Of a stretch of DNA of 64,000 bases, positions 1 through 64,000 are shown piece after piece; position 1 is the first letter of the stretch; every line of letters starts with the position of its first letter. The stretch covers positions 1 to 64,000 of the forward strand of contig JAUIEJ010000006.1 of the NCBI GenBank assembly GCA_030428885.1. Direction: 5' to 3'. The notes under the pieces are model-generated. The model had not been told where the DNA came from and made no database searches. It worked only from the letters and a program-made list of their open reading frames with translations. The DNA is from Gemmatimonadota bacterium (GTDB lineage: Bacteria > Gemmatimonadota > Gemmatimonadetes > Longimicrobiales > Gaopeijiaceae). Position numbers and translations under genes: made by a program.

Positions 1-2
1 TC

Positions 3-542
3 TACGCCCGCGACATTCATGTTGGCCTCCTTTGGGTTTGGGCTCGGCTGCTGTGGTGGAACTCAGCACGCTACGCCCTCCTCCAGAGGAGGCCAACTGG
101 CTTTATAAGGTCAGTAACGTCGGCCGGCCGCCGCACCCGCACGATTCCCCCCGCCCTACGCCGCGCTTTGCTCGCGAGAGACCGCGGCTGCCGCTTCCCC
201 GGCTGCGGCAGTCGCTTCGTGGACGCCCATCACATCGTCCACTGGGCCGACGGGGGCCCCACGGAGCTGTCCAACCTCGTGCTGCTGTGCGGTCATCATC
301 ACCGTCACGTCCACGAGAGGGGCATGCGCGTCTGTCTCGACCGCACCGCGGCCGTGGTGTTCTTCACCGCCGACGGGCGCGCCCTGGCCGGGGCTCCCGC
401 GCCCCAGGGTGAACCGGCGCCTCACCTGCCGCCGGCCCCGGAGTCCCCGACTCCCTATCCGGGCGCCGCACGCTACGCCCGCGACCGCGACGTGCCCTGG
501 CGCATCGAGGCGCGGGCGCGAGAGGCGCTGGACACGGGGTGA
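3..542 (+). CDS. HNH endonuclease (13E12/DUF222-type), C-terminal part, 5'-incomplete
   Basis: The frame is open from the left edge, so the gene starts outside the window or is a remnant. From about base 126 it reads GRRTRTIPPALRRALLARDR followed by CRFPGC, then DAHHIVHW and LCGHHHRHVH. This is the HNH nuclease core of the REP13E12/DUF222 family, with two zinc-binding cysteine clusters and the catalytic HH pair. The last roughly 70 residues are the variable, proline-rich tail common in this family. Full members are usually 400-500 residues with an N-terminal DUF222 domain that is not visible here. The 40 codons before base 126 do not resemble the family and contain a long inverted repeat, so the 5' part may have been replaced. 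The nuclease assignment is firm; whether the gene is intact is open. Confidence 0.7.
   Translation, partial: YARDIHVGLLWVWARLLWWNSARYALLQRRPTGFIRSVTSAGRRTRTIPPALRRALLARDRGCRFPGCGSRFVDAHHIVHWADGGPTELSNLVLLCGHHHRHVHERGMRVCLDRTAAVVFFTADGRALAGAPAPQGEPAPHLPPAPESPTPYPGAARYARDRDVPWRIEARAREALDTG
21..97. repeat. Imperfect long inverted repeat (hairpin) at the HNH gene 5' flank
   Basis: Bases 21-31 (gttggcctcct) are the perfect reverse complement of 87-97. With two G-T pairs the stem continues to 36/82, giving about 16 paired positions around a 45-base loop. Within the loop, gggc and gccc (about 40-43 and 75-78) and tgctg/cagca can also pair. The segment is less GC-rich than its neighbours. It lies exactly where homology to HNH proteins stops. 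A small inserted palindromic element or a recombination scar would fit; no target duplication could be identified. Confidence 0.5.
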
Positions 543-551
543 GGGCCCGGG

Positions 552-557
552 CATCCT
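552..557 (+). promoter_or_regulatory. Putative -10 element for a leaderless mRNA (CATCCT)
   Basis: CATCCT ends 6 nt before the ATG of the AraC-type gene, and no Shine-Dalgarno sequence is present. The transcript would start at or next to the ATG. The same layout recurs before five other genes in the window. Confidence 0.4.
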
Positions 558-563
558 ACGCCC

Positions 564-1355
564 ATGCACTACGCCGAGCTGCCTCCCCCTCGGGCTCTCG
601 CCCCCTGGGTTCGATGCTTCTGGTTCCTCCGCACCGGACCCGGCGCCGTCGAACCCATCGTGCCCGACGGCCGCATGGAGATCGTGCTCCACCGCGCCCA
701 ACCGTTCTCCCAGCGGGATGACGACGGACGGGTGCGGCGGCAGGCGGCGGTCCTGGTGTCGGGACAACTCACGGGTCCGATCCACGTGGGTCCCCTGGAG
801 GCCTCCGACGTGGTGGGCATCCGATTCCGCACCGCCGGGGCCCGGGACCTGCTCCGGAGTCCCCTGGATGAACTCACGAATCGCATCGAGCCCCTCGGCG
901 ACCTCGACCCTCGACTCGCCGAGGCTCTCGCCGCCGCGGCCCGAGCCGACGACCCCGTCCACGCCCTCTCCGCAGCGCTCCTCGACCGCCTCACCGGACC
1001 CGGCTCCCGCCCCGCCCGCCACGCCCTCTCCCATGCCGCCGTGGATCTCCTCTCCGCCGGCCACTCCGTGGCCCGGGTGGCCCGGCGCCTGGGCTGCAGC
1101 GAGCGCACCCTGGAGCGACGGCTCACCGCCGACGTGGGCCTGGGTCCCAAGACCCTCCAGCGGGTGATCCGCTTCCGTCGGTACTACGGCCTCCTCCAGG
1201 ACGGTGTCGGGGGATCCGGCGCCGCCCTGGGTGCGGGCTACTACGACCAGTCCCATGCCAACCGCGACTTCCGGGCGTTCGCCGGCACCTCGCCCCGCGA
1301 GCACTTCGGCGACGGCCCGCCCATGGCTGCCGCCTTCCTGTCGGATTCGTCCTAG
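564..1355 (+). CDS. AraC family transcriptional regulator with DUF6597-type sensor domain
   Basis: The 263-residue protein begins MHYAELPPPRALAPWVRCFW, typical of the N-terminal DUF6597-type ligand domain of single-component AraC regulators. IVPDGRMEIVLH around residues 30-45 is the family's conserved PDG motif. The C-terminal third is an AraC DNA-binding domain: the first helix-turn-helix lies around SVARVARRLGCSERTLERRL, and the second includes GAALGAGYYDQSHANRDFRAF and GTSPREHF. No ligand can be deduced. It precedes the DUF6265 gene, which has its own promoter-like element, so co-regulation is not certain. The family call is secure; the target is unknown. Confidence 0.88.
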   Translation: MHYAELPPPRALAPWVRCFWFLRTGPGAVEPIVPDGRMEIVLHRAQPFSQRDDDGRVRRQAAVLVSGQLTGPIHVGPLEASDVVGIRFRTAGARDLLRSPLDELTNRIEPLGDLDPRLAEALAAAARADDPVHALSAALLDRLTGPGSRPARHALSHAAVDLLSAGHSVARVARRLGCSERTLERRLTADVGLGPKTLQRVIRFRRYYGLLQDGVGGSGAALGAGYYDQSHANRDFRAFAGTSPREHFGDGPPMAAAFLSDSS

Positions 1356-1375
1356 CGTCGAAGCCGCCCGCAGGG

Positions 1376-1381
1376 GATCCT
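1376..1381 (+). promoter_or_regulatory. Putative -10 element for a leaderless mRNA (GATCCT)
   Basis: GATCCT ends 7 nt before the ATG at 1389. There is no Shine-Dalgarno sequence. The context (atcctac...ccatg) closely matches that before the ATG at 564, suggesting the same kind of start. Confidence 0.35.
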
Positions 1382-1388
1382 ACCGTCC

Positions 1389-1856
1389 ATGAACATCCTC
1401 ATGGTGGTTCTGTGGAGACTCGCCGCGGCCCCCGCGCCCGCCCCCGTGGAAACCCTGGCGTGGCTCGCCGGCTGCTGGGAGAGCCGGTCGGGTGAGCGGG
1501 TGACCCTCGAAATGTGGAGTCCGCCCGAGGGCGACCTCATGGTGGGCGCGAGCCGGACCGTGGCGGGGGGCCGGGCCCGGGCGTTCGAGCACCTGCGCAT
1601 TCGGGGGACTCCCGACGGGCTCGTCTACACGGCGATCCCCTCGGGGCAGAACGAGACGGCCTTCGCGTCGACCTCGGTGGGCGAAGACAGATTCGTGGTG
1701 GAGAATCCGGAGCACGACTTCCCCACCCGCATCACCTATCGACGCGCCGGCGACGACGCCTACACGGCGTTGGTGGAAGGCCCCGGCGACGACGGGTCGA
1801 TGGGGGGCTTCCGCATCGACTTCACCCGGGTGCGATGCGAGGCCGGCCCACCGTAG
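1389..1856 (+). CDS. DUF6265 family protein
   Basis: This 155-residue protein opens with a short hydrophobic stretch (NILMVVLWRLAAAPA) that may be a weak signal or anchor. The DUF6265 hallmarks follow: LAWLAGCWE near residue 25, MVGASRTV, FEHLRI, and ENPEHDFPTRITY near residue 105. The family is thought to form a small lipocalin-like beta-barrel, but its function is not established. It lies 33 bp after the AraC-type regulator, on the same strand, with the GNAT gene convergent 3 bp downstream. The family is recognised; no function is proposed. Confidence 0.8.
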   Translation: MNILMVVLWRLAAAPAPAPVETLAWLAGCWESRSGERVTLEMWSPPEGDLMVGASRTVAGGRARAFEHLRIRGTPDGLVYTAIPSGQNETAFASTSVGEDRFVVENPEHDFPTRITYRRAGDDAYTALVEGPGDDGSMGGFRIDFTRVRCEAGPP

Positions 1857-1859
1857 GCG

Positions 1860-2315
1860 TCACCCGGGCGCTTCGAGTTCGAAGCGGACCTCGCCCAGGT
1901 CGTTGGCCCCGACAGCGCGCCACCCTCTGCGCCGGTAGAACGCCTCGGCCCGGGTGTCGGGATCGGTGGTGAGAACGGCCCGTGCGTGGCCGGCAGCCCA
2001 CAGCGCATCCACGGCGAGGCGGATCAGCTCCCGGCCCAGACCCCGCCCCTCGAAGTCGGGGTGGACGAACAGAGCCCAGATCGACCCGTCGGTACGGTCG
2101 GCCATGGAGAACCCCGCCACGACCCCGTCGATCTCCGCACAAAACGCCGCATGGGTCGACCTGATCTTCGCTGCCACCGCATCGGCGTCGATCCCGAGCG
2201 CGGCGAGGCGGGCGTCGCTGATGGCGTTCTCCCGAACGGCCCGCCGGATCGCCATGAGGGCGGGAGCGTCGGAGGGTACGGCGGGGCGGAAGACGGGCTG
2301 GGTCAAGGACGGCAC
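1860..2315 (-). CDS. GNAT family N-acetyltransferase
   Basis: The protein has 151 residues and a GTG start (VPSLTQPVFRPAVPSDAPAL). It shows the GNAT fold order: an N-terminal strand-helix, the central strand WALFVHPDFEGRGLGREL with the acetyl-CoA pyrophosphate loop (R/Q-x-x-G-x-G/A, here EGRGLG), and the C-terminal AEAFYRRRGWRAVG motif. The length is normal for a single-domain GNAT. The acceptor substrate cannot be read from the sequence. It is convergent with the DUF6265 gene and lies 80 bp upstream of a small outer-membrane protein gene on the same strand. Confidence 0.88.
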   Translation of the reverse strand: MPSLTQPVFRPAVPSDAPALMAIRRAVRENAISDARLAALGIDADAVAAKIRSTHAAFCAEIDGVVAGFSMADRTDGSIWALFVHPDFEGRGLGRELIRLAVDALWAAGHARAVLTTDPDTRAEAFYRRRGWRAVGANDLGEVRFELEAPG

Positions 2316-2394
2316 CAGTTCTCAGCAGATCACGTCGCGGGAGTCCCGCCGTGGAACAATGTCTGGATTCCCACCATCGCGTGGCGACGCCGGC

Positions 2395-3069
2395 TCATCG
2401 CTCGAGCCGCCACGGATCCCACTCCACGCCCACGACGAACATCGCGACCCGATTCTCCATCTTCTCCGACGCCTCGCCGGGCTGAATGTCGAAGATGCTT
2501 CTCTCCATACGAAACGATGCCGTGAGCGCGCCACGCGGCGTCGGGACACGGATTCCCAGGGCCACAGCCCAGCTCGCGTCCCAGCGCCGCAGCGGCTCCA
2601 ACTCCCTCCCGTAGGCGGTCGTCACACGACCGCATCCGTCTTCGTGGAAACCTGCCGAGGTATCCATGAAGCGACGGCATGCGGCCAGAAGTCCCACGAC
2701 CACCCCACCCTCTGCGAAGGGTCCGCGATCGGGCAGCGCCTGAAGCACCCCGACCAGCGGCACCTCGGCGTAGAGCATGTGGAAGGTGGGGCCCGTGACC
2801 TCGAAGCCCTTCGGCACGAACCGGAGCCCGGTCTCCAGGCCCCACGCTGCGCCGCGATCGAACCGCACCAGGAGACCACCGGTGAAGGCCGTCCGGTCCG
2901 TGTTCGACGCCGCCGATATCGCGCAGCCCTCGCAGTCCTCCGGTGTGTCCCACAGCCAAGCGACGCTCGAACGCGAGCGACCCAACTCGACCCGAAACGT
3001 CTGAGCACTCGCGCCCGAGGCGATCAGGACGAAAAAGAGGACAACCATGAGGCGCACCGGAACTCCCAT
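2395..3069 (-). CDS. Small outer-membrane beta-barrel protein
   Basis: The predicted product of 224 residues starts with a clear signal peptide: MGVPVRLMVVLFFVLIASGA, then a cleavage site near ASAQ. The mature part alternates hydrophobic and polar residues in short strands, has repeated GL-x-x-RF/F-x-x-G patterns, and ends in a strand-like VVGVEWDPWRLER. This resembles the PorT/outer-membrane beta-barrel superfamily. The chosen ATG has an AGGAG Shine-Dalgarno 9 nt upstream; an in-frame ATG at 3087 is less well placed. A cysteine pair (DCEGC) near residue 45 may form a disulfide. No specific function is evident. Confidence 0.65.
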   Translation of the reverse strand: MGVPVRLMVVLFFVLIASGASAQTFRVELGRSRSSVAWLWDTPEDCEGCAISAASNTDRTAFTGGLLVRFDRGAAWGLETGLRFVPKGFEVTGPTFHMLYAEVPLVGVLQALPDRGPFAEGGVVVGLLAACRRFMDTSAGFHEDGCGRVTTAYGRELEPLRRWDASWAVALGIRVPTPRGALTASFRMERSIFDIQPGEASEKMENRVAMFVVGVEWDPWRLER

Positions 3070-3122
3070 GCACGGGTTCTCCTGCATGATACCCGCCACG
3101 ACCCGAGCCTGCACCACCCGCG

Positions 3123-4178
3123 TCAGTGGCTGATGCGCTCCGCGATCTCCCGCACCTCGGCTTCGATGCCCAGGAACGCCTCCACGCACCGCGCGTCGTA
3201 GAGCTCCCCCGCGCCCTCGCGCAGGTTGGCGAAGGCGGCGTCCATGGCCCAGGCCCGCTTGTAGGGGCGCGTCGAGGTGAGGGCGTCGAACACGTCGGCC
3301 ACGGCCACGATCCGTCCCACCAGGGGAATCTCGTCGCCCCGGAGTCCCCGGGGATACCCGGAGCCGTTCAAGCGCTCGTGATGAGTGAGGGCGATGACGC
3401 TGCCCAGCCGGAGGATGTCGCCGTTGCACTCCTGCAGGATCTCGTAGCCGATCTCGCAGTGGCGCTGCATGGTCCGGAACTCGTCCTCGGTGAGGGACGA
3501 CGGCTTGAGGAGGATGTGGTCGGGCACCCCAATCTTGCCCACGTCGTGGAGCGGCGCGGCCTTGAAGATACGGTCGGCGTCGAGGCCCTGGTCCAGGTCG
3601 ATCCGCTCGGCGATGAGTCGGGAGTAGGTCGCCATGCGCTCGATGTGACCCCCCGTCTCCCAGTCCCGGTACTCCATGGCCCGGGCGAGGCTCAGGATCG
3701 TCTCCTCCTCCCGCTCCATGATGGCGGCGGTGGCGGCGGCCACTTCCTCGGCCAGGTCCTGGGCCCGGCGTTCGGCCGAGCGCTGCCCCTCGCGCAGGGC
3801 CAGCATGTTGCGCACCCGGATGCGCACCTCGTCCCGGTCCACGGGCTTTCGCAGGAACTCGCTGGCGCCGGCGTCGAGGGCCTTCTTCCGGGTGTCGCGC
3901 TGGGCCGCGGCCGTGACGACGATGATGGGGATCGGAGGCGACGGATGCCGCTTCCGGAAGGCCTGGATGAACGTGATGCCGTCCATCTCGGGCATCTGAT
4001 AGTCGGTGATGATCAGATCCGGCAAGCGCTCGGCCCACTCCCGCTCGGCCTCCCGGGCATCGGTGTAGACGTGGGCGTCGACCCCGGGCAGTTCTCGCAC
4101 CACGGCGGCCACGAACTCCGCGATGAGCTTCTCGTCGTCGACGACGAGCACCTGGTGGCGATTGGGGTCGGGAGGCAT
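3123..4178 (-). CDS. Response regulator with HD-GYP phosphodiesterase domain
   Basis: The 351-residue protein has an N-terminal REC domain (VLVVDDE at 10-16, phospho-acceptor D59 in IITDYQMPEMDG, K110 in FLRKPVD). A helical linker follows around 125-165, then an HD-GYP domain: HD at 210-211 in PLHDVGKIGVPD, THHERLNGSGYP at 264-275, and VADVFDALTSTRPYK. HD-GYP enzymes hydrolyse cyclic-di-GMP, so phosphorylation by a partner kinase should change second-messenger levels. It has a GAGGAG ribosome site and follows the porin-like gene by 8 bp. It is the last gene of the cupredoxin-kinase-porin operon, so that kinase is its probable partner. All core HD-GYP residues appear intact. Confidence 0.92.
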   Translation of the reverse strand: MPPDPNRHQVLVVDDEKLIAEFVAAVVRELPGVDAHVYTDAREAEREWAERLPDLIITDYQMPEMDGITFIQAFRKRHPSPPIPIIVVTAAAQRDTRKKALDAGASEFLRKPVDRDEVRIRVRNMLALREGQRSAERRAQDLAEEVAAATAAIMEREEETILSLARAMEYRDWETGGHIERMATYSRLIAERIDLDQGLDADRIFKAAPLHDVGKIGVPDHILLKPSSLTEDEFRTMQRHCEIGYEILQECNGDILRLGSVIALTHHERLNGSGYPRGLRGDEIPLVGRIVAVADVFDALTSTRPYKRAWAMDAAFANLREGAGELYDARCVEAFLGIEAEVREIAERISH

Positions 4179-4186
4179 GGGACTCC

Positions 4187-5332
4187 TCAGAAGACGGCGG
4201 AAAGCTGGGCCGACAACAGGTGTTCGGCGAAGCCGGCGTCGCGAGTGGCGGTCCGCTGCCAGTCCAGCTTGAGGAGCACCTCGCGGGTGAGGCGGTACCC
4301 CACCGCGGCCTCGGTGCGGATCACGTCGTCGTCCCAGGGTCCGACGGCTCCCTCCCCGTCCGACACGTCACCGAAGAACAGCCCGCCGACTCGTCCGGCC
4401 ACGTACCACCCAGGCGCCAGGTCGTAGCGAGCCTCCACGAATCCACCACTGGCCACCACCGGATCGTCGATGAGGGGCGCGTCCCAGACGGAGCGATGGG
4501 CTTCGAGAAACACGGCCCAGGGGCCCGACAGGATCTCGACGTCCAGGCCCACCAGGGTCTGGTCGTAGTCTCCGGGACCCCCGTCGTAGGGCGCGGGTCC
4601 GTCGTCGGGGAGGGGGGCCAGATAGGGACCGTACCCTCCCGACAGTCCCAACCGCACACCCGGGTGCAGCACGGCGCCGAAGCGGCCCAACCACTGCATG
4701 CCGTCGGCGTCCACCGCCTTCACCGGGTTCGACAACGCCCCCGGCGTCACGCCCAGGGAGTACTCGAACCGCCCGAATTCCCCCAACAACTCCCACTGGA
4801 TGTTCCAGCAGGCGTCGTAGAGCAGGGGCATGCCCACGCCCTTCCCGGGCTCCCGAGACAGGAGATCGGCCGCCGTCTGGGCACCGCCGTTGGACAGGTC
4901 GGTGAAGTAGTGCCAGGTGAGGGGGACGCCGATGAGGGGATTGGCGTTGAAGTAGGTGCTGCGCAGCCCGAACGCGCCCACGATGTTGGGGGCGAGCCCG
5001 ACGCGCGCCGACAGCCACGGCTTGCCCGCGATATCGTTGATCAGCATGTAGGCGCCATTGACCCGCAACCCCGAATCGGTGTCGTAGAGCAGCTCCGAGA
5101 AGACGCCGATGCGGTCGTTGATCCAACTGCGGGCGAAGAGGCGCAGTCGGGCCGGGTTGAAGGGGCTGTCACCCCGAAACGCGGCATTGAGCCCGCGATC
5201 GTCGGACGTGCCGGCCACGAGATCGATCTGGCCCGAGATCTCCAGGGGGACCTGGCCGCGGGCGCTCACCGGCCACGCCAGGACCAGGAGGGCGGCGAAG
5301 AGGAGTCCCCGGACGGACCGGCGGGTGTTCAT
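4187..5332 (-). CDS. Porin-like outer-membrane beta-barrel protein
   Basis: A signal peptide (residues 1-26, ending ARGQ) is followed by about 355 residues of amphipathic strands. Porin-type features include NPARLRLFARSWINDRIGVF, FGLRSTYFNANPLIG, and a C-terminal strand ending in phenylalanine (QLSAVF), the usual outer-membrane insertion signal. Length and layout fit a substrate-specific porin or a DUF-type barrel; the solute cannot be inferred. The start ATG overlaps the kinase stop codon (ATGA), indicating translational coupling. A GGAGG ribosome site precedes it. Confidence 0.72.
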   Translation of the reverse strand: MNTRRSVRGLLFAALLVLAWPVSARGQVPLEISGQIDLVAGTSDDRGLNAAFRGDSPFNPARLRLFARSWINDRIGVFSELLYDTDSGLRVNGAYMLINDIAGKPWLSARVGLAPNIVGAFGLRSTYFNANPLIGVPLTWHYFTDLSNGGAQTAADLLSREPGKGVGMPLLYDACWNIQWELLGEFGRFEYSLGVTPGALSNPVKAVDADGMQWLGRFGAVLHPGVRLGLSGGYGPYLAPLPDDGPAPYDGGPGDYDQTLVGLDVEILSGPWAVFLEAHRSVWDAPLIDDPVVASGGFVEARYDLAPGWYVAGRVGGLFFGDVSDGEGAVGPWDDDVIRTEAAVGYRLTREVLLKLDWQRTATRDAGFAEHLLSAQLSAVF

Positions 5333-7056
5333 GCCACACCTCCGGCATGCATCCGGGCGCCGTCCCGGGGAAGCCGGATGGTGAACCGCGTGCCCGCGGC
5401 ACTGGATTGGACATCGATGGTGCCGCCGTGCTCCACCACGACGTTGTGGGCGATGGCCAGGCCGAGGCCCGTGCCTTCCTTCTTCCCCCGGGTGACGAAC
5501 GGCTCGAAGATGTCGTCGATGAGGTCGTCCGGAATGCCCGACCCGTCGTCGGCGACCTCCATGACCAGCACCTCACCCTCGAGTCTCGTGACCACCTCGA
5601 TGCGTTGGGCGCCGGCCGCACCGGCATTGCGCACGAGGTTCTCCACCACCCGGCCCAGGCGGTAGCTGTCGATGAGCCATTCGCCGTCGAAGCCGTGCAT
5701 GACACTCAGGGCGACCCCTCGAGCCGCCAGGTCGGCCTTGAGGCCCGACACCGTGTTCTCCAGAAAGCTGTCGTACCGGATCGAGGCCCCTTCGAAGTCG
5801 CGACGGCCCCGGGCGAAGTCCACGATCTCCTCTTTCATGCGCCCGAGGCGATCGATCTGTCCCTCGATGGCCTCGAAGCACTGCTCCCGGGCATCGTCGT
5901 CTTCGACCCCCATGCGCAGGAGTCCCACCGCTCCGGAAATCGTGGAGAGGGGCTGGGTGAAGTCGTGGGCCACGGCGCTGGCGGCCTGGCCGATAGCGCC
6001 GAGGCGTTCGGCGCGCAGCAGTTCGGTGCGCGCACCCTTGAGGGACGTGCGCATGTCTTCGAACGACGCCGCGAGCCGGCCGATTTCGTCGTCCCGCAGG
6101 GGCACGATGGGCTCGTCCAGGTCGCCGCTCCCCAGTCGCTCGGTGTCGGCGAGCAGCCGGTCGACGGGGGCGGTGACGCTCCGGAAGAAGACGGCCCCCA
6201 CGGCGAGGGTGAGCAGGAGTCCCAGGGCGAGGATGACCAGCAGGCGCGACCGCAGGGCGTCCACCGGCGCCAGTCCCGCGTCGAGGGACTCGAAGAGCAC
6301 CAGGGCGCCCAGCGGCCCCGCCGTGGGGGACTCGAGAATGGTCGGAGCGGCCAGGAAGCGTTCTCCGCCGGCCCGGAACGGGCGCACCGGGGGATCGATT
6401 CCCACGACGGTGTCGAAGGCATCGTCCGGAAGGCCCGACGGAAGGGCGGCGGCGGCTTCGGTCCCGGCGGCGACGGTCCCCGGCGCCACGAGCATCACCG
6501 GCCGTCCCACCGCCGCTTCGAGAGACGCGGCGTCGACCTCGTCGATGCGGTGACCGGTCACCAGCACCGCCGAGGGCTCGGCGCCGAAGAGGACGGCGCT
6601 CACCGCCACCAGTTCGAGACAGCCGTCCCGGGACCGAAGATCGCCCGTGTCGAAGTAGCGCGCCTCGGACAGGAGGGGGTCGTCGAGGGACAGGGGCACC
6701 GCCGGGGCGTCGGACGTCGAGGCGAGGAGGCGCCCCCCGGGGGTGAGCACGGCCGCCCACGTCCTGGACGTCTCCTGGAAGACCTCCTCCAGCGTCTGCC
6801 GGATGGTGGCCGGGTCCTCGGTGGATACGGCGGCTCGGAGACGGGGGTCGAGGGCCGAGGTAGCCGACGTTTCCACCTGATCGCCGAGCTCGGCGTTCCA
6901 CGCGCCCACGGCCACCCGACGGGCGAACGTCAGATCGGCCTCCAGGTCGGCCTGGATCTGTCGTCGAAAGGCACCGTCCACCAGTACCATGACCACGACC
7001 AGGGTCAGGGCGGCGGCGGCGCTGGACCACAGCAGGAGTCGGACGCGGAGAGACAG
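5329..7056 (-). CDS. Membrane sensor histidine kinase (Cache-like sensor, HAMP, HisKA, HATPase_c)
   Basis: The 575-residue protein has one transmembrane helix at about 7-29, a periplasmic sensor region (about 35-265) of the Cache type, and a second helix at about 270-293. A HAMP segment follows (VTAPVDRLLADTERLGSGDL), then a HisKA domain with H364 in AVAHDFTQPLS and an ATPase domain with ENLVRNAG, DDGSGIP, FEPFVTRGKKEGTGLGLAI and a C-terminal GTRFTIRLP. A CTG start at 7056 is proposed because it sits 7 nt after GGGGAGGT and directly behind the cupredoxin stop. No ATG fits without losing the first membrane helix. The likely partner is the HD-GYP regulator two genes downstream. The ligand is unknown. 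Confidence 0.85.
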   Translation of the reverse strand: MSLRVRLLLWSSAAAALTLVVVMVLVDGAFRRQIQADLEADLTFARRVAVGAWNAELGDQVETSATSALDPRLRAAVSTEDPATIRQTLEEVFQETSRTWAAVLTPGGRLLASTSDAPAVPLSLDDPLLSEARYFDTGDLRSRDGCLELVAVSAVLFGAEPSAVLVTGHRIDEVDAASLEAAVGRPVMLVAPGTVAAGTEAAAALPSGLPDDAFDTVVGIDPPVRPFRAGGERFLAAPTILESPTAGPLGALVLFESLDAGLAPVDALRSRLLVILALGLLLTLAVGAVFFRSVTAPVDRLLADTERLGSGDLDEPIVPLRDDEIGRLAASFEDMRTSLKGARTELLRAERLGAIGQAASAVAHDFTQPLSTISGAVGLLRMGVEDDDAREQCFEAIEGQIDRLGRMKEEIVDFARGRRDFEGASIRYDSFLENTVSGLKADLAARGVALSVMHGFDGEWLIDSYRLGRVVENLVRNAGAAGAQRIEVVTRLEGEVLVMEVADDGSGIPDDLIDDIFEPFVTRGKKEGTGLGLAIAHNVVVEHGGTIDVQSSAAGTRFTIRLPRDGARMHAGGVA

Positions 7057-7061
7057 AGGTC

Positions 7062-7769
7062 CTACCTCCCCGACGCGAGGGCGAAGTTCGCCTCGGCGTC
7101 GCGTCCGTCGGCGACGGTCACCCGGACGGTGTCGGACCCCGCGGTGGGATGCCACGCGATGGCGCGGTACCGGCCCGCCGGCAGCCCCCCCAGGGAATAC
7201 GAACCGTCGTCCCCGACCCGCACCACCCACGGGGTGTCCACCACCAGCACCACCCCGGCCATCTCGGCGTGGATGTCGCAGAAGAGCCGAACGACACCGG
7301 TTTCGTCGAAGGCGTGGGTCGGGGTCACGCCGGGAGCGTAGCGGCCGAGCTGCAGCCGGTTTCCCGGCGACAGCGAGAAGAGATTGTGGAAGACGTCGTC
7401 TTCGTTGGGAAACTCCACCGTCTGTCCCCGCCGGACGACGGTGGCGTGGGGCAGGATCATGCGGTCGCGCTGTACGATGTGGGCGGCCGTGTCCGGGGCC
7501 GTTCCTGTTGCGCCGTCCAGGGCCTCGAGGTAGACGAAGGCATCGGCGGTGCCGCCGGCCACGCCCGGCTCCTGGGGCGGCCGTGCACGGCGTCGGGCAT
7601 AGGGGCTCAGGGGCGGCGGCGGGTCCTCGGGAGGCGCCGCCACGGTGACGCGGCCCGACACGGACCCCGACGGCGTCGCGTCGGCCGAGGCCCGTGGGTA
7701 GGCCACACTCCCGGGTGCAGGGAGCAGCATCACCACGACAGCCAGGACCAGGAGAACTGGCGTGCGCAT
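7062..7769 (-). CDS. Secreted cupredoxin-like (plastocyanin/methylamine-utilisation-type) protein
   Basis: The product is 235 residues: an N-terminal hydrophobic signal (VLLVLAVVVMLLPAPGSVA), then a proline-rich linker, then a cupredoxin-like domain. That domain contains RGQTVEFPNEDDVFHNLFSL and VVRLFCDIHAEMAGVVLVV, where FHN, C and H/M form a type-I copper ligand pattern (H..C..H..M). A short C-terminal beta-sandwich follows (DGSYSLGGLPAGRYRAIAWHP), resembling a carboxypeptidase-regulatory module. Proteins of this design are often annotated methylamine utilisation protein, but no methylamine dehydrogenase genes are present. It is the first gene of an operon with a sensor kinase, a porin-like protein and an HD-GYP regulator. 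A role as electron carrier or as periplasmic copper or redox sensor input is inferred. Confidence 0.75.
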   Translation of the reverse strand: MRTPVLLVLAVVVMLLPAPGSVAYPRASADATPSGSVSGRVTVAAPPEDPPPPLSPYARRRARPPQEPGVAGGTADAFVYLEALDGATGTAPDTAAHIVQRDRMILPHATVVRRGQTVEFPNEDDVFHNLFSLSPGNRLQLGRYAPGVTPTHAFDETGVVRLFCDIHAEMAGVVLVVDTPWVVRVGDDGSYSLGGLPAGRYRAIAWHPTAGSDTVRVTVADGRDAEANFALASGR

Positions 7770-7860
7770 GAAGCCTCGATGGAGGAGAGGGTGGCTCCGC
7801 GAGGTCGGATCCAGTCCTACGAGTGTCGGCGGGGGACCTGCGGGGCTGGAGCGGGAGGGC

Positions 7861-9018
7861 TCAGGGACCACCCATGGAGCCCACCACCACGTGCTCCACA
7901 TCCAGGTCGTCCAGGATCACCAGCAGCACGCGGTCCCCTTCGGCATCGAGAACCCGCGAGGTCCGAGGAGGGAGGGCGACCCACGTCGCCGAGGCCGTCC
8001 GGAGGTCGACCCGGAGGATCCGGTCCCGCGGCTCGTCGTCCTCCCGATCGGGCTCGGCCCAGATCAACCCCCGGGTGTCCATGAACGCGCTGCGCCAGGC
8101 GCCGCGGGCGCGGGGCCGAGGCACGTCGTCGAAATCCCACTCGTCTTCGTGGCCGCCCGTGCGAACCCTCTCCTCGGTCCACGCGTCCCACACTTCTTCG
8201 GACAGGGCCGTGTCGATCCACGGTAGCTCGATGCGAGCCCGCGACGTGCCGCCGAGGTCGACAATCTCCAGATCGGGGGACTCCGGGTCGCCGAGGAGAA
8301 CGCACCCCCCTCCGACGGGCTCGACCCAGAAGGGCCCGACGAAGGGCATGGAGAGCGCACTGAACCCGTGGTCCAACTGAAGGAGGATCTGATCGGGCCG
8401 CCGTTCGATCCGAACGTCGTGGGACCGCCCGTCGGGAGCGATGAGGACCACCGCGTACGATCGCTCGAGTACACTGCCGTTCCTGGCACCGGCCCGGGCT
8501 TCGACGACGACGACGCCTCCGTCGACCGCGAAGCCGTCGACCCGCGGCACGCCGCCCCGGAGCGGCGTGGCGTCGATGAATTCACCGTCGATGCCGAACC
8601 GCTTCAAGCCGTAGCTGGCATCCCAGGCGCTCAAGATGCCGCTCCCCGCCCCCTGGCGGGCCGAGGTCAGTCGCATGAACTCCCGAGGTCCGCCACCGGG
8701 ACCGCCGGCCCGGGCGACCCGTGCTCCATCGGGCGAGAAGTAGAGCAACTCCGAGGCCCCCGCATTGGCGACCACAGCCCCACCACCCTCGAGCAGGACA
8801 CCATCGACGACCCGGAAGTACTCGGCGTGGAGTTCACGCTCCACCGACACCGCCGGGAGTTCGGAACCGGGCGGCGCGGAGATCGTGAAGGGACCCGTAG
8901 TGACCTCGGGCAGGAGAGCACCGCAGACCTCGGGCAGGGACTGGCCGGCGACGGGCGTGCTGATGGCGACGAGCAGAAGGACCGGGAGCGCGGCAGATCG
9001 GTGGGTCATGCCCTCCAT
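7861..9018 (-). CDS. Secreted six-bladed beta-propeller-like protein
   Basis: The 385-residue product starts with a signal peptide (ALPVLLLVAISTPVAGQ). Propeller-like repeats follow, for example LLYFSPDGARVARAGGPGGG then PREF, a pattern common in six-bladed (NHL-like) lipoproteins of Gemmatimonadota-type genomes. Later segments (LKRFGIDGEFID, LEIVDLGGTSRARIELPW, DRILRVDLRTASATWVALPP) look like further blades. There is no lipobox. Two ATGs are possible (9018 and 9009); neither has a well-spaced ribosome site. The function is unknown; binding or scaffolding at the cell surface is a guess. The propeller protein at 42118 in this window has a similar first blade. Confidence 0.6.
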   Translation of the reverse strand: MEGMTHRSAALPVLLLVAISTPVAGQSLPEVCGALLPEVTTGPFTISAPPGSELPAVSVERELHAEYFRVVDGVLLEGGGAVVANAGASELLYFSPDGARVARAGGPGGGPREFMRLTSARQGAGSGILSAWDASYGLKRFGIDGEFIDATPLRGGVPRVDGFAVDGGVVVVEARAGARNGSVLERSYAVVLIAPDGRSHDVRIERRPDQILLQLDHGFSALSMPFVGPFWVEPVGGGCVLLGDPESPDLEIVDLGGTSRARIELPWIDTALSEEVWDAWTEERVRTGGHEDEWDFDDVPRPRARGAWRSAFMDTRGLIWAEPDREDDEPRDRILRVDLRTASATWVALPPRTSRVLDAEGDRVLLVILDDLDVEHVVVGSMGGP

Positions 9019-9039
9019 ACCGCGGCGGTGGGCCTGCGG

Positions 9040-10329
9040 TTACGCCACTCCCGCCAGCTCCGCCACCGACAGGGCCAGCACCTTGGTGGCATTGACCAGG
9101 TCGTCGATGCCGCACCACTCGTCGGGTTGGTGGGCGAGTTCGAGAATGCCGGGCCCGTAGGCCACGCAGTTCTCCACGCCGCCGATGCGGGCCACGTGTT
9201 TGTGGTCGTAGGTGCCGGGGCTGGCGACGAGGGTCGCCTCCCGACCCAGGACCCCCTGAATGGCGTGGCCCAGGGCCCCCACCACCGACGCGCCGTCGGG
9301 AGTACGGGTGGGCTCCACCACCATGAGATCCCGCAGCCCGTACCGGAAGTCGGGGAGGCCGCCCTTCATTCCGTCCAGGAGGTCCACGATTTCCCGGCGG
9401 GTGGCTTCGAAGCCCTCCTCCAGCAGGAAGCGCCGATCGAACACCGCCGTGCAGCGGTCGGCCACGCAGGGGCTCTGGACGTCGCCCAACGGCTGGCCGC
9501 CGTGGATGCCGTTGACGTTCAGGGTGCCGTGACGCGCCGCCACGGGCACCACGGGCACCTCGGTGTGGCGGGTCTGGAGCACCGGCATGAGGTCGCGGCG
9601 AATCGTCTCCAGGACCGCGCCCATGTGTTCGATGGCGCTGGTGCCCAGAAACGGCATGCTGCCGTGGGCGATGTGGCCGTGGGTCGTGACCTCGAACCAG
9701 TAGACGCCCCGATGACCGATGCAGATCCGGTCCACGTTGAGGGGCTCGGGAATGATGACCGCGTCGGTCACCCCCTTCTTCACGCGGCCGATGCGAGCCA
9801 GGTGTCCCATACCGGCGTAGCCGCCGCTTTCCTCGTCCACCGTGCCCGACACCTCCACCGTTCCCACCAGCGTCACGCCGGCGCGGCGCAGAGCCTCCAC
9901 CGCGTACACCGCCGCGGCGATGCCGGCCTTCATGTCGCAGACGCCCCGGCCGTAGATCCTGCCGTCCTTCACCACTCCCGCGAAGGGATCCACCGTCCAA
10001 CCGTCGCCCACGGGGACCACGTCGAAATGGCCGTTGAGATGCACCCGGGGGTTGGAGCGCTCCCCCGCCAGCGCCCCGATCACGTTGACCCGGGGGTGCT
10101 CCGGGGTGTGTTCGGGTCGGCCCTCGGCCTCCACGTAGTCGACCTCGAACCCGAACCGGGCGAGGCGATCGCCGATGACCCGGGCGCAGTCCTCGTAGAC
10201 CTCTCCCGGGGGGTTCACCGTGGGCACCCGCACCAGATCGCGGGTGAAGTCCACCACCTCGTCGGTGAGGGACTCCACGGCCTTCGTGATGCGGTCGGCC
10301 ACCGCCGGAGCGACACGGCCGCTCGTCAT
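9040..10329 (-). CDS. M20 family metallopeptidase/deacylase (ArgE/DapE type)
   Basis: The 429-residue protein has the M20 core: LNGHFDVVPVGDGWTVDPFA with the first zinc histidine and aspartate, RGVCDMKAGIAAAVYAVEAL with the bridging aspartate, GTVDEESGGYAG with the catalytic EE pair, and a C-terminal EWCGIDDLVNATKVLALSVA. The family hydrolyses N-acyl amino acids, di- or tripeptides, or succinyl-diaminopimelate; sequence alone does not choose among them. The dimerisation insert (GSMPFLGTSAIEHMG) is present. Its ATG overlaps the symporter stop, so uptake and hydrolysis of the same compound are likely linked. Confidence 0.88.
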   Translation of the reverse strand: MTSGRVAPAVADRITKAVESLTDEVVDFTRDLVRVPTVNPPGEVYEDCARVIGDRLARFGFEVDYVEAEGRPEHTPEHPRVNVIGALAGERSNPRVHLNGHFDVVPVGDGWTVDPFAGVVKDGRIYGRGVCDMKAGIAAAVYAVEALRRAGVTLVGTVEVSGTVDEESGGYAGMGHLARIGRVKKGVTDAVIIPEPLNVDRICIGHRGVYWFEVTTHGHIAHGSMPFLGTSAIEHMGAVLETIRRDLMPVLQTRHTEVPVVPVAARHGTLNVNGIHGGQPLGDVQSPCVADRCTAVFDRRFLLEEGFEATRREIVDLLDGMKGGLPDFRYGLRDLMVVEPTRTPDGASVVGALGHAIQGVLGREATLVASPGTYDHKHVARIGGVENCVAYGPGILELAHQPDEWCGIDDLVNATKVLALSVAELAGVA

Positions 10330-11750
10330 GCGGGCTGCCGGTTGCGGAAGAAGAGGAAATGGGTGGCCAGCAACAGCGTGGCCGCCGTGCCCATGCCCAG
10401 GAACGTCGACGGGAACGCCCCGATGCCCCCGCCGTTCAATTGGGTGGCGAGGCCCACGATCCCTCCGCCGGCGATGGCGGTGAGCACGGCCCGGCCGTCG
10501 AGGTCGGTCCAGAACAGGGCCACGTAGACCGGTAGGAAGAAGGCCGTGGTGAGGAGGACGGCTCTCAGGCTGTACAGCGTGATGATGGTACCGGGGGGAT
10601 CCACCGCCACGGCCGTGGCCGTGATGCCCAGGATCACCGTGGCGATGCGGGACACCCCCATGAGGTGCTGCTCGTCGGCGTGGGGTCGGGCCCAGCTATA
10701 GATGTCCCGAGCCACCGTCATGCCCGTGGCGTGGAGGCGCGTGTCGGTGGTGGACAGAATCGCGCTCATGACGGCCAGGATGATCACGACCCCCACCCCC
10801 GTGGGCACGTACTGGGTGAGGAGCGTGGGGAAGGCGGCGTCGGAGTTCTCGATGGAGATCCCGGCGCCCAGGAGCGCCACCGTGGTGGCACCGCCCAGCA
10901 GGATCAGGCCCACGTACAGGAGCGAGAGCACCAGCCCGGCCCCGGCCACGTGGATCTTGGCCGTGCGCACGTCGCGGCAGGCCGCGATGCGAATCAGCAT
11001 GTCCTGTTCGGTGAGGATCGTGCCGAAGAAGGCGAGGAACGTCGCCCCGATCCCCACCAGTGTGTACGCCCCGCCCGCCGTGGGACTCACCCGCGACGGG
11101 CTGATGGCCGCCAGGGCTTCGTTCATGGCGGTGAGACCGCCCTGGTCCTGCACCATGAAGACGAGGGCGATGAGGACCGCCGCCACCATGAGGATGCCCT
11201 GGAGCAGGTCGGTCCACGCCACGCTCACGAGGCCCCCCATCACCGTGTAGATGATGAACACGGCCCCGATCACCCAGACCATGTACTGGTAGGGGACTCC
11301 GGTGATGGCCGTGACGAGCAGGCCGGCGCCCACGAGCTGCATCACCAGGTAGAGCCAACCGCTGATCAACAGGATCGACCCCGCGAGTGGGCGGGAGATC
11401 TGCCGCCCGGTGACCCGGGCCACCAGGTCGGGAAAGGTGAGGACGTTGAGGGGCCGCACGTACCCCACCACGAAGTACAGGGCCGTGAGCCCCAGCATCA
11501 GCCCCATCACCGTGTGGCCGATGATGGCGTACCCTTCGTTGTAGACCGCCCCCACGAAGCCGATGACGCTCACCGCGCTCACGAAATTGGCGATGAGGGA
11601 CCAGGTGGCCAGAACCGGGCCCATGTTCTGGCCCATGACCCAGAAGTCCATGACGTCCTTCGTGCGGCGGTACGCCCAGACGCCGATGCCCAGCACCACC
11701 ACCAGGTAGGTGATGAAGGCCCCGAGGTAGAAGGAATTGACCTCAGTCAT
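10326..11750 (-). CDS. Sodium:solute symporter (SSS family)
   Basis: This 474-residue integral membrane protein has about 12-13 hydrophobic helices. It starts FITYLVVVLGIGVWAYRRTK and contains the SSS signatures FVSAVSVIGFVGAVYNEGY, GGLVSVAWTDLLQGILM and AVMSAILSTTDTRLHATG (sodium-site serines and threonine). The family couples sodium entry to uptake of amino acids, sugars, carboxylates or pantothenate. Placement between a 66-residue membrane protein and an M20 hydrolase, overlapping both, suggests a transporter for an acylated amino acid or peptide. The substrate is inferred only from that neighbour. Confidence 0.9.
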   Translation of the reverse strand: MTEVNSFYLGAFITYLVVVLGIGVWAYRRTKDVMDFWVMGQNMGPVLATWSLIANFVSAVSVIGFVGAVYNEGYAIIGHTVMGLMLGLTALYFVVGYVRPLNVLTFPDLVARVTGRQISRPLAGSILLISGWLYLVMQLVGAGLLVTAITGVPYQYMVWVIGAVFIIYTVMGGLVSVAWTDLLQGILMVAAVLIALVFMVQDQGGLTAMNEALAAISPSRVSPTAGGAYTLVGIGATFLAFFGTILTEQDMLIRIAACRDVRTAKIHVAGAGLVLSLLYVGLILLGGATTVALLGAGISIENSDAAFPTLLTQYVPTGVGVVIILAVMSAILSTTDTRLHATGMTVARDIYSWARPHADEQHLMGVSRIATVILGITATAVAVDPPGTIITLYSLRAVLLTTAFFLPVYVALFWTDLDGRAVLTAIAGGGIVGLATQLNGGGIGAFPSTFLGMGTAATLLLATHFLFFRNRQPA

Positions 11751-11943
11751 CGCCGATCCCGCGGCCGGCGTCGGGCCGGGCGGCGATGTCGGGATTCTCG
11801 GCCAGGACCGGGGGCGGCACCTCGGCGAAGGGCTTTCCTAGGATCACGTGCCAGATCACGTAGTGGATCGCGCCCGCACTGCCGGCGAGGATCGTGGCCA
11901 CGAAGACCAGGAACATCGACGTGGGCATGCCGAGGGTCGTCAC
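11743..11943 (-). CDS. Small single-span membrane protein coupled to the symporter
   Basis: The 66-residue product has a GTG start, one predicted membrane helix (SMFLVFVATILAGSAGAIHYV) and a polar, proline-rich cytoplasmic tail. It overlaps the symporter gene by 8 bp and is preceded by a GGGGAGG ribosome site. Small companion subunits are known for other secondary transporters (for example DUF3311 or DUF4212 proteins with SSS carriers), and this arrangement fits that idea. The sequence is not clearly one of those families. The gene is supported by position, coding bias and coupling. Confidence 0.6.
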   Translation of the reverse strand: MTTLGMPTSMFLVFVATILAGSAGAIHYVIWHVILGKPFAEVPPPVLAENPDIAARPDAGRGIGDD

Positions 11944-12115
11944 GGGAGGGCCTCCCCGGAGGTTGAATATTGTATAATCGGGCTAGTCTAGACGGGGGAG
12001 GGCGGGACCCGCAAGACGACCCCGCTCTCGGCGGCTCGACCCGGTCACGGTCGCTGCCTCTCGATCGTTCCTTTCATCGGTGGTTTCCAACGACCTTCCT
12101 TCTCAGGTGCAACCG
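11944..12115. promoter_or_regulatory. AT-rich divergent promoter region
   Basis: This 172-bp gap separates the symporter operon (minus) from a lipoprotein gene (plus). It contains a perfect TATAAT at 11973-11978 on the plus strand and TACAAT at 11974-11969 on the minus strand, in an AT-rich island (about 11963-11979) unlike the surrounding DNA. No convincing -35 hexamer is seen for either. The minus-strand element would give a leader of about 20 nt carrying GGGGAGG before the GTG at 11943. Confidence 0.55.
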
Positions 12116-12835
12116 ATGAAGACGATGGGTGGTTCAGGCGCGGGGCGCACGACGGCGGGTACCCTTCTCCTCCTGGCCGCCGTCGTGTCGGGATGCGGCG
12201 AGTCCCCCGTGGGGGTCGAAGGCACCTGCGTTGCGGTGGCCAACATCGACGGCGTGTTCATGACCACGGGTGAAGGGGTCCTGGCCCCGGACTCGGTGGG
12301 TACGCGCTACCTGACCATCAGCCGCAGAACGGGATGCCTGGACCAGGGCCAGGCGTCCGAGCCCCTGGCGCCGGGCGAATCCAACTTCCTCGAGGTGGGC
12401 ACGGAACTGCATCGCGTCGCCGGATTCGCGGCCACCGAACGGCTCGCCTACCGAATCCACACGGGCGAGTGGCGGACACTGACGGGCGGATCGACCCTGG
12501 CCGACCTCACCCTCGCGGAGGGCGACGAGGTTGCGGTCGACGGCAGCGTGCTGCGGGTCGGACTGAACCGGATCGTCTACGACTCGCGGTGTCCCGTCGA
12601 CGGCACCTGCGTGTGGGCCGGCGATCTGGAGATCGAGATCAACCTGGCGTTGGGCAGCGGACCGACCTCGCCGCACCGCCTGCACCTGAACCACCTCGTG
12701 GGACCCACGGCGGTGGAGTTCGGCGGCGTTCGTGTGCGACTGGCGTCGGTGGAGCCGACCCCGCGCTCCACGATCACGATCCCCGAGAGTGAGTACCGGG
12801 CGCGGCTCGTGGTCGAGGCGGTGCCGGCGAGCTGA
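12116..12835 (+). CDS. Lipoprotein of unknown function
   Basis: The 239-residue protein begins MKTMGGSGAGRTTAGTLLLL and has a lipobox (VVSGC), so it is probably lipid-anchored. The C-terminal half holds DSRCPVDGTCVWAGDLEI, a cysteine-pair motif seen in many secreted hypothetical proteins of Bacteroidota and Gemmatimonadota, and ends with strand-like repeats. The N-terminal half contains paired cysteines as well (EGTCVAV, RRTGCLD). An ATG at 12116 is preferred over a GTG at 12080 because it directly precedes the signal sequence and follows CAGGTG. No enzyme motif is recognised. Confidence 0.65.
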   Translation: MKTMGGSGAGRTTAGTLLLLAAVVSGCGESPVGVEGTCVAVANIDGVFMTTGEGVLAPDSVGTRYLTISRRTGCLDQGQASEPLAPGESNFLEVGTELHRVAGFAATERLAYRIHTGEWRTLTGGSTLADLTLAEGDEVAVDGSVLRVGLNRIVYDSRCPVDGTCVWAGDLEIEINLALGSGPTSPHRLHLNHLVGPTAVEFGGVRVRLASVEPTPRSTITIPESEYRARLVVEAVPAS

Positions 12836-13014
12836 AGGGGTGGGACGCGAAGCGGGACAGGTGCCATCCGGTGTCCACCGACCGGTGGGGCGAGGGAGAT
12901 GATCTTCACACGGTGGGACGACGAGGTGGGGTGGTCGGAGACCGTCGACCTGTACATCTCGATCCGCGTCGCAGGAGTGTGGTCGGAGCCGCCCGACGGC
13001 ACCTGATCGTCCAG

Positions 13015-14523
<1,509 letters not shown>

Positions 14524-14533
14524 GAGGTCCGGA

Positions 14534-16567
14534 ATGTCCCGAGCCCCCGGAGCCAGGTCAACGGGCGACTTCGTGTACGTGGCCGTGGACACGGGGGGGA
14601 CCTTCACCGACGTCCTGGCGTGGCGGCCCGGGGAACTCCGCACCCTCAAGGTGCCCTCCACCCCCGACGACCCGTCCCGGGCCATCCTCCAGGGTGTGGC
14701 CCAGGTGGTGGACGAGGGTCGGCCCTTCGTGCTCCTCCACGGCTCCACCGTGGCCACCAACGCCATTCTCGAGGGGAAGGGGGCACGGGTGGCCCTGGTG
14801 ACGAACCGGGGCTTCGAAGACGTGCTGGAGATCGGGCGCCAGGACCGTCCCCAGCTCTACGCTCTGGTGGGGCATCGGGCCCCGCCCCTGGTGCCCGCCG
14901 ACGCTCGACTGGGGGTGGCGGGGAGGCTCGGGCCCGACGGGGCCGAGATCGAGCCGGTGGACCCCGACGAACTCCAGGCCCTGGCCGAGGCGGTGCGGGA
15001 GACGGGCGCCGAGTCGGTGGCCATCTGCCTCCTTCACGCCTACGCCGACGGGGGCCACGAGCAGGCGGTGGCGACTTCGCTCCGGGGTATGGGACTCCCC
15101 CTCTCCATCTCGTCCGAGCTGCTTCCCGAGTACCGGGAGTACGAGCGGACCTCCACCACCGTGATCAACGCCTACGTCGCCCCGATCATGGGCCGCTACC
15201 TCACCCGCCTCGAGGAGGACTCGGGAGCCGAGGCGGTGGCCGTCATGGGCTCCAACGGAGGCACCCTGGCCGTGGAGCGGGCCGTCCGGGAGCCGGCCCA
15301 CACCGTGCTGTCGGGGCCGGCGGGGGGCGTGGTGGGGGCGCTGGCCTGGGCCAGCCGGGCCGGCCACCCCCGGATCCTCACCTTCGACATGGGGGGCACG
15401 TCCACCGACGTCTCCCTCTGTCCCGGGCGTCCCCTCCACACCCGGGAGTTCGAGATCGACGGTCGCCCCGTGGCCCTCCCGGTGCTGGACATCCACACCG
15501 TGGGCGCCGGCGGGGGCTCCATCGCCCGGGTCGACCCCGGGGGCGCCCTCCGGGTGGGGCCCGAGAGCGCCGGCGCCGTGCCCGGCCCCATCTGTTACGG
15601 GCGGGGGGGCACCGAGGTCACCGTCACCGACGCCCACGTCTGGCTGGGCCGGATTCCGGTGGACGCCTTCCTCGGAGGCGACGGGGCCCTGGACCGGGCC
15701 GCCGTGGAGGGTCCACTCCAGGCCCTGGCCGACGCCCTGGGGGCGAGTCTCGACGCCGCCGCCGAAGGGGTTCTGGCCGTGGCCGACGCCGCCATGGAAC
15801 GGGCCCTCCGGGTCATCTCGGTGGAGCGGGGCCACGACCCCGCCGGCTTCGCTCTGGTGGCCTTCGGGGGCGCGGGAGCGCTTCATGCCGCCGAACTCGC
15901 CGGCCGCCTGGGCTGCGAGCGGGCCCTCGTGCCCCCCGATCCGGGCCTGCTGTCGGCGTGGGGCATCCTCACGGCCCCGGTGCGCCGGGAGGCCTCCCGC
16001 ACCCTCCTGGTCTCCACGGCCGACGACGACGCCCGGGAGCAGGTAGACACCGCCCTGGCGGCGTTGGAGCGGAGCGCGTCGGGGGCGCTCACCGACGAAG
16101 GCGTCGACCCGGGCGCCGTGTCCACGACCCTGGAGGTCGACGCCCGCTACCGGGGTCAGAGCTTCGAACTGCGGGTGCCCGCGGGCCCGGGCGAGGACTG
16201 GGTGGAGGCCTTCCACCGGGCCCACGCGTCCCGGTACGGATACCGGCGGGACGACGCCGCCGTGGAGGCCGTCACGGCCCGGGCCACCGCCACCGCCCCG
16301 GGGCCGCCCGTGAACACCCCCACGCCGGACCGGGGCCCGGCGCCGCCCCCCACGGAGCGACGTTCGGTGGGCTACCGGGGAAGCCGCTTCGACGCCGAGA
16401 CGGCCTGGCGCCGGGACCTCGGCCCCGGCACGACCCTCGACGGCCCGGCCCTGGTCCTGGACTATTCCGCCACCACGTGGGTACCCCCGGAATGGCGCGT
16501 CGAGGTGGACGACCTCGGCGTGCTCCACCTCCGCGCCCGCGGCCGCGACCCTGGGACCCACGGGTAG
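14534..16567 (+). CDS. Hydantoinase/oxoprolinase A-type subunit
   Basis: The 677-residue protein has the HyuA/5-oxoprolinase A layout. The N-terminal Hydant_A_N domain carries VAVDTGGTFTDVLAW, HGSTVATNAILEGKGARVAL and a DVLEIGRQDRPQLY stretch. The hydantoinase A domain carries SGPAGGVVGALAW, FDMGGTSTDVSLC, GAGGGSIARVD and VGPESAGAVPGP. A C-terminal actin-like tail follows. The family catalyses ATP-dependent opening of hydantoins, 5-oxoproline or related lactams, or carboxylation with a B subunit. The usual B subunit is absent on both sides. The ATG at 14534 is chosen because GAGG lies 6 nt before it; an ATG at 14522 is also possible. The substrate is unknown. Confidence 0.87.
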   Translation: MSRAPGARSTGDFVYVAVDTGGTFTDVLAWRPGELRTLKVPSTPDDPSRAILQGVAQVVDEGRPFVLLHGSTVATNAILEGKGARVALVTNRGFEDVLEIGRQDRPQLYALVGHRAPPLVPADARLGVAGRLGPDGAEIEPVDPDELQALAEAVRETGAESVAICLLHAYADGGHEQAVATSLRGMGLPLSISSELLPEYREYERTSTTVINAYVAPIMGRYLTRLEEDSGAEAVAVMGSNGGTLAVERAVREPAHTVLSGPAGGVVGALAWASRAGHPRILTFDMGGTSTDVSLCPGRPLHTREFEIDGRPVALPVLDIHTVGAGGGSIARVDPGGALRVGPESAGAVPGPICYGRGGTEVTVTDAHVWLGRIPVDAFLGGDGALDRAAVEGPLQALADALGASLDAAAEGVLAVADAAMERALRVISVERGHDPAGFALVAFGGAGALHAAELAGRLGCERALVPPDPGLLSAWGILTAPVRREASRTLLVSTADDDAREQVDTALAALERSASGALTDEGVDPGAVSTTLEVDARYRGQSFELRVPAGPGEDWVEAFHRAHASRYGYRRDDAAVEAVTARATATAPGPPVNTPTPDRGPAPPPTERRSVGYRGSRFDAETAWRRDLGPGTTLDGPALVLDYSATTWVPPEWRVEVDDLGVLHLRARGRDPGTHG

Positions 16568-16574
16568 CCTCGAC

Positions 16575-16580
16575 TATCTT
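16575..16580 (+). promoter_or_regulatory. Putative -10 element (TATCTT) close to a start codon
   Basis: TATCTT ends 9 nt before the ATG at 16590. No Shine-Dalgarno sequence lies between, so a transcript with almost no leader is likely. Confidence 0.35.
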
Positions 16581-16589
16581 GTTCGGTCT

Positions 16590-18938
16590 ATGAATCGACC
16601 CACCGAAGCGACCTACGCCGAGACCGTGGGAGGCGACGCCACGCCTCGATCCCACGGCGACGAAGCCCTGGCCACGCCCCGCCCGCCCTACCTGTGGGCG
16701 GCTCTGGTGGGGCTGGGGGTCTTCGTCCTCTACGCCGTGACCCTGGCGCCCACCACGGCGTTCTGGGACACCAGCGAATACATCGCCACGGGGCACATCC
16801 TGGGCATTCCCCACCCCCCGGGGAATCCCCTCTTCGTGGTGTTGGCCCGGGCGTGGTCCGTGCTGCTGGCCCCCACCGGGCTCGAGGTGGCGGTCCGCAT
16901 CAACCTGTTCAGCGCCTTCATGAGCGCCGCGTCCCACGCCCTGTGGTTCCTGGTGCTCCATCACGTGCTCCGCACCTTCTCCACCGACAAGGTCTTCCGC
17001 CTCGTGGGCGCCGGCGCCGGCACGCTGGTGAGCGCCACCGCCTTCACCGTCTGGAACCAGTCCAACGTCAACGAGAAGGTCTACACGGTCTCCCTCCTCA
17101 CCATCGCGATCCTGAGCTGGCTCGTGGTGCGGTGGCAGGAGAAGCTCGGCCAGGGCAAGGACGACAACCTCCTCGTCCTCATGGCGTTCGTCCTGGCCCT
17201 GAGCGTGGGCAACCACCTCATGGCCTTCCTGGCGGCGCCGGCCATGGCGGTCTTCATTCTCCGGGTGCACCCCCGGGTGCTGTTGAACTGGAAGCTGTAT
17301 CCACCGGTGGTGGTGGCGGTGCTGCTGGGGCTGTCCATCCACCTCATGCTGCCCCTCCGGGCCAACCTCGACCCGGTCATCAACGAGGCGGCCCCGGAAT
17401 GCGAGACGCTGCCCGGCGCCCTGACGTCCATCGCCACCTACGGCAACGCGGGGTGCGAACCTCTCAACGCGGCACTGAAGCGGGAGCAGTACGACAAGCC
17501 TCCCCTCAACCCGCGTCAGGCCCCCCTCCACTCCCAGTTCCTGAACTACCTCCAGTACTTCGACTGGCAGTGGGCCCGGTCGGTGGACGGCACCGAGTCG
17601 CTGTTCCCGCCGCTCCGTGTGCTCTTCACCATGCTCTTCACGGGACTCGGCGTGTGGGGGGCCATGGAGCATCACCGGCGGGACCGGACGAGTTTCTGGT
17701 ACGTGGCGGTGTTGTTCGGCACCCTCTCGGTGGGCCTCGTCTACTACCTGAACTTCAAGTACGGGTATTCGATCCCCGACCCCTTGAACGACTACCAGGC
17801 CCACGAGGTGCGCGAACGGGACTACTTCTTCATCGTCTCGTTTTCGGTGTGGGGACTCTGGGCGGGTCTGGGGATCGCCGCGATCTGGCAGACCCTGGCC
17901 GAGCGGTTCAAGGGACTGTCGAAGGGGAGTCCCATACTCGCGTTGGCGCTGATTCCCCTGGTCCTCAACTGGCCCTGGGCCACCCGCAACTACGACTACG
18001 CGGCCCGGGACTGGGCGTACAACCTGCTGATGTCGGTGGAGCCGTACGGCATTCTCTTCACCAACGGCGACAACGACACCTTCCCGTTGTGGTACCTGCA
18101 GGAAGTCGAGGGCATTCGCCGCGACGTGACCGTGATCGTCACCTCGTATCTCAACACGGCGTGGTACGCGAAGCAGCTCAAGGACCTCACCACGCCCTGC
18201 AGCGGTGACGTCGACTGGACCGACGATCCCACCCGGATCCTCTGCCAGCGCGAGTACCTGCCCAACACGCCGGCCGTCTACACCGACGATCCGGCGGCCG
18301 CCGAGGCCGAGGGCAAGGTGCCGATCCCCCTGGAGACCCTCCGAGCGCCGCAGCGGGGCATCTTCCCGCCGGAGTTCGACGAGGCCACCATCGACCAGGT
18401 CGGGGGCAGCTACTTCCAGCTCGACCGGGCCCGGCAGTTCGCCTTCGGTGAGATCCGCACCATGCTGCCCGAGGGCACGATCCTCTACCCCTGGCACCAG
18501 TACACCCTGGGCATCCTGAGCACAGCCCTGGGCGACCGCCCCGTCTACTTCGCCAGCAGCGGAAACGCCGCCGAATCCCTCGGACTCGAGCCGTACCTGG
18601 TCCGGCAGGGCCTGGCCTTCAAGCTGTACGAGGGCCAGATCCTGGACGACCGCCCCGAGGGCGTGATTCCCATGCCCCCGAGCTCGCCCCTCACCCCGGT
18701 GACGGGGCAGTTCGTGGACCGTCCCCGGACCGAACTCCTGGCCCAGGAAGTCTTCATCCATCGGGGCGACCTGCCGGAGTGGGACCACTGGCCCGACATC
18801 GCCACCCTGGGGATTCCCAACTACTACGCCTGGGTCTACTACTCCCTGGCCCAGGCGGTGCTGACGGAACAGGGCGACACGATCCGCATGGAAGAGCTGC
18901 GGAACACCGGCGAGATCTGGTCGGCGCTGGGCTCCTGA
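16590..18938 (+). CDS. DUF2723 (TMEM260-like) membrane protein, putative GT-C glycosyltransferase
   Basis: The 782-residue protein has about 10-11 transmembrane helices in its N-terminal two thirds. It has the DUF2723 signature AFWDTSEYIATGHILGIPHP then PGNPLFVVLARAW, followed by VSATAFTVWNQSNVNEKVYT and LALSVGNHLMAFLAAPAM. The large C-terminal part is soluble (NGDNDTFPLWYLQEVEGIRR region) and probably periplasmic. The human relative TMEM260 is an O-mannosyltransferase. The conserved D-x-E-like acidic pair (WDTSEY) is compatible with a GT-C active site. Bacterial substrates are unknown. It has a leaderless-looking start and no partner gene. Confidence 0.85.
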   Translation: MNRPTEATYAETVGGDATPRSHGDEALATPRPPYLWAALVGLGVFVLYAVTLAPTTAFWDTSEYIATGHILGIPHPPGNPLFVVLARAWSVLLAPTGLEVAVRINLFSAFMSAASHALWFLVLHHVLRTFSTDKVFRLVGAGAGTLVSATAFTVWNQSNVNEKVYTVSLLTIAILSWLVVRWQEKLGQGKDDNLLVLMAFVLALSVGNHLMAFLAAPAMAVFILRVHPRVLLNWKLYPPVVVAVLLGLSIHLMLPLRANLDPVINEAAPECETLPGALTSIATYGNAGCEPLNAALKREQYDKPPLNPRQAPLHSQFLNYLQYFDWQWARSVDGTESLFPPLRVLFTMLFTGLGVWGAMEHHRRDRTSFWYVAVLFGTLSVGLVYYLNFKYGYSIPDPLNDYQAHEVRERDYFFIVSFSVWGLWAGLGIAAIWQTLAERFKGLSKGSPILALALIPLVLNWPWATRNYDYAARDWAYNLLMSVEPYGILFTNGDNDTFPLWYLQEVEGIRRDVTVIVTSYLNTAWYAKQLKDLTTPCSGDVDWTDDPTRILCQREYLPNTPAVYTDDPAAAEAEGKVPIPLETLRAPQRGIFPPEFDEATIDQVGGSYFQLDRARQFAFGEIRTMLPEGTILYPWHQYTLGILSTALGDRPVYFASSGNAAESLGLEPYLVRQGLAFKLYEGQILDDRPEGVIPMPPSSPLTPVTGQFVDRPRTELLAQEVFIHRGDLPEWDHWPDIATLGIPNYYAWVYYSLAQAVLTEQGDTIRMEELRNTGEIWSALGS

Positions 18939-18942
18939 CCCC

Positions 18943-19899
18943 TCACCCGTCCAGGGCCAGGCGCGCCACCATCAGGTCCTCCACGGCGTTGCCCACCGAC
19001 TTGAAGAGGGTGAGGTCCCGGGGCCGCCGGCGCCCCGGGGCGTCGCCGGCGGCCACGGCGCCCAGTTCCACCAGGTCCTGGAGGGCGATCATTCCCCGGG
19101 CCAGGGGCTCGGTGATGTCGCCCGCCTCGGCCAGAGCCGCGTCCCGGGCGTCCACCACGATGGGGGTGGCCCGGGCCACGAGCTCCGGGGGCAGCTCCTG
19201 CATGGCGGTGGTGTAGCCGCCCACGGCGTTCACGTGGGCCCCGGCGGCCACGTCGTCGCTCCGGAGCACCGGCGTCGGGCTGTCGGTCACCGTCACCACC
19301 ACGTCGGCATCGGCCACCGCGGTGCGGGCGTCGGCCACGGCCCGCACCACGTCCGCCACCCCGGCCCCGGTGAGTTCGGCGGCGAGGCGCCGTGCGCTCT
19401 CGCCGCCCTTCGAAGCGATCCGGACCTCGGCGAGGGCCCGGACCGCGGCCACCGCCTCGATCTGGCACCGGGCCTGGGCCCCGGCGCCCACCACCCCCAA
19501 CACCTCCGCATCGGGGCGGGCCAGGAGGTCGGTGGCCACGCCGGTAGCGGCGCCGGTCCGGAGGGCCGTGAGCCAGCGGGCGTCCATGGCCGCCGCGGGG
19601 ATTCCGGTGGCGGGGTCGACCAGGACGACGAGGCCGTGGATGGCGGGAAGGCCCCGGGCGCGATTGCCCGGGCGCACCGAGACCACCTTGAGGCCCAGGG
19701 CCCCGGGCTCGTCGGGACCGGGATCCACGACCCCCGGCATGAAGAGAGTGACCCCGTGGTCCGCCTCCAGGGACGTGCGGACCGGCACCCGGGCCCGTCC
19801 CCGGTGGAGGGCCACGAAACCCCGGCGCACGGCGGCGATGGCCGCCGGCATGTCGATGCGGCGGCGGAGTTCGGCTTCGTCGAAATAGGGCAGATGCAT
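18943..19899 (-). CDS. Ornithine cyclodeaminase/mu-crystallin family protein
   Basis: The 318-residue product (MHLPYFDEAELRRRIDMPAA) has the family core: GALGLKVVSV with the substrate lysine, AMDARWLTALRTGAATGVAT, the Rossmann motif GVVGAGAQARCQIEAV, and VVVDARDAALAEAGDI near the active site. Members use NAD(P) to deaminate ornithine to proline, reduce cyclic imines, or dehydrogenate amino acids. It is divergent from RidA with overlapping 5' ends; RidA hydrolyses the reactive enamines or imines such enzymes make. A TTG at 19911 is an alternative start. Exact substrate unknown. Confidence 0.88.
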   Translation of the reverse strand: MHLPYFDEAELRRRIDMPAAIAAVRRGFVALHRGRARVPVRTSLEADHGVTLFMPGVVDPGPDEPGALGLKVVSVRPGNRARGLPAIHGLVVLVDPATGIPAAAMDARWLTALRTGAATGVATDLLARPDAEVLGVVGAGAQARCQIEAVAAVRALAEVRIASKGGESARRLAAELTGAGVADVVRAVADARTAVADADVVVTVTDSPTPVLRSDDVAAGAHVNAVGGYTTAMQELPPELVARATPIVVDARDAALAEAGDITEPLARGMIALQDLVELGAVAAGDAPGRRRPRDLTLFKSVGNAVEDLMVARLALDG

Positions 19900-19904
19900 A
19901 TCTT
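19899..19904 (+). promoter_or_regulatory. Putative -10 element for a leaderless mRNA (TATCTT)
   Basis: TATCTT ends 6 nt before the ATG at 19911, and there is no Shine-Dalgarno site. The element overlaps the start codon of the divergent cyclodeaminase gene. Confidence 0.4.
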
Positions 19905-19910
19905 CGTCCA

Positions 19911-20333
19911 ATGGATCCCGTTCAGCCCCGTCGCGCCATGCCCATCGACCTCGTCCACACCACCGACGCCCCGGCTCCCGCCGGCCACTACAGCCAGGCC
20001 GTGGTCCACGGCGACACGGTGTACGTGGCAGGGCAGCTCCCCTTCGACCCCGACGATCCCGGCGCCCCCCTGGGCGACGTGGAGACCCAGGTGCGGCGCA
20101 CCTTCGCCAACGTGGCGGCGATCCTGGACGCGGCGGGTTCGGGTCTGGACCGGCTGCTCCACGTCACGGTCTTCGTCACCGATCCGGTGCTGTGGACCGA
20201 CGTGAACCGGGTGTACGCCTCGATCCTGGGAGAGCACCGTCCAGCCCGGGCCGTGATTCCCTGCGGCCCTCTGAAGCGGGGCGCGGTGCTGGAAGTGACG
20301 GCGGTGGCGGCGCGACGCGACGCCGACGGATAA
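19911..20333 (+). CDS. RidA family enamine/imine deaminase
   Basis: The 140-residue protein shows the RidA (YjgF/YER057c/UK114) fold: APAGHYSQAVVHGDTVYVAG, GDVETQVRRTFANVAAILD, LLHVTVFVTD, and the active-site segment RPARAVIPCGPLKRG with the substrate arginine, followed by the conserved glutamate in LEVTAVAA. RidA trimers hydrolyse 2-aminoacrylate and related enamines that damage PLP enzymes. An ATG at 19938 would remove nine unusual N-terminal residues; the start at 19911 is favoured because a TATCTT element sits 6 nt upstream. It is divergent from an ornithine cyclodeaminase-like gene, which suggests detoxification of that enzyme's imine product. Confidence 0.9.
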   Translation: MDPVQPRRAMPIDLVHTTDAPAPAGHYSQAVVHGDTVYVAGQLPFDPDDPGAPLGDVETQVRRTFANVAAILDAAGSGLDRLLHVTVFVTDPVLWTDVNRVYASILGEHRPARAVIPCGPLKRGAVLEVTAVAARRDADG

Positions 20334-20343
20334 CGACGGCCCG

Positions 20344-21789
20344 TCAGGCTCGAAGGCGAATCACCCCCGTCCCTGCCGCCACGGGGCGCAGCACGCCGCC
20401 GCCGCTCTCCACCCGGAGTTCCAGGAGGCCGTCGAAGGCCTCGGGCACCCGGTCCACCACCTCGCCCCGGGTAACCAGGAGCACCTGGACGAGGCCGTGC
20501 CCCGCCCGCTCCGACAGCAACTCGGCGGCCCGGACCTTGGCGGCCTCCTCCAGGCGGTCGAAGGGATCGCCCACCACCAGGGCGGCGTCGTTCAGTCCGG
20601 CGTCCTCCCAGAGGAGCTCCACCGCCGCCAGGCGCGTGGCGAGCTGGGCGGCGGCGGCGTCTTCGTCGGGGGGCATGGGGAGGTCGACTTCGGGACCCAC
20701 CAACTCGGCCCGACCCACCCCGGTCCACCGGATGCCCAGGAGCCGCCCTTCGGTGAGGCGGAGCAGGTGGGCGGCGGAGCGGTCCAGGAGGCGGCGGCGG
20801 GCCTGGTCGGCGATCTGACGCCCGGCTTCGGCCAGGGCGTCGTCCACGGCTCGGGCCACGGCGTCGGGAACCGTGGGATTGCGGTCGTCGGCGCCGGCCC
20901 CGAGGCGCGCCGCCAGGCGGGCCTGGAGTTCCTCGAGTTCGTCGCTCCGGGCGCGGGCCGCCTGGGCCTGGTCTTCGAGCTCCCGCGCCGCCGCGTGGAG
21001 TTGGAGAGCCCGACTCTCCAGCTCCTGAAGGGATTCGGGTTTGCCCTCGAGCTGCTCCCGGCGGCGGCGCCACCAGCTCCCGTCCTGGACCACGCTCTCC
21101 CACTCGTCTCGAAGCGTTTCCCGCACGGCTTCGAAGTGGTCGGCCAGCGGGCGACCGCACGTGGGGCACGGCGTGTCGGCCTCGCCCTCCTCCATCTGGG
21201 CCAGCCGGGCCTTCAGTTCCCGGGCCCGGTCGCGGTAGGCCTGCAGTCGGGTCTCGGCGTCCTGCCGCTCCCGCAACCAGTCCATGGTGGCCTGCTCCAG
21301 ATCGCCGGCCACCTCCACGTCGTCCCCCCGGCGCCGGCGGAGCTCCTCCTCCAGTGCCGCCGCCTCGGCCGGCGCCCCCTCCAGCCCCCGGATCCGGGCC
21401 AGGAGGGCTTCGGGCGGGCCCCCGGCGGCCGACGGCGCACCCCGGACCCGGTCCAGCCGCTCCCGGGCGGCCTCCACCCGGTCGAGCCCCCCGACCCAGG
21501 CCAGGGCCCGGGTGCCCGCCTCCACCACCGCCTGCAGATCGGTGAGCCCCCGACCCGTGCGGAGCCGGTGGGCCAGATCGTCGGGAATGCGGGCCAGTCC
21601 CGGGTCGGGACTCCGGGGCGAGGTCACCAGGGAGGCGTCGGGGCCCGCGTCTCCCGAGAGGGCGGCGTGGAGTCCCCGGCGCACCCGGCCGTCGGGAGCC
21701 AGGACCGCCACGAAGCCGGCGGGGAGGTAGTCGGCCTCCACGCTGCCCAGCCCCGGCACCGCCGGCGCATGGAGACTCACGACCCTCAC
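20344..21789 (-). CDS. SbcC/Rad50-like coiled-coil protein with degenerate ATPase motifs
   Basis: The 481-residue protein has the SbcC/Rad50 plan: a short head lobe, a coiled-coil arm (about 100-205), a zinc hook CPTCGRPL at 208-215, a return coiled coil (about 215-300), and a second lobe. The ATPase motifs are decayed. The Walker A place reads APDGRVRRGL (31-40) instead of GPNGSGKST. The signature region reads MPPDEDAAAAQLATRLA (372-388) without LSGGE. The Walker B place reads ALVVGDPFDRLEE (403-415) with a glycine before the aspartate, and the switch region reads VTRGE without the histidine. It is also about half the usual length. Its GTG start overlaps the stop of the SbcD-like gene. ATP-driven nuclease control seems lost; a structural or regulatory role is inferred. 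Confidence 0.78.
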   Translation of the reverse strand: MRVVSLHAPAVPGLGSVEADYLPAGFVAVLAPDGRVRRGLHAALSGDAGPDASLVTSPRSPDPGLARIPDDLAHRLRTGRGLTDLQAVVEAGTRALAWVGGLDRVEAARERLDRVRGAPSAAGGPPEALLARIRGLEGAPAEAAALEEELRRRRGDDVEVAGDLEQATMDWLRERQDAETRLQAYRDRARELKARLAQMEEGEADTPCPTCGRPLADHFEAVRETLRDEWESVVQDGSWWRRRREQLEGKPESLQELESRALQLHAAARELEDQAQAARARSDELEELQARLAARLGAGADDRNPTVPDAVARAVDDALAEAGRQIADQARRRLLDRSAAHLLRLTEGRLLGIRWTGVGRAELVGPEVDLPMPPDEDAAAAQLATRLAAVELLWEDAGLNDAALVVGDPFDRLEEAAKVRAAELLSERAGHGLVQVLLVTRGEVVDRVPEAFDGLLELRVESGGGVLRPVAAGTGVIRLRA

Positions 21790-22850
21790 GTCGCCCTTCC
21801 CTCGGCGGGCGGCGTGGGCGTCAGGATCCGTTCCAGGAGGGCGACGGCCCCCTCCGGGGCCTCGGGGGCCAGGGCCTCTCGCACCCGTTGGATCAACTCG
21901 GGACCGGGAATGGGCGCACCCCCCGGGTCGTCGACCTCCACCGAGAGGTGGACCGCACGGCGGGCCACGTCGGCCAGGAGTCCCTGGAGCGCAACGAGGT
22001 CCGACGGCGCCGGTCCCCTCAGGTGCAGACGCACGATCTTGCGATCGATGCCGCCGGGCACCTCCCGCACCACCTCGGCGAAGCGGGCCCGGAGTCCCTC
22101 GGGATCTCCCGCGGGAGCCCGGGTGGGAGCCAGGGCCACCACCGGACGCCCCGCCACGGGGTGGAAGTCCAGCGTGCCCGAGACCAGCTCCACGACCACG
22201 AAGCCCTTGTCTTCACCGGCCTCCCGCCACGGCGTGGAGCCCACCCGTTCCAGGGAACCGGCGTACGCCACCCTCGGGGCCACCACCCGATGGGTGTGCT
22301 GGGAGCCCAGGGCCACGTAGTCCCACCCCGCCGGATCCACCCGGAGGCCCGGACCGTCGCCCCGGGCCACCCGACCCGTGGTCACCAGGACGTTGAACCG
22401 CGCCCGGGGATCGGGCTCCACCAGGGGCTGGGGACCCCGGAGTACGGCACCGTGGGGAATGGCCTGGACGTGGAGCGACCGATCGGCGTAGGCGATGCTC
22501 CGGGGAATGGTGGTGGCGGCCTCCACGTTGGCGAAGGCGTCCAGCGCCGCCAGCGCACCGGCGTCGCCCGAGCGGCGCGGGGTATCCCGAGCTCCGGCCA
22601 CCATGACCACCGGCGTGTCTCTCAGGGCTTCGATGCCCCGGGCCAGGGTCACCAGCGCTCCGGGAGGCGGATCGGGCCGATCGAAGACGTCGCCGGTCAC
22701 CACCACCAGGTCGGGACGGAGGTCGACCAACTCCTCCACCGCCCGCTGGAACGCCGAGGCCAGGTCCCGTTCCCGGACGTTGACGCCCTGTTCCCACCGG
22801 TCGAACGCCCGGTGGCCCAGGTGCAGGTCCGAGAGGTGGGCGACGATCAC
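21786..22850 (-). CDS. SbcD/Mre11-like metallophosphoesterase with altered active-site motifs
   Basis: The 354-residue protein begins VIVAHLSDLHLG (motif I intact, D8 and H10) and keeps motif II VTGDVFDRP (GD at 53-54). Motif III reads GARD at 86-89 instead of GNHD. The motif IV region reads VLVTTGR (154-160) where SbcD proteins have a histidine (LxLHG). Motif V reads ALGSQHTHR (180-188) rather than GHIH. The capping domain follows. Metal-dependent exonuclease activity is therefore doubtful, although some metal ligands remain. The GTG start at 22850 overlaps the preceding stop, and its own stop overlaps the SbcC-like start, so the two are made together. Family identity is clear from length, order and the retained motifs. 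Confidence 0.78.
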   Translation of the reverse strand: MIVAHLSDLHLGHRAFDRWEQGVNVRERDLASAFQRAVEELVDLRPDLVVVTGDVFDRPDPPPGALVTLARGIEALRDTPVVMVAGARDTPRRSGDAGALAALDAFANVEAATTIPRSIAYADRSLHVQAIPHGAVLRGPQPLVEPDPRARFNVLVTTGRVARGDGPGLRVDPAGWDYVALGSQHTHRVVAPRVAYAGSLERVGSTPWREAGEDKGFVVVELVSGTLDFHPVAGRPVVALAPTRAPAGDPEGLRARFAEVVREVPGGIDRKIVRLHLRGPAPSDLVALQGLLADVARRAVHLSVEVDDPGGAPIPGPELIQRVREALAPEAPEGAVALLERILTPTPPAEGRAT

Positions 22851-23518
22851 ACCCGATCCGGATCCGGAGCGAGGAACTCCACGGGAACGATGCCGTCCGG
22901 GGCCAGGGCGTCGATGGAGAGGATGCCCTCGTCGTCGTCCTCGGCGAAGGCCAGGGCGAACCGTTCCCGATCGATGCGCCCGTCCACCAGCGCCGCCGCC
23001 GACACCACCACCGTGGAGCCCAGGAGGAGCGACGCGGGAAGGAGCCGGGTCAGGAGGAGGGATCCCAGGACCACCGCGCCCAGGGCCCCCCCGGCCGTGG
23101 CCCACGCCCCCACCCGGCTCTCGGGGCTCCTGGCGGCCAATCCCCCGAGCACCCCGCCCAGCGTCAGGAGCGGAAGAGAGGCCAGCGCCGCCACCGCCAC
23201 GCCCCGCTGGACCATGGTGCCGCCCAGGCCCCCCAGGAGACTCCACCCCCCCGCCGCCACCGCCGACACGCCCAGGGCCGCCACCGACAGCAGCCATCGC
23301 CACCGCAGCGAAAGGGCCGCCTCGGGCGTCCACGCACCTTCGGGCGTGCGGCGCGGACCCGTGGCGAGCCCCACGGCCAGCGACGCGAGTTGGACCCCCA
23401 GAAGCACCGTGAGGGCTCGGAGGAATCCCGCCCGGGCGTAGAGCAGGAGCGACAGCGCCAACTCGGCGGCTCCCACCGCCACCGCCCCCACCAGGAGCGG
23501 AGGGAGGGACCGCCTCAC
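22847..23518 (-). CDS. Polytopic membrane protein of unknown function
   Basis: The 223-residue protein has about six hydrophobic helices rich in alanine, leucine and glycine (for example LLVGAVAVGAAELALSLLLY, LLTLGGVLGGLAA, ASLLLGSTVVVSAAALV) and an acidic soluble tail (AFAEDDDEGILSIDALAPDG). No family was recognised. A GTG start at 23518 gives a 4-nt overlap with the flavin reductase stop, matching the other junctions of the operon; a GTG at 23527 is the alternative. It sits between a flavin reductase and the SbcD-like gene. Confidence 0.65.
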   Translation of the reverse strand: MRRSLPPLLVGAVAVGAAELALSLLLYARAGFLRALTVLLGVQLASLAVGLATGPRRTPEGAWTPEAALSLRWRWLLSVAALGVSAVAAGGWSLLGGLGGTMVQRGVAVAALASLPLLTLGGVLGGLAARSPESRVGAWATAGGALGAVVLGSLLLTRLLPASLLLGSTVVVSAAALVDGRIDRERFALAFAEDDDEGILSIDALAPDGIVPVEFLAPDPDRV

Positions 23519-24000
23519 GGCAGCCACCCCCCGAATCGCCCTCGGTAGTAGAGCAGGGGCTCGCCGGCGACGGCCTCGCAGGCCTCCACCCGACCCACCA
23601 CCACCACGTGGTCACCGGCGGGGAACTCGGCGTGGAGCCGGCAGTCGAGCCAGGCCAGGGCGTCGGAGAGGATCGGTGAGCCCGTAGAGCCCGCGGCGAC
23701 CGAGACGTCGGCGAAGCGATCGGCGCGGTCCGCCGCGGCAAACCGGAGGGCGAGGTCCTGATGGTGCCGGGCCAGGATGTTCACGGCGAACGCGCCCGAC
23801 TCCCGCATGGCGGGCAGGGTTTCGCCGCCGTCGGACACCCCCACCATGACCAGGAGCGGGCGGAGGGAGAGGGAGGCCACCGAACTGGCCGTGAAGCCCA
23901 CGGGCCCGGCCTCGTCCCGGCTCGTGATCACCGTCACGCCCGAGCCGAAGTGGCCCATGACGTGCCGGAACGCGTCGATGTCCGGAAGGGAGGAGGCCAT
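23515..24000 (-). CDS. Flavin reductase family protein
   Basis: The 161-residue product (MASSLPDIDAFRHVMGHFGS) has the flavin reductase-like FMN-binding split barrel: GVTVITSRDEAGPVGFTASS with the conserved T-x-S flavin contact, LRPLLVMVGVS, FAVNILARHHQDLALRFA, LAWLDCRLHAEFPAGDHVVV and VGRVEACEA. Such enzymes supply reduced FMN or FAD to two-component monooxygenases or act as NAD(P)H:flavin oxidoreductases. No monooxygenase is nearby. It is the first gene of a coupled four-gene operon with a membrane protein and the degenerate SbcD/SbcC-like pair, an unexplained combination. Confidence 0.88.
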   Translation of the reverse strand: MASSLPDIDAFRHVMGHFGSGVTVITSRDEAGPVGFTASSVASLSLRPLLVMVGVSDGGETLPAMRESGAFAVNILARHHQDLALRFAAADRADRFADVSVAAGSTGSPILSDALAWLDCRLHAEFPAGDHVVVVGRVEACEAVAGEPLLYYRGRFGGWLP

Positions 24001-24146
24001 GGTGCGAAGTGGACGGAGTAGCGCATCCCGAGGGTCGGGCGCTGGCCTGCGGACCCCCCCGCGGCTAGCTTCCAGACTCCCGGAAACCGGAGCATCCAGG
24101 GTGCAGGAGACAGGATCTCCCGCGCCCGCCGACTGAAGCGGAACAC

Positions 24147-25169
24147 GTGGCGGGACTTGCACATCGCTCATTCGCATCCCTCGTGATTCTAGCCCTCGCG
24201 GCAGGTTGCGACAACGTGGAATGGGGCGGCGCTTCCCTGGCGCTCCAGCCCCCGCCGCCGGCCACGGTGGGTGCCGACACCGAGGCCGACAGCGTGACGG
24301 TGGCCGACACGGCCGCCGTGCCTCCGCCTCCCCTCCCCGAGGGCGCGGTACTCTACGCCGGGACACGCTCGGGCTCCACCGTGACCCTCCAGCCTCTCTT
24401 CGAGCTCCGGGGCGACACCATCGCGCCTCTCACCGACGAGGCCGACGCCCCGGGGTTCAACGACCATTTCGCCGCCACCCTCCTGGCCCCGGGCACCGAG
24501 TTCACCCTCTTCGCCGACGGCGTGCGGGTGGGGACGCTGGTGGCGGAGGCCGCGGGGGTGGAGGCCGGGTGGTGCGGTCCCCGACCGGTGGCTTCGGGGG
24601 TGCCCGAGCTCGTGCCGGCGGCCGCCGGCGCCACCCGGTTCCTGGCTCTGGCGCGGGACGTTTCGGCGTCGGGACCCCACGCCGCAGGTGCGTTTCCCGC
24701 GGCGGGCCCGGAACATCGTCAGGCCAGTCTCCTCCTGGGGCAGACCGCCATCATGCGGCAGGAGGCCCTCTGGCCCGACGATCTGGCCCAGGCCCGGGCC
24801 GACCTCACCCTCACCCGACTGAGCCCCGACGACGCCCCCCTGGTGACGTCGACGTTCATGTTCCGGGACCGCCTGGCCGTGGAGGATCCGGCCACGCCCG
24901 TGGCCTACAGCCTCTTCGTGCTGGGCAGCCTCCAGGGCGACCGCTACCGCCTGGACTACACCTGGTATCGCCGCATCGGCGACGACGCCAAGGGGGCCCC
25001 CCGCTTCTTCCAGCAGTTCGACTGGGATGCCGACGGACACCCCGAGATCCTCCTGGAAGTCCTGGGGACCGCGTCCCGGTGGCCCGCCGTGCTCGAGGGG
25101 AGCGACGGCGAGTGGGCGGTGGTGTACGAGGACCGCTGCGCGGCGGAGACGGCCACGGTCGGAGGATAG
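24147..25169 (+). CDS. Lipoprotein of unknown function upstream of a BtuFCD-type importer
   Basis: The 340-residue protein has a GTG start, a hydrophobic signal (FASLVILALAAGC, lipobox LAAGC) and a low-complexity linker rich in proline, threonine and valine. The mature part has two conserved-looking zones, GSTVTLQPLFELRGDTIAPL and YRLDYTWYRRIGDDAKGAPR. The latter ends in a DWDADGHPEILLEVLG segment resembling an FG-GAP or calcium-binding loop (DxDxDG-like). It lies 1 bp before the substrate-binding protein gene, so it is probably co-transcribed and may be an extra surface component of uptake. No family assigned. Confidence 0.6.
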   Translation: MAGLAHRSFASLVILALAAGCDNVEWGGASLALQPPPPATVGADTEADSVTVADTAAVPPPPLPEGAVLYAGTRSGSTVTLQPLFELRGDTIAPLTDEADAPGFNDHFAATLLAPGTEFTLFADGVRVGTLVAEAAGVEAGWCGPRPVASGVPELVPAAAGATRFLALARDVSASGPHAAGAFPAAGPEHRQASLLLGQTAIMRQEALWPDDLAQARADLTLTRLSPDDAPLVTSTFMFRDRLAVEDPATPVAYSLFVLGSLQGDRYRLDYTWYRRIGDDAKGAPRFFQQFDWDADGHPEILLEVLGTASRWPAVLEGSDGEWAVVYEDRCAAETATVGG

Positions 25170-25170
25170 G

Positions 25171-26079
25171 GTGGCCCGGGCGAGGCCGCGGGCACTCGGT
25201 CCCGTTCTGGGGACCGCCCTTCTGGCCCTCGGGTCCGCCTGCGGTGACGCGCCCGGGGCCGACCACGTCCCGGCGAGTCTCGAGCCGGCGGGCGTCCAGG
25301 TGGTGGACGCCGAAGGGCGCTCCGTGGCGCTGGAGGGTCCCGCCCGGCGCGTCGTCTCCCTGGTGCCGTCGGTGACGGCCACCATCCTCGCCCTCGACGC
25401 CGGCGATCGCCTGGTGGGGCGCACCGACTTCGACACCGCCGCGGTCCTGGCCCATCTCCCCACGGTGGGCGGCGGTCTGGGCCCGGACCTGGAGGTGCTG
25501 GCCACCCTCGACCCCGACCTGGTGATCCGATTCGCCGGGGATTCGGACCGGGCCACGCCTGACCGTCTCGACGCCCTGGGCATCGCCCACGTGGCCGTGC
25601 GGCCCGAGGGGGTCGAGGAGGTGATCGGGGAGGTGGACCGGGTGGGGACGCTCCTGGGACTTCAGGCCGGTGCCCGGGCCCTGGCCGAGGGTATGCGCGC
25701 CGGGCTGGACTCGATCCGTGCGGCGGTAGCCGGCCGCCCCCCGGTGGCCACCGCGTACCTCATGGGTGGATCCCCGCCGTGGACCGCCGGGGCCGACACC
25801 TACGTGGGGCAGCTCATGGAGCTGGCGGGCGGGCGCAACGTGTTCGACGACCTGGACCGACCGTGGGGAGCGGTGAGCCCGGAGCAGATCGCCACCCGGG
25901 AGATGGACGTGATCCTCCTGGCCGCCGGCGCCCGGATCGACCCCCGGCTCCTGGAGGGCCGGACGGTCCGGCGGCTCCCGGCCGCCCTGGAGCTGCCGGG
26001 CCCGGATCTCGTGCGCTCGGCGTGGGCCGTGGCCCGGGCGCTCCGGCCCGAGCTGGCCCCACCGGGCGGGGGCCCGTGA
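25171..26079 (+). CDS. ABC transporter substrate-binding lipoprotein (BtuF/FepB-like)
   Basis: The 302-residue protein starts at a GTG preceded by GGAGG and has a signal with a lipobox-like LALGSAC. The periplasmic-binding fold of cluster A-II follows: RVVSLVPSVTATILALDAGD, LVGRTDFD, VGGGLGPDLEVLATLDPDLV, and a C-terminal GADTYVGQLMELAGGRNVFD and SPEQIATREMDVILLAAG. These signatures fit cobalamin (BtuF) or ferric-siderophore/heme binders. The permease and ATPase follow, each with 4-nt overlaps. The PSVTATI segment is the usual BtuF-like opening; cobalamin is the most likely ligand but not proved. Confidence 0.85.
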   Translation: MARARPRALGPVLGTALLALGSACGDAPGADHVPASLEPAGVQVVDAEGRSVALEGPARRVVSLVPSVTATILALDAGDRLVGRTDFDTAAVLAHLPTVGGGLGPDLEVLATLDPDLVIRFAGDSDRATPDRLDALGIAHVAVRPEGVEEVIGEVDRVGTLLGLQAGARALAEGMRAGLDSIRAAVAGRPPVATAYLMGGSPPWTAGADTYVGQLMELAGGRNVFDDLDRPWGAVSPEQIATREMDVILLAAGARIDPRLLEGRTVRRLPAALELPGPDLVRSAWAVARALRPELAPPGGGP

Positions 26080-27059
26080 CCCGCCCCCTCCGTCTGGTCC
26101 TGCTGGCGGCGACCCCGGTGGCTGCGGCGGGCGTGGCGATCCTGGTGGGATCGGCGCCGGTGCCGGCGGGAGACCTCCTGGCGGCTCTCCTGGGCGGGGG
26201 CACCGACCTGGCCCGTCGCATCGTCGACCTCCGGGTGCCCCGCGTGCTCCTGGCGTCGCTGGTGGGGGGTGGACTGGCCGTGGCCGGCGCCACCTTCCAG
26301 GCGCTGCTCCGGAACCCTCTGGCGGAGCCGTACATCCTGGGCATCTCGGGGGGGGCGGCCACGGGCGCCGTCCTGGTGCTGGCGGCGGGCCTCACGGCGG
26401 TGGGCTCGTGGACCCTGCCCCTGGCCGCCTTCGTGGGTGCCCTGCTGGCCATCGTCCTGGTCTTCGGCGTCGCCCGGGCCGCCGATCGTCGCCTCGACGT
26501 CCGGGTGCTTCTCCTGGCGGGCGTGGTGGTGGGCGCCTTCTTCTCCGCCGCCATCGCTCTGATCCTCTCCGTGTCCCAGGCGTCCACGGTGCGCAGCGCG
26601 GTGCTGTGGATGATGGGATCGGTGGCCGGGGCCTCGTGGGGCGACGTGGGGGTGGCGGCGGCCTATACGCTTCCCGCCGTGGCGGTGCTCCTGGGCCTGG
26701 CCCGTTCCCTGGACCTCCTCTCGGTGGGCGAGGAGTCCGCCGCGTATCTGGGGGCCGACGTGGAGGGCGTGAAGCGCACCGCCTACGTGGTGGCGTCGCT
26801 GCTCACGGCGGCGGGCGTGGCGGTGGCGGGGGTCATCGGGTTCGTGGGGCTCATCGTTCCCCACGCCCTTCGCCTGGTGGTGGGGTCCCACCACCGGGTG
26901 CTGCTCCCCCTCTCGGCCCTGGTGGGCGCCGCCTTCCTGGTGCTGGCCGATCTGGGGGCCCGGACCCTCCTGGGGGCCACCGAGATTCCCATCGGCGTGG
27001 TCACGGCCTTCGTGGGCGTGCCCGTCTTCCTGGTGCTCCTGCGGCGGAGCATGGCGTGA
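26076..27059 (+). CDS. FecCD/BtuC family ABC transporter permease
   Basis: This 327-residue protein has about nine to ten transmembrane helices and the FecCD signatures: DLRVPRVLLASLVGGGLAVA, GATFQALLRNPLAEPYILG, GISGGAATGAVLV, and VIGFVGLIVPHALRLVVGS then HHRVLLP, which contacts the ATPase. It starts at a GTG overlapping the binding-protein stop. With its neighbours it forms a complete type II importer for cobalamin or an iron chelate. Two copies would make the channel. Confidence 0.92.
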   Translation: MTRPLRLVLLAATPVAAAGVAILVGSAPVPAGDLLAALLGGGTDLARRIVDLRVPRVLLASLVGGGLAVAGATFQALLRNPLAEPYILGISGGAATGAVLVLAAGLTAVGSWTLPLAAFVGALLAIVLVFGVARAADRRLDVRVLLLAGVVVGAFFSAAIALILSVSQASTVRSAVLWMMGSVAGASWGDVGVAAAYTLPAVAVLLGLARSLDLLSVGEESAAYLGADVEGVKRTAYVVASLLTAAGVAVAGVIGFVGLIVPHALRLVVGSHHRVLLPLSALVGAAFLVLADLGARTLLGATEIPIGVVTAFVGVPVFLVLLRRSMA

Positions 27060-27868
27060 CGTTCGAGGCCCGGGACCTGGTGGTACGCTACCCCGGGAGC
27101 CGGGCCCCGGCCCTGGACGGCGTGGAGCTGTCGGTTCCCGACGGACTCCTGTACGCCGTCCTGGGGCCCAACGGCTCGGGAAAGTCCACGCTGATGCGGG
27201 CGCTGCTGGGCGTGGTCCCCCCGGAGCGGGGGTCGGCCGCCGTCGACGGTCGCCCCGTGGCGGACTGGGACCGACGGGAGTTGGCGCGCCACGTGGGCGC
27301 CGTGCCCCAGGCCGAGGCCATGCCCTTCCCCGTGGCCGTGCGCGACCTGGTGGCCATGGGCCGGTTTCCCCACCTGGGCCCGGTGCGCCCCGAGGGTCCG
27401 ACCGACCGGGCCGCCATCGACGACGCTCTGCGACGGTGCGACGTCGCCCACCTCCGGGCCCGGAGCGTCCAGACCCTCTCGGGCGGCGAACTCCAGCGGG
27501 TCCGCATCGCCCGGGCCCTGGCCCAGCAGCCCCGGGCCCTGGTCCTGGACGAACCCACGGCGAGCCTGGACATCCGCCACGAAATGGCCATCCTCTCCCT
27601 GCTCCGGGAGGCGGCCGACGAGGGCACCACCGTGCTCCTCATCACCCATCACCTCGACCTGGCCGCCCGCTTCGCCGACCGCATCCTCCTCATGGATTGC
27701 GGTCGAGCGGTGGCCGAAGGACCTCCCGCCCAGGTCTACGAAGCCGGAATCCTCGAGGAAGTCTATCGCTGGCCAGTGGAGGTCCGGATGGACGATGCAA
27801 CCGGAGCGCCTCGGGTCATTCCCCGGAGCGCCGCCCCCGCCGAGCGTCCTGCCGAGCCTCGTCCCTGA
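27056..27868 (+). CDS. ABC transporter ATP-binding protein (BtuD/FecE-like)
   Basis: The 270-residue ATPase has Walker A GPNGSGKST, Q-loop AVPQAEAMPF, signature LSGGELQRVRIARALAQ, Walker B LVLDEPTASLD and H-loop ITHHLDLAARFAD. It powers the FecCD-type permease upstream; the start GTG overlaps that stop. The C-terminal 17 codons run antiparallel into the 3' end of rsgA, a 53-bp convergent overlap. All catalytic motifs are intact. Confidence 0.93.
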   Translation: MTFEARDLVVRYPGSRAPALDGVELSVPDGLLYAVLGPNGSGKSTLMRALLGVVPPERGSAAVDGRPVADWDRRELARHVGAVPQAEAMPFPVAVRDLVAMGRFPHLGPVRPEGPTDRAAIDDALRRCDVAHLRARSVQTLSGGELQRVRIARALAQQPRALVLDEPTASLDIRHEMAILSLLREAADEGTTVLLITHHLDLAARFADRILLMDCGRAVAEGPPAQVYEAGILEEVYRWPVEVRMDDATGAPRVIPRSAAPAERPAEPRP

Positions 27869-28772
27869 GCACCCGGAACGACGCCACCCTCGAGGCGGCG
27901 ATCCGGCCCTCGGCCACCGCCTCGGTCACGGCACATCCGGGTTCGTCGCCGTGCCGGCAGCCCCGGAACCGGCAGGCCTCCGCCGCCGCCGCGATCTCGG
28001 GAAAGCACCGCTGAACCTCGTCTTCGCCCACCCCCCACAACCCCACGTCGGCGAACCCCGGCGTGTCGGCCACCAGGCCGCCTCCCGGGAGGGGAATCAG
28101 GCGCGACGACACCGTGGTGTGCCGCCCCCGCTCCAGGCGCTTCGACACGGCGGCGGTGCGAAGGGAGAGCCCGGGCTGCACGGCGTTGAGCAGCGACGAC
28201 TTGCCCACCCCCGACGGCCCCACCAGCGCCGACACCCCCTCCGCGAGGAGCGTCCCGAAGGCCTCGATCCCCTCACCGGTTTCGGCGCTGGTGCGGAGGA
28301 CGGGATACCCCACGTCCTCGTAGAGCCGGCCCAGCTCGCCGGCCACGGCGTCGCCCCCGGGGAGGTCCACCTTGTTGAGCACCAGAACGGGGGGCACGTC
28401 GTCGCCCTCGGCCAGGACCAGGAAGCGGTCCACCACCTCCAGACGGGGGTCGGGGGCCGTCACCGAGACCACCACCGCCAGCCGGTCGACGTTGGCCGCC
28501 ACCGCCTTGGGCTTCCGCCCCGGCCCGGACCGCCGCACGATGCGGGTGCGCCGGGGACCCACCTCCTCGATGGTCCAACTCGCATCGGGGGCGTCGGACT
28601 CGGGGCTCACCCGCACCCGGTCGCCCACCACCACCCGGTCGCCGGCCCGAGCCTCGCGCTTCAGGCGCCCCCGCAGGAAGGCGTCCACTTCCCGCCCGTC
28701 GTCGCGACGCACGCGGTAGACGCCTCCGGTGGTCTCCCAGACCACCCCCCACCACGTCTCCGGGCCGGTCAC
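27816..28772 (-). CDS. rsgA: Ribosome small-subunit-dependent GTPase A
   Basis: The 318-residue protein has an N-terminal OB-fold (VYRVRRDDGREVDAFLRGRL), then the circularly permuted GTPase: G4 LNKVDL comes before G1 GPSGVGKSSLLNAV, then G3 ADTPGF. It ends in a zinc domain (EACRFRGCRHGDEPGCAV). RsgA (YjeQ) binds the 30S subunit late in assembly and uses GTP to release RbfA and check the decoding centre. The start is uncertain: GTG at 28772 is used, and GTG at 28784, with better spacing after GGGGGG, would add four residues. It lies downstream of a sigma factor gene behind a strong hairpin. Confidence 0.93.
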   Translation of the reverse strand: MTGPETWWGVVWETTGGVYRVRRDDGREVDAFLRGRLKREARAGDRVVVGDRVRVSPESDAPDASWTIEEVGPRRTRIVRRSGPGRKPKAVAANVDRLAVVVSVTAPDPRLEVVDRFLVLAEGDDVPPVLVLNKVDLPGGDAVAGELGRLYEDVGYPVLRTSAETGEGIEAFGTLLAEGVSALVGPSGVGKSSLLNAVQPGLSLRTAAVSKRLERGRHTTVSSRLIPLPGGGLVADTPGFADVGLWGVGEDEVQRCFPEIAAAAEACRFRGCRHGDEPGCAVTEAVAEGRIAASRVASFRVLRDEARQDARRGRRSGE

Positions 28773-28789
28773 GCCTCCCCCCACGACGA

Positions 28790-28824
28790 CGCCCCCCGAT
28801 CGGCACGGGGCCGACCGGGGGGCG
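28790..28824 (-). terminator. Strong hairpin between the sigma factor gene and rsgA
   Basis: Bases 28790-28804 pair with 28810-28824 (15 pairs, one G-T) around a 5-base loop. It lies 36 bp after the sigma factor stop in that gene's direction. No T-run follows, so it may be an attenuating hairpin or a Rho-assisted end rather than a classic terminator. Confidence 0.5.
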
Positions 28825-28860
28825 CGGTCTCGGCGTCGTGCCGAAGCACGACCGGCGGAA

Positions 28861-29763
28861 TCACGCGGCGAACGACTCCAGCGCCGCGCCCTTCCCGCCC
28901 TCACGGAGCCGGCGGAGGGCCCGATCCCGGAGCTGACGGATCCGCTCCCGGGTGACGCCCAGCATGTTGCCGATCTCTTCCAGGGTGTGCTCCCGCTCGC
29001 CCTCGAGGCCGAAGTACAGGCGCAGCACCTTGGCGTCCCGGGCGTCGAGGGTGGCCAGCGCCTCCGTCACGGCTTCCGTGAGCAGACGGCTCTCCACCTC
29101 GATCTCGGGCTCGGCGGCTTCCTCGGTGATGAAGCGCTCCACGAGCTGCGAGTCCTCGCTGTCGCCGATGGGGGCGTCCAGGCGGATCTCGGCGGCGTTC
29201 AGGGTCTGAAGCGACTCCACCAGCTCCGGCGTCAGATCCGTGGCGGCGCTGAGCTCCTCGGGCGTGGGCTCACGACCCAGCTCCTGCTTGAGGCGCTCCT
29301 TCTCCCGGAAGATCCGGGCGAGGTCGCTGGCCCGGTTGAGGGGCACCCGCACCGACCGGCCGTGGTTGGCCAGAGCCGCCAGGATCGCCTGGCGAATCCA
29401 CCACACGGCGTACGAGATGAACTTCACGCCCTGCTCGGGATCGAACTTCCGGGCGGCCGTCACGAGCCCGACGTTCCCCTCCTGGATCAGGTCCGTGAGG
29501 GAGACTCCCCGATTCTGGTACTTCTTCGCCACGCTGATGACGAAGCGCAGGTTGGCCCGGGCCAGTTCCTGGACGGCGTCCTCGTCGCCGTTCTGCGCGC
29601 GCGCGCCCAGTTCCTTCTCCTTCTCGGGCGTGATCAGCTCGTGGCGGCTGACGTCGCGCAGGTACTGGTCGAGGGCGGTCTGCTCCTCGACGCTTCCGTC
29701 AAAACTGGCCAGCGGGTTGCGGCCCTTTCTCTTCTTGCGGCCCTTCGTCGCAGTCGCGGCCAT
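28861..29763 (-). CDS. RNA polymerase sigma factor, RpoD/SigA-like (first copy)
   Basis: The 300-residue protein has the sigma-70 regions 1.2 (TALDQYLRDVSRHELITPEK), 2 (ARANLRFVISVAKKYQNRGV, FDPEQGVKFISYAVWWIRQA), 3 (ASDLARIFREKERLKQELGR) and 4 (EHTLEEIGNMLGVTRERIRQ then LRDRALRRLR). It lacks the long region 1.1 and non-conserved insert of E. coli RpoD. The N-terminus is lysine/arginine rich (ATKGRKKRKGRN). A clear AAGGAG ribosome site precedes the ATG. A second, shorter paralogue lies at 58340. Group 1 or group 2 status cannot be settled from sequence alone. Confidence 0.9.
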   Translation of the reverse strand: MAATATKGRKKRKGRNPLASFDGSVEEQTALDQYLRDVSRHELITPEKEKELGARAQNGDEDAVQELARANLRFVISVAKKYQNRGVSLTDLIQEGNVGLVTAARKFDPEQGVKFISYAVWWIRQAILAALANHGRSVRVPLNRASDLARIFREKERLKQELGREPTPEELSAATDLTPELVESLQTLNAAEIRLDAPIGDSEDSQLVERFITEEAAEPEIEVESRLLTEAVTEALATLDARDAKVLRLYFGLEGEREHTLEEIGNMLGVTRERIRQLRDRALRRLREGGKGAALESFAA

Positions 29764-30062
29764 ACATCTATCTCCTTGGACCGGTAGGGGTTGCCCGACC
29801 GATCAATTGAATGCCGCGGTGTTGGGCCCGCGGTCATATCTACCGTCCGAAAGTGCGGAGCCGTTCAAGCTCTGTGGCTCGCGCGTTTTTGTCAACCGTA
29901 CCGACGTACTACCCCGATCAATCGAGGGGTTCCCCGGGACGTTCCCAGCACGGTTTCGTAACCCCGGAAGGGGTTGCGGTTCCCCCCCGGGGGGATTGGG
30001 CCCCGAGCCTCCGGAACGGGCCTGGTCTGGACGCCGCGACCCCATGCTTCGATCCTCCATGA
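29764..30062. other. Divergent intergenic region with stacked hairpins
   Basis: This 299-bp gap lies between a sigma factor gene (minus) and a PP2C gene (plus). Two palindromes sit next to each other: aacccc/ggggtt at 29960-29975 with a 4-base loop, and a run of C's followed by a run of G's at about 29982-29994. On the minus strand a TTGACA hexamer (29895-29890) is visible, but no good -10 follows at the normal distance. A TTGAAC (29868-29863) with TAGATAT near 29841 is an alternative sigma-gene promoter. No gene is seen here. Confidence 0.4.
30051..30056 (+). promoter_or_regulatory. Putative -10 element for a leaderless mRNA (GATCCT)
   Basis: GATCCT ends 6 nt before the ATG at 30063 with no Shine-Dalgarno sequence. 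A CTGGAC at 30027-30032 is 18 bp upstream and may be the -35. Confidence 0.4.
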
Positions 30063-30821
30063 ATGCCCTTTCCATTCGAGATGTATGCCGCCTCCCACCG
30101 GGGCCGGGTCCGACCTCGGAACGAGGACGCCTGGTGGCTCGACGCCGACGGTCGTTTTTGCGTCGTGGCCGACGGCATGGGCGGCCATCCCGCCGGCGCC
30201 GACGCCAGCGCCCTTGCCGTTGAAGCGTTCGCCCGGTCCCTCGGTCGAGCGCCCACCGCCAACGGGTCGGTAGATTCACCCCGAGCTCGGGGCGAGGCCA
30301 TGGCGCGATGCGTCGAGGCGGCCCACGCCGGCATCCGGGCGGCGGTGGAAGCCGAGCCCGATCGGGAGGGGATGGGCACGACCCTCACCGCGCTCTGGTT
30401 CGGCAGCGAGGGCGACCTGATCCTGGCCCACGTGGGGGATTCCCGGGCCTACCGGCTCCGGGACGGCCGGCTGGAGACCCTCACGCGCGACCACACCTGG
30501 GTGGCGGAGGCGGTGGAGACGGGCCGCATCGCACCGGCGGCGGCGGCACAGCACCCCATGGCCCACGTCCTCACCCAGGCCGTGGGCGTCGACATGCCGC
30601 CCCTTCCCGACGTGGAGCGATGGGACGTCCGCCGCGGCGACGTCTTCCTGCTGTGCAGCGACGGACTCACCGGACCGGTGAGCGACGAGCAGATCCGGAC
30701 GATTCTCACCCGGGCCCTGGCCCGGGACGACCTCGCCGCCGCCCCGGAGCACCTGGTGGACGCCGCCCTGGAGGGAGGCGGGCCCGACAACGTCACCGCC
30801 GTGGTGGCGGTGGTTCGTTAG
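30063..30821 (+). CDS. PP2C family serine/threonine phosphatase
   Basis: The 252-residue protein has all bacterial PP2C (Stp/PrpC) motifs: RGRVRPRNEDAWW, VVADGMGGHPAG, GTTLTALWFG, LAHVGDSRAYRLRDG, LTRDHTWV, LCSDGLTGPVSD and GGPDNVTAVVAVV. The metal-binding aspartates are all present. It removes phosphate from serine or threonine residues, usually opposing a PASTA or Hanks-type kinase. No such kinase is in the window. Its stop directly abuts the stop of the convergent HD protein gene. Confidence 0.93.
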   Translation: MPFPFEMYAASHRGRVRPRNEDAWWLDADGRFCVVADGMGGHPAGADASALAVEAFARSLGRAPTANGSVDSPRARGEAMARCVEAAHAGIRAAVEAEPDREGMGTTLTALWFGSEGDLILAHVGDSRAYRLRDGRLETLTRDHTWVAEAVETGRIAPAAAAQHPMAHVLTQAVGVDMPPLPDVERWDVRRGDVFLLCSDGLTGPVSDEQIRTILTRALARDDLAAAPEHLVDAALEGGGPDNVTAVVAVVR

Positions 30822-32105
30822 TCACGCCGGCCGGGTGATCCGCTCCAGGAGCTGATCCGGCTCGAGTCGGCGGCGCTCGAAGGTGAAGACCCGCAGGGCC
30901 CGGGACGTGTGGTAGAGTTCCCCCGCCACCCGGGGCAGATCCAGCAGCCCCGGCACACCGCCGGGACCCATGCGCTCCACCGCACCGTCCCGCCGTTCCA
31001 CCAGCAGGTCGAGCTGGAACATGGCCCGCTTGGCCGGGAAATCGATCATCACCTCTCCGGGCTCCAGCCCGAGCTCCGAGGCGAGCTCGTCTTCCACCGC
31101 CCGCTTCCACGGCGAGTCGCCCACGGCCCAGTCCTCCACGCGGCGTCCCCGGAGATCGGCGGCCGTCAGCTCCAGGGCGCGCTTCGGCAGCCGTCGCTGG
31201 CGCAGGGCCGGAATCCACCGGGTCGCCAGGCGCTCCGGCACCTCGTCGTCCGATTCCTGGGCCCGACGGGTGATCTCGTAGAGCAGCTCCTCGTCGGTGG
31301 GCCCCACCAGCTCCTCGGGATCCACCAGACCGTGGCCCACGGCCTCCTCCACGATGCGCTTGTAGAGGGCCGTGGCCGCCCGCACCGCGTGGTGCCAGTA
31401 CACGTTCCGGAACATCTGGTACTTGGCGAAGAGCAGCGACTCCAGCGCCGCCACCGCCTTCTCGTGCACCCCCACCTCCCACCGCCCGGTCTCGGGGTCC
31501 CGGAGCAGGGCCATGCCCTGGAGCAGTCGATCCACGTCGACTTCGCCGTAGGGGACGCCACAGAAGCGGGCGTCGCGCCGCAGGTATTCCTGCTTGTCCA
31601 GGTCGAGGGACCCACTCACCAGTCCCCGGAGTGCCACGGGACTCTCGCCCCGGATGAGGGCATGGATCCGCGCCGGCGCCTCGGGCCCGAGAGGGGCCAG
31701 GGCCTCCTTGAGATCGGGCGCCTCGAAGAACCGTCCGCTGATCTCCTCGTGATCCGCGGGAACCCGGTCCGTCTCGAGCTCCTCCAGGGCGTGGGAATAG
31801 GCGTAGTGGCCGATGTCGTGGAGCAGCGCCGCGTAGGGGATCAGTTCGGCGTCCTCCCAGACGTCGGGAGGCACACCGCCCCGCTCCCGAAGGAGGCGGA
31901 GGGCGGTGGTGGCCAGATGGTAGACCCCGAGGGCGTGATCGAAGCGCGTGTGCGTGGCGCCGGGATACACCAGGTGGGCGAAGCCGAGCTGACGGATGTA
32001 GCGGAGACGCTGGAACGCCGGCGTATCGACGATCCGCATGGCGGTGGCGTCGAGGCGGATGGTGTTCCAGAGGGGATCGCGGACGATGCGGGGAGGGGCG
32101 CTCAT
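30822..32105 (-). CDS. HD domain-containing phosphohydrolase (dNTPase-like)
   Basis: The 427-residue protein (MSAPPRIVRDPLWNTIRLDA) resembles the SAMHD1/dNTPase-like HD family: TPAFQRLRYIRQLGFAHLVY, then the metal ligands H in TRFDHALGVYHLA, HD in ALLHDIGHYAYSHALE and a later D (SGSLDLDKQEYLRRDARFCG). The YPGATHTRFDH motif is diagnostic for COG1078 proteins. Relatives hydrolyse deoxynucleoside triphosphates or act as regulators; the substrate here is unknown. A TACCCT element 7 nt upstream of the ATG suggests a leaderless mRNA. It is divergent from the UvrC-like gene. Confidence 0.87.
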   Translation of the reverse strand: MSAPPRIVRDPLWNTIRLDATAMRIVDTPAFQRLRYIRQLGFAHLVYPGATHTRFDHALGVYHLATTALRLLRERGGVPPDVWEDAELIPYAALLHDIGHYAYSHALEELETDRVPADHEEISGRFFEAPDLKEALAPLGPEAPARIHALIRGESPVALRGLVSGSLDLDKQEYLRRDARFCGVPYGEVDVDRLLQGMALLRDPETGRWEVGVHEKAVAALESLLFAKYQMFRNVYWHHAVRAATALYKRIVEEAVGHGLVDPEELVGPTDEELLYEITRRAQESDDEVPERLATRWIPALRQRRLPKRALELTAADLRGRRVEDWAVGDSPWKRAVEDELASELGLEPGEVMIDFPAKRAMFQLDLLVERRDGAVERMGPGGVPGLLDLPRVAGELYHTSRALRVFTFERRRLEPDQLLERITRPA

Positions 32106-32112
32106 GGCGTGG

Positions 32113-32118
32113 AGGGTA
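32113..32118 (-). promoter_or_regulatory. Putative -10 element for a leaderless mRNA (TACCCT)
   Basis: On the minus strand TACCCT ends 7 nt before the ATG of the HD protein gene, with no Shine-Dalgarno sequence. Confidence 0.35.
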
Positions 32119-32208
32119 GGGGTGCCGCAGGCCGTTCTCAATGGCGAGGCGAGCCGCGGCCCGCCTCGACGCGTAACGATCTCTTGCCCGTTTCGGGGTC
32201 TTCGGGAC

Positions 32209-33348
32209 ATGTTCGGGACCCTGGAATCCAAACCCCTCCCTCTCATCGCCGTGTCATCGACTCCCGCCAACCCCGAGGTGCGGGCCCGCGTCCGGGCCGA
32301 CGCCGAGAACCGTCCGGGGGTGTATCGCATGTGGGGTCCCGGAGATGAACTGCTCTACGTGGGCAAGTCGGTCCGGGTGCGCTCGCGGCTGCTCTCGTAC
32401 TTCCGGGCCCCCAAGGGGGAGAAGCCTGGCGAGCTGATCCGGGAGACGGCGCATATCGACTGGGACTACGTGCCCGACGAGTTCGGCGCCCTGGTGCGGG
32501 AGATGCGCCTGATCCAGCGCCACCGGCCCAAGTACAACGTCCAGCACAAGCGGAAGCGGGCCTACGCCTTCGTGAAGATCACCCGGGAACCGGCGCCCCG
32601 GGTCGTGCCCGCGGGCCGCGTCACCGACGACGGGTCCACCTACTACGGCCCGTTTCCCCGGGTGGGGCGGGTGGCCCACACGATCCGCGACATCGCCCAC
32701 GTCCTGGGACTCCGGGACTGCCCCGGATCCACCCCGGTCATCTTCGACGATCAGCTCGACATCTTCGCAGGGCGGGCGCCCCTGGAGCGATCGCCCGCCT
32801 GCCTCCGGGCCGATCTGGGCACCTGCCTGGCCCCCTGCTGCGGCCGTCCCACCTCCCGGGCCTACGACGAGCGGGTGCGCCACGCCCGCCGGTTTCTCGA
32901 GGGACGGGGGGCCGCCCCCCTCACGATCCTGCAGGAGAAGATGCGAGAGGCCGCCGCCCGCCACGACTTCGAGTACGCGGCGCTGGTGCGGGACCGCCTC
33001 GAGCGCCTGCGCATCTTCCAGCAGGAGCTCACGGCGTTCCGCGGTCGGGTCGACGCCCTGACGTTCGTCTACCGGGTGCCGGGCCACGCCGGCAACGATC
33101 GGGTGCACCTGATCCGGGGCGGCCGCCTGCGGGACACCCTCCCCCACCCCAAGACCCGGGACGCCCGCCGCCGGGTCGCCGCCCGCATCGACGCGGTGTT
33201 CGGGGCCTTCGAGCCGGGCCCCGGCGGCCTCAGTCCCCACGAAGCCGCCGAGATCCTCCTGGTCGCCCGCTGGTTCCGCCTCAAGCCCGACGAACTGAAG
33301 CGGACCCGGGCCCCGGAGGACTGGCTGGCGGCGAAGCGGCCGGCGTAG
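32209..33348 (+). CDS. UvrC-like protein with GIY-YIG and UVR domains only
   Basis: The 379-residue protein has a GIY-YIG nuclease domain (PGVYRMWGPGDELLYVGKSV, residues 36-55, then RVRSRLLSYF) with the UvrC-type LVREMRLIQRHRPKYNV. A cysteine cluster follows (CLRADLGTCLAPCCGR), then a UVR motif (LQEKMREAAARHDFEYAALV). The C-terminal RNase H-like endonuclease and helix-hairpin-helix domains of true UvrC (about 600 residues) are missing, and the frame ends cleanly. It resembles stand-alone UvrC N-terminal homologues such as Cho or exonuclease-associated forms, able to make at most the 3' incision. The ATG at 32209 is uncertain; a GTG near 32251 is possible. Divergent from the HD phosphohydrolase. 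Confidence 0.85.
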   Translation: MFGTLESKPLPLIAVSSTPANPEVRARVRADAENRPGVYRMWGPGDELLYVGKSVRVRSRLLSYFRAPKGEKPGELIRETAHIDWDYVPDEFGALVREMRLIQRHRPKYNVQHKRKRAYAFVKITREPAPRVVPAGRVTDDGSTYYGPFPRVGRVAHTIRDIAHVLGLRDCPGSTPVIFDDQLDIFAGRAPLERSPACLRADLGTCLAPCCGRPTSRAYDERVRHARRFLEGRGAAPLTILQEKMREAAARHDFEYAALVRDRLERLRIFQQELTAFRGRVDALTFVYRVPGHAGNDRVHLIRGGRLRDTLPHPKTRDARRRVAARIDAVFGAFEPGPGGLSPHEAAEILLVARWFRLKPDELKRTRAPEDWLAAKRPA

Positions 33349-33360
33349 GGGGCACGGGGG

Positions 33361-34005
33361 TCACCACCCCACGCCCGCACCTACCCGAAGCTCCGCCGAG
33401 CCCACGACGCCGCAGAAGGGAGCATAGCTGTCCGGACCCCCGCTGCAGGTGCCGAGGGACACCCTCCGGAGTTCCCACTGGCCGAGCAGGTGGAGCGGAA
33501 CGCCCGGAGCGGGTTGGATTCGTACACTCAGCCGAGCCAACACTCCGGCATGGGCGGTGCGCTGCACGAACACGTCGGCCTGGCGTCCGGACGCGGCTTC
33601 GTTGCTGCTGTCCGTGGTCCCCATGACCACCCCGAATCCCACGCCCAGTCGTACGAACGCCCGCGGTTGCATGGTCGCGAGAGCGGCGGCACTGAACGAC
33701 GCGAAGGTGTTTCGGGTCCGGATGGCCTCCACGCCGCACTGGTGCCCGAGGGTGGGGCGCACGCAGGCACGCCCGACGCGGTCCAGGCGGCTGACCAGTC
33801 GATCGAGCTGGACCTCGGCCCGGATCCTGGGATGCACCTGGAACGCGGTGCCGATTCCGGCCCCCGAGGTGGACGGAAAGGCGCGGTGGTCGGAACGCCC
33901 CGAGACGACGAACGCCTGGACGTCCTGGCCGCGGAGCGGGCCGGGCCCGGCGACCGAGACCAGAAGGGCGACCACCAAGAGCGTCCATCGCGGGAAGACG
34001 GGCAT
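33361..34005 (-). CDS. Putative outer-membrane beta-barrel protein
   Basis: The 214-residue product (MPVFPRWTLLVVALLVSVAG) carries a signal peptide ending near LRGQ. About ten short amphipathic strands with conserved glycines follow (for example RAFVRLGVGFGVVMGTT, LSVRIQPAPGVPLHLLGQWE) and a C-terminal RVGAGVGW ending in an aromatic residue, as in small outer-membrane barrels. Two cysteine pairs (CVRPTLGHQC, CSGGPDSYAPFC) may form disulfides in loops. No function is proposed. The UvrC-like gene converges on it with a 12-bp gap. Confidence 0.6.
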   Translation of the reverse strand: MPVFPRWTLLVVALLVSVAGPGPLRGQDVQAFVVSGRSDHRAFPSTSGAGIGTAFQVHPRIRAEVQLDRLVSRLDRVGRACVRPTLGHQCGVEAIRTRNTFASFSAAALATMQPRAFVRLGVGFGVVMGTTDSSNEAASGRQADVFVQRTAHAGVLARLSVRIQPAPGVPLHLLGQWELRRVSLGTCSGGPDSYAPFCGVVGSAELRVGAGVGW

Positions 34006-34158
34006 GGGCGGGGTTCGGGAGTGCGTCGGGTGGAAGAGCGGGGGACCCCACCACGATTCCATCGCCGGGAACGATTCTCACGCCCGACGACGCAGGCGGT
34101 GAGCCCCGGGGGGCAACGGCGATGGCCGCGGGCCGACCGGCCCGACGGCCACCGCCCC

Positions 34159-36786
34159 TCACTCCCCCCGAATCGCCTCCACCGGGTCGATGGACGCCGC
34201 CTGACGGGCCGGAATCCAGGTCGCCACCACGGCCACGCTCCCGAGGAGCAGGGCCACCGAGCCCCAGGTGAGGGGGTCCAGGGCCGTGACGCCGAAAAGG
34301 CGGCTCTCGATGACCCGTGTGGACGCGGCGGCCACCGCCAGACCCACGGCGAGACCCACCGCCGCCGGCGCCAGGCCCTGTCGCACCATCAAGCCGATCA
34401 CCTCGCTCCGGGCCGCCCCGATGGCCATGCGGACGCCGATCTCCCGGGTTCGGCGCTGCACGGCGTGGCGGGTCAGCCCGTAGATGCCCAGCGCGCCCAG
34501 CAGGAGCGCCAGGGCGGCGAACCCCGACACCAGGGTGAGGACCAGCTCGCGGCCGGCCAGGTAGTCGCCCACCATCTCGGCCTCGTGACGCACCTCGTCC
34601 ACCGGGGCGTTGGGATCGACGTCCCGGACCACCCCCCGCACCGCTTCGACCAGGGGGCCCACCGCCGACCCGGAGCGGAGGTGGAGCACGGCCCTCGGTC
34701 CACCCACGACGCCCGGCGGCTGCTGGGCCATGGGACGATAGAGCATGGGTTCGGCGGGCCGCTCCGGCCCGAGGTTCCGGAGGTCGCGAGCGACGCCCAC
34801 CACCCGCACCCAGTTCCAGTCGTCGTCGGTGCGGCCGTCGAGGCCCGTGTTGACCCACTGCCCCACTGCATCGCCGTCGGGGAAGAACCGGCGGGCCAGG
34901 GTCTCGTTCACCACCGCGACCCGTTCGGTCTCCGCTCGGTCCGTGGGTTCGAAGGCCCGCCCCTGGAGCATGTCGATGCCCACCGCCTCGAAGTACGCGT
35001 CCGACACCGAGTGCCAGCGCACGCTCACGTCGGGTTCGGTGGGACGGTCCCGGAGACGCAGCCCGGCCCCGGCTCCCACCTCCGTGGGCATGAACTGCCC
35101 CCACGCCAGGGTCTCCACCCCGGGCAGGGCCTCGATCCGCCGTCCCAATTCACCCCAGTGGGCGCTCTGGGCGTCGGGCTCCAGGACCTCCGCATCGGGG
35201 AATCCCACCGACAACGCCGTGAGTCCCTCCAGATCGAAGCCCAGGTCCAAGGCCCGCACGCTGCCCAGACTCCGGAGCAGCAGCCCCGCACCGAGGACCA
35301 GGACCACGGCCAGGGCCACCTCGGCCCCCACCAGGACGTCGCGCACCCTGCGCTCGAGGCGGGACCCGGCCCGGGCGCCGGCCCCTCGATCGATGGCCGA
35401 CCCCGGGTCCCGACCCGACGCCACCACCGCGGGAACCACACCGAAGGCCACGGCCACCCCCAGCGAGAGGATCAGAGCGAACCCCAGGACCGTGGCGTCG
35501 AGCCCCAGAGACGTGGTGACGGGAAGGAGGGGCGCCACGGCGGGCTGGAGCGCCCGCACGCCGAGCCAGGCGAGGGCCGTTCCCAGGGCCCCTCCCGCCA
35601 CCGCCAGCGCCGCACTCTCGGCCAGGACCAGGGCCAGGATGCGGGTCCGGGCCGCCCCCAGGGCGAGGCGCACGCCCCACTCCTTCGCCCGGTCGGCGGC
35701 CTGGACCAGGGCGAGATTGGCCACGTTCACCGCCACGATGAGCAGGACCAGCCCCGTGGCGCCCAGGAGCAGCAGCAGGGGTGTGCCCAGGTCGCCCACC
35801 TGATCGGCGCCCAGGGGCACGAGGCGGAAGGCGGCGTCGGTCCCGAACGTCTCGGGGTGCCGCTCCCGCAGATCGGCGCCCAGGGCCGCCACCTGATCGC
35901 CGGCCACGTCGATGGAGACCCCCGGCGCCAGTCGCGCCACCACCGTGTGGTACCAGGCGTCGCGAACGGTGGGTGCGTCGGAGCCGAAGAAGTCGGCGGC
36001 GGGAATGTCGTACGGCGCGGCCACCCACGCCGACACCCGATCGGGGAAGGTGAAGTGTTCGGGGGCCACCCCCACGATCTCGTACGAGGCGCCGTTCATC
36101 TCCAGGGTGCGGCCCACCACGGCCGGATCCCGGCCGTACCGCCGGGTCCAGAGCCCATGGGAGATTACCGCGACCCGCTCGCCTTCGGGCACCGCCGCGG
36201 GACCGAAGCCGCCCCCCACGGCGGGCGCCACGCCCAGCGTCTGGAAGAAGTCGGCCGAGACGTGGGCGAACCGGATCCGCTCCGGCGCGCCGTCGCCCGT
36301 GACGCTGGCCCCCCGGGGCACGTAGGCCGTGACGGCTGCGAAGGCGGCGACCCGTTCCCGGAGATCGAGGAAGTCGGCGGGGGCCGGGTTGCGGTTGGGG
36401 CGCTCGGCGTCCGACTCCCACACCCGTACGAGTCGATCCGGCTCGGCGAAGGGCAGAGGATCGAAGAGCACGGCGTCCACCACCGAGAAGATGGCCACGG
36501 TGGCGCCGATCCCCAGGGCCAGCGTGCCCACCACCAGGGCCGAGTACCGGGGCCGGCGCACGAGGGCCCGGAGACCTCCGCGCAGGCTCTCGCCGAGACC
36601 GGAGGCCGAGCGCCTCCGCTCCCGGGTGCGCTGCAGGCGGCCCACCTCCCGGCGAATCTCGCCCAGGTCACCGAAGGCGGCCTCGGCCCGGCGCCGGGCC
36701 TCGCGAGCGGGCACTCCCTGGGCCATGAGTTCCCGGGCACGCTCCTCGATGTGGAATTCGAGCTCGTCCCGGACCGGATCGTTCAC
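34159..36786 (-). CDS. ADOP-type ABC transporter permease (duplicated MacB-like)
   Basis: The 875-residue protein begins with the N-terminal prefix domain of PadR-linked permeases (RDELEFHIEERARELMAQGV then PAREARRRAEAAFGD). It then has two MacB/FtsX units, each with a periplasmic MacB_PCD domain and four helices in total (first unit around 60-410, second about 450-875). Signatures include GATVAIFSVVDAVLFDPLPF, ALGAARTRILALVLAESAAL, VNVANLALVQAADRAKEWGV and a C-terminal VATWIPARQAASIDPVEAIR. This is the acidobacterial duplicated orphan permease design, found without its own ATPase gene. The GTG start overlaps the PadR stop. The transported compound is unknown. Confidence 0.92.
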   Translation of the reverse strand: MNDPVRDELEFHIEERARELMAQGVPAREARRRAEAAFGDLGEIRREVGRLQRTRERRRSASGLGESLRGGLRALVRRPRYSALVVGTLALGIGATVAIFSVVDAVLFDPLPFAEPDRLVRVWESDAERPNRNPAPADFLDLRERVAAFAAVTAYVPRGASVTGDGAPERIRFAHVSADFFQTLGVAPAVGGGFGPAAVPEGERVAVISHGLWTRRYGRDPAVVGRTLEMNGASYEIVGVAPEHFTFPDRVSAWVAAPYDIPAADFFGSDAPTVRDAWYHTVVARLAPGVSIDVAGDQVAALGADLRERHPETFGTDAAFRLVPLGADQVGDLGTPLLLLLGATGLVLLIVAVNVANLALVQAADRAKEWGVRLALGAARTRILALVLAESAALAVAGGALGTALAWLGVRALQPAVAPLLPVTTSLGLDATVLGFALILSLGVAVAFGVVPAVVASGRDPGSAIDRGAGARAGSRLERRVRDVLVGAEVALAVVLVLGAGLLLRSLGSVRALDLGFDLEGLTALSVGFPDAEVLEPDAQSAHWGELGRRIEALPGVETLAWGQFMPTEVGAGAGLRLRDRPTEPDVSVRWHSVSDAYFEAVGIDMLQGRAFEPTDRAETERVAVVNETLARRFFPDGDAVGQWVNTGLDGRTDDDWNWVRVVGVARDLRNLGPERPAEPMLYRPMAQQPPGVVGGPRAVLHLRSGSAVGPLVEAVRGVVRDVDPNAPVDEVRHEAEMVGDYLAGRELVLTLVSGFAALALLLGALGIYGLTRHAVQRRTREIGVRMAIGAARSEVIGLMVRQGLAPAAVGLAVGLAVAAASTRVIESRLFGVTALDPLTWGSVALLLGSVAVVATWIPARQAASIDPVEAIRGE

Positions 36787-37124
36787 GACGCCCCCCCTTC
36801 CGCCGGGCGGCGGACCGAAGCCACGGCGCCTCGGAAGCGGGCCCAGTCGGCCTCCATCTCGTCCAGGCGTTGGGCCCCCGCGGCGGTGAGGGCGTAGAAC
36901 TTCGCCCGCCGGCCGGCGTCGGTGCGTCCCCAGTCCGAACTCAGGAGTCCCCGATTTTCCATGCGGTGGAGCGCCGGATACAGGACTCCCTCGGCGACGT
37001 CGAGTACGCCGCTGGAGCTTTCGCGAAGGATCCTGCCGACGCCGAACCCGTGCATGGGCTCGGACTCGAGGACCCGGAGCACCAGCAGTTCCAGCGTACC
37101 CGTGAACAGATCGTTGCCACCCAT
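36783..37124 (-). CDS. PadR family transcriptional regulator
   Basis: The 113-residue protein has a PadR winged helix: LFTGTLELLVLRVLESEPMH then GFGVGRIL, EGVLYPALHRMENRGLLSSD and RRAKFYALTAAGAQRLDEM. It lacks the long C-terminal coiled-coil domain of full PadR, as expected for the short subfamily paired with ADOP permeases. It precedes the permease and overlaps it by 4 nt. A 7-7-7 palindrome 45 bp upstream is its likely operator, so the pair is probably autoregulated. Confidence 0.92.
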   Translation of the reverse strand: MGGNDLFTGTLELLVLRVLESEPMHGFGVGRILRESSSGVLDVAEGVLYPALHRMENRGLLSSDWGRTDAGRRAKFYALTAAGAQRLDEMEADWARFRGAVASVRRPAEGGAS

Positions 37125-37168
37125 CGCCGTCGTCTCCCCGGGAGGCCCGACGCCTCCCCTCGGTGAGC

Positions 37169-37189
37169 TACCCTACTTGAACTAGGGTA
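37169..37189. promoter_or_regulatory. Putative PadR operator (TACCCTA-7-TAGGGTA)
   Basis: TACCCTA at 37169-37175 and TAGGGTA at 37183-37189 form a perfect inverted repeat around cttgaac. It lies 45 bp upstream of the padR start on the minus strand. Its dyad symmetry fits a PadR dimer. It may also overlap the promoter, as the surrounding DNA is the most AT-rich of this gap. Confidence 0.6.
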
Positions 37190-37237
37190 TTGGACGCCGC
37201 AAAGGGCGAAAGGGTTTCACGGGGGACTGCCGACCGG

Positions 37238-37702
37238 CTACGGCATCGCCTCTCCCGCCATCTTCAGCACCGTCTCGAACTCGGCCTTCCGCACGGGCTG
37301 GACCGACAGTCGGGAGTTGTTGACCAGCACCATGTCGGCCAGGCCTTTCCGAGCCTTGATGTCGGGAAGGCCCACCTGCTCGTCGAACTTCCGAACGAAC
37401 TCGATGTCCACGAGCCACCAACGGGGATCGTCCTCGTCGGACTTGGCATCGAAGTACTTGTGCTTCGGGTCGAACTGAGTGGGGTCGGGGTACGCTTCCT
37501 TCACCACCCGGGCCAGCCCCGTCACGGCCGAGGGCGTCTGGCGGGAGTGGTAGTAGAGCACCCAGTCGCCCTTCTCCATGGCCTTCATGTTGTTCCGGGC
37601 CTGGTAGTTCCGAACGCCGTCCCACATCGTGCGCCCGTCTTTCTTCAGGTCGTCGATGGAGTAGACGTCGGCTTCGCTCTTCATGAGCCAGTACTTCGCC
37701 AT
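37238..37702 (-). CDS. EVE domain-containing protein
   Basis: The 154-residue protein is a single EVE (PUA-like) domain: MAKYWLMKSEADVYSIDDLK, TMWDGVRNYQARNNMKAMEK, GDWVLYYHSRQTPSAVTGLA, then WWLVDIEFVRKFDEQV and LVNNSRLSVQPVRKAEFETV. EVE domains bind modified bases in RNA or DNA; related human THYN1 reads modified cytosine or adenine derivatives. The aromatic cage (WxL, WDGVRNY) is intact. It is downstream of the AadA-like gene on the same strand, with 44 bp between. Exact ligand unknown. Confidence 0.92.
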   Translation of the reverse strand: MAKYWLMKSEADVYSIDDLKKDGRTMWDGVRNYQARNNMKAMEKGDWVLYYHSRQTPSAVTGLARVVKEAYPDPTQFDPKHKYFDAKSDEDDPRWWLVDIEFVRKFDEQVGLPDIKARKGLADMVLVNNSRLSVQPVRKAEFETVLKMAGEAMP

Positions 37703-37746
37703 GGGTCGTCGGGGGTCGGAGGGGAACAGGGCGCCGTCGCGGGGAT

Positions 37747-38610
37747 CTACTCCAGGGTCGACGAAGGGTGCCCGGGGAGGGGGTCGGTAGGGGCGATGTC
37801 CACGACCTCCCGGACCCGACGACCCAGGATCACCGCCATGGCGTCGCGGAACGCCAGGAGGGCCTCCACGTCCCACACCCGGCCGGCGGTGCGTCGATGG
37901 TCCGGGGGAATCCACCCCGGGTCCCGGTGGGCGTCCAGGGCGTCCACGACCACCCGCCGCACCTCCCGGGGCACCTCCCCCACCGCCCAGCGCCCCGCCT
38001 CCACTTTCGACGGTGTGCTGGTGTGCCCGGGACGCCGATCGATCCACAGCCCGCGACACAGATTGAGGACTCCGTAGACGGGGCTCTCGAGAATGTGGTC
38101 CCCCTCCAGGATCCACTCCTGGTCGGCCTCCACCGACGCCCGGAACACGGGCCCGGGCACCGGGGCGAACACCTGGTCCACCGGGGGTCCCGAGAGCACG
38201 AATCCCGTCTCCTGGAGACAGCGGATGTGGGCCGCCAGGTCGTCGTCGGTGGCCCCCGACGCGCCGTAGTCGGCCGTCCCCGCCAGGATTCCCTCCACCA
38301 GGTTCTCTCCGAAGTGGAGCTCGTAGGGCATGGGCCAGATCCCCGCGGCTGTGATCCGACGCAGCAGCACCGACAGCTCCAGGGTGCCGATGGTGGGACG
38401 GGCCGCGGCGGCGTCGACGCACGCCAGCGACACCCGCTCCTTGAGAGCCGGGTCCAGGGGGTGCTCCACCACGAAGAGGAGATCGACGTCGCTCTTGGGC
38501 GGATGATAGGCCCCCGACGCCAGGGACCCGTGGAGGTAGGTGCCCACGAACCCCACGTCGGTGAGGGAGTCCTGCACCACACGCACCGCCTGCTCGACCC
38601 ACGTCTTCAC
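37747..38610 (-). CDS. AadA-like aminoglycoside nucleotidyltransferase family protein
   Basis: The roughly 287-residue protein carries an N-terminal nucleotidyltransferase motif GTYLHGSLASGAYHPPKSDV followed by DLLFVV (GS-x9-D-x-D pattern), then the AadA/DUF4111 C-terminal helical domain (GVLNLCRGLWIDRR, WAVGEVPREVRRVVVDALDA). Relatives adenylate streptomycin or spectinomycin, but many chromosomal members have no proven resistance role. The start is unsure: GTG at 38610 is chosen because longer versions run into the M24 peptidase gene. No cassette, integron or insertion sequence lies nearby, and codon use matches its neighbours, so recent transfer is not suggested. Confidence 0.75.
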   Translation of the reverse strand: MKTWVEQAVRVVQDSLTDVGFVGTYLHGSLASGAYHPPKSDVDLLFVVEHPLDPALKERVSLACVDAAAARPTIGTLELSVLLRRITAAGIWPMPYELHFGENLVEGILAGTADYGASGATDDDLAAHIRCLQETGFVLSGPPVDQVFAPVPGPVFRASVEADQEWILEGDHILESPVYGVLNLCRGLWIDRRPGHTSTPSKVEAGRWAVGEVPREVRRVVVDALDAHRDPGWIPPDHRRTAGRVWDVEALLAFRDAMAVILGRRVREVVDIAPTDPLPGHPSSTLE

Positions 38611-38647
38611 CCGCGGGTCGCAGTCGGGCCACCGCTGCCCCGGCGGG

Positions 38648-40018
38648 CTACCAGACGAGATGGAACGTCTCCTGGCGGCGGAACACCCAGTGCCGCGCCC
38701 CGCTTTCGTCCAGATACGCGTCCTCTTCCTGCCGGCACGAGGCCTCGTCGCCGCCCCACTCGGGAATGGCCATGCGGGCCTGGAGTTCGATGGAAAACCA
38801 CGTGGACGGGCGGATCCTGGCATCGCCTCGTCCCGGGACTCCCTCCTGACGATCCCACAGGCCGATGAGGGGGCCGGCCCCGTGGCCGTGGTCCCCGATG
38901 GGATGGGAGTACAGGGTGCCCGTGATGCCCTCGGCGGCCATACCCGCCTGGGCGGCGGCCAACGCCTCGTTGCCGGTGCGGCCGGGCTCCATGGCGGCGA
39001 GTTGGAGGTCCTGCATGCGATTGGCCGCGGCGAGGCACGCCCGGAGTCCCGCGGGAACCTCGGTCTCGCCGTCCCGCAGCACGTAGCCCAGGTGCTGGGT
39101 GTCGGTCTTGAGCCGCTGGGCGATGACGCCGAAATCGGTCCAGAGCAGGTCGCCCGGCTGGATCACGGGGGGGCCGTCGCCCGACATGCCCCCGGCACGC
39201 TGGACGTCCACCGAGGGCTGGAACCAGGTGCCCATGCCCAGGTCGTTCACCCGCTGACGCAGCCACCAGACCACGTCTTCGGTGGTGGTCTCCCCCGGCG
39301 TGATGACGCTGTTGGAGAACGCCTCGGAGATGATGGCGTGGACCGTCTCCATGACCTCCCGGTAGCGGGGCATCATTTCGGGCACCCGCACCGCGATGTA
39401 GTCGGTGGCGAGGCGCGGTTCCCGCCGCACCCGGGCCCGATAGGTGTCGCCGAGAGCCCGTTCCAGGGCCTCCCGCTCTCCACTGGCGAGACCGTCGGCG
39501 AAGGCCCACGTCTCGTCGATGTTGAGGACGATGTTGGACGGGTCGCGATCGGTGACGATCTCGTTCAGGAGCCGCCACTGCTCGTCGCCCCACAGTTCGG
39601 CCTGCTCCCCCGTGGGCGCGGGCCGGGGCGAACGATAGATCTCGAAGAGTCCGCCCTGGCTGGTGCCGCCCAGGGCCAACCGCTCCACCGAACCGTCGTC
39701 CTGCCGGGTGAAGACGTAGATGGAGCGGCGCCGGGCCGCGAAGGTCGTGGGCGCGATGATGGACCAGAACACCGGGTCCTCGCCGTACTCCCGCATGGAG
39801 AGGATCCACATGTCCACGTCGTACTCGGCCATGAGGGCCGGGAGCACGCGATTCAGGCGGGCGTCGACCCACTCCTGCATCTCGGCCGCCTGGGCCCGAA
39901 CCGGGGGCAGGGGGTGATAGCGGGCGGGGGCGCCGTCCGGGACCGGAGCCGGGGGCTGGGCGGCGGCGGGTACGGCGACGGCCAGAAGGCCGGCGAGCAG
40001 GAGGAAGCGACGGACCAT
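38648..40018 (-). CDS. Secreted M24 family metallopeptidase (Xaa-Pro type)
   Basis: The 456-residue protein starts MVRRFLLLAGLLAVAVPAAA (signal peptide, cleavage after AAAQ). The C-terminal pita-bread domain holds the metal ligands: D in LLWTDFGVIAQ, D in RLKTDTQHLGYV, H in LYSHPIGDHGHGAGP, E in FSIELQARM and a late E (RRQETFHLVW). The N-terminal half resembles a creatinase-type lobe. Exported M24 peptidases of this type occur in several diderm phyla and probably remove Xaa-Pro from peptides in the periplasm. A GTACCTT sequence upstream on the minus strand may be its -10. Confidence 0.85.
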   Translation of the reverse strand: MVRRFLLLAGLLAVAVPAAAQPPAPVPDGAPARYHPLPPVRAQAAEMQEWVDARLNRVLPALMAEYDVDMWILSMREYGEDPVFWSIIAPTTFAARRRSIYVFTRQDDGSVERLALGGTSQGGLFEIYRSPRPAPTGEQAELWGDEQWRLLNEIVTDRDPSNIVLNIDETWAFADGLASGEREALERALGDTYRARVRREPRLATDYIAVRVPEMMPRYREVMETVHAIISEAFSNSVITPGETTTEDVVWWLRQRVNDLGMGTWFQPSVDVQRAGGMSGDGPPVIQPGDLLWTDFGVIAQRLKTDTQHLGYVLRDGETEVPAGLRACLAAANRMQDLQLAAMEPGRTGNEALAAAQAGMAAEGITGTLYSHPIGDHGHGAGPLIGLWDRQEGVPGRGDARIRPSTWFSIELQARMAIPEWGGDEASCRQEEDAYLDESGARHWVFRRQETFHLVW

Positions 40019-40088
40019 GGCGACCAACCGTGGAGTGTGGGCGGAGGGCAGGGCCAAGGTACGGGGCCGCTCGCCCGGGGGCCACGGC

Positions 40089-40658
40089 TCACCCCGTGCG
40101 CGCGGCGGCCTCCGTCGCGGCCTGAAGCTGCGCCCGCTCCCTCCGCATGGCGTCGGGGGTGGCGGCTACGGCGGCCTCCATGCGGGTGCGGATCAGCCAG
40201 ACGCCCGTTCCGATGGTGGCGGTGCTCGCCACCGCCACGGCGCTCCAGAACACGACCCAGAGGGTGGTGCCCTGGGCCTGGGTAGCCACCCAGGGCATGA
40301 GGAGCCGGGTGGAGGTCTCGGCCACGAAGGCGGCGGCGAGTCCCATGTACGACCCGGCCATCCATCCGGCGTGGGCCTCGATCCAGGTTTTTCGGGGACG
40401 CCGGAGCAGCACCGTGCCCATGGCCACCAGGAGGGTGGCGAAAGCGACGAGAGCGAAGAAGTGGAACGGGCCGAAGGCACCGGTGAGACGGTAGATCCCC
40501 AGGGCCGTGGCGTTCACCACGATCATGGCCGCCACGTAGAGGTGCCCCAGGGTGCGATGCCACCGGGTGCCCTTGGCGATGAGGAACACCCACCCCCCGG
40601 CCGCCAGGGCCACGAAGGCCGAGATCAGGTGCATGTGGCCCAGGGCGTCGTGACTCAC
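40089..40658 (-). CDS. DUF2306-like membrane protein
   Basis: The 189-residue protein has about five to six membrane helices and the DUF2306-like motif WHRTLGHLYVAAMIVVNATA with FGPFHFFALVAFAT and WIEAHAGWMAGSYMGLAAAF. Conserved histidines line several helices, as in heme- or quinone-binding membrane proteins, but no function is established. It starts at a GTG overlapping the stop of the small regulator gene, so it is the third gene of that operon. Confidence 0.75.
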   Translation of the reverse strand: MSHDALGHMHLISAFVALAAGGWVFLIAKGTRWHRTLGHLYVAAMIVVNATALGIYRLTGAFGPFHFFALVAFATLLVAMGTVLLRRPRKTWIEAHAGWMAGSYMGLAAAFVAETSTRLLMPWVATQAQGTTLWVVFWSAVAVASTATIGTGVWLIRTRMEAAVAATPDAMRRERAQLQAATEAAARTG

Positions 40659-40963
40659 GGGGACTCCTTCTCCACGGGGTCGGGATGGAGCAGATGCTCC
40701 AGGTGGTCGACGTAGGTGCGGAACGCGGCACGGCCGGCGGCGGTGAGGGCGTAGCGGGTGACTCCGGTGGTGCGGTTCGCCGCGACGTAGCCCGCATCCA
40801 CCAGGCGGGTGAGGTGGGTGCTCAGGTTGCCGTCGGTGGTGCCAACGGCGTCCCGCAGCCAGGTGAACTCGGCATCGTCCACCGACGCCAGGAGCGAGAC
40901 CGCCGCCAGGCGGAGGCGGGAGTGGATGACCGGGTCGAGGGCCCGGTAGTCGAAGTCGCTCAT
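40655..40963 (-). CDS. Small winged-helix transcriptional regulator
   Basis: The 102-residue protein is almost only a winged helix: IHSRLRLAAVSLLASVDDAE then FTWLRDAVGTTDGNLSTHLT (recognition helix) and RLVDAGYVAANRTTGVTRYA (wing). It fits the MarR/ArsR-like HTH_34 group often found with small membrane proteins. ATGA overlaps link it to the membrane protein before it and GTGA to the one after. Two palindromes upstream of the operon are its likely sites. Confidence 0.85.
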   Translation of the reverse strand: MSDFDYRALDPVIHSRLRLAAVSLLASVDDAEFTWLRDAVGTTDGNLSTHLTRLVDAGYVAANRTTGVTRYALTAAGRAAFRTYVDHLEHLLHPDPVEKESP

Positions 40964-41541
40964 GGCCGGCCCTCCGGCAGGCGGGACAGGGCCAGGCCCG
41001 GCCCCGCCTCGAGGAGGAGCGCCAGGGCCGCCAGTACCAGAAGGCTCGCGTCGGACGGCCAGAGCAGGAGGCCGGCGGCGCCGACCCACCACGCCAAGGC
41101 CACCCACCGGAGGGCGGGGAGGGAGGCGATCCGGGCGGCGGTGAAGTAGGCGGCTCCGAAGACGGCCGCCACGACCCCGGGGAAGGCGGTGGGGGCGAGG
41201 CCGCCCCCGTACAGGCCCACGGTCCCCACCACGGTGAGGGTCACGCCCGTCCCCACCCATAGGGACTCGAAGGCCCGGGTGGCCTGGTTCCGGGCCCGGG
41301 GAGGCCCGGCGCGTCCCAGGAGCGCCGACCCGGACCATCCGATGGTGAGGGCCACCGGCCAGAGGATCCACGCCGCCCCCCACGCCTCCTGCTCCACGGC
41401 CCACCAGGTGGCCACCAGGGCCACCGCCGACACCACCCCCCACCACACCTGATGACGCCAGGTCTCCACCATGACCCGGCGCCCCTCCTCCATCCACGAA
41501 CGGATGTCGGCGAGTTCTCGTCGGGCGGTATCGGGGTCCAT
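40960..41541 (-). CDS. Membrane protein of a regulator-coupled operon
   Basis: The 193-residue protein has a short charged N-terminus (MDPDTARRELADIRSWMEEG) and about six membrane helices. It resembles the membrane partner often encoded next to HTH_34-type regulators. No catalytic motif is seen. It is first in an operon with the regulator (ATGA overlap) and the DUF2306-like protein. A tandem palindrome lies 24-60 bp upstream. Confidence 0.65.
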   Translation of the reverse strand: MDPDTARRELADIRSWMEEGRRVMVETWRHQVWWGVVSAVALVATWWAVEQEAWGAAWILWPVALTIGWSGSALLGRAGPPRARNQATRAFESLWVGTGVTLTVVGTVGLYGGGLAPTAFPGVVAAVFGAAYFTAARIASLPALRWVALAWWVGAAGLLLWPSDASLLVLAALALLLEAGPGLALSRLPEGRP

Positions 41542-41564
41542 GGCGGGTCCGGGGGCGGGGGGAC

Positions 41565-41601
41565 GGCTTTGATCCGCAAAGCCAACTTTGAGTCTCAAAG
41601 T
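41565..41601. promoter_or_regulatory. Tandem operator-like palindromes (GGCTTTG-5-CAAAGCC; ACTTTGAG-1-CTCAAAGT)
   Basis: GGCTTTG at 41565-41571 pairs with CAAAGCC at 41577-41583, and ACTTTGAG at 41585-41592 pairs with CTCAAAGT at 41594-41601; both are perfect. They share the core CTTTG...CAAAG and lie 1 bp apart, 24 bp upstream of the membrane-protein/regulator operon. They are the likely binding sites of the small winged-helix regulator encoded there. Confidence 0.6.
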
Positions 41602-41707
41602 ACCGGAAAACGGGATGCGTGTCGAGGGCGGGGGCGTTGGGCGATCGCCGCCGGCCGGGTGCGGATGCGGATTCCGGGGGTGTCGCCGTCCGGGTCCGGC
41701 ACGGCGC

Positions 41708-41874
41708 GAAATCCCCAACAGATCCAAACGGCGACCCGAAAGGGGAATTCCCACCGCCATTGGACGTCGAATCCCCACCCGGAGTCCCACGTTGGCCGCA
41801 GCTCGGGGACTTGGCCTCGAATGGCGGTGGAGAATCCCCAAGCGGGGTGGTCCGAGGGCTCCACTGGGGAATTC
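41708..41874. repeat. Cluster of GAATCCCCA-type repeats with an 11-bp inverted repeat
   Basis: GAATCCCCA or a close variant occurs at 41708 (gaaatcccca), 41769 and 41832, and in reverse orientation as ggggaattc at 41742 and 41866. The 41742-41752 copy forms the palindrome GGGAATTCCC. CCACCGCCATT (41751-41761) is repeated inverted at 41820-41830. The spacing is irregular (about 27-65 bp). Operators or remnants of a dispersed repeat are both possible. Confidence 0.45.
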
Positions 41875-42117
41875 GCCCGCACCCCGATGCCCCCCTCCAC
41901 ACCCCGCATCGCCACCGCCCGCTCCAAGCCGCCCATCCCACCATTCCCCGGCCCCCAGGCCCCGGCGCGAAGCGCCGCCCCGGGATTCCAGCGCCGGTTT
42001 CGGCCACATCGTTTTAAGAAACTTGCGAACGTTCCGAACATTGTGTAGCAGTGTATCAGGTGACCGACACACCTCGGTGCGGTCCGGCGACCCCAGGGTT
42101 CGAGTGGGAGTGAGCGC

Positions 42118-43299
42118 ATGGCACAGCGACGCAGGCAGGACCGAACGACGCCCCGGCGGGCACCCATGACGTGGGTGGCCGTGGGCATGCTCCTGGCGGG
42201 CTGCCGCACCGACGACGCCCCGAGGCCGGCCCCGTCCACGTTGGAACTGAAGACGGTGGCGGCCGCCCCGGCCCAGGAGATCGGCGCCTTCGAGGGCGGC
42301 ACCGACGCCTCGTTCGAGCTGGTCACCGACGTGACGCCCCTGGACGGACGACGCCTTCTGGTGGTGGACGGCGGCGCCCAGCGCCTGTCGGTGTTCGACG
42401 CCGACGGCGACCTCGTGCGGGATTGGGGCCGCCGGGGCGACGGACCCGGCGAGTTCCGGAGCCTGAACCGGGCCTGGGTCGCGGCGCCGAACCGCATCGT
42501 GGTGCTGGACACCTGGGGCCAGCGGGTCTCGGTCTTCGACAGCGTCGGGACCTGGATGGAAGGCACCGACGCCATGGCCCTCAGCGGCGACTCCACCTTC
42601 CGGGCCGACGTCTGGCTCCACGGGCGCTTCTGGGTCGACGGGGGGCTGGAGCCCGGCGACCGGGACCGGATTCGCCGGGTCCTGGACCGGCTCCCCTCCC
42701 CCCGGGACGAGCGCGGATACCGCTACGTCCGGGCCCCCGCCTCGGAAGACCTCTGGATTCGGGAGAGCCGCGCCGGAAGCGACGCGCCGTCGCGGTGGAC
42801 CGTGGTGGGCCCGGATGCCCAGGCCCGATTCGCCATGGAACTGCCCCCCCGGTTCACCCCTCTTCACATCGAGGGCGACGATGTCTGGGGGCGCTGGCTC
42901 GGCCCGGCCGACGTCAACTACGTCCGGCGCTACACGCTCACCTCGGCCGATGCCCGGGTCACCCTCCCGGCCTGGCTGACGTCCGGGGCGGCCGACGAAG
43001 GGGGCATGGCACCCGATTCCGCGACCACGGCCGCCCTGTTGTCCGAGATCCGGGGAAGCCTGAAGGGCATGGCCTCCGCCCAGGAGATCCACTACTCCCG
43101 GAACGGGAGCTACACCGCCGACGCCTCGGCGCTGGACATCGATCTCCCCGAGGGGGTGACCTTCGACATCGTGGAGGCCCACGACCGGGGCTGGACCCTG
43201 GTCATGGGCCACCGGGACCTGGACCGCCTCTGCGGGCTGGGCTACGGCGCCGCCGTGCCCCCGGGCTGGATGGGCGGCTTCCTGGTGTGTGGCGGCTGA
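42118..43299 (+). CDS. Beta-propeller lipoprotein with a pilin-like C-terminal domain
   Basis: The 393-residue protein has a basic N-terminus, a lipobox (GMLLAGC) and a six-bladed propeller-like region: LLVVDGGAQRLSVFDADGDL, GRRGDGPGEF, RIVVLDTWGQRVSVFD. After about residue 300 it changes to IRGSLKGMASAQEIHYSRNG then SYTADASALDIDLPEGVTF and a closing cysteine pair, closely resembling the globular half of type IV pilins or pseudopilins but without the N-terminal pilin helix. The start has GGGAG upstream. The 3' end overlaps the GntR gene (TGATG). This fusion is unusual; it may be a surface binding protein. Confidence 0.65.
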   Translation: MAQRRRQDRTTPRRAPMTWVAVGMLLAGCRTDDAPRPAPSTLELKTVAAAPAQEIGAFEGGTDASFELVTDVTPLDGRRLLVVDGGAQRLSVFDADGDLVRDWGRRGDGPGEFRSLNRAWVAAPNRIVVLDTWGQRVSVFDSVGTWMEGTDAMALSGDSTFRADVWLHGRFWVDGGLEPGDRDRIRRVLDRLPSPRDERGYRYVRAPASEDLWIRESRAGSDAPSRWTVVGPDAQARFAMELPPRFTPLHIEGDDVWGRWLGPADVNYVRRYTLTSADARVTLPAWLTSGAADEGGMAPDSATTAALLSEIRGSLKGMASAQEIHYSRNGSYTADASALDIDLPEGVTFDIVEAHDRGWTLVMGHRDLDRLCGLGYGAAVPPGWMGGFLVCGG

Positions 43300-43700
43300 T
43301 GTTCCACGACCTCGACCCCCGGAGCCCCACGCCGCTCTACGCCCAGATCGCCGCCCGGGTGCGGGTGGCGGTGGCGGCGGGCGACCTGAACGAGGGCGAC
43401 GCGCTGCCCTCCGTGCGTCAGCTCTCCCGGACCCTGCGGGTGAACCCCGCCACCGTGGTCCAGGCGTACCGCGACCTCGAGACCGAGGGATTCGTGGAGA
43501 TGCGCCACGGCGCCGGCACCTTCGTACGCGCCGTCCCCGGCCCCGTCCGGGACGAAGAGCGGGCCCGGCACGCCGCCGAGATCGCTCGGCGCGCCCTGGT
43601 GGACGCCGCTCGTCTCGGCCTGCCCGCCGATGAACTCATCGCCGCCCTCCGGTCCCTGGTGGACGAGGGCGCTACCACTTCGACCGCTTCGGAGTCCTGA
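43299..43700 (+). CDS. GntR family regulator, YtrA-type
   Basis: The 133-residue protein has a GntR winged helix: PLYAQIAARVRVAVAAGDLN then EGDALPSVRQLSRTLRVNPA and TVVQAYRDLETEGFVEMRHG. A short helical tail follows (about 45 residues), as in the YtrA subfamily. YtrA-type regulators usually control the ABC exporter encoded directly downstream; here the start of the ATPase gene overlaps the stop by 1 bp (TGATG). No operator could be placed with confidence. Confidence 0.92.
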   Translation: MFHDLDPRSPTPLYAQIAARVRVAVAAGDLNEGDALPSVRQLSRTLRVNPATVVQAYRDLETEGFVEMRHGAGTFVRAVPGPVRDEERARHAAEIARRALVDAARLGLPADELIAALRSLVDEGATTSTASES

Positions 43701-44635
43701 TGAAGTACGCCATCGAACTCGACCGGGTCGTCTGGAGCCCCGGGGAGTCGTTCCGCCTCGACGAGCTCTCCCTGCGGGTGCCCCGCGGGTCGATCTACGG
43801 CTTCCTGGGCCCCAACGGCTCGGGAAAGACCACGACCATCCGCCTCTTCATGGGCATGGTGAAGCCCCACGGGGGTGAGATCCGGGTTCTGGACGGCCGC
43901 GTGCCCCGGGACATGGCCCACATCCTCTCCCGGGTGGGATACGTGCCGGAACGACCCCACGTGTATCCCCAGCTCACCGTGGGCGAGGCCATGCGGTTCC
44001 ACGCCGCGTTCCATCGTCTATGGGACCCCCACTGGGCCGATGAACTCGTGGAGCGCCTGGGGCTCGACCCCGACCGGAAGATCGCCCGGATGTCGAAGGG
44101 TGAAACCGGAAAGCTCCTGGTCTCCCTGGCCCTGGCCCAGCGCCCCGAACTGCTGGTCCTGGACGAGCCCACCGACGGGCTCGACCCGGTGGTGCGGCGC
44201 GACGTCATGACCACGGTCCTGGATTACGTCTCGGAGTCGGGCGCCACCGTCTTCATCTCGTCGCACCTGGTCCACGAGCTGGAGCGCATCTGCGACTGGG
44301 TCGGTGTGATGGACCGAGGGGCTCTCGTGGCCGAGCTCCCCATGAACGACTTCAAGAACGGCATCAAGCACCTGCGGGTGGAGACGGTGAAGGACGGCAC
44401 CCCGGTGGGTGCCGCCGACGCCCCCTTCGTGGTGCTGGCCCGGAAACCCCCCAACGGCGTCTCGCCCTACGAGACCTGGGTGGTGCGGGGCTGGGCCGAA
44501 GACCACGCCCGGTGGTTCGACACCGCCACCGCCCACCTGCGCGACGTCGTCGATCTCGACCTGGAGGAAGGCTTCGTGGAGCTGCTCCGCTCCCAGCGTA
44601 CCTCCACCACTCTCGATCCCCACGGGGAGGACTGA
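43700..44635 (+). CDS. ABC transporter ATP-binding protein (YtrB-like)
   Basis: The 311-residue ATPase has Walker A GPNGSGKTTTIRL, an altered signature MSKGETGKLLVSLALAQ, Walker B LLVLDEPTDGLDP and an H-loop ISSHLVHELERICD. The C-terminal about 90 residues form an extra domain typical of bacitracin- or YtrB-like exporters. It pairs with the permease that follows. The unusual signature (SKGE for SGGQ) is common in this subfamily and should still function. Confidence 0.92.
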   Translation: MKYAIELDRVVWSPGESFRLDELSLRVPRGSIYGFLGPNGSGKTTTIRLFMGMVKPHGGEIRVLDGRVPRDMAHILSRVGYVPERPHVYPQLTVGEAMRFHAAFHRLWDPHWADELVERLGLDPDRKIARMSKGETGKLLVSLALAQRPELLVLDEPTDGLDPVVRRDVMTTVLDYVSESGATVFISSHLVHELERICDWVGVMDRGALVAELPMNDFKNGIKHLRVETVKDGTPVGAADAPFVVLARKPPNGVSPYETWVVRGWAEDHARWFDTATAHLRDVVDLDLEEGFVELLRSQRTSTTLDPHGED

Positions 44636-44638
44636 ACC

Positions 44639-45310
44639 ATGATGCGACAGATTCTCGCCCTGCACTGGAAGTCGGCCCGTTGGGGCCTCATGCCCTGGGT
44701 CGTGGCCGCCTTCGGGGTGCCGTTCCTCATCGCCGGTCGCATCGACGTGGGACCGGCGAGCACCAACAACGCGCTCTGGGAGCCGGTGGCTACCCTGAGT
44801 CCCCTCTTCCCCCTGCTGGCCGTGGCGGCCGGGGCCACCGTGGCCCTCACCGCCTGGAGCTGGGACCACCGGGTGGGGCACGTCTACGCCCTGGCCCTGC
44901 CCGTGACGCGCTGGAAGTACGCGTCGTCGAAGTTCCTGGCAGGGTTGGCCCTGGCGGCGATTCCGGCGGTGTCGCTGGGGGTGGGCGGCGCCCTGGCCGC
45001 GGGCACGGTACAGCTCCCGGAGTTGGTGCAGGCGTACCCCATGGCCCTGGCCCTCCGCTTCTACCTGGCCACCCTGGCCGCCTACGGAGTGTTGTTCGCA
45101 CTGGCCGCCGGCACCATGCGGACCGCGGTGGTGGTCCTGACGGTGACGGTGGGCACGGTGGTGCTCGGCGACGGAATCGTGGAGTTCGCCGCCCAGGTCG
45201 TCCCCGCCCTGGAAGGACTGCGGGTGAGCGACGTGCTCATCGACGTGGCCACCCGCCCGGCGAGCCCCTTCCGGGTGTTCACCGGCAACTGGTTCCTGTT
45301 CGATGTGTAG
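44639..45310 (+). CDS. ABC transporter permease subunit
   Basis: The 223-residue protein has six membrane helices (for example WGLMPWVVAAFGVPFLIAG, LFPLLAVAAGATVALTAWSW, FYLATLAAYGVLFALAAG). It fits an ABC-2-type exporter permease. A GGGGAGGA ribosome site lies just before the ATG. It is encoded with a YtrB-like ATPase and YtrA-type regulator, and its 3' end overlaps the next gene by 8 bp. The WDHRVGHVYALALPVTRWKY segment is the usual coupling loop. The exported compound is unknown. Confidence 0.85.
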   Translation: MMRQILALHWKSARWGLMPWVVAAFGVPFLIAGRIDVGPASTNNALWEPVATLSPLFPLLAVAAGATVALTAWSWDHRVGHVYALALPVTRWKYASSKFLAGLALAAIPAVSLGVGGALAAGTVQLPELVQAYPMALALRFYLATLAAYGVLFALAAGTMRTAVVVLTVTVGTVVLGDGIVEFAAQVVPALEGLRVSDVLIDVATRPASPFRVFTGNWFLFDV

Positions 45311-46466
45311 GCGCGGCGTGGGGCCGTGGGTGCTGGCGGGCCTCCTGATGGGGGCCCCGCTCACGGCACAGGAAGCCCCGGACCTGACGGGTCTGGAGGC
45401 CCGCCTCGACGCCCTTCTCGCCGAAGCGCGCTCTCTCGACACCCGGGTCGAGGCCGAGCGGGACGCCTACGACCGGTCGACCCGATCGACCCTCGAGGAG
45501 CCCACCGAACGGATCGTGGACGGCCTCCGCATCCGCGCCCTGCCCCGGGACATGGACGCCGCGGTGGAGCTGTTCACCACGACCTGGCAGGAGGCCTTCC
45601 AACCCCGGTTCGGGACGCCGCCGGCCGCCATGCTGGACGCGGGGCTCGGCTACTACGACCACCGTGGGGAGTGGAATCCCCGGGTGGGCGAGGGGCAGGC
45701 CAACGCCTACTTCGTGCAGGTGAGCACCGCCGTGGACGACCGCCGCTACCAGGCCGAGCGGTCCCTCACCCAGGCGCTCCTCCACTCGGCGCCGGTCTCG
45801 ATCCGGGAGTGGACCGCCGACTGGAATCACACGCCCCGCAGCGCCTGGCTGGCCATCCGGCGACAGCTCGCGGCGGCGCCGTCGACGAGTGTCCAGGCCT
45901 GCTTCGACGGCGATCTGCCGTCCTGCACGGCCACCCTGGGACTCCGCCCGAAGGGGTGGGATCGGTCGCACGTGGTGGCGGCGTGGTACTCGCCCGAAGC
46001 GCGACGCGACGTGTTGGCCCGGGCCGGCCGGATCGACGCCGACACACTCCCCGAGGACGTGACCGCCGCCGTGGCATTCCTCCGCCTCGAGAACGAGTTC
46101 CGCATGCCGTCGGGAGACGACGTCTCGCCGGGCCGCCTCGTACGTCGGGGCGGCAACCGGATCCGCTGGGAACTCGGCCCCGCCGACGCCGGGACCCGGG
46201 CGTCGCTCTTCCTCCTGGCCGTGGATCTCGGGGGGGCCGGAGCCATGGACCGCCTCGCCGCCCTCGACCCTCGGGCCCCGGTGGAAACGGCCCTGGCGGC
46301 CCTGGCCGGTCGGCCCGTGGACGAACTCGTGTCGGAGTGGCGAGACCGCCTCCTGGCCGAGGTCGACCCCGCCGATCGGCGCACCCCCGCCCGCTCCACC
46401 CTCGCCTGGGTGGGACTGCTGGCGGTCTTCGCCATGACCAGCACTCGATGGAGGGTGGGACGATGA
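45303..46466 (+). CDS. Exported, C-terminally anchored protein of the ABC operon
   Basis: The 387-residue protein starts with a signal peptide (GPWVLAGLLMGAPLTAQ) and ends in a single membrane helix (STLAWVGLLAVFAMTSTRWR). The body contains a cysteine pair (VQACFDGDLPSCTATLGL) and a helical C-terminal part (VETALAALAGRPVDELVSEW) resembling the substrate-binding tail of peptidase MA-like proteins, but no HExxH zinc motif is present. It is similar in plan to the next protein (CxxGDxxxC, tail, final helix), so the two look like diverged paralogues. Function unknown; probably works with the exporter. Confidence 0.6.
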   Translation: MCRRGVGPWVLAGLLMGAPLTAQEAPDLTGLEARLDALLAEARSLDTRVEAERDAYDRSTRSTLEEPTERIVDGLRIRALPRDMDAAVELFTTTWQEAFQPRFGTPPAAMLDAGLGYYDHRGEWNPRVGEGQANAYFVQVSTAVDDRRYQAERSLTQALLHSAPVSIREWTADWNHTPRSAWLAIRRQLAAAPSTSVQACFDGDLPSCTATLGLRPKGWDRSHVVAAWYSPEARRDVLARAGRIDADTLPEDVTAAVAFLRLENEFRMPSGDDVSPGRLVRRGGNRIRWELGPADAGTRASLFLLAVDLGGAGAMDRLAALDPRAPVETALAALAGRPVDELVSEWRDRLLAEVDPADRRTPARSTLAWVGLLAVFAMTSTRWRVGR

Positions 46467-47680
46467 ATACGCGATGGATGTGGATCACCCTGGCGGCGCT
46501 TCTCGCCGTGGTGCCGTGGGCCCGGTGGTGGGACGCCCCCCGCGAGTTGGAGCAGGCGCGGCGCGTCGAGGTCTTCAGCCCCGCGCGGGAGGCCCAGGAC
46601 GAAGCACGCAGAGAGGCGTTGCGGGTCGGCTTTCAGATCCAGACGCTCCGACAGATCGAGCGCTTCTCCACGGCGGCGGTGCAGGCCCACCAGGCCGGCA
46701 ACGCCCTCGACCTGGGGCCCCTGAATCAGGCCAACGAACGCCTCCTCGGCGCCGAGAGGTTCCCTCTGGCGGAACGCCGCGCCCGGTCCATGCTCGACCA
46801 GTGGGGGCTCGACGCGCCCCGGGTCGCCGTGGGCCTCTACCTGCCCCATCGGGATGTGGACTGGCCCGAGCACGCCGACATGGCGCGTCCCCCCACGAGT
46901 CGGTGGGGGCGCATCATCGACGGCCGCCTCTCCGACGGCCGCCCGTACTGCATCCAGGTGGGTCGGCTTGTGGGGGCTCTCGGCACCGACGTCCGACGGC
47001 GCACCCTGCCGAACTGGGCGATGCTCGACGATTCCGACACGGGGCCCGGCGCCTACGGAGCCTGCTGGGTGCACGCCCGCTACGGCGAGCCGGGGCCCCA
47101 CGTGGCCGAATGGATGCGCACCACCGGCCTCTCCGCCGCCGTCTCGTGGGACGCCCATGATTGGTGGGCCGAGACCGACGATTCCGACCGTCTGCTCCTG
47201 AACGCCCTGGGGCTCCGGAAGACGGCCATGCTGAACGGCGGGCTGGGCTCCGAGACCCGCCTCGCCGACCACTGCATCGCGGGGGACGCGGCCGCCTGCC
47301 GCGCGGTGTTCACCCTGCCCACGGGCCGCGCCCAGTTCGCCACGGAAGCCTCACTCGACGAGGCGATTCCCAATTCCGCCACGGTGATGGGGTTCACGAG
47401 CAACTACCTCCCCGAGAACTGGCTCCACACCCTCGAGGCCACCTACGGCCCCGAGCGCATGGCGGCGTTCTGGACCTCCGAGGCCGACGTGGTCACGGCC
47501 TTCGAAGAGGCGTTCGACACCGACCTCGAGACGGCCATGATGGAGCTGGGCCGGGAACGGTTCGGCTATGCCGAGCCCGGTCCCCGGGTGGCGGGATGGG
47601 GGTGGATGGGACTCCTGGCCGCCCTGGCCGTGGGCATCGGCGGCGCCGTGGGCGCCGTGCGGCGCCGATCCGTGGCCTGA
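46463..47680 (+). CDS. Exported, membrane-anchored protein, paralogue of the preceding product
   Basis: The 405-residue protein has an N-terminal hydrophobic segment (MWITLAALLAVVPWARW), a long helical region and a cysteine-containing DHCIAGDAAACRAVFTLP that mirrors the preceding protein. A C-terminal helical block follows (TLEATYGPERMAAFWTSEAD) like a peptidase MA-like tail, then a final membrane helix (GWMGLLAALAVGIGGAVGAV). No zinc-binding HExxH is present. The ATG overlaps the previous stop (ATGA). It is the last gene of the operon, followed at once by a strong terminator. Confidence 0.6.
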   Translation: MNTRWMWITLAALLAVVPWARWWDAPRELEQARRVEVFSPAREAQDEARREALRVGFQIQTLRQIERFSTAAVQAHQAGNALDLGPLNQANERLLGAERFPLAERRARSMLDQWGLDAPRVAVGLYLPHRDVDWPEHADMARPPTSRWGRIIDGRLSDGRPYCIQVGRLVGALGTDVRRRTLPNWAMLDDSDTGPGAYGACWVHARYGEPGPHVAEWMRTTGLSAAVSWDAHDWWAETDDSDRLLLNALGLRKTAMLNGGLGSETRLADHCIAGDAAACRAVFTLPTGRAQFATEASLDEAIPNSATVMGFTSNYLPENWLHTLEATYGPERMAAFWTSEADVVTAFEEAFDTDLETAMMELGRERFGYAEPGPRVAGWGWMGLLAALAVGIGGAVGAVRRRSVA

Positions 47681-47686
47681 ACACGA

Positions 47687-47723
47687 CGAAGGGGGCGGGC
47701 CCAAGCGCGGCCCGCCCCCTTCG
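47687..47723. terminator. Bidirectional hairpin terminator
   Basis: Bases 47687-47701 pair perfectly with 47709-47723 (15 base pairs) around a 7-base loop. The hairpin sits in the 64-bp gap between the convergent ABC-operon and pckA genes and can serve both. A short ccttt follows on the plus strand. Confidence 0.8.
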
Positions 47724-47744
47724 GTCCTTTCGACCCGCGATCGG

Positions 47745-49340
47745 TCAGCCCTTCGGGCCGGCCTCCCGCACCTCGGGGCTCACGCCGTCGGCGTACTTCT
47801 CGAAGTTCGTCCGGAACATGCCGGCGAGCTTCGCCGCCTGGGTGTCGTAGGCCTCGGGATCGGCCCAGGTCTTCCGGGGCTCGAGCACGTTGTCGGGCAC
47901 GCCGGGGACCGACACGGGCACCTGGAAGCCGAACACCGGATCGGTGGTGGAAGCCACGTTGTCCAGTTCGCCGGCCAGCGCCGCCCGGACCATGGCCCGG
48001 GTGTAGCCCAGCTTCATGCGCGAGCCCGTGCCGTACGCGCCGCCGGTCCAGCCCGTATTCACCAGGAAGACCCGGGCTCCGTGCTCCCGGAGCTTCTCGC
48101 CCAGCATGGTGGCGTACACCCCGGGGTGGCGGGGCAGGAACGGGGCGCCGAAGCAGGCGCTGAAGGTGGCCTTGGGCTCGGTGATGCCCCGCTCGGTCCC
48201 GGCCACCTTGGCCGTGTAGCCCGAGAGGAACTGGTACATGGCCTGCTCGGGGCTGAGCCGGGAGATGGGAGGCAGCACGCCGTAGGCGTCGGCGGTCAGG
48301 AAGATCACCGTCGACGGGTGGCCCGCTCGGCTGGGCAGCACGGCGTTGGGAATGTAGTGGATGGGGTACGACGCCCGGGTGTTCTCGGTGATGGATCCGT
48401 CGTCGAAGTCGATCTCCCGGAGCGTTTCGTCCAGGACCACGTTCTCCAGGATCGTCCCGAACATCTTCGTGGCGGCGTAGATCTCGGGCTCACCCTCGGG
48501 CGACAGGCGAATGGTCTTTGCGTAGCAGCCGCCCTCGAAGTTGAAGACTCCGTGGTCGCTCCACCCGTGCTCGTCGTCCCCGATGAGGCCCCGCTCGGGA
48601 TCGGCCGACAGCGTCGTCTTTCCCGTGCCCGACAGGCCGAAGAAGAGGGCCACGTCGCCGTCGTCCCCCACGTTGGCCGAGCAGTGCATGGGAAGCACCT
48701 GGGACTCGGGCAGCAGATGGTTCAGCACCGAGAAGATGGACTTCTTGATCTCGCCGGCGTAGCGCGTGCCGCAGATCAGCACCGTACGGTCGGCGAAGTT
48801 GACCGAGATGGCCGTCTCGGAGCGGGTGCCGTGGCGCGCGGGATCGGCCTTGAACTCGGGGGCGTGGAGCACCGTGAAGTCGGGACGCATCCCCGCCGCC
48901 AGCTCCTCGGGGGAGGGCCGCAGGAACATGTTGTAGGCGAACAGATTGTGCCACGGACTCGGCGTCACCACCCGGACGTTGATCCCGTAGGTGTCGTCGG
49001 CGCCGGCCCGGGCGTCCCGCACCCACAGCTCCCGACCGTTCAGGTAGGCCACGATGTCGGCCTTCAGGGCCTCGTAGTGGGCCGGATCCATGGGGACGTT
49101 CACCGGACCCCAGTCCACGTCCCCCTCCGACGACGGTTCCCTGACCGTGTACTTGTCGTTGGGCGAGCGCCCGGTGTGGGGCGCCGTCACCACGGAAAGG
49201 CCGCCCATGTGCGCCAGATGCGCCAGGCCCCGGGTCAGGGACGCCTCGTAGAGCTCCGCCGGCGACAGATTCCAGTGAACGTCTGCGGTCGGTTCGAGCC
49301 CGTGGAGCTCGAGGCCCGGGGTCTCGGTCTGGGTGCTCAT
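47745..49340 (-). CDS. pckA: Phosphoenolpyruvate carboxykinase (ATP)
   Basis: The 531-residue enzyme has the ATP-type PckA motifs: the kinase-1a loop [36 protein letters not shown] with metal ligands, [35 protein letters not shown], and the ATP-specific [20 protein letters not shown]. It converts oxaloacetate and ATP to phosphoenolpyruvate and CO2, the entry to gluconeogenesis. Length is normal. The ATG has a GGAGAGG site. It lies next to a malic enzyme fusion, so this locus handles the C3/C4 junction. Confidence 0.97.
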
Positions 49341-49407
49341 CGCTGCCTCTCCAGGTGAAGGGGGGCGACGAGCCCCCCGAAGCGTGCGCGAAACATGGGG
49401 AAAGACT

Positions 49408-51675
49408 TCAAGAATGGTCTCTCCGGGCCTGCGCGTCCACCGCCGCCACCGTGGCCAGATTCAGCACCTCCTGCTGGCTGGAGCCCCGCTGGAGAATGTG
49501 GACCGGACGGGCCATTCCCAGAAGCACGGGCCCGATCACCTCGGCTCGACCGAGACGGTCCAGGAGTTTGTACGAGGAATTGGCGGCGCTGAGGTTGGGA
49601 AAGACGAGCACGTTGGCCGAGTGGCTGAGCTGGGAGAAGGGGTAGATGTGGGCCAGCTTGCGGGGATCCACCGCCGTGTCGGCCTGCATCTCGCCGTCCA
49701 CCTCCAGCTCCGGGTCCCGCTCGTGGACGATGCGGACCGCCCGGGCCACCTTCTCCGACTCGGGGTGGCGGGCCGAGCCGAAGTTGCTGAACGAGATCAT
49801 GCCGATGCGGGGCACCAGGCCCAGCTCCTTCACGAAGCGGGCCGACAGCAGGGCGATCTCGGCCAGCGCCTCGGCGTCGGGGTCGATGTTCACCGTGGTG
49901 TCGGCGAAGAAGAGGAGCTCCCGGTTGGGGAACGCCACCATGTAGAGCCCGGCAACCCGGGACACCCCTTCCTCCACCCCGATGATCTCCAGGCTCGGGC
50001 GGAGGATCTCCGGGTAGTTCGCCTCGACCCCGGCCACCACCGCGTCGGCGTCGCCGGCCGCCACCATGGACGCGGCGTAGTAGATGGGTTTGTAGAGGTT
50101 CCAGCGCGCCTCGGCACGGGTGAGTCCCTTGCGACCCCGTTGCTCGAAGAGCGCATCGGCATACCGGTGCCTCTCCTCATCGAGCTCGGCCGCATACACG
50201 ATCTCCACTCCGGCGAGATCGAGTCCCATGGCCCGCGCTTTCTCCTCCACCCGGGGCGGCCGCCCCAGGAGCACGGGCTGACAGACGCCCTCCTCCACCA
50301 TCTGGACCGCCGCCCGGATGATGGTCTCGTTGTGGCCTTCGGGAAGCACCACCCGCGTGCTCCGTTCCCGGGCCCGGATCGTCATCCAGCGCATGACTTC
50401 GCGGCCCGGCCCCAGGGAGGCGCGCAGACGATCGCGGTACTCGTCGAGATCGAGCTGGACCCGGGCCACCCCGGTCTTCATGGCCGCCTCGGCCACGGCC
50501 GGCGCCACGTGGAAGAGCACCCGGTGGTCCACCGGCTTGGGAATGAGGTATCCCCGACCGAAGGCGATGGCCTCGTCGTCATAGGCCGAGCGCACCGACT
50601 CGGGCACATCGGCCCGAGCGAGATCGGCCAGCGCCCGGGTGGCCGCCATCATCATCTCTTCGTTGACCGTGGTGGCCCGCACGTCCAGGGCGCCCCGGAA
50701 GATGAAGGGGAAGCCCAGGACGTTGTTCACCTGGTTCGGATAGTCCGACCGGCCCGTGGCCATGATGGCGTCGCTCCGGACCGCCGCCACGTCCTCCGGC
50801 AGGATCTCCGGGTCGGGATTGGCCAGGGCGAAGATGACCGGATTGTCGGCCATGGACGCCACCATCTCCTTCGAGACGACCCCGGCCACCGACAGTCCCA
50901 CGAAGACGTCGGCGCCCACCATGGCCTCGGCCAGGCTACGGGCGTCGGTCTCCACGGCGTAGCGCTCCTTGTACTCGTTCATGCGCTCCGTACGCCCGGC
51001 GTAGATGGGCCCGGTGGAGTCGCAGATGACGATGTTCGACGGGCTCGCCCCCAGGCGCTTCAAGTGATCGGCCGTGGCCAGCGCCGACGCTCCGGCGCCG
51101 CTGAAGACGATCTTCACGTCGGCCATGGACTTGCCGATGAGTTCGACGGCGTTGACCAGGGCCGCGCCGCCGATGATGGCGGTCCCGTGCTGATCGTCGT
51201 GGAAGACCGGAATGTCCAGCCGTTCCTTCAACTCCCGTTCGATGACGAAGCAGTCGGGGGCGTGGATGTCTTCGAGATTGATGCCTCCCACGGTGGGTTC
51301 GAGCATTTCGCAGAAGCGAATCACGTCGACGGCGGTGGGGGCGTCGATCTCGATGTCGAAGACGTCGATCCCGGCGAAACGCTTGAACAGGACGCCCTTC
51401 CCCTCCATGACCGGCTTCGCCGCCAGGGGCCCGATGTCGCCCAACCCCAGGACGGCGGTGCCGTTGGATACCACGGCCACCAGGTTGCCCCGGGCCGTGT
51501 ACTGGAAGACGTCCAGGGGGTTGGCGTGGATCTCGCGGCAGGGCTCGGCCACGCCGGGGGAATAGGCCAGGGAGAGGTCGCGTTGGGTGGCCACCGATTT
51601 CGTGGGCACCACCTCGATCTTCCCCGGGCGGCCCTCGCGGTGGTAGTCCAGGGCGTCGGTTCGGGGGTCCGCCAT
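49408..51675 (-). CDS. maeB: NADP-dependent malic enzyme fused to phosphotransacetylase-like domain (MaeB type)
   Basis: The 755-residue protein has an N-terminal malic enzyme (about 1-410): [61 protein letters not shown] and the NAD(P) fold [19 protein letters not shown]. The C-terminal part (about 430-755) is phosphotransacetylase-like ([68 protein letters not shown]). MaeB decarboxylates malate to pyruvate; its PTA domain is usually regulatory and binds acetyl-CoA. The start ATG at 51675 fits MaeB proteins. It follows no operon partner but lies next to pckA. Confidence 0.95.
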
Positions 51676-51785
51676 TGGGTAGTCTCCGGATCGAAGGAGT
51701 CGGGTGCGATGTATGCGGAGGGGCGCGGTGAATCGGGAACCCCGTAGATTACCGCTCCCCCCCACCCGACCGAAATCCCCTCGTC

Positions 51786-53564
51786 ATGCGTCTCGCTCCC
51801 GCCGTGCTCCTCGCCCTCGCCCTGGTTCCCGGGGCCGCGGCGGCGCAGGACTCCTGCCCCGATGGGCGGGTCACGCGGGTGTTCGTCGACAATCGGTCCA
51901 TCTTCGACCTCGACGAGCTGGATGGGGCGCCGTTCCAGTGGGCCTACCGCGTCGCCAACACCCTCCACTACCGCACCCGTCCGTCGTTCATTCGCCGGGA
52001 GATCCTCCTGGCTGCCGGCGATTGCTGGGACCCCTTCCTGGCCTCCGATTCGGGGCGCCTGCTCCGGCGTCTGGGCTTCATCGCCCGGAGCGACGTGTAC
52101 GGCGTGCGCCAACCCGACGGCAACTGGCACCTGGTGGTGGACACCCAGGACGAATGGACGACCGTGGTGGAGGTGGGAACCCGCTTCGACGGGGGACTGA
52201 AGGTCGACAAGGTCCGGGTCCGGGAGGAGAACTTCCTGGGCCGGGGCTTCGTGGCCGGATTCCTCTACCGCGAAGACGACGCCCAGCGGCGGCTGGGGGG
52301 TGAACTCGCCACGCCCCGCCTCTTCAACACCCGGGTCGACGCCAGCATCCGGGCCGGCGAGACCCGGGTGGGGCCCTTCGTGGAGCAGGAGGTGTTCTAC
52401 CCCTTCGTGGGCGAGGTGGGACGGTTCGCCGGACGCCAACGCTACCGCCGGGAGGAGGACTACTTCACCTGGTCCCTGGGGACTCCGGATGCGCCCGAGC
52501 ACCTGATCCTCCCCGTGGAGCGCGAGGTGTGGGAACTCACCCTGGCGGCCCGGTTCGGGGAACCGGGCAACCTCACGGTCTTCGGCCTGGGTGTGTCCCG
52601 GGACCGCATGGAGTTCGCCGCCCTCGACCGCACCGAGCGGGTGCGGGACAACGCCTTCGGGTCGCCCGAACCCGCGCCCCCGGAGCTGGCCGGCCTCCTG
52701 GAGCCCCAGACCCGGTATCGCGCCGGCACCCGGGTCAATCTCCTCCTGGGCCAACGCAACATCCGCTTCGAGCAGCGCCGGGGCCTCGATGCCCTCCGGG
52801 GCCTGCAGGACCTGGAGCTGGGCACCGAGCTCGCGGTGACCGTGGGTCGCTCCCTGGGAGCGGTGGCGAGCCGCAACGAACCCGACGATCTGTTCACGCG
52901 CGCGCGCCTGTACGCCGCGGGGTCGCCGGCTCCCTTCGTCCTCATGGGCAACGCCTCCATGGAGGCCCGCCAGATCTTCTCCGGGTCGGCGGCGCAGGAC
53001 GGTTGGCGGGACATCCTGGGCGAGCTGGACCTCCTGGCGTACTGGCAGCCGCCCGACGCGCCTCGCCACACGTTCTTCGCCAGGGTCGCCGCCGCCGGAG
53101 GGTGGAACACCGACCTGCCGTTCCAGCTCACCCTGGGGGGCGTGGCCGGGGTGCGGGGCTTCCACGACGAGGACTTCCCCGGGTCCCGGCGGATCGTGAT
53201 CTCGGTGGAGGACCGGGTCTACTTCGGCTGGCCCTTCCGGGACCTCTTCGATTTCGGAGGCACCCTCTTCGCCGACGCCGGCCGGGTCTGGGCCGACGAT
53301 CTGGGGCTGGGGCGAGACTCGGGGTGGCGCGGTACCGTGGGGTTGGGACTCCGGTTCGGCTTCCCCGCGGGGAGCCGCGGTGTGGTGCGCATCGACGCGG
53401 GCGTTCCCTTCGGCGGGGGCACGGACCTGGGCGACACGGTGCTCCGGGTTTCCTTCCGCGATCTCCTGGGATTCACCGCCGGGCTCGACGACATGCAGAT
53501 GGAACGCAGTCGCCGCATGCGGATCGGACCCGACGTGTTCAGTCCGGTGCGGGCGGCGCGGTGA
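51786..53564 (+). CDS. Omp85/BamA-like outer-membrane protein
   Basis: The 592-residue protein has a signal peptide (LAPAVLLALALVPGAAAAQ) and one or two POTRA-like segments (about 30-135; RREILLAAGDCWDPFLASDS then GRLLRRLGFIARSDVYGV, typical beta-alpha-alpha-beta). The barrel carries the Omp85 loop-6 motif GGVAGVRGF (about residue 460) and ends in strands rich in glycine. It is shorter than BamA (about 800 residues) and resembles TamA or surface antigen (D15)-type members. It is first in a coupled operon with metabolic genes, with a GTGA overlap to the CDF transporter gene. This context argues for a dedicated transport or assembly role rather than BamA housekeeping. Confidence 0.82.
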   Translation: MRLAPAVLLALALVPGAAAAQDSCPDGRVTRVFVDNRSIFDLDELDGAPFQWAYRVANTLHYRTRPSFIRREILLAAGDCWDPFLASDSGRLLRRLGFIARSDVYGVRQPDGNWHLVVDTQDEWTTVVEVGTRFDGGLKVDKVRVREENFLGRGFVAGFLYREDDAQRRLGGELATPRLFNTRVDASIRAGETRVGPFVEQEVFYPFVGEVGRFAGRQRYRREEDYFTWSLGTPDAPEHLILPVEREVWELTLAARFGEPGNLTVFGLGVSRDRMEFAALDRTERVRDNAFGSPEPAPPELAGLLEPQTRYRAGTRVNLLLGQRNIRFEQRRGLDALRGLQDLELGTELAVTVGRSLGAVASRNEPDDLFTRARLYAAGSPAPFVLMGNASMEARQIFSGSAAQDGWRDILGELDLLAYWQPPDAPRHTFFARVAAAGGWNTDLPFQLTLGGVAGVRGFHDEDFPGSRRIVISVEDRVYFGWPFRDLFDFGGTLFADAGRVWADDLGLGRDSGWRGTVGLGLRFGFPAGSRGVVRIDAGVPFGGGTDLGDTVLRVSFRDLLGFTAGLDDMQMERSRRMRIGPDVFSPVRAAR

Positions 53565-54445
53565 GCCCTCATCGGATCACGGCCGACGAGCGGGCGCGTC
53601 GGAGCCGCTCGATCCTGGCCCGGGTCCTCCTGCTCAACGTGGGGGTGGTGGCCGTGAAGGCGGCGGCCTTCGCCGTCTCCGGCGCCCTCAGCCTCCTGGC
53701 CGAGATCGTCCATTCGAGCCTGGATGCGGCCAACAACGTCTTCGCGCTCTGGATCACCCGGGTGGCCGGCCGCGCCCCCGACGACGACCACCCGTACGGC
53801 CACCAGAAGTTCGAGACGCTGGGTGCGCTGGTCCTGGTGGGACTGCTGTCCATCACCGTGTTCGAACTCGTGGAACGGGCCGTGGAGCGACTGACCGCCC
53901 CCGAGCCGGTCCCGGTGGAGGCCAGCCCCCTCGCCCTCGGCCTCATGGGCTTCGGGCTGGTGGCCGGACTCGCCATCGCGACTTACGAGTCCCGCAAGGG
54001 CCGTGAACTCGGGTCCGACCTGATCCTGGCCGACGCGGCCCACACCCGGTCGGACGTCCTCACCACGGTGGCCGTCCTGGCCGGACTCGTCCTGGTGCGC
54101 CTGGGCTGGACCTGGGTCGACCCCTGGCTCACCCTGGTGGTGGCCGGCGCCATCGCCTGGACGGGGTGGAGCATCGTGCGCGAATCGGTCCCCATCCTCG
54201 TGGACGAACGGGCGGTCCATCCGGACCGCATCCGCGACGTGGCCGAAGAGAATCCGGGCGTGGTCTCGTGCTACGGGATCCGGTCCCGAGGGCGGGAGGG
54301 CGCGGTGTTCGCGGAACTCACCATCTCCGTCGACGCCGCCCTGGACGTGGCTCGCAGTCACGCCATCGCCGACGACGTGGAGGTCCGCATCGCCCACGAC
54401 CTCAAGGCCCGGGAGGTTGTCGTCCACGTCGAGCCGGCGCCGTGA
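53561..54445 (+). CDS. Cation diffusion facilitator (CDF) family transporter
   Basis: The 294-residue protein has six membrane helices with the transport-site motifs HSSLD in AEIVHSSLDAANNVFALW (HxxxD) and HTRSD in ILADAAHTRSDVLTTVAVLA (HxxxD), plus DDDHPYGHQKFETLGAL after helix 2. The C-terminal cytoplasmic domain is ferredoxin-like (REVVVHVEPAP). The HD/HD site usually selects zinc or cadmium, exported in exchange for protons. Its GTG overlaps the Omp85-like stop. Its presence inside a lipid/polyketide-like operon is unexpected. Confidence 0.92.
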   Translation: MSPHRITADERARRSRSILARVLLLNVGVVAVKAAAFAVSGALSLLAEIVHSSLDAANNVFALWITRVAGRAPDDDHPYGHQKFETLGALVLVGLLSITVFELVERAVERLTAPEPVPVEASPLALGLMGFGLVAGLAIATYESRKGRELGSDLILADAAHTRSDVLTTVAVLAGLVLVRLGWTWVDPWLTLVVAGAIAWTGWSIVRESVPILVDERAVHPDRIRDVAEENPGVVSCYGIRSRGREGAVFAELTISVDAALDVARSHAIADDVEVRIAHDLKAREVVVHVEPAP

Positions 54446-55167
54446 CCCGTCTGCCCCGCAGCCACGACCTGGAGATCCTGGATCACGGCAGGATCGACGG
54501 CGCTCCCGTGCCCCGGCCCGTGCTGGCCCGGTCCCTGGCCCACGTCGAGGCGGTGGACCGCTGGCTGGGCGGCGCTCGAGCGCTTCGGGCCGCCCTCGAA
54601 CGGCAGCTTCCGGGAGAGGGCAGGGTTCGACTTCTCGACGTGGGCACCGGCAACGGCCGCCTCCTCCGCCGGGTGGTGGCCGAGGTGGCGCGCCCGGACC
54701 GGTCCTGCATGGGCGTGGGGATCGAGATCGATGCCGCATCGGTGGCCATCGCCGATGGCGGGGCCACCTCGCACGCCACATCTCAGACCCGGGCGGCCCT
54801 CGTCCGCGCCGATGGACTCCGGATTCCCCTGGCCGACGCCAGCGTGGACGTGGCCCTCTGCGTCCTCACCCTCCACCACTTCGACGACGAGGCGGCCGTG
54901 GCCCTCCTCGCCGAGATGGCCCGGGTGGCCCGCCGCGCCGTGGTGGTGAGTGATCTGCGCCGTTCGATTCCGGCGTGGTGGGGGGCCCGGGCCCTGGCCG
55001 CCACGGTCTGGCGGGGCAATCCCGTGACTCGACACGATGGGCCCCTCTCGGTGCGCCGGGCCTTCACGGTGCACGAACTCCAGGCCCTGGGACGAGCGGC
55101 GGGCCTCTCGGCGGTGACGGTCCGGCGGGTCCCCCTCTTCCGCCTCGTGATGGAGGGCACTCCGTGA
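54442..55167 (+). CDS. Class I SAM-dependent methyltransferase
   Basis: The 241-residue protein has a Rossmann core: RLLDVGTGNGRLLRRVV (SAM loop), GVGIEIDAASVAIADGG with the ribose-binding acid, ALVRADGLRIPLADASVDVA and LHHFDDEAAVALLAEMARVA. The N-terminal segment (DHGRIDGAPVPRPVLARSLA then HVEAVDRWLGGARALR) is characteristic of a methyltransferase subgroup often adjacent to type III polyketide synthases and FAD reductases. Here the FAD reductase is present but the type III synthase is not; a ketosynthase follows instead. The target is probably a small lipid or polyketide. Confidence 0.85.
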   Translation: MTRLPRSHDLEILDHGRIDGAPVPRPVLARSLAHVEAVDRWLGGARALRAALERQLPGEGRVRLLDVGTGNGRLLRRVVAEVARPDRSCMGVGIEIDAASVAIADGGATSHATSQTRAALVRADGLRIPLADASVDVALCVLTLHHFDDEAAVALLAEMARVARRAVVVSDLRRSIPAWWGARALAATVWRGNPVTRHDGPLSVRRAFTVHELQALGRAAGLSAVTVRRVPLFRLVMEGTP

Positions 55168-56360
55168 CCGCGCGGCCCGAGGCCGACGTGGCCGTCGTGG
55201 GCGCGGGTCCGGCGGGAAGCGTCACCGCCCTCCACCTGGCCCGACGGGGATGGCGCGTCGTGGTCGTGGACCGGGCCCGATTCCCTCGCACCAAGGCGTG
55301 CGGAGAGTGCGTGAACCCCGGGGCGGTGGCCCGCCTCGAAGCCCTGGGGCTGGGCGCCCATGCCCTGGGCATCGACCCCGTCCCACTCCGGGGGTGGGAG
55401 CTGGCGTCGCCGGGGGCTCCGGCCCACCCGGCCCCCTTTCCCCGGGGAGTCGGAGTGGGGTGGGGTGTGGAACGGGCCGTCCTGGACCACGCCCTGGTCC
55501 AGGCGGCCCGGGACGCCGGCGTGGAGGTGCGGGAAGGGGTGCGGGTCCACGGCGTGGACGTGGCCGGACCGGGCTTCCCGACGCTCACCACCACCGACGG
55601 CCCCCTGCGGGCCCGCCTCGTGGTGGGGGCCGACGGGCTCCGGTCCCGGGTGGCCCGGGTCGTGGCCCGGGTCGCGCCGGGCTCCGCCCTCCCCCGGGTG
55701 TCCCAGACGGTTCGGGTGCGGGGGGTGGACCTGCCCGGCGACCGGGGGCGCCTCGTTCTCGACCGGGAGGCCACCGTCGGCGTCGCCCCGGTGGCCGCCG
55801 GGCGATGGAATCTCACCCGGGTGGTGCCGGCGGGGCCCGATGCGGCGGTGGCTCGCACGCCCGACCAACTGGTGGCGGCGGCGGCGAAGGCCGTTCCCGA
55901 ACTCGCGCCGGCCGTCGCCGACGGCCCGCTCCGGGCCAGCGGGCCGTTCCACTGGCGGGTCTCGGACCCCGTGGCCCGGGGGGTGGTGCTGGTGGGAGAC
56001 GCCGCGGGCTACTTCGACCCCCTCACGGGCCAGGGCATCCAGCGGGCCGTGGCGTCGGCCCAGGCGGCCGCCGACACGGTCCATCGGGCCCTCCGGGAGG
56101 CCCCGGTCCCCCACCGTCGGCACCTGGCGCCCTACGAGCGACGGCTCCAGCGCAGCCAGAGGCCGGGGCGCCGGCTCCAGGGGTGGATCGACAGCCTCCT
56201 GGATCACCCCCGGATTCTGGAAGCCGCCCTCGGACGGCTGGCCCGAGCCGGTACCCTGTCCGATGTTGTGGCCGTCACCGGCGATGCGCACCCCCTCCGG
56301 TCGCTCCTCTCCCTCCGGCACCTCCGCCTTCGCTCCCTCCCCTCCGGATGGCCCTCATGA
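55164..56360 (+). CDS. FAD-dependent oxidoreductase, geranylgeranyl reductase-like
   Basis: The 398-residue flavoprotein has the dinucleotide fold VAVVGAGPAGSVTALHLARR, the PRTKACGECVNPGAVARLEA motif shared with the geranylgeranyl reductase/halogenase group, DG-motif VVGADGLRSRVARV, and GVVLVGDAAGYFDPLTGQGI. Members reduce prenyl double bonds, hydroxylate, or halogenate. The halogenase WxWxIP motif is absent, so reduction or hydroxylation is more likely. The start GTG overlaps the methyltransferase stop and its stop overlaps the SRPBCC gene start, fixing it in the same pathway. Confidence 0.85.
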   Translation: MTARPEADVAVVGAGPAGSVTALHLARRGWRVVVVDRARFPRTKACGECVNPGAVARLEALGLGAHALGIDPVPLRGWELASPGAPAHPAPFPRGVGVGWGVERAVLDHALVQAARDAGVEVREGVRVHGVDVAGPGFPTLTTTDGPLRARLVVGADGLRSRVARVVARVAPGSALPRVSQTVRVRGVDLPGDRGRLVLDREATVGVAPVAAGRWNLTRVVPAGPDAAVARTPDQLVAAAAKAVPELAPAVADGPLRASGPFHWRVSDPVARGVVLVGDAAGYFDPLTGQGIQRAVASAQAAADTVHRALREAPVPHRRHLAPYERRLQRSQRPGRRLQGWIDSLLDHPRILEAALGRLARAGTLSDVVAVTGDAHPLRSLLSLRHLRLRSLPSGWPS

Positions 56361-56827
56361 GAACCGTCGATGAATGCACCGCACGGGCACCCGCCGACGT
56401 CTGTTTCCGGATGGCGGCGAACGTCGAGGGGTGGCCCTCGATCCTTCCCCACTACCGTTGGGTGTCGTTCCGGCGAAAGGACGCGTTCGCCACGGGCCTG
56501 GTGGAGATGGCCGCCTGGAGGAACTTCGGGCCCGTTCCCTGGCCCACCTGGTGGGTGTCGGAAATGTCGCCGGGGGACGAGGACTTCACGGTCCGGTACC
56601 ACCACGTGGAGGGGATCACCCGGGGCATGGACGTCTGGTGGCAGGTGAAACCCATCGATGACGGGACCTCCCATCTCAGCATCATCCACGAATGGTCCGG
56701 CCCCCGGTGGCCCGCCATCGGAGGGTTCGCCGCCGACCACGTCATCGGGCCCCACTTCGTGTCCCACATCGCCGGCCGCACCCTGGCCGGGGTGGCCGCC
56801 GCCGCTGAACGGGAGGCCGCGTCGTGA
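56357..56827 (+). CDS. SRPBCC (START/polyketide cyclase-like) family protein
   Basis: The 156-residue protein starts MRTVDECTARAPADVCFRMA, then ANVEGWPSILPHYRWVSF, the usual opening of SRPBCC ligand-binding domains. It continues with strand repeats (GLVEMAAWRNFGPVPWPTWW, DVWWQVKPIDDGTSHLSII) and a long C-terminal helix. Such proteins cyclise or aromatise polyketides, or bind lipids. Placement directly before a ketosynthase, with ATGA and GTGA overlaps on either side, supports a biosynthetic role. Confidence 0.85.
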   Translation: MRTVDECTARAPADVCFRMAANVEGWPSILPHYRWVSFRRKDAFATGLVEMAAWRNFGPVPWPTWWVSEMSPGDEDFTVRYHHVEGITRGMDVWWQVKPIDDGTSHLSIIHEWSGPRWPAIGGFAADHVIGPHFVSHIAGRTLAGVAAAAEREAAS

Positions 56828-58089
56828 CGGGCGTCGGCGCAGCTCCGGCCGGAGGCCGGCGGGTCGTCATTACGGGGCTCGGGCCCATCACCGCCTCGGG
56901 GATCGGCAAGGAGGCGTTCTGGGCCGGCCTCCGGAGCGAGCGCTCTCCCGTCGCCACCATCACCCGTTTCGATCCCTCACCCTTCCGCACCACCGTCGCC
57001 GCCGAGATCCACGACTTCGACGCCGCCGACTACATGGACGCCACCCGGGTCCGCCGTCTCGACCGGTTCGCCGCCTTCGCGGTAGCGGCGGCACGCATGG
57101 CGCTGGAGGACGGGAACCTCGACCCCGCGGACGTGGAGGGCACCCGGGCGGCGGTGCAGATGGGCTCGGCCCTGGGCGGCCTGGCCCACGCCCAGGACCA
57201 GATGACCCGGTACCTCGCCGACGGCGTGCGAGCGGTGGACGTGCGCCTCGCCACCACGGTGTTCTGCGGGGCGGCGAGCTGTCAGGTCGCCATCGAATTC
57301 GGCTTCACCGGGCCCAACTCCACCAACGCCATGAGCTGCGCCTCGGGAGCGATCGCCATCGGCGACGCCTGGCGCCTCATTCGCCACGGGGAGGCCGACG
57401 TCGCCCTGGCGGGCGGGGTGGAAGCCCCCCTCGGACCCCTCAGTTTCGGCGCCTTCGCCCTGATCCGGGCCATGACCACGCGCAACGACGAGCCGGCCAC
57501 CGCATGCCGGCCTTTCGACCGGACCCGGGACGGGTTCGTCATGGGAGAGGGCGCCGCAGTGGTGCTCCTGGAGTCGCTGGACCACGCCCGAGCCCGGGGC
57601 GCCACCATCTACGGAGAGGTCGTGGGCTACGGCACCACGAACGATGCGTACAGCATGGCCGCCCCCCGGCCCGACGGCGCCCGAGCCGGCGATGCCATGC
57701 GCGCCGCCCTGGCCAGTGCGGGCCTGGCCGCCGAAGCCGTGGACTACGTGAACGCCCATGCCAGCTCCACGCCCCTCAACGACGGAACCGAAACCGGGGC
57801 GGTGAAGGCCGTCCTGGGCGACCACGCCCACCGCATTCCGGTGACGGGCACCAAGCCCTACTACGGGCATCCGCTGGGAGCCTCGGGCGCCATCGAGGCG
57901 GTGGTCTCGGCGCTGGTGCTGGAGCGGGGCTGGATCCCGCCCACACTGAATCTGGACGAGCCCGACGAGGCCTGCGATCTCGACCATCTCCCCCGCTCGG
58001 GGCGCGCCGCCGACGTCCGCACCATCCTCAGCAACTCCTTCGGATTCGGCGGGATCAACGCCAGCCTCGTCTATCGGCGCCTCGAGTAA
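56824..58089 (+). CDS. Beta-ketoacyl-ACP synthase (FabF/KAS II-like)
   Basis: The 421-residue enzyme has a thiolase fold with the catalytic triad C172 (AMSCASGAIAIGDA), H312 (VNAHASSTPLNDGTETGAV) and H349 (GTKPYYGHPLGASGA), and the C-terminal SNSFGFGGINASLVYRR. It condenses acyl groups with malonyl-ACP. HASST in place of HGTST, and GHPLG in place of GHLLG, differ from housekeeping FabF and are typical of pathway-specific ketosynthases. No dedicated acyl carrier protein is in the operon. It is the last gene of the six-gene coupled operon. Confidence 0.9.
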   Translation: MTGVGAAPAGGRRVVITGLGPITASGIGKEAFWAGLRSERSPVATITRFDPSPFRTTVAAEIHDFDAADYMDATRVRRLDRFAAFAVAAARMALEDGNLDPADVEGTRAAVQMGSALGGLAHAQDQMTRYLADGVRAVDVRLATTVFCGAASCQVAIEFGFTGPNSTNAMSCASGAIAIGDAWRLIRHGEADVALAGGVEAPLGPLSFGAFALIRAMTTRNDEPATACRPFDRTRDGFVMGEGAAVVLLESLDHARARGATIYGEVVGYGTTNDAYSMAAPRPDGARAGDAMRAALASAGLAAEAVDYVNAHASSTPLNDGTETGAVKAVLGDHAHRIPVTGTKPYYGHPLGASGAIEAVVSALVLERGWIPPTLNLDEPDEACDLDHLPRSGRAADVRTILSNSFGFGGINASLVYRRLE

Positions 58090-58186
58090 CATTCCCACAA
58101 CCCCAAGTCCGACCATGTCTTACGGCGCGAGATTCCGCGTCGCGCCCCCGCTTCGGGCGGTGGAATCCAGTGGGGTGACGAAACGT

Positions 58187-58215
58187 TTGACGCGCTGAAT
58201 CCGCGTTTTTACCTT
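58187..58215 (+). promoter_or_regulatory. Putative promoter of the second sigma factor gene
   Basis: TTGACG (58187-58192) is followed after 17 bp by TACCTT (58210-58215). The predicted transcript start near 58222 gives a leader of about 118 nt before the ATG at 58340. The region is AT-richer than its surroundings (ttttacctttaag). Confidence 0.55.
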
Positions 58216-58339
58216 TAAGAACCCGTATCCGGGTCGTGCAGCCCCGTTCCCGGGGTTGTCCAACGCGGACGATGGGACACGTGTCCTGGGAATCGTCGCC
58301 ATCGTCCTGGTCCCCGTCAGACCGAGGTAACGCGCAGGA

Positions 58340-59200
58340 ATGTTTTCACCTTCTCGTGGCCTGGATTCGTTCGACCAGTACCTGCAGGATGTGGAGAAGT
58401 ATCCGCTGATCCAGAATCCCGAAGAGGAGCGAGCGCTGGCCCGCCGCGCCCGTACGGGAGACAAGGAAGCTGCGGAACGTCTCGTCACGGCCAATCTTCG
58501 GTTCGTGATCTCGTACGTGAAGAAATACCAGGGCCGGGGACTCGGCCTGGCCGAGCTGGTCTGCATCGGCAACGAGGGACTCCTCAAGGCCGTGAAGAAG
58601 TTCGATCCGGACAAGGGCGTGAAGTTCATCTCCTACGCCGTGTGGTGGATCCGCCAGACCGTGCTCCAGGCTCTGGCCGAGCAGACCCGCTCCGTGCGGA
58701 TTCCCCTGAACCAGAACTCGAATCTGGCCAAGCTGGCCCGGACCGAGACGGCCCTGACCCAGTCCCTGGGGCGTTCTCCCACCGATCAGGAGATCGCCGA
58801 GGAGATGGAGGAGCCGGTGGACACCATCCGGGCCCTGCGCCGGGTGGCGGCCAGCGAGCTGAGTCTCGACGCCCCCATCGATCGCGGAGACCGGGACAGC
58901 GCCTCCTTCGGCGAGCGGTTCGCCGGCGCGGAGGCCTCCGACATCGAGGAGGACGTCGAGGCGGTGGCCCGGCGGGATTTCCTCGAGTCCATGTTCGAGG
59001 CCTATCTCACCGAACGGGAACGGAAGATCCTCTACCTCTACTACGGCCTCGACGACGGCGAGGAGCGTACGCTGGAGGAAATCGGCTCCCTTCTGGGGGT
59101 GACCCGGGAGCGGATCCGCCAGATCCGCAATCGGGCCTTCGAGAAATTGAGGGAAAGCCCCCACGGCGAGTCCCTCTCCGGGTTCTGGACCGCCAACTGA
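58340..59200 (+). CDS. RNA polymerase sigma factor, RpoD/SigA-like (second copy)
   Basis: The 286-residue protein has sigma regions 1.2 (DSFDQYLQDVEKYPLIQNPE), 2 (TANLRFVISYVKKYQGRGLG, FDPDKGVKFISYAVWWIRQT), 3 (NLAKLARTETALTQSLGRSP) and 4 (ERTLEEIGSLLGVTRERIRQ then IRNRAFEKLRE). It lacks regions 1.1 and the non-conserved domain. CAGGA lies shortly before the ATG. Compared with the copy at 28861 it has a short acidic-aromatic N-terminus and different region 3 residues, so the two probably serve different promoters or conditions. A strong hairpin follows the stop. Confidence 0.9.
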   Translation: MFSPSRGLDSFDQYLQDVEKYPLIQNPEEERALARRARTGDKEAAERLVTANLRFVISYVKKYQGRGLGLAELVCIGNEGLLKAVKKFDPDKGVKFISYAVWWIRQTVLQALAEQTRSVRIPLNQNSNLAKLARTETALTQSLGRSPTDQEIAEEMEEPVDTIRALRRVAASELSLDAPIDRGDRDSASFGERFAGAEASDIEEDVEAVARRDFLESMFEAYLTERERKILYLYYGLDDGEERTLEEIGSLLGVTRERIRQIRNRAFEKLRESPHGESLSGFWTAN

Positions 59201-59206
59201 CCGCCC

Positions 59207-59242
59207 GCCGCGGGCCCGCTCCTCCGGGGGCGGGCCCGCGGC
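59207..59242 (+). terminator. Strong hairpin after the sigma factor gene
   Basis: Bases 59207-59219 and 59230-59242 form a perfect 13-bp, all-GC stem with a 10-base loop, 6 bp after the stop codon. No T-run follows, so termination may need Rho, or the hairpin may protect the mRNA end. Confidence 0.6.
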
Positions 59243-59295
59243 CCATGCGGCCCCCGGACCCCGGAACCGGGGTTGGGCCCCGATGTACCAGAGGC

Positions 59296-61350
59296 GTGAT
59301 CCCGCTCCGCCCCCCCTCCCCGCTCCTCCTGGCCCTCGCCCTCCTGGGCGGTGGGTGGCCGACGACCCCCGGTGCCGTGGCGGCCCAGGCCGATCCCGGC
59401 TGGAACGGTCCCCGGGCATTGGAGCTCGTGGCCCGGGCCCGGGAGCTTCGCCAGAGCCTCGTGGTGGATTCCCTGCTCCGCACCTACCGGAGCGACGCCC
59501 GCGGGTACGTCTACTTCTTCCTCGATCGGAAGGACTCGGACGAACGCACCCTGGTGAAGACCGATCAGGTCGCCCTGGAGGTGTTCTGGCGGGCGCCGGG
59601 CGACACCCGGCAGCGCATCGTGGGACTGCGGGACGAGAAGACCCTCCCCACCAACATCCAGTATCATCTCGACCACCTCACTGTGGTCCAGGACGAGTTC
59701 GGGGATCGGATCCGCCTCGGCGACGGCGACGAAGTGGAGTCGGTGCCCCATCCCGTGGGGTCCGGGGCCGAGGGCGTCTACGACTATCGCCTGGCCGACT
59801 CCCTCACGCTGGAGTTCGGCGGGCCCCGGGAACCGGTGCGGGTCTACGAGGTGGAGGTCCGTCCCCGGTACCCGGAGAGGCCCGGCTTCGTGGGGTCGGT
59901 GTACCTGGACCGGGCCACGGCGGCCATCGTGCGCATGAGCTTCACGTTCACGCCGGCCTCGTACGTGGATCCCTACCTCGACTACATCCGCATCTCCCTG
60001 GACAACGCCCTCTGGATGGGCCGATTCTGGCTTCCCTACCGTCAGGAGGCCGAGCTGCGCCGGGAGCTGCCCCAGCTCGACTTCCTGGCCGGCAGCGTGA
60101 TCCGCGGGCGCTTCGAGATCCGGGGCTACGTCTTCAACGAGACCCTCCCCGACCTCCTCTTCGCGGCCCGGACCGTGTTGGCGGTGCCCGAGGCGCAGCG
60201 GCGGGCGTTCCCGTTCGAGGAACCCATCTTCGCCGGGCTCGAAGCCGAGGGGCTCGAGCCGTCCGCGACCATGGAGGAACTCACGACCCGGGCCCGCCAG
60301 ATCGTGCGGGATCAGGCCCTGTCGGGCCTTCGCCCGGCCCGCTTCTACTGGGCTTCGGTCTCCGACGCCGCCCGCTTCAACCGCTCCGAGGGCTTCTATC
60401 TCGGTGGGGGCACGTCGGCCCGACTCCCGCTCGACCTCGCCCTCCGTCTTCACGCCGGTTGGAGCTTCGGCCGCGACGACGCCTCGGCCCGAGCCGAACT
60501 CACGGCCTCGGACCGCCGATCCCCGACCCGCCTCACGGCGACGTGGCGCACACCCCGGGACATGGGTCCGGTGGCCGCCTCGAGCCGTCTCTTCAACTCC
60601 CTGGCCTCCCTGGCCGGTGAGGACTGGACCGACCTCTACTTCGTCTCGGGCGTGGCGGCGACCCACCGTCTGGGAGGCCTCGACGGGCCCCACGCGGTGC
60701 TGGAGGCCGCCTGGGAGGACCACCGCTCCGCCGGCCTGGTGGTGAACGACCTGGCGGGCGTCTACCGCCCGGTGCGCCCCATCGAGGAAGGCCGGGTGCA
60801 ACGGCTCGGGGCCCAGCTTCGCTGGCCCGCCGCCCTGGCGGGCATCGACGTCGATGCGCGGCTCGGGGCGGCCCGTCTTCACGACCGCACCTGGGTCACG
60901 GGCACGCTGGAGGCCGCCTACACCCGAACCGCCGCCTGGCGCGCCCTGAGCCTGGACCTGCGCGCCCGGACCGGGTTCGCCGGTGGCGAGGCCCCACCCC
61001 CCCAGGCGCTGTTTCTCCTGGGAGGGCGGGGCACCCTGCCCGGCCACGATCACCGGGGCCTGGTGGGGGACCGCTTCTGGCTCGCCGACGCCCGCATCGG
61101 CCGCACCGTCACGGCTCCCTGGCTCGGGGTCCACCTCACCGGCGCCGTGGGCCAGGCGTGGATCGACGGCGTCGATCGGGTTCCCGACGGGTGGACCGGC
61201 GATCCCGACGCCGGTGTCCGGGCCAGCGTGGGCGCCGGCGTCGATCTCTTCTGGGACGTCCTCACCATCGACGTGGCCCGGGGGCTCGGCGCCGGTGGGG
61301 AATGGGCCCTCATCGTGGGCGTGAGCCCCGACTTCCACCCGTGGCTCTGA
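59296..61350 (+). CDS. Large outer-membrane protein, DUF5686/Omp85-like barrel
   Basis: The 684-residue protein has a signal peptide (SPLLLALALLGGGWPTTPGA), an N-terminal alpha/beta region (about 35-170) with YVYFFLDRKDSDERTLVKTD, and a middle strand-rich part (GSVYLDRATAAIVRMSFTFT, DYIRISLDNALWMGRFWLPY). A C-terminal barrel contains LFLLGGRGTLPGHDHRGLVG, reminiscent of the Omp85 RGF/RGY loop, and ends in a strand. The layout resembles DUF5686-type proteins of Bacteroidota. The GTG start at 59296 is tentative. Function unknown; possibly transport or assembly at the outer membrane. Confidence 0.6.
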   Translation: MIPLRPPSPLLLALALLGGGWPTTPGAVAAQADPGWNGPRALELVARARELRQSLVVDSLLRTYRSDARGYVYFFLDRKDSDERTLVKTDQVALEVFWRAPGDTRQRIVGLRDEKTLPTNIQYHLDHLTVVQDEFGDRIRLGDGDEVESVPHPVGSGAEGVYDYRLADSLTLEFGGPREPVRVYEVEVRPRYPERPGFVGSVYLDRATAAIVRMSFTFTPASYVDPYLDYIRISLDNALWMGRFWLPYRQEAELRRELPQLDFLAGSVIRGRFEIRGYVFNETLPDLLFAARTVLAVPEAQRRAFPFEEPIFAGLEAEGLEPSATMEELTTRARQIVRDQALSGLRPARFYWASVSDAARFNRSEGFYLGGGTSARLPLDLALRLHAGWSFGRDDASARAELTASDRRSPTRLTATWRTPRDMGPVAASSRLFNSLASLAGEDWTDLYFVSGVAATHRLGGLDGPHAVLEAAWEDHRSAGLVVNDLAGVYRPVRPIEEGRVQRLGAQLRWPAALAGIDVDARLGAARLHDRTWVTGTLEAAYTRTAAWRALSLDLRARTGFAGGEAPPPQALFLLGGRGTLPGHDHRGLVGDRFWLADARIGRTVTAPWLGVHLTGAVGQAWIDGVDRVPDGWTGDPDAGVRASVGAGVDLFWDVLTIDVARGLGAGGEWALIVGVSPDFHPWL

Positions 61351-61357
61351 GCGGCCC

Positions 61358-61756
61358 TCAGCTCACTCCGGCCGCCACCGCCTCCACCTCGGCTCCGTCG
61401 TCGGCTTCGTCCCCCTCGGGCGACGAAGCCCGGGGCGTGAGGAGTACCACCTCCCGCACGTGGACCTCGGCCGTGGGGATGGTGACGCCCTCCCGCTCGT
61501 AGCTGTCGTACTCCACGCGGCCCTCCACGTAGAGCCGTGCACCGATGCGCACGTGCTCCTCGGCGAACTGGGCCAGACGGTTCCAGAACGTGAGGCGGTG
61601 CCAGTCCGTGCGCTCCCCGTCTTCGCCGTCCCGGGTGGTCCGCCGATTCGTGGCCAGGGACACGTGGGCCACCTTCGTGCCCGACTGGGTCGTGTGGATG
61701 TCCGGGTCCCGGCCCACGTTCCCCACCAGGATGATCTTGTTCACCGACCGGCTCAT
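61358..61756 (-). CDS. ssb: Single-stranded DNA-binding protein
   Basis: The 132-residue protein has the OB-fold of bacterial SSB: MSRSVNKIILVGNVGRDPDI, GTKVAHVSLATNRRTTRDGE, TDWHRLTFWNRLAQFAEEHV and GARLYVEGRVEYDSY. The tail is short and acidic but lacks the usual DDIPF end, so the protein may be a secondary SSB rather than the main replicative one. A GGGAGG ribosome site precedes the ATG at 61756. It is 110 bp downstream of the DNA polymerase I gene on the same strand and converges with the barrel protein. Confidence 0.92.
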   Translation of the reverse strand: MSRSVNKIILVGNVGRDPDIHTTQSGTKVAHVSLATNRRTTRDGEDGERTDWHRLTFWNRLAQFAEEHVRIGARLYVEGRVEYDSYEREGVTIPTAEVHVREVVLLTPRASSPEGDEADDGAEVEAVAAGVS

Positions 61757-61866
61757 GCCCGCCTCCCATGCTGTTGTGGCCGCGCCGAACCGCATGTCCG
61801 GCGACGCGCACCACGATGCCCGGGATTCGGGGGCGACAGGATGGCGCTGTGGGCCTACAGAGCCTT

Positions 61867-64000
61867 CTAGTCGGCTTTCGCCTCGTACCAGCTCGGTCCC
61901 ACCCCCCATTCCGCCACCAGCGGCACTTCCAGGGTCATGGCCCCCTCCATGCGCGCCACCACCAGGTCCCGCACCGCGTCCATCTCGTCGCGGGGCACCT
62001 CGAACAGGAGTTCGTCGTGGACCTGCAGAAGCATGCGGGCCGCGAATCCGCCTTCGTCCAGCGCCGACGTCACGTCCAGCATGGCCTTCTTGATGAGATC
62101 GGCCGCCGTGCCCTGGATGGGGGTGTTCTGGGCGATGCGCTCTCCGAACTGCCGGATGTTCCAGTTGCGGGACTTGAGCTCGGGCACGTACCGGCGGCGG
62201 CCCAGGAGCGTCTCCACGTACCCCTTCTCCCGGGCCTGCTCCACCTGGGCGTCGAGAAACGCCCGCACGCCGCTGAACCGTTCGAAATACTGGTCGATGA
62301 AGGCCTGGGCCTGCTCCCGGGAGATGCCCAACTGGCGCCCCAGGGAGAAGGCGCCCTGACCGTAGAGGGTGGCGAAGTTGATGGTCTTGGCCTGGGCCCG
62401 CTGCGCCGGTCCCACGGCGTCGATGTCCACGTCGAAGATCACCGCGGCGGTCTGACGGTGGACGTCGATGCCCTGGCGGAAGGCGGCCACCAGCGGCTCG
62501 TCGCCGGAGAAGTGGGCCATGACCCGGAGTTCGATCTGGGAGTAGTCCACCCCCAGGAGCAACTGGCCCTCGTCGGCCACGAAGGCCTTGCGCACCTCCC
62601 GCCCCAACGCCGTCCGGATGGGGATGTTCTGGAGGTTCGGGTCCGACGACGACAGGCGTCCCGTGGCCGCCACGGTCTGGTTGAAGCTGGTGTGGATCCG
62701 CCCCGTGACGGGATGCACGAGCTTGGGTAGGGCGTCGACGTAGGTGTTCCGCAGCTTCTCCAGTTCCCGGTACTCCAGCATCAGCCGGGGCACGTCGTGC
62801 CCCTCGGCGGCCAGCTCCTCCAGCACCGAGGCGTCGGTGGAGGGTCCGGTCTTGGTGCGCTTCACCACCGGGAGTTCGAGACGGGTGAAGAGGATGTCCC
62901 GGAGCTGGGGCGTCGAGTTCAGATTGAATTCCACGCCGGCGATCTTGTAGATCTCGGCCTCGATGTGCCCGAGTTCGCCGCGCAGCTTCGTGGACATGGC
63001 CGAGAGCACCTCGGTGTCCACCCGGATGCCCGCTTCTTCCATGGCGGCGAGCACGGGCACCAGGGGCATCTCGAGCCGCTCGAAGAGGTCCCGCAGGGCG
63101 TGCTCATGGAGTTCCGGCTCGAACCGGTGCCACAGACGCCACGCGCAGTCCGCGTCTTCGCAGGCGTAGTCCCGGGCCTCGGCCAGGGGCACCTCGGCGA
63201 AGGGAATCTCCTTCCGGCCCCGTCCGGCGACGTCGGCGTAGGAGGTGGTCTTGTGGGCCAGGATCTCCATGGCCAGGTCGTCGAGCCCATGGGATCTCCG
63301 ACCCGGATCCAGGACGTACGACGCCACCATGGAGTCCAGGAGGGGTCCCCCCAGAGGAGCTCCGGCCCGCTTCAGTACGATCAAGTCGTACTTGAGGTTA
63401 TGGCCGATCTTCGCCACGTCCGGGTCGGCGAGGAGCCCCCGGAGCGGCGCCATGTCCTCGTGGGTGAGGTCCGGGAGGTTGGGGATCTCGGCCTCGGGCG
63501 CCCCGAAGTCCAGTTCCGGCGTCGACGACGGCCGATGGCCGAAGGGGAGATAGGCCGCGTCTCCGCCGTCGAGGGAGAGGGACACCCCCACGAGCCGCGC
63601 CCGCATGGGGTCGAGATCGGTGGTCTCGGTGTCCACCGCCACCCGGCCCGACGCCCGAGCCCGGGCCACCCACGCCGCCACCTCGGCGGGCGTGGTCAGG
63701 AGGTCGTACTCCGCCTCCTCGGCGGTCTCGCTCTCCAGGGCGCCCCGCTCCAGCGCCAGCTTCGTATAGGCCTCGGCGAGGCGCCGGAATTCCAGATCCA
63801 GAAAGAGGTCCCGGAGGACCCCGTAGTCGGGCTCGCCCACCTTCAGGGTGTCCAGATCGAGCTCCACCGGAAGGTCGCACTTGATGGTGACCAGCTCCCG
63901 GGACATGCGCACGTCTTCGGCGTGCTCGGTGAGGGACTCCCGGGCGCGCTTCGCCTTGAATCCCGGGGCTGCCTCGAGGATCGCGTCCAGCCCGCCGTGG
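61867..64000 (-). CDS. polA: DNA polymerase I, 5' end beyond the window
   Basis: The frame stays open to the right edge, so the N-terminus (5'-nuclease domain) is cut off; the last residues seen (APGFKAKRARESL then TEHAEDVRMSRELVTIK) match the end of that domain. The 3'-5' exonuclease domain keeps VAVDTETTDLD, LGYNLKYD-like KIGHNLKYDLIVLKRAG and YACEDADCAWRLW, so proofreading is likely. The polymerase domain has DPNLQNIPIRTALGREVRKA, LLGVDYSQIELRVMAHFSGD, TINFATLYGQGAFSLGRQLG and VHDELLFEVP. It fills gaps in repair and removes primers. The ssb gene follows downstream. Confidence 0.96.
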   Translation of the reverse strand, partial: HGGLDAILEAAPGFKAKRARESLTEHAEDVRMSRELVTIKCDLPVELDLDTLKVGEPDYGVLRDLFLDLEFRRLAEAYTKLALERGALESETAEEAEYDLLTTPAEVAAWVARARASGRVAVDTETTDLDPMRARLVGVSLSLDGGDAAYLPFGHRPSSTPELDFGAPEAEIPNLPDLTHEDMAPLRGLLADPDVAKIGHNLKYDLIVLKRAGAPLGGPLLDSMVASYVLDPGRRSHGLDDLAMEILAHKTTSYADVAGRGRKEIPFAEVPLAEARDYACEDADCAWRLWHRFEPELHEHALRDLFERLEMPLVPVLAAMEEAGIRVDTEVLSAMSTKLRGELGHIEAEIYKIAGVEFNLNSTPQLRDILFTRLELPVVKRTKTGPSTDASVLEELAAEGHDVPRLMLEYRELEKLRNTYVDALPKLVHPVTGRIHTSFNQTVAATGRLSSSDPNLQNIPIRTALGREVRKAFVADEGQLLLGVDYSQIELRVMAHFSGDEPLVAAFRQGIDVHRQTAAVIFDVDIDAVGPAQRAQAKTINFATLYGQGAFSLGRQLGISREQAQAFIDQYFERFSGVRAFLDAQVEQAREKGYVETLLGRRRYVPELKSRNWNIRQFGERIAQNTPIQGTAADLIKKAMLDVTSALDEGGFAARMLLQVHDELLFEVPRDEMDAVRDLVVARMEGAMTLEVPLVAEWGVGPSWYEAKAD

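Follow-up and report, generated by a model that had tools for sequence, protein, structure and literature searches.

A Mre11-Rad50-like gene pair lacking catalytic motifs in a family of Gemmatimonadota

Mre11-Rad50, or SbcCD, is among the most conserved of DNA-repair machines. Cutting by Mre11 requires both metals and His85, the ATP-driven clamp of Rad50 requires the Walker A, signature and Walker B motifs, and in archaea HerA works together with NurA. The Rad50 hook has been described as a stable, constitutive dimerisation interface (PMC6969161), and the B-subunits of eukaryotic DNA polymerases have a Mre11-type fold that lacks all of the catalytic residues and now serves as a structural subunit (PMC4996933). 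The window analysed here, a whole stretch of 64,000 nucleotides that forms part of a 407-kb contig in a 5.39-Mb genome, carries a related pair of genes, which we call D (SbcD-like) and C (SbcC-like) and which recurs across the family of the window (Gemmatimonadota, Longimicrobiales; f1 in the following). The f1 pair has in common with SbcCD and Mre11-Rad50 the D-C gene order, the Mre11 capping fold, the Rad50 head, the zinc hook and an orthologous location, but differs in lacking the nuclease and ATPase motifs, in its shorter arms and in often forming one fused chain. It is likewise orthologous to the Mre11-Rad50 part of the archaeal-type HerA-Mre11-Rad50 repair module that is found throughout the class, whereas f1 is without HerA and without the catalytic motifs and has AddAB. 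The likeness to the polymerase B-subunits lies in a phosphoesterase fold that is kept as structure after the loss of catalysis, although in these all catalytic residues are lost and there is no Rad50 partner. With SMC hinge and Rad50 hook modules the pair shares apex dimerisation by the hook, which is probably the selected feature in f1, but functional ATPase heads are not expected in the f1 pair. No paper joining Gemmatimonadota with Mre11, or SbcCD with pseudoenzymes, was found in the open-licence literature.

The operon and its flavin reductase-membrane protein unit

D and C are preceded by genes for a flavin reductase (F) and a membrane protein (M), and all four lie on the minus strand (Table 1). 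Each gene overlaps the next by GTGA (F/M at 23518-23515, M/D at 22850-22847, D/C at 21789-21786), the first of these overlaps requiring that M starts at the nearer of its two in-frame GTG codons. Reading frames, strand and overlaps are thus all as claimed in a first-pass annotation, and its redox enzyme and six-helix membrane protein are borne out as well, since F passes the PF01613 gathering score (148.8 against 27 bits, E 1.7e-43) and M has about six hydrophobic segments. A 4-nt overlap between M and D is found in 44 of 60 f1 loci and a D-C overlap (ATGA or GTGA) in 28 of the 34 f1 loci where the two genes are unfused, and this recurrence means that the overlaps are not due to chance. In the remaining 46 of 80 f1 loci, distributed over 23 genera, D and C constitute a single reading frame, and this fusion suggests that the two proteins form a physical complex. 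Genes for a BtuF/BtuC/BtuD-like transporter (window 25300-27868) adjoin the operon, and this neighbourhood is kept in much of f1.

Table 1. Positions of the genes and motifs of the operon, and of canonical operons elsewhere in f1
Feature	Position	Strand	Basis
F: flavin reductase-like protein, 161 aa	23515..24000	-	PF01613
M: membrane protein	22847..23518 (GTG start 23518; longer in-frame GTG at 23527)	-	
D: SbcD/Mre11-like pseudo-nuclease, 354 aa	21786..22850	-	
C: SbcC/Rad50-like pseudo-ATPase, 481 aa, shortened coiled-coil arms	20344..21789	-	
D motif I (D8, H10), metal-1 ligands kept	22821..22829	-	
D motif II, D54 (equivalent of Pf D49), kept	22689..22691	-	
D motif III, GNHD to GARD	22587..22592	-	census
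D motif V, GHxH to GSQH	22296..22304	-	census
C lost Walker A, GPNGAGKS to APDGRVRR	21676..21699	-	placed by eye, near the model's P-loop position
C zinc hook CPTC (C208, C211), kept	21157..21168	-	
C ABC signature remnant, PMPPDED for ISGGEED (SGGEED to PPDEDA)	20659..20679	-	profile alignment
C Walker B / D-loop remnant, ALVVGDPFDRLE for LLILDEVFGSLD	20548..20583	-	profile alignment
Canonical HerA-SbcD-SbcC operons of three f1 genera	L269:2777-8523; L279:2550-8194; L278:590-6845		

It was suggested in the annotation that the four gene products make up a new system in which a redox enzyme and a membrane protein act with a DNA complex, and a search of related genomes for the four-gene order was proposed as a check. 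The order F-M-D-C does indeed recur, both across f1 and in the taxonomic order. The named relatives are uncultured Longimicrobiales and other Gemmatimonadota. F stands upstream of M in f1 and in two further families of the order, f2 and f3, where F-M is likewise followed by D-C; in two f2 genomes HerA is located between M and D, and in most f3 genomes a spacer with a small antisense gene separates M from an intact D-C pair. The product of this antisense gene is conserved, rich in lysine and about 110 aa long (L095:6759-7103 and others), and no Pfam match was found for it. The notion of a new system is however not supported, in view of the orthology of D-C with the class-wide repair module, the sister families that have an intact pair at the same place, and the separability of F and M. 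F-M is a separate neighbour unit beside D-C, because genus g11 has F and M without the degenerate pair (L081:4620-5806) and because the soluble domain of M is swapped or lost between lineages. In relatives M carries an extra C-terminal Rossmann domain that is missing in the genus of the window (22847-23518); the soluble domain is spermidine-synthase-like (SpeE-like) in f3 (L089:6574-7866) and apparently in f1, and a short-chain dehydrogenase (SDR) in f2 (L096:6588-8015).

These observations also bear on a reading close to that of the annotation, namely that F, M, D and C are one machine in which D-C tethers DNA or the chromosome to M. The recurrent M-D overlap and the gene order speak for it, and the translational coupling to M suggests a membrane location for D-C, but coupling is weak evidence for contact, several loci have no M detected beside D-C, and the independence of F-M in g11, the variable soluble domain of M and the detached pairs of f3 are all in poor agreement with a single machine. 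We hold this reading to be rather doubtful, but it is compatible with the explanation that we prefer below.

Motif losses and retained folds

The degeneracy of both genes was correctly noted in the annotation. D scores above the cut-off for PF00149 (Metallophos) and below it for the SbcD and Mre11 models, reaching 45.4 bits with the curated SbcD model TIGR00619 where 77.65 are needed. A motif census was carried out on 81 f1 sequences from 29 genera against 16 sister-group sequences, some 57 further named loci being read as well; positions follow the numbering of Pyrococcus furiosus Mre11, which we take to apply from general knowledge of the motifs. The ligands of metal site 1 are nearly always present in f1 (D8 in 78, H10 in 77, D49 in 78 and H208 in 76 of the 81), while N84 is lost in all 81, the catalytic H85 is replaced by Arg in 80, H206 is lost in 75, and the equivalent of H173 is mixed, being still His in 50. 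The two-metal site and the catalytic His motifs that define a SbcD/Mre11 nuclease are therefore absent, whereas in the sister groups all sites are intact in every sequence except that of genome G053. By genus, metal site 1 persists in 27 of 29 and is lost in g17 and g2, where the protein is still present.

In C a domain search returns weak Rad50 and hook matches alone, in the coil and hook region. A profile alignment of degenerate with intact C (probability 100, E 4.5e-44, residues 128-465) further shows Walker B changed from LILDE to LVVGD and the H-loop from TH to TR, but the position of Walker A was assigned by eye and from the model, since the N-lobe is heavily eroded and was left unaligned by hhalign. 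Neither Walker A nor a true ABC signature was found in any of 80 f1 SbcC-like sequences; an FSGGE in G024 and G157 lies near the C-terminus, beyond the Walker B position, and was rejected as a chance signature. The CxxC zinc hook at the coil apex is on the other hand present in 78 of the 80, the other two being truncated sequences. The distance from Walker A to hook is 375 residues in intact C but about 175 in the C of the window, and that from hook to C-terminus is about 409 residues as compared with a median of 268, so that both arms are shortened, each by some 140-200 residues relative to SbcCD and Mre11-Rad50. The motif losses occur together in every f1 member, which answers a second check proposed in the annotation; canonical SbcCD is ruled out by the losses in D and C, and a sequencing artefact or decay in a single genome by their identity in 81 sequences.

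Predicted structures indicate that the Mre11 and Rad50 folds are retained although the catalytic motifs are lost. In an AlphaFold model of a fused relative of 840 aa (pLDDT 80, pTM 0.74) the D half best matches M. jannaschii Mre11 (Z 26.4, 282 residues, 3.3 A), in agreement with the PF00149 assignment and with the Mre11 phosphoesterase and capping fold, and for the C half the match is to Rad50 heads (Z 17.1). The model of the window's C (pLDDT 87, pTM 0.59) has over residues 1-471 the two lobes of an ABC-type head joined by an antiparallel coiled coil, and its best match is the ABC head of P. furiosus Rad50 (3qkt; Z 18.6, 266 residues, 4.3 A). What is kept, judging from sequences and models together, is the Mre11 fold with its capping domain, the four metal-1 ligands and the following helices, both lobes of the Rad50 head, and the hook.

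A role in defence had also been considered in the annotation, and an SMC-like system of the Lamassu kind could be thought of, given that C matches LmuB models. These matches are however weak (best E 2.7e-6) and limited to the coiled coil and hook, no defence-system model matches F, M or D or is specific for C, and where Lamassu and other SMC-type defence systems pair an ATPase of the LmuB type with an effector, for example LmuA, the operon has no LmuA-type effector and C has lost its ATPase motifs. Since the pair furthermore occupies a conserved position family-wide and not patchy islands, an anti-phage function is very improbable.

Sister families and AddAB

The degeneration is derived and specific to f1, because sister families hold intact pairs at the same place, and beyond f1 the pair shows no damage other than scattered single changes. 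Two findings that the annotation had named as counting against its proposal accordingly fare differently: the gene order is shared with other genomes, and relatives with an intact SbcCD in this place do exist among the sister families, but within f1 every sampled member is degenerate. f1 is a clade in both D trees, on a long branch whose neighbour changes with outgroup and rooting, an instability that probably reflects long-branch attraction.

In the families f4, f5, f6 and f9 the Mre11-Rad50 pair is widespread, and intact where read. A HerA orthologue (60-82% identical) occurs in f2, f4, f5 and f9, adjoining the pair where coordinates are comparable, and was not found in f1. An AddAB-type nuclease (PF12705, a domain that is not specific for AddAB) was detected in 70 of 73 f1 genomes but in only 31 genomes of f4, f5, f6 and f9, whose total of about 175 is approximate; the AddA/AddB pair was confirmed by domains in the genome of the window, where AddB (1075 aa, PF12705) adjoins AddA (1114 aa, UvrD and PF12705). 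The link to AddAB is correlative and covers a small number of independent lineages, and in some f2 and f5 genomes both an AddAB-type nuclease and Mre11-Rad50 are present. The co-occurrence points to a way in which one machine for resection may take the place of another.

Rescue of the pair by a second SbcC was considered and found no candidate in the genome of the window, where no other SbcD was detected and the sole match to the SbcC model is an SMC-sized protein (C10:167616) in its P-loop region only. Such rescue is limited to the f1 genera g25, g11 and g8, because these have a separate canonical HerA-SbcD-SbcC operon, which was probably acquired separately and which in two of the three genera has a neighbour of NurA size.

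Selection and probable function

One account of the losses would be that D-C is a slow relic, decaying after AddAB took over and without remaining function. All catalytic motifs are gone, as this predicts, and the pair is dispensable, because whole genera lack it (g11, g14, g51 and others). The reading frames are however open in almost every one of some 80 genomes across the whole family, the fusion genes are intact in 23 genera, and the His-to-Arg change is fixed. Within the genus D and C both show a dN/dS of about 0.2, fourfold sites being near saturation, and by segment of C the ratio is 0.06-0.14 at the hook and 0.22-0.45 in the N-lobe; by this measure the pair is under purifying selection. 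D and C are conserved to the same degree as F and M. When each genus is represented by a single sequence, the region around the hook is the most conserved (C147-265, 0.61-0.79) and most of the D core comes next (0.50-0.74); the C-lobe is lower (0.38-0.47) and the N-lobe lowest (0.18-0.41). Conservation and selection thus form a pattern that looks unlike plain decay, with hook and metal-1 residues selectively retained, and a functionless relic is quite unlikely.

The retained metal site could alternatively point to an altered enzyme, in which D is a one-metal phosphoesterase whose Arg binds the phosphate of a nucleotide or other small substrate and C is a regulating scaffold. The persistence of metal-1 ligands in most genera, the near-invariant Arg and the frequent His at the H173 equivalent are consistent with this notion, but the second-metal ligands and the catalytic His were lost together, and g17 and g2 keep the protein after losing metal site 1 as well. 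An altered enzyme is accordingly unlikely.

We rather favour the explanation that D-C is a structural pseudo-Mre11-Rad50, kept for its hook and Mre11 interfaces after AddAB took over end resection; it accounts for the findings most simply, and we consider it probable. The suggestion in the annotation that the complex acts without cutting fits the motif losses, the folds and the kept hook, and is here the best reading. The ancestor of f1 would have had a HerA-Mre11-Rad50 end-resection module that was stripped of its nuclease and ATPase motifs and kept for its architecture, selection on catalysis having presumably been removed as AddAB carried out resection, as their co-occurrence suggests. Two C subunits would pair at the zinc hook and two D subunits would form a dimer like that of Mre11, giving a permanently assembled ring or tether with no ATP-driven opening and closing and no cutting; the nuclease and ATPase activities themselves are presumably lost, to judge from the motifs. 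The Arg in place of His85 may substitute for the second metal ion, locking the site. The role of the complex is probably to hold or organise DNA or partner proteins. That this ATP-independent hook-and-dimer ring, often a single fused chain, is linked by M to the membrane and there tethers DNA or partners is a tentative and somewhat unlikely extension.

f1 offers a natural experiment on how far the hook and scaffold roles of Mre11-Rad50 are separable from its cutting and its hydrolysis of ATP, since the motifs of both activities are gone while the hook and one metal site are kept. Should the hook and the Mre11 scaffold be all that matters, f1 would hold a natural separation-of-function form of Mre11-Rad50. 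As to the order of the losses, the exception among the sister groups, G053, has a D that is nuclease-dead by motif (GDRD, GHHP) beside an intact C (L096:4915-6075), and in this one genome nuclease loss may have preceded ATPase loss. Another D-C pair of G053, which is intact, lies in surroundings that resemble a mobile element (L277:3524-7098).
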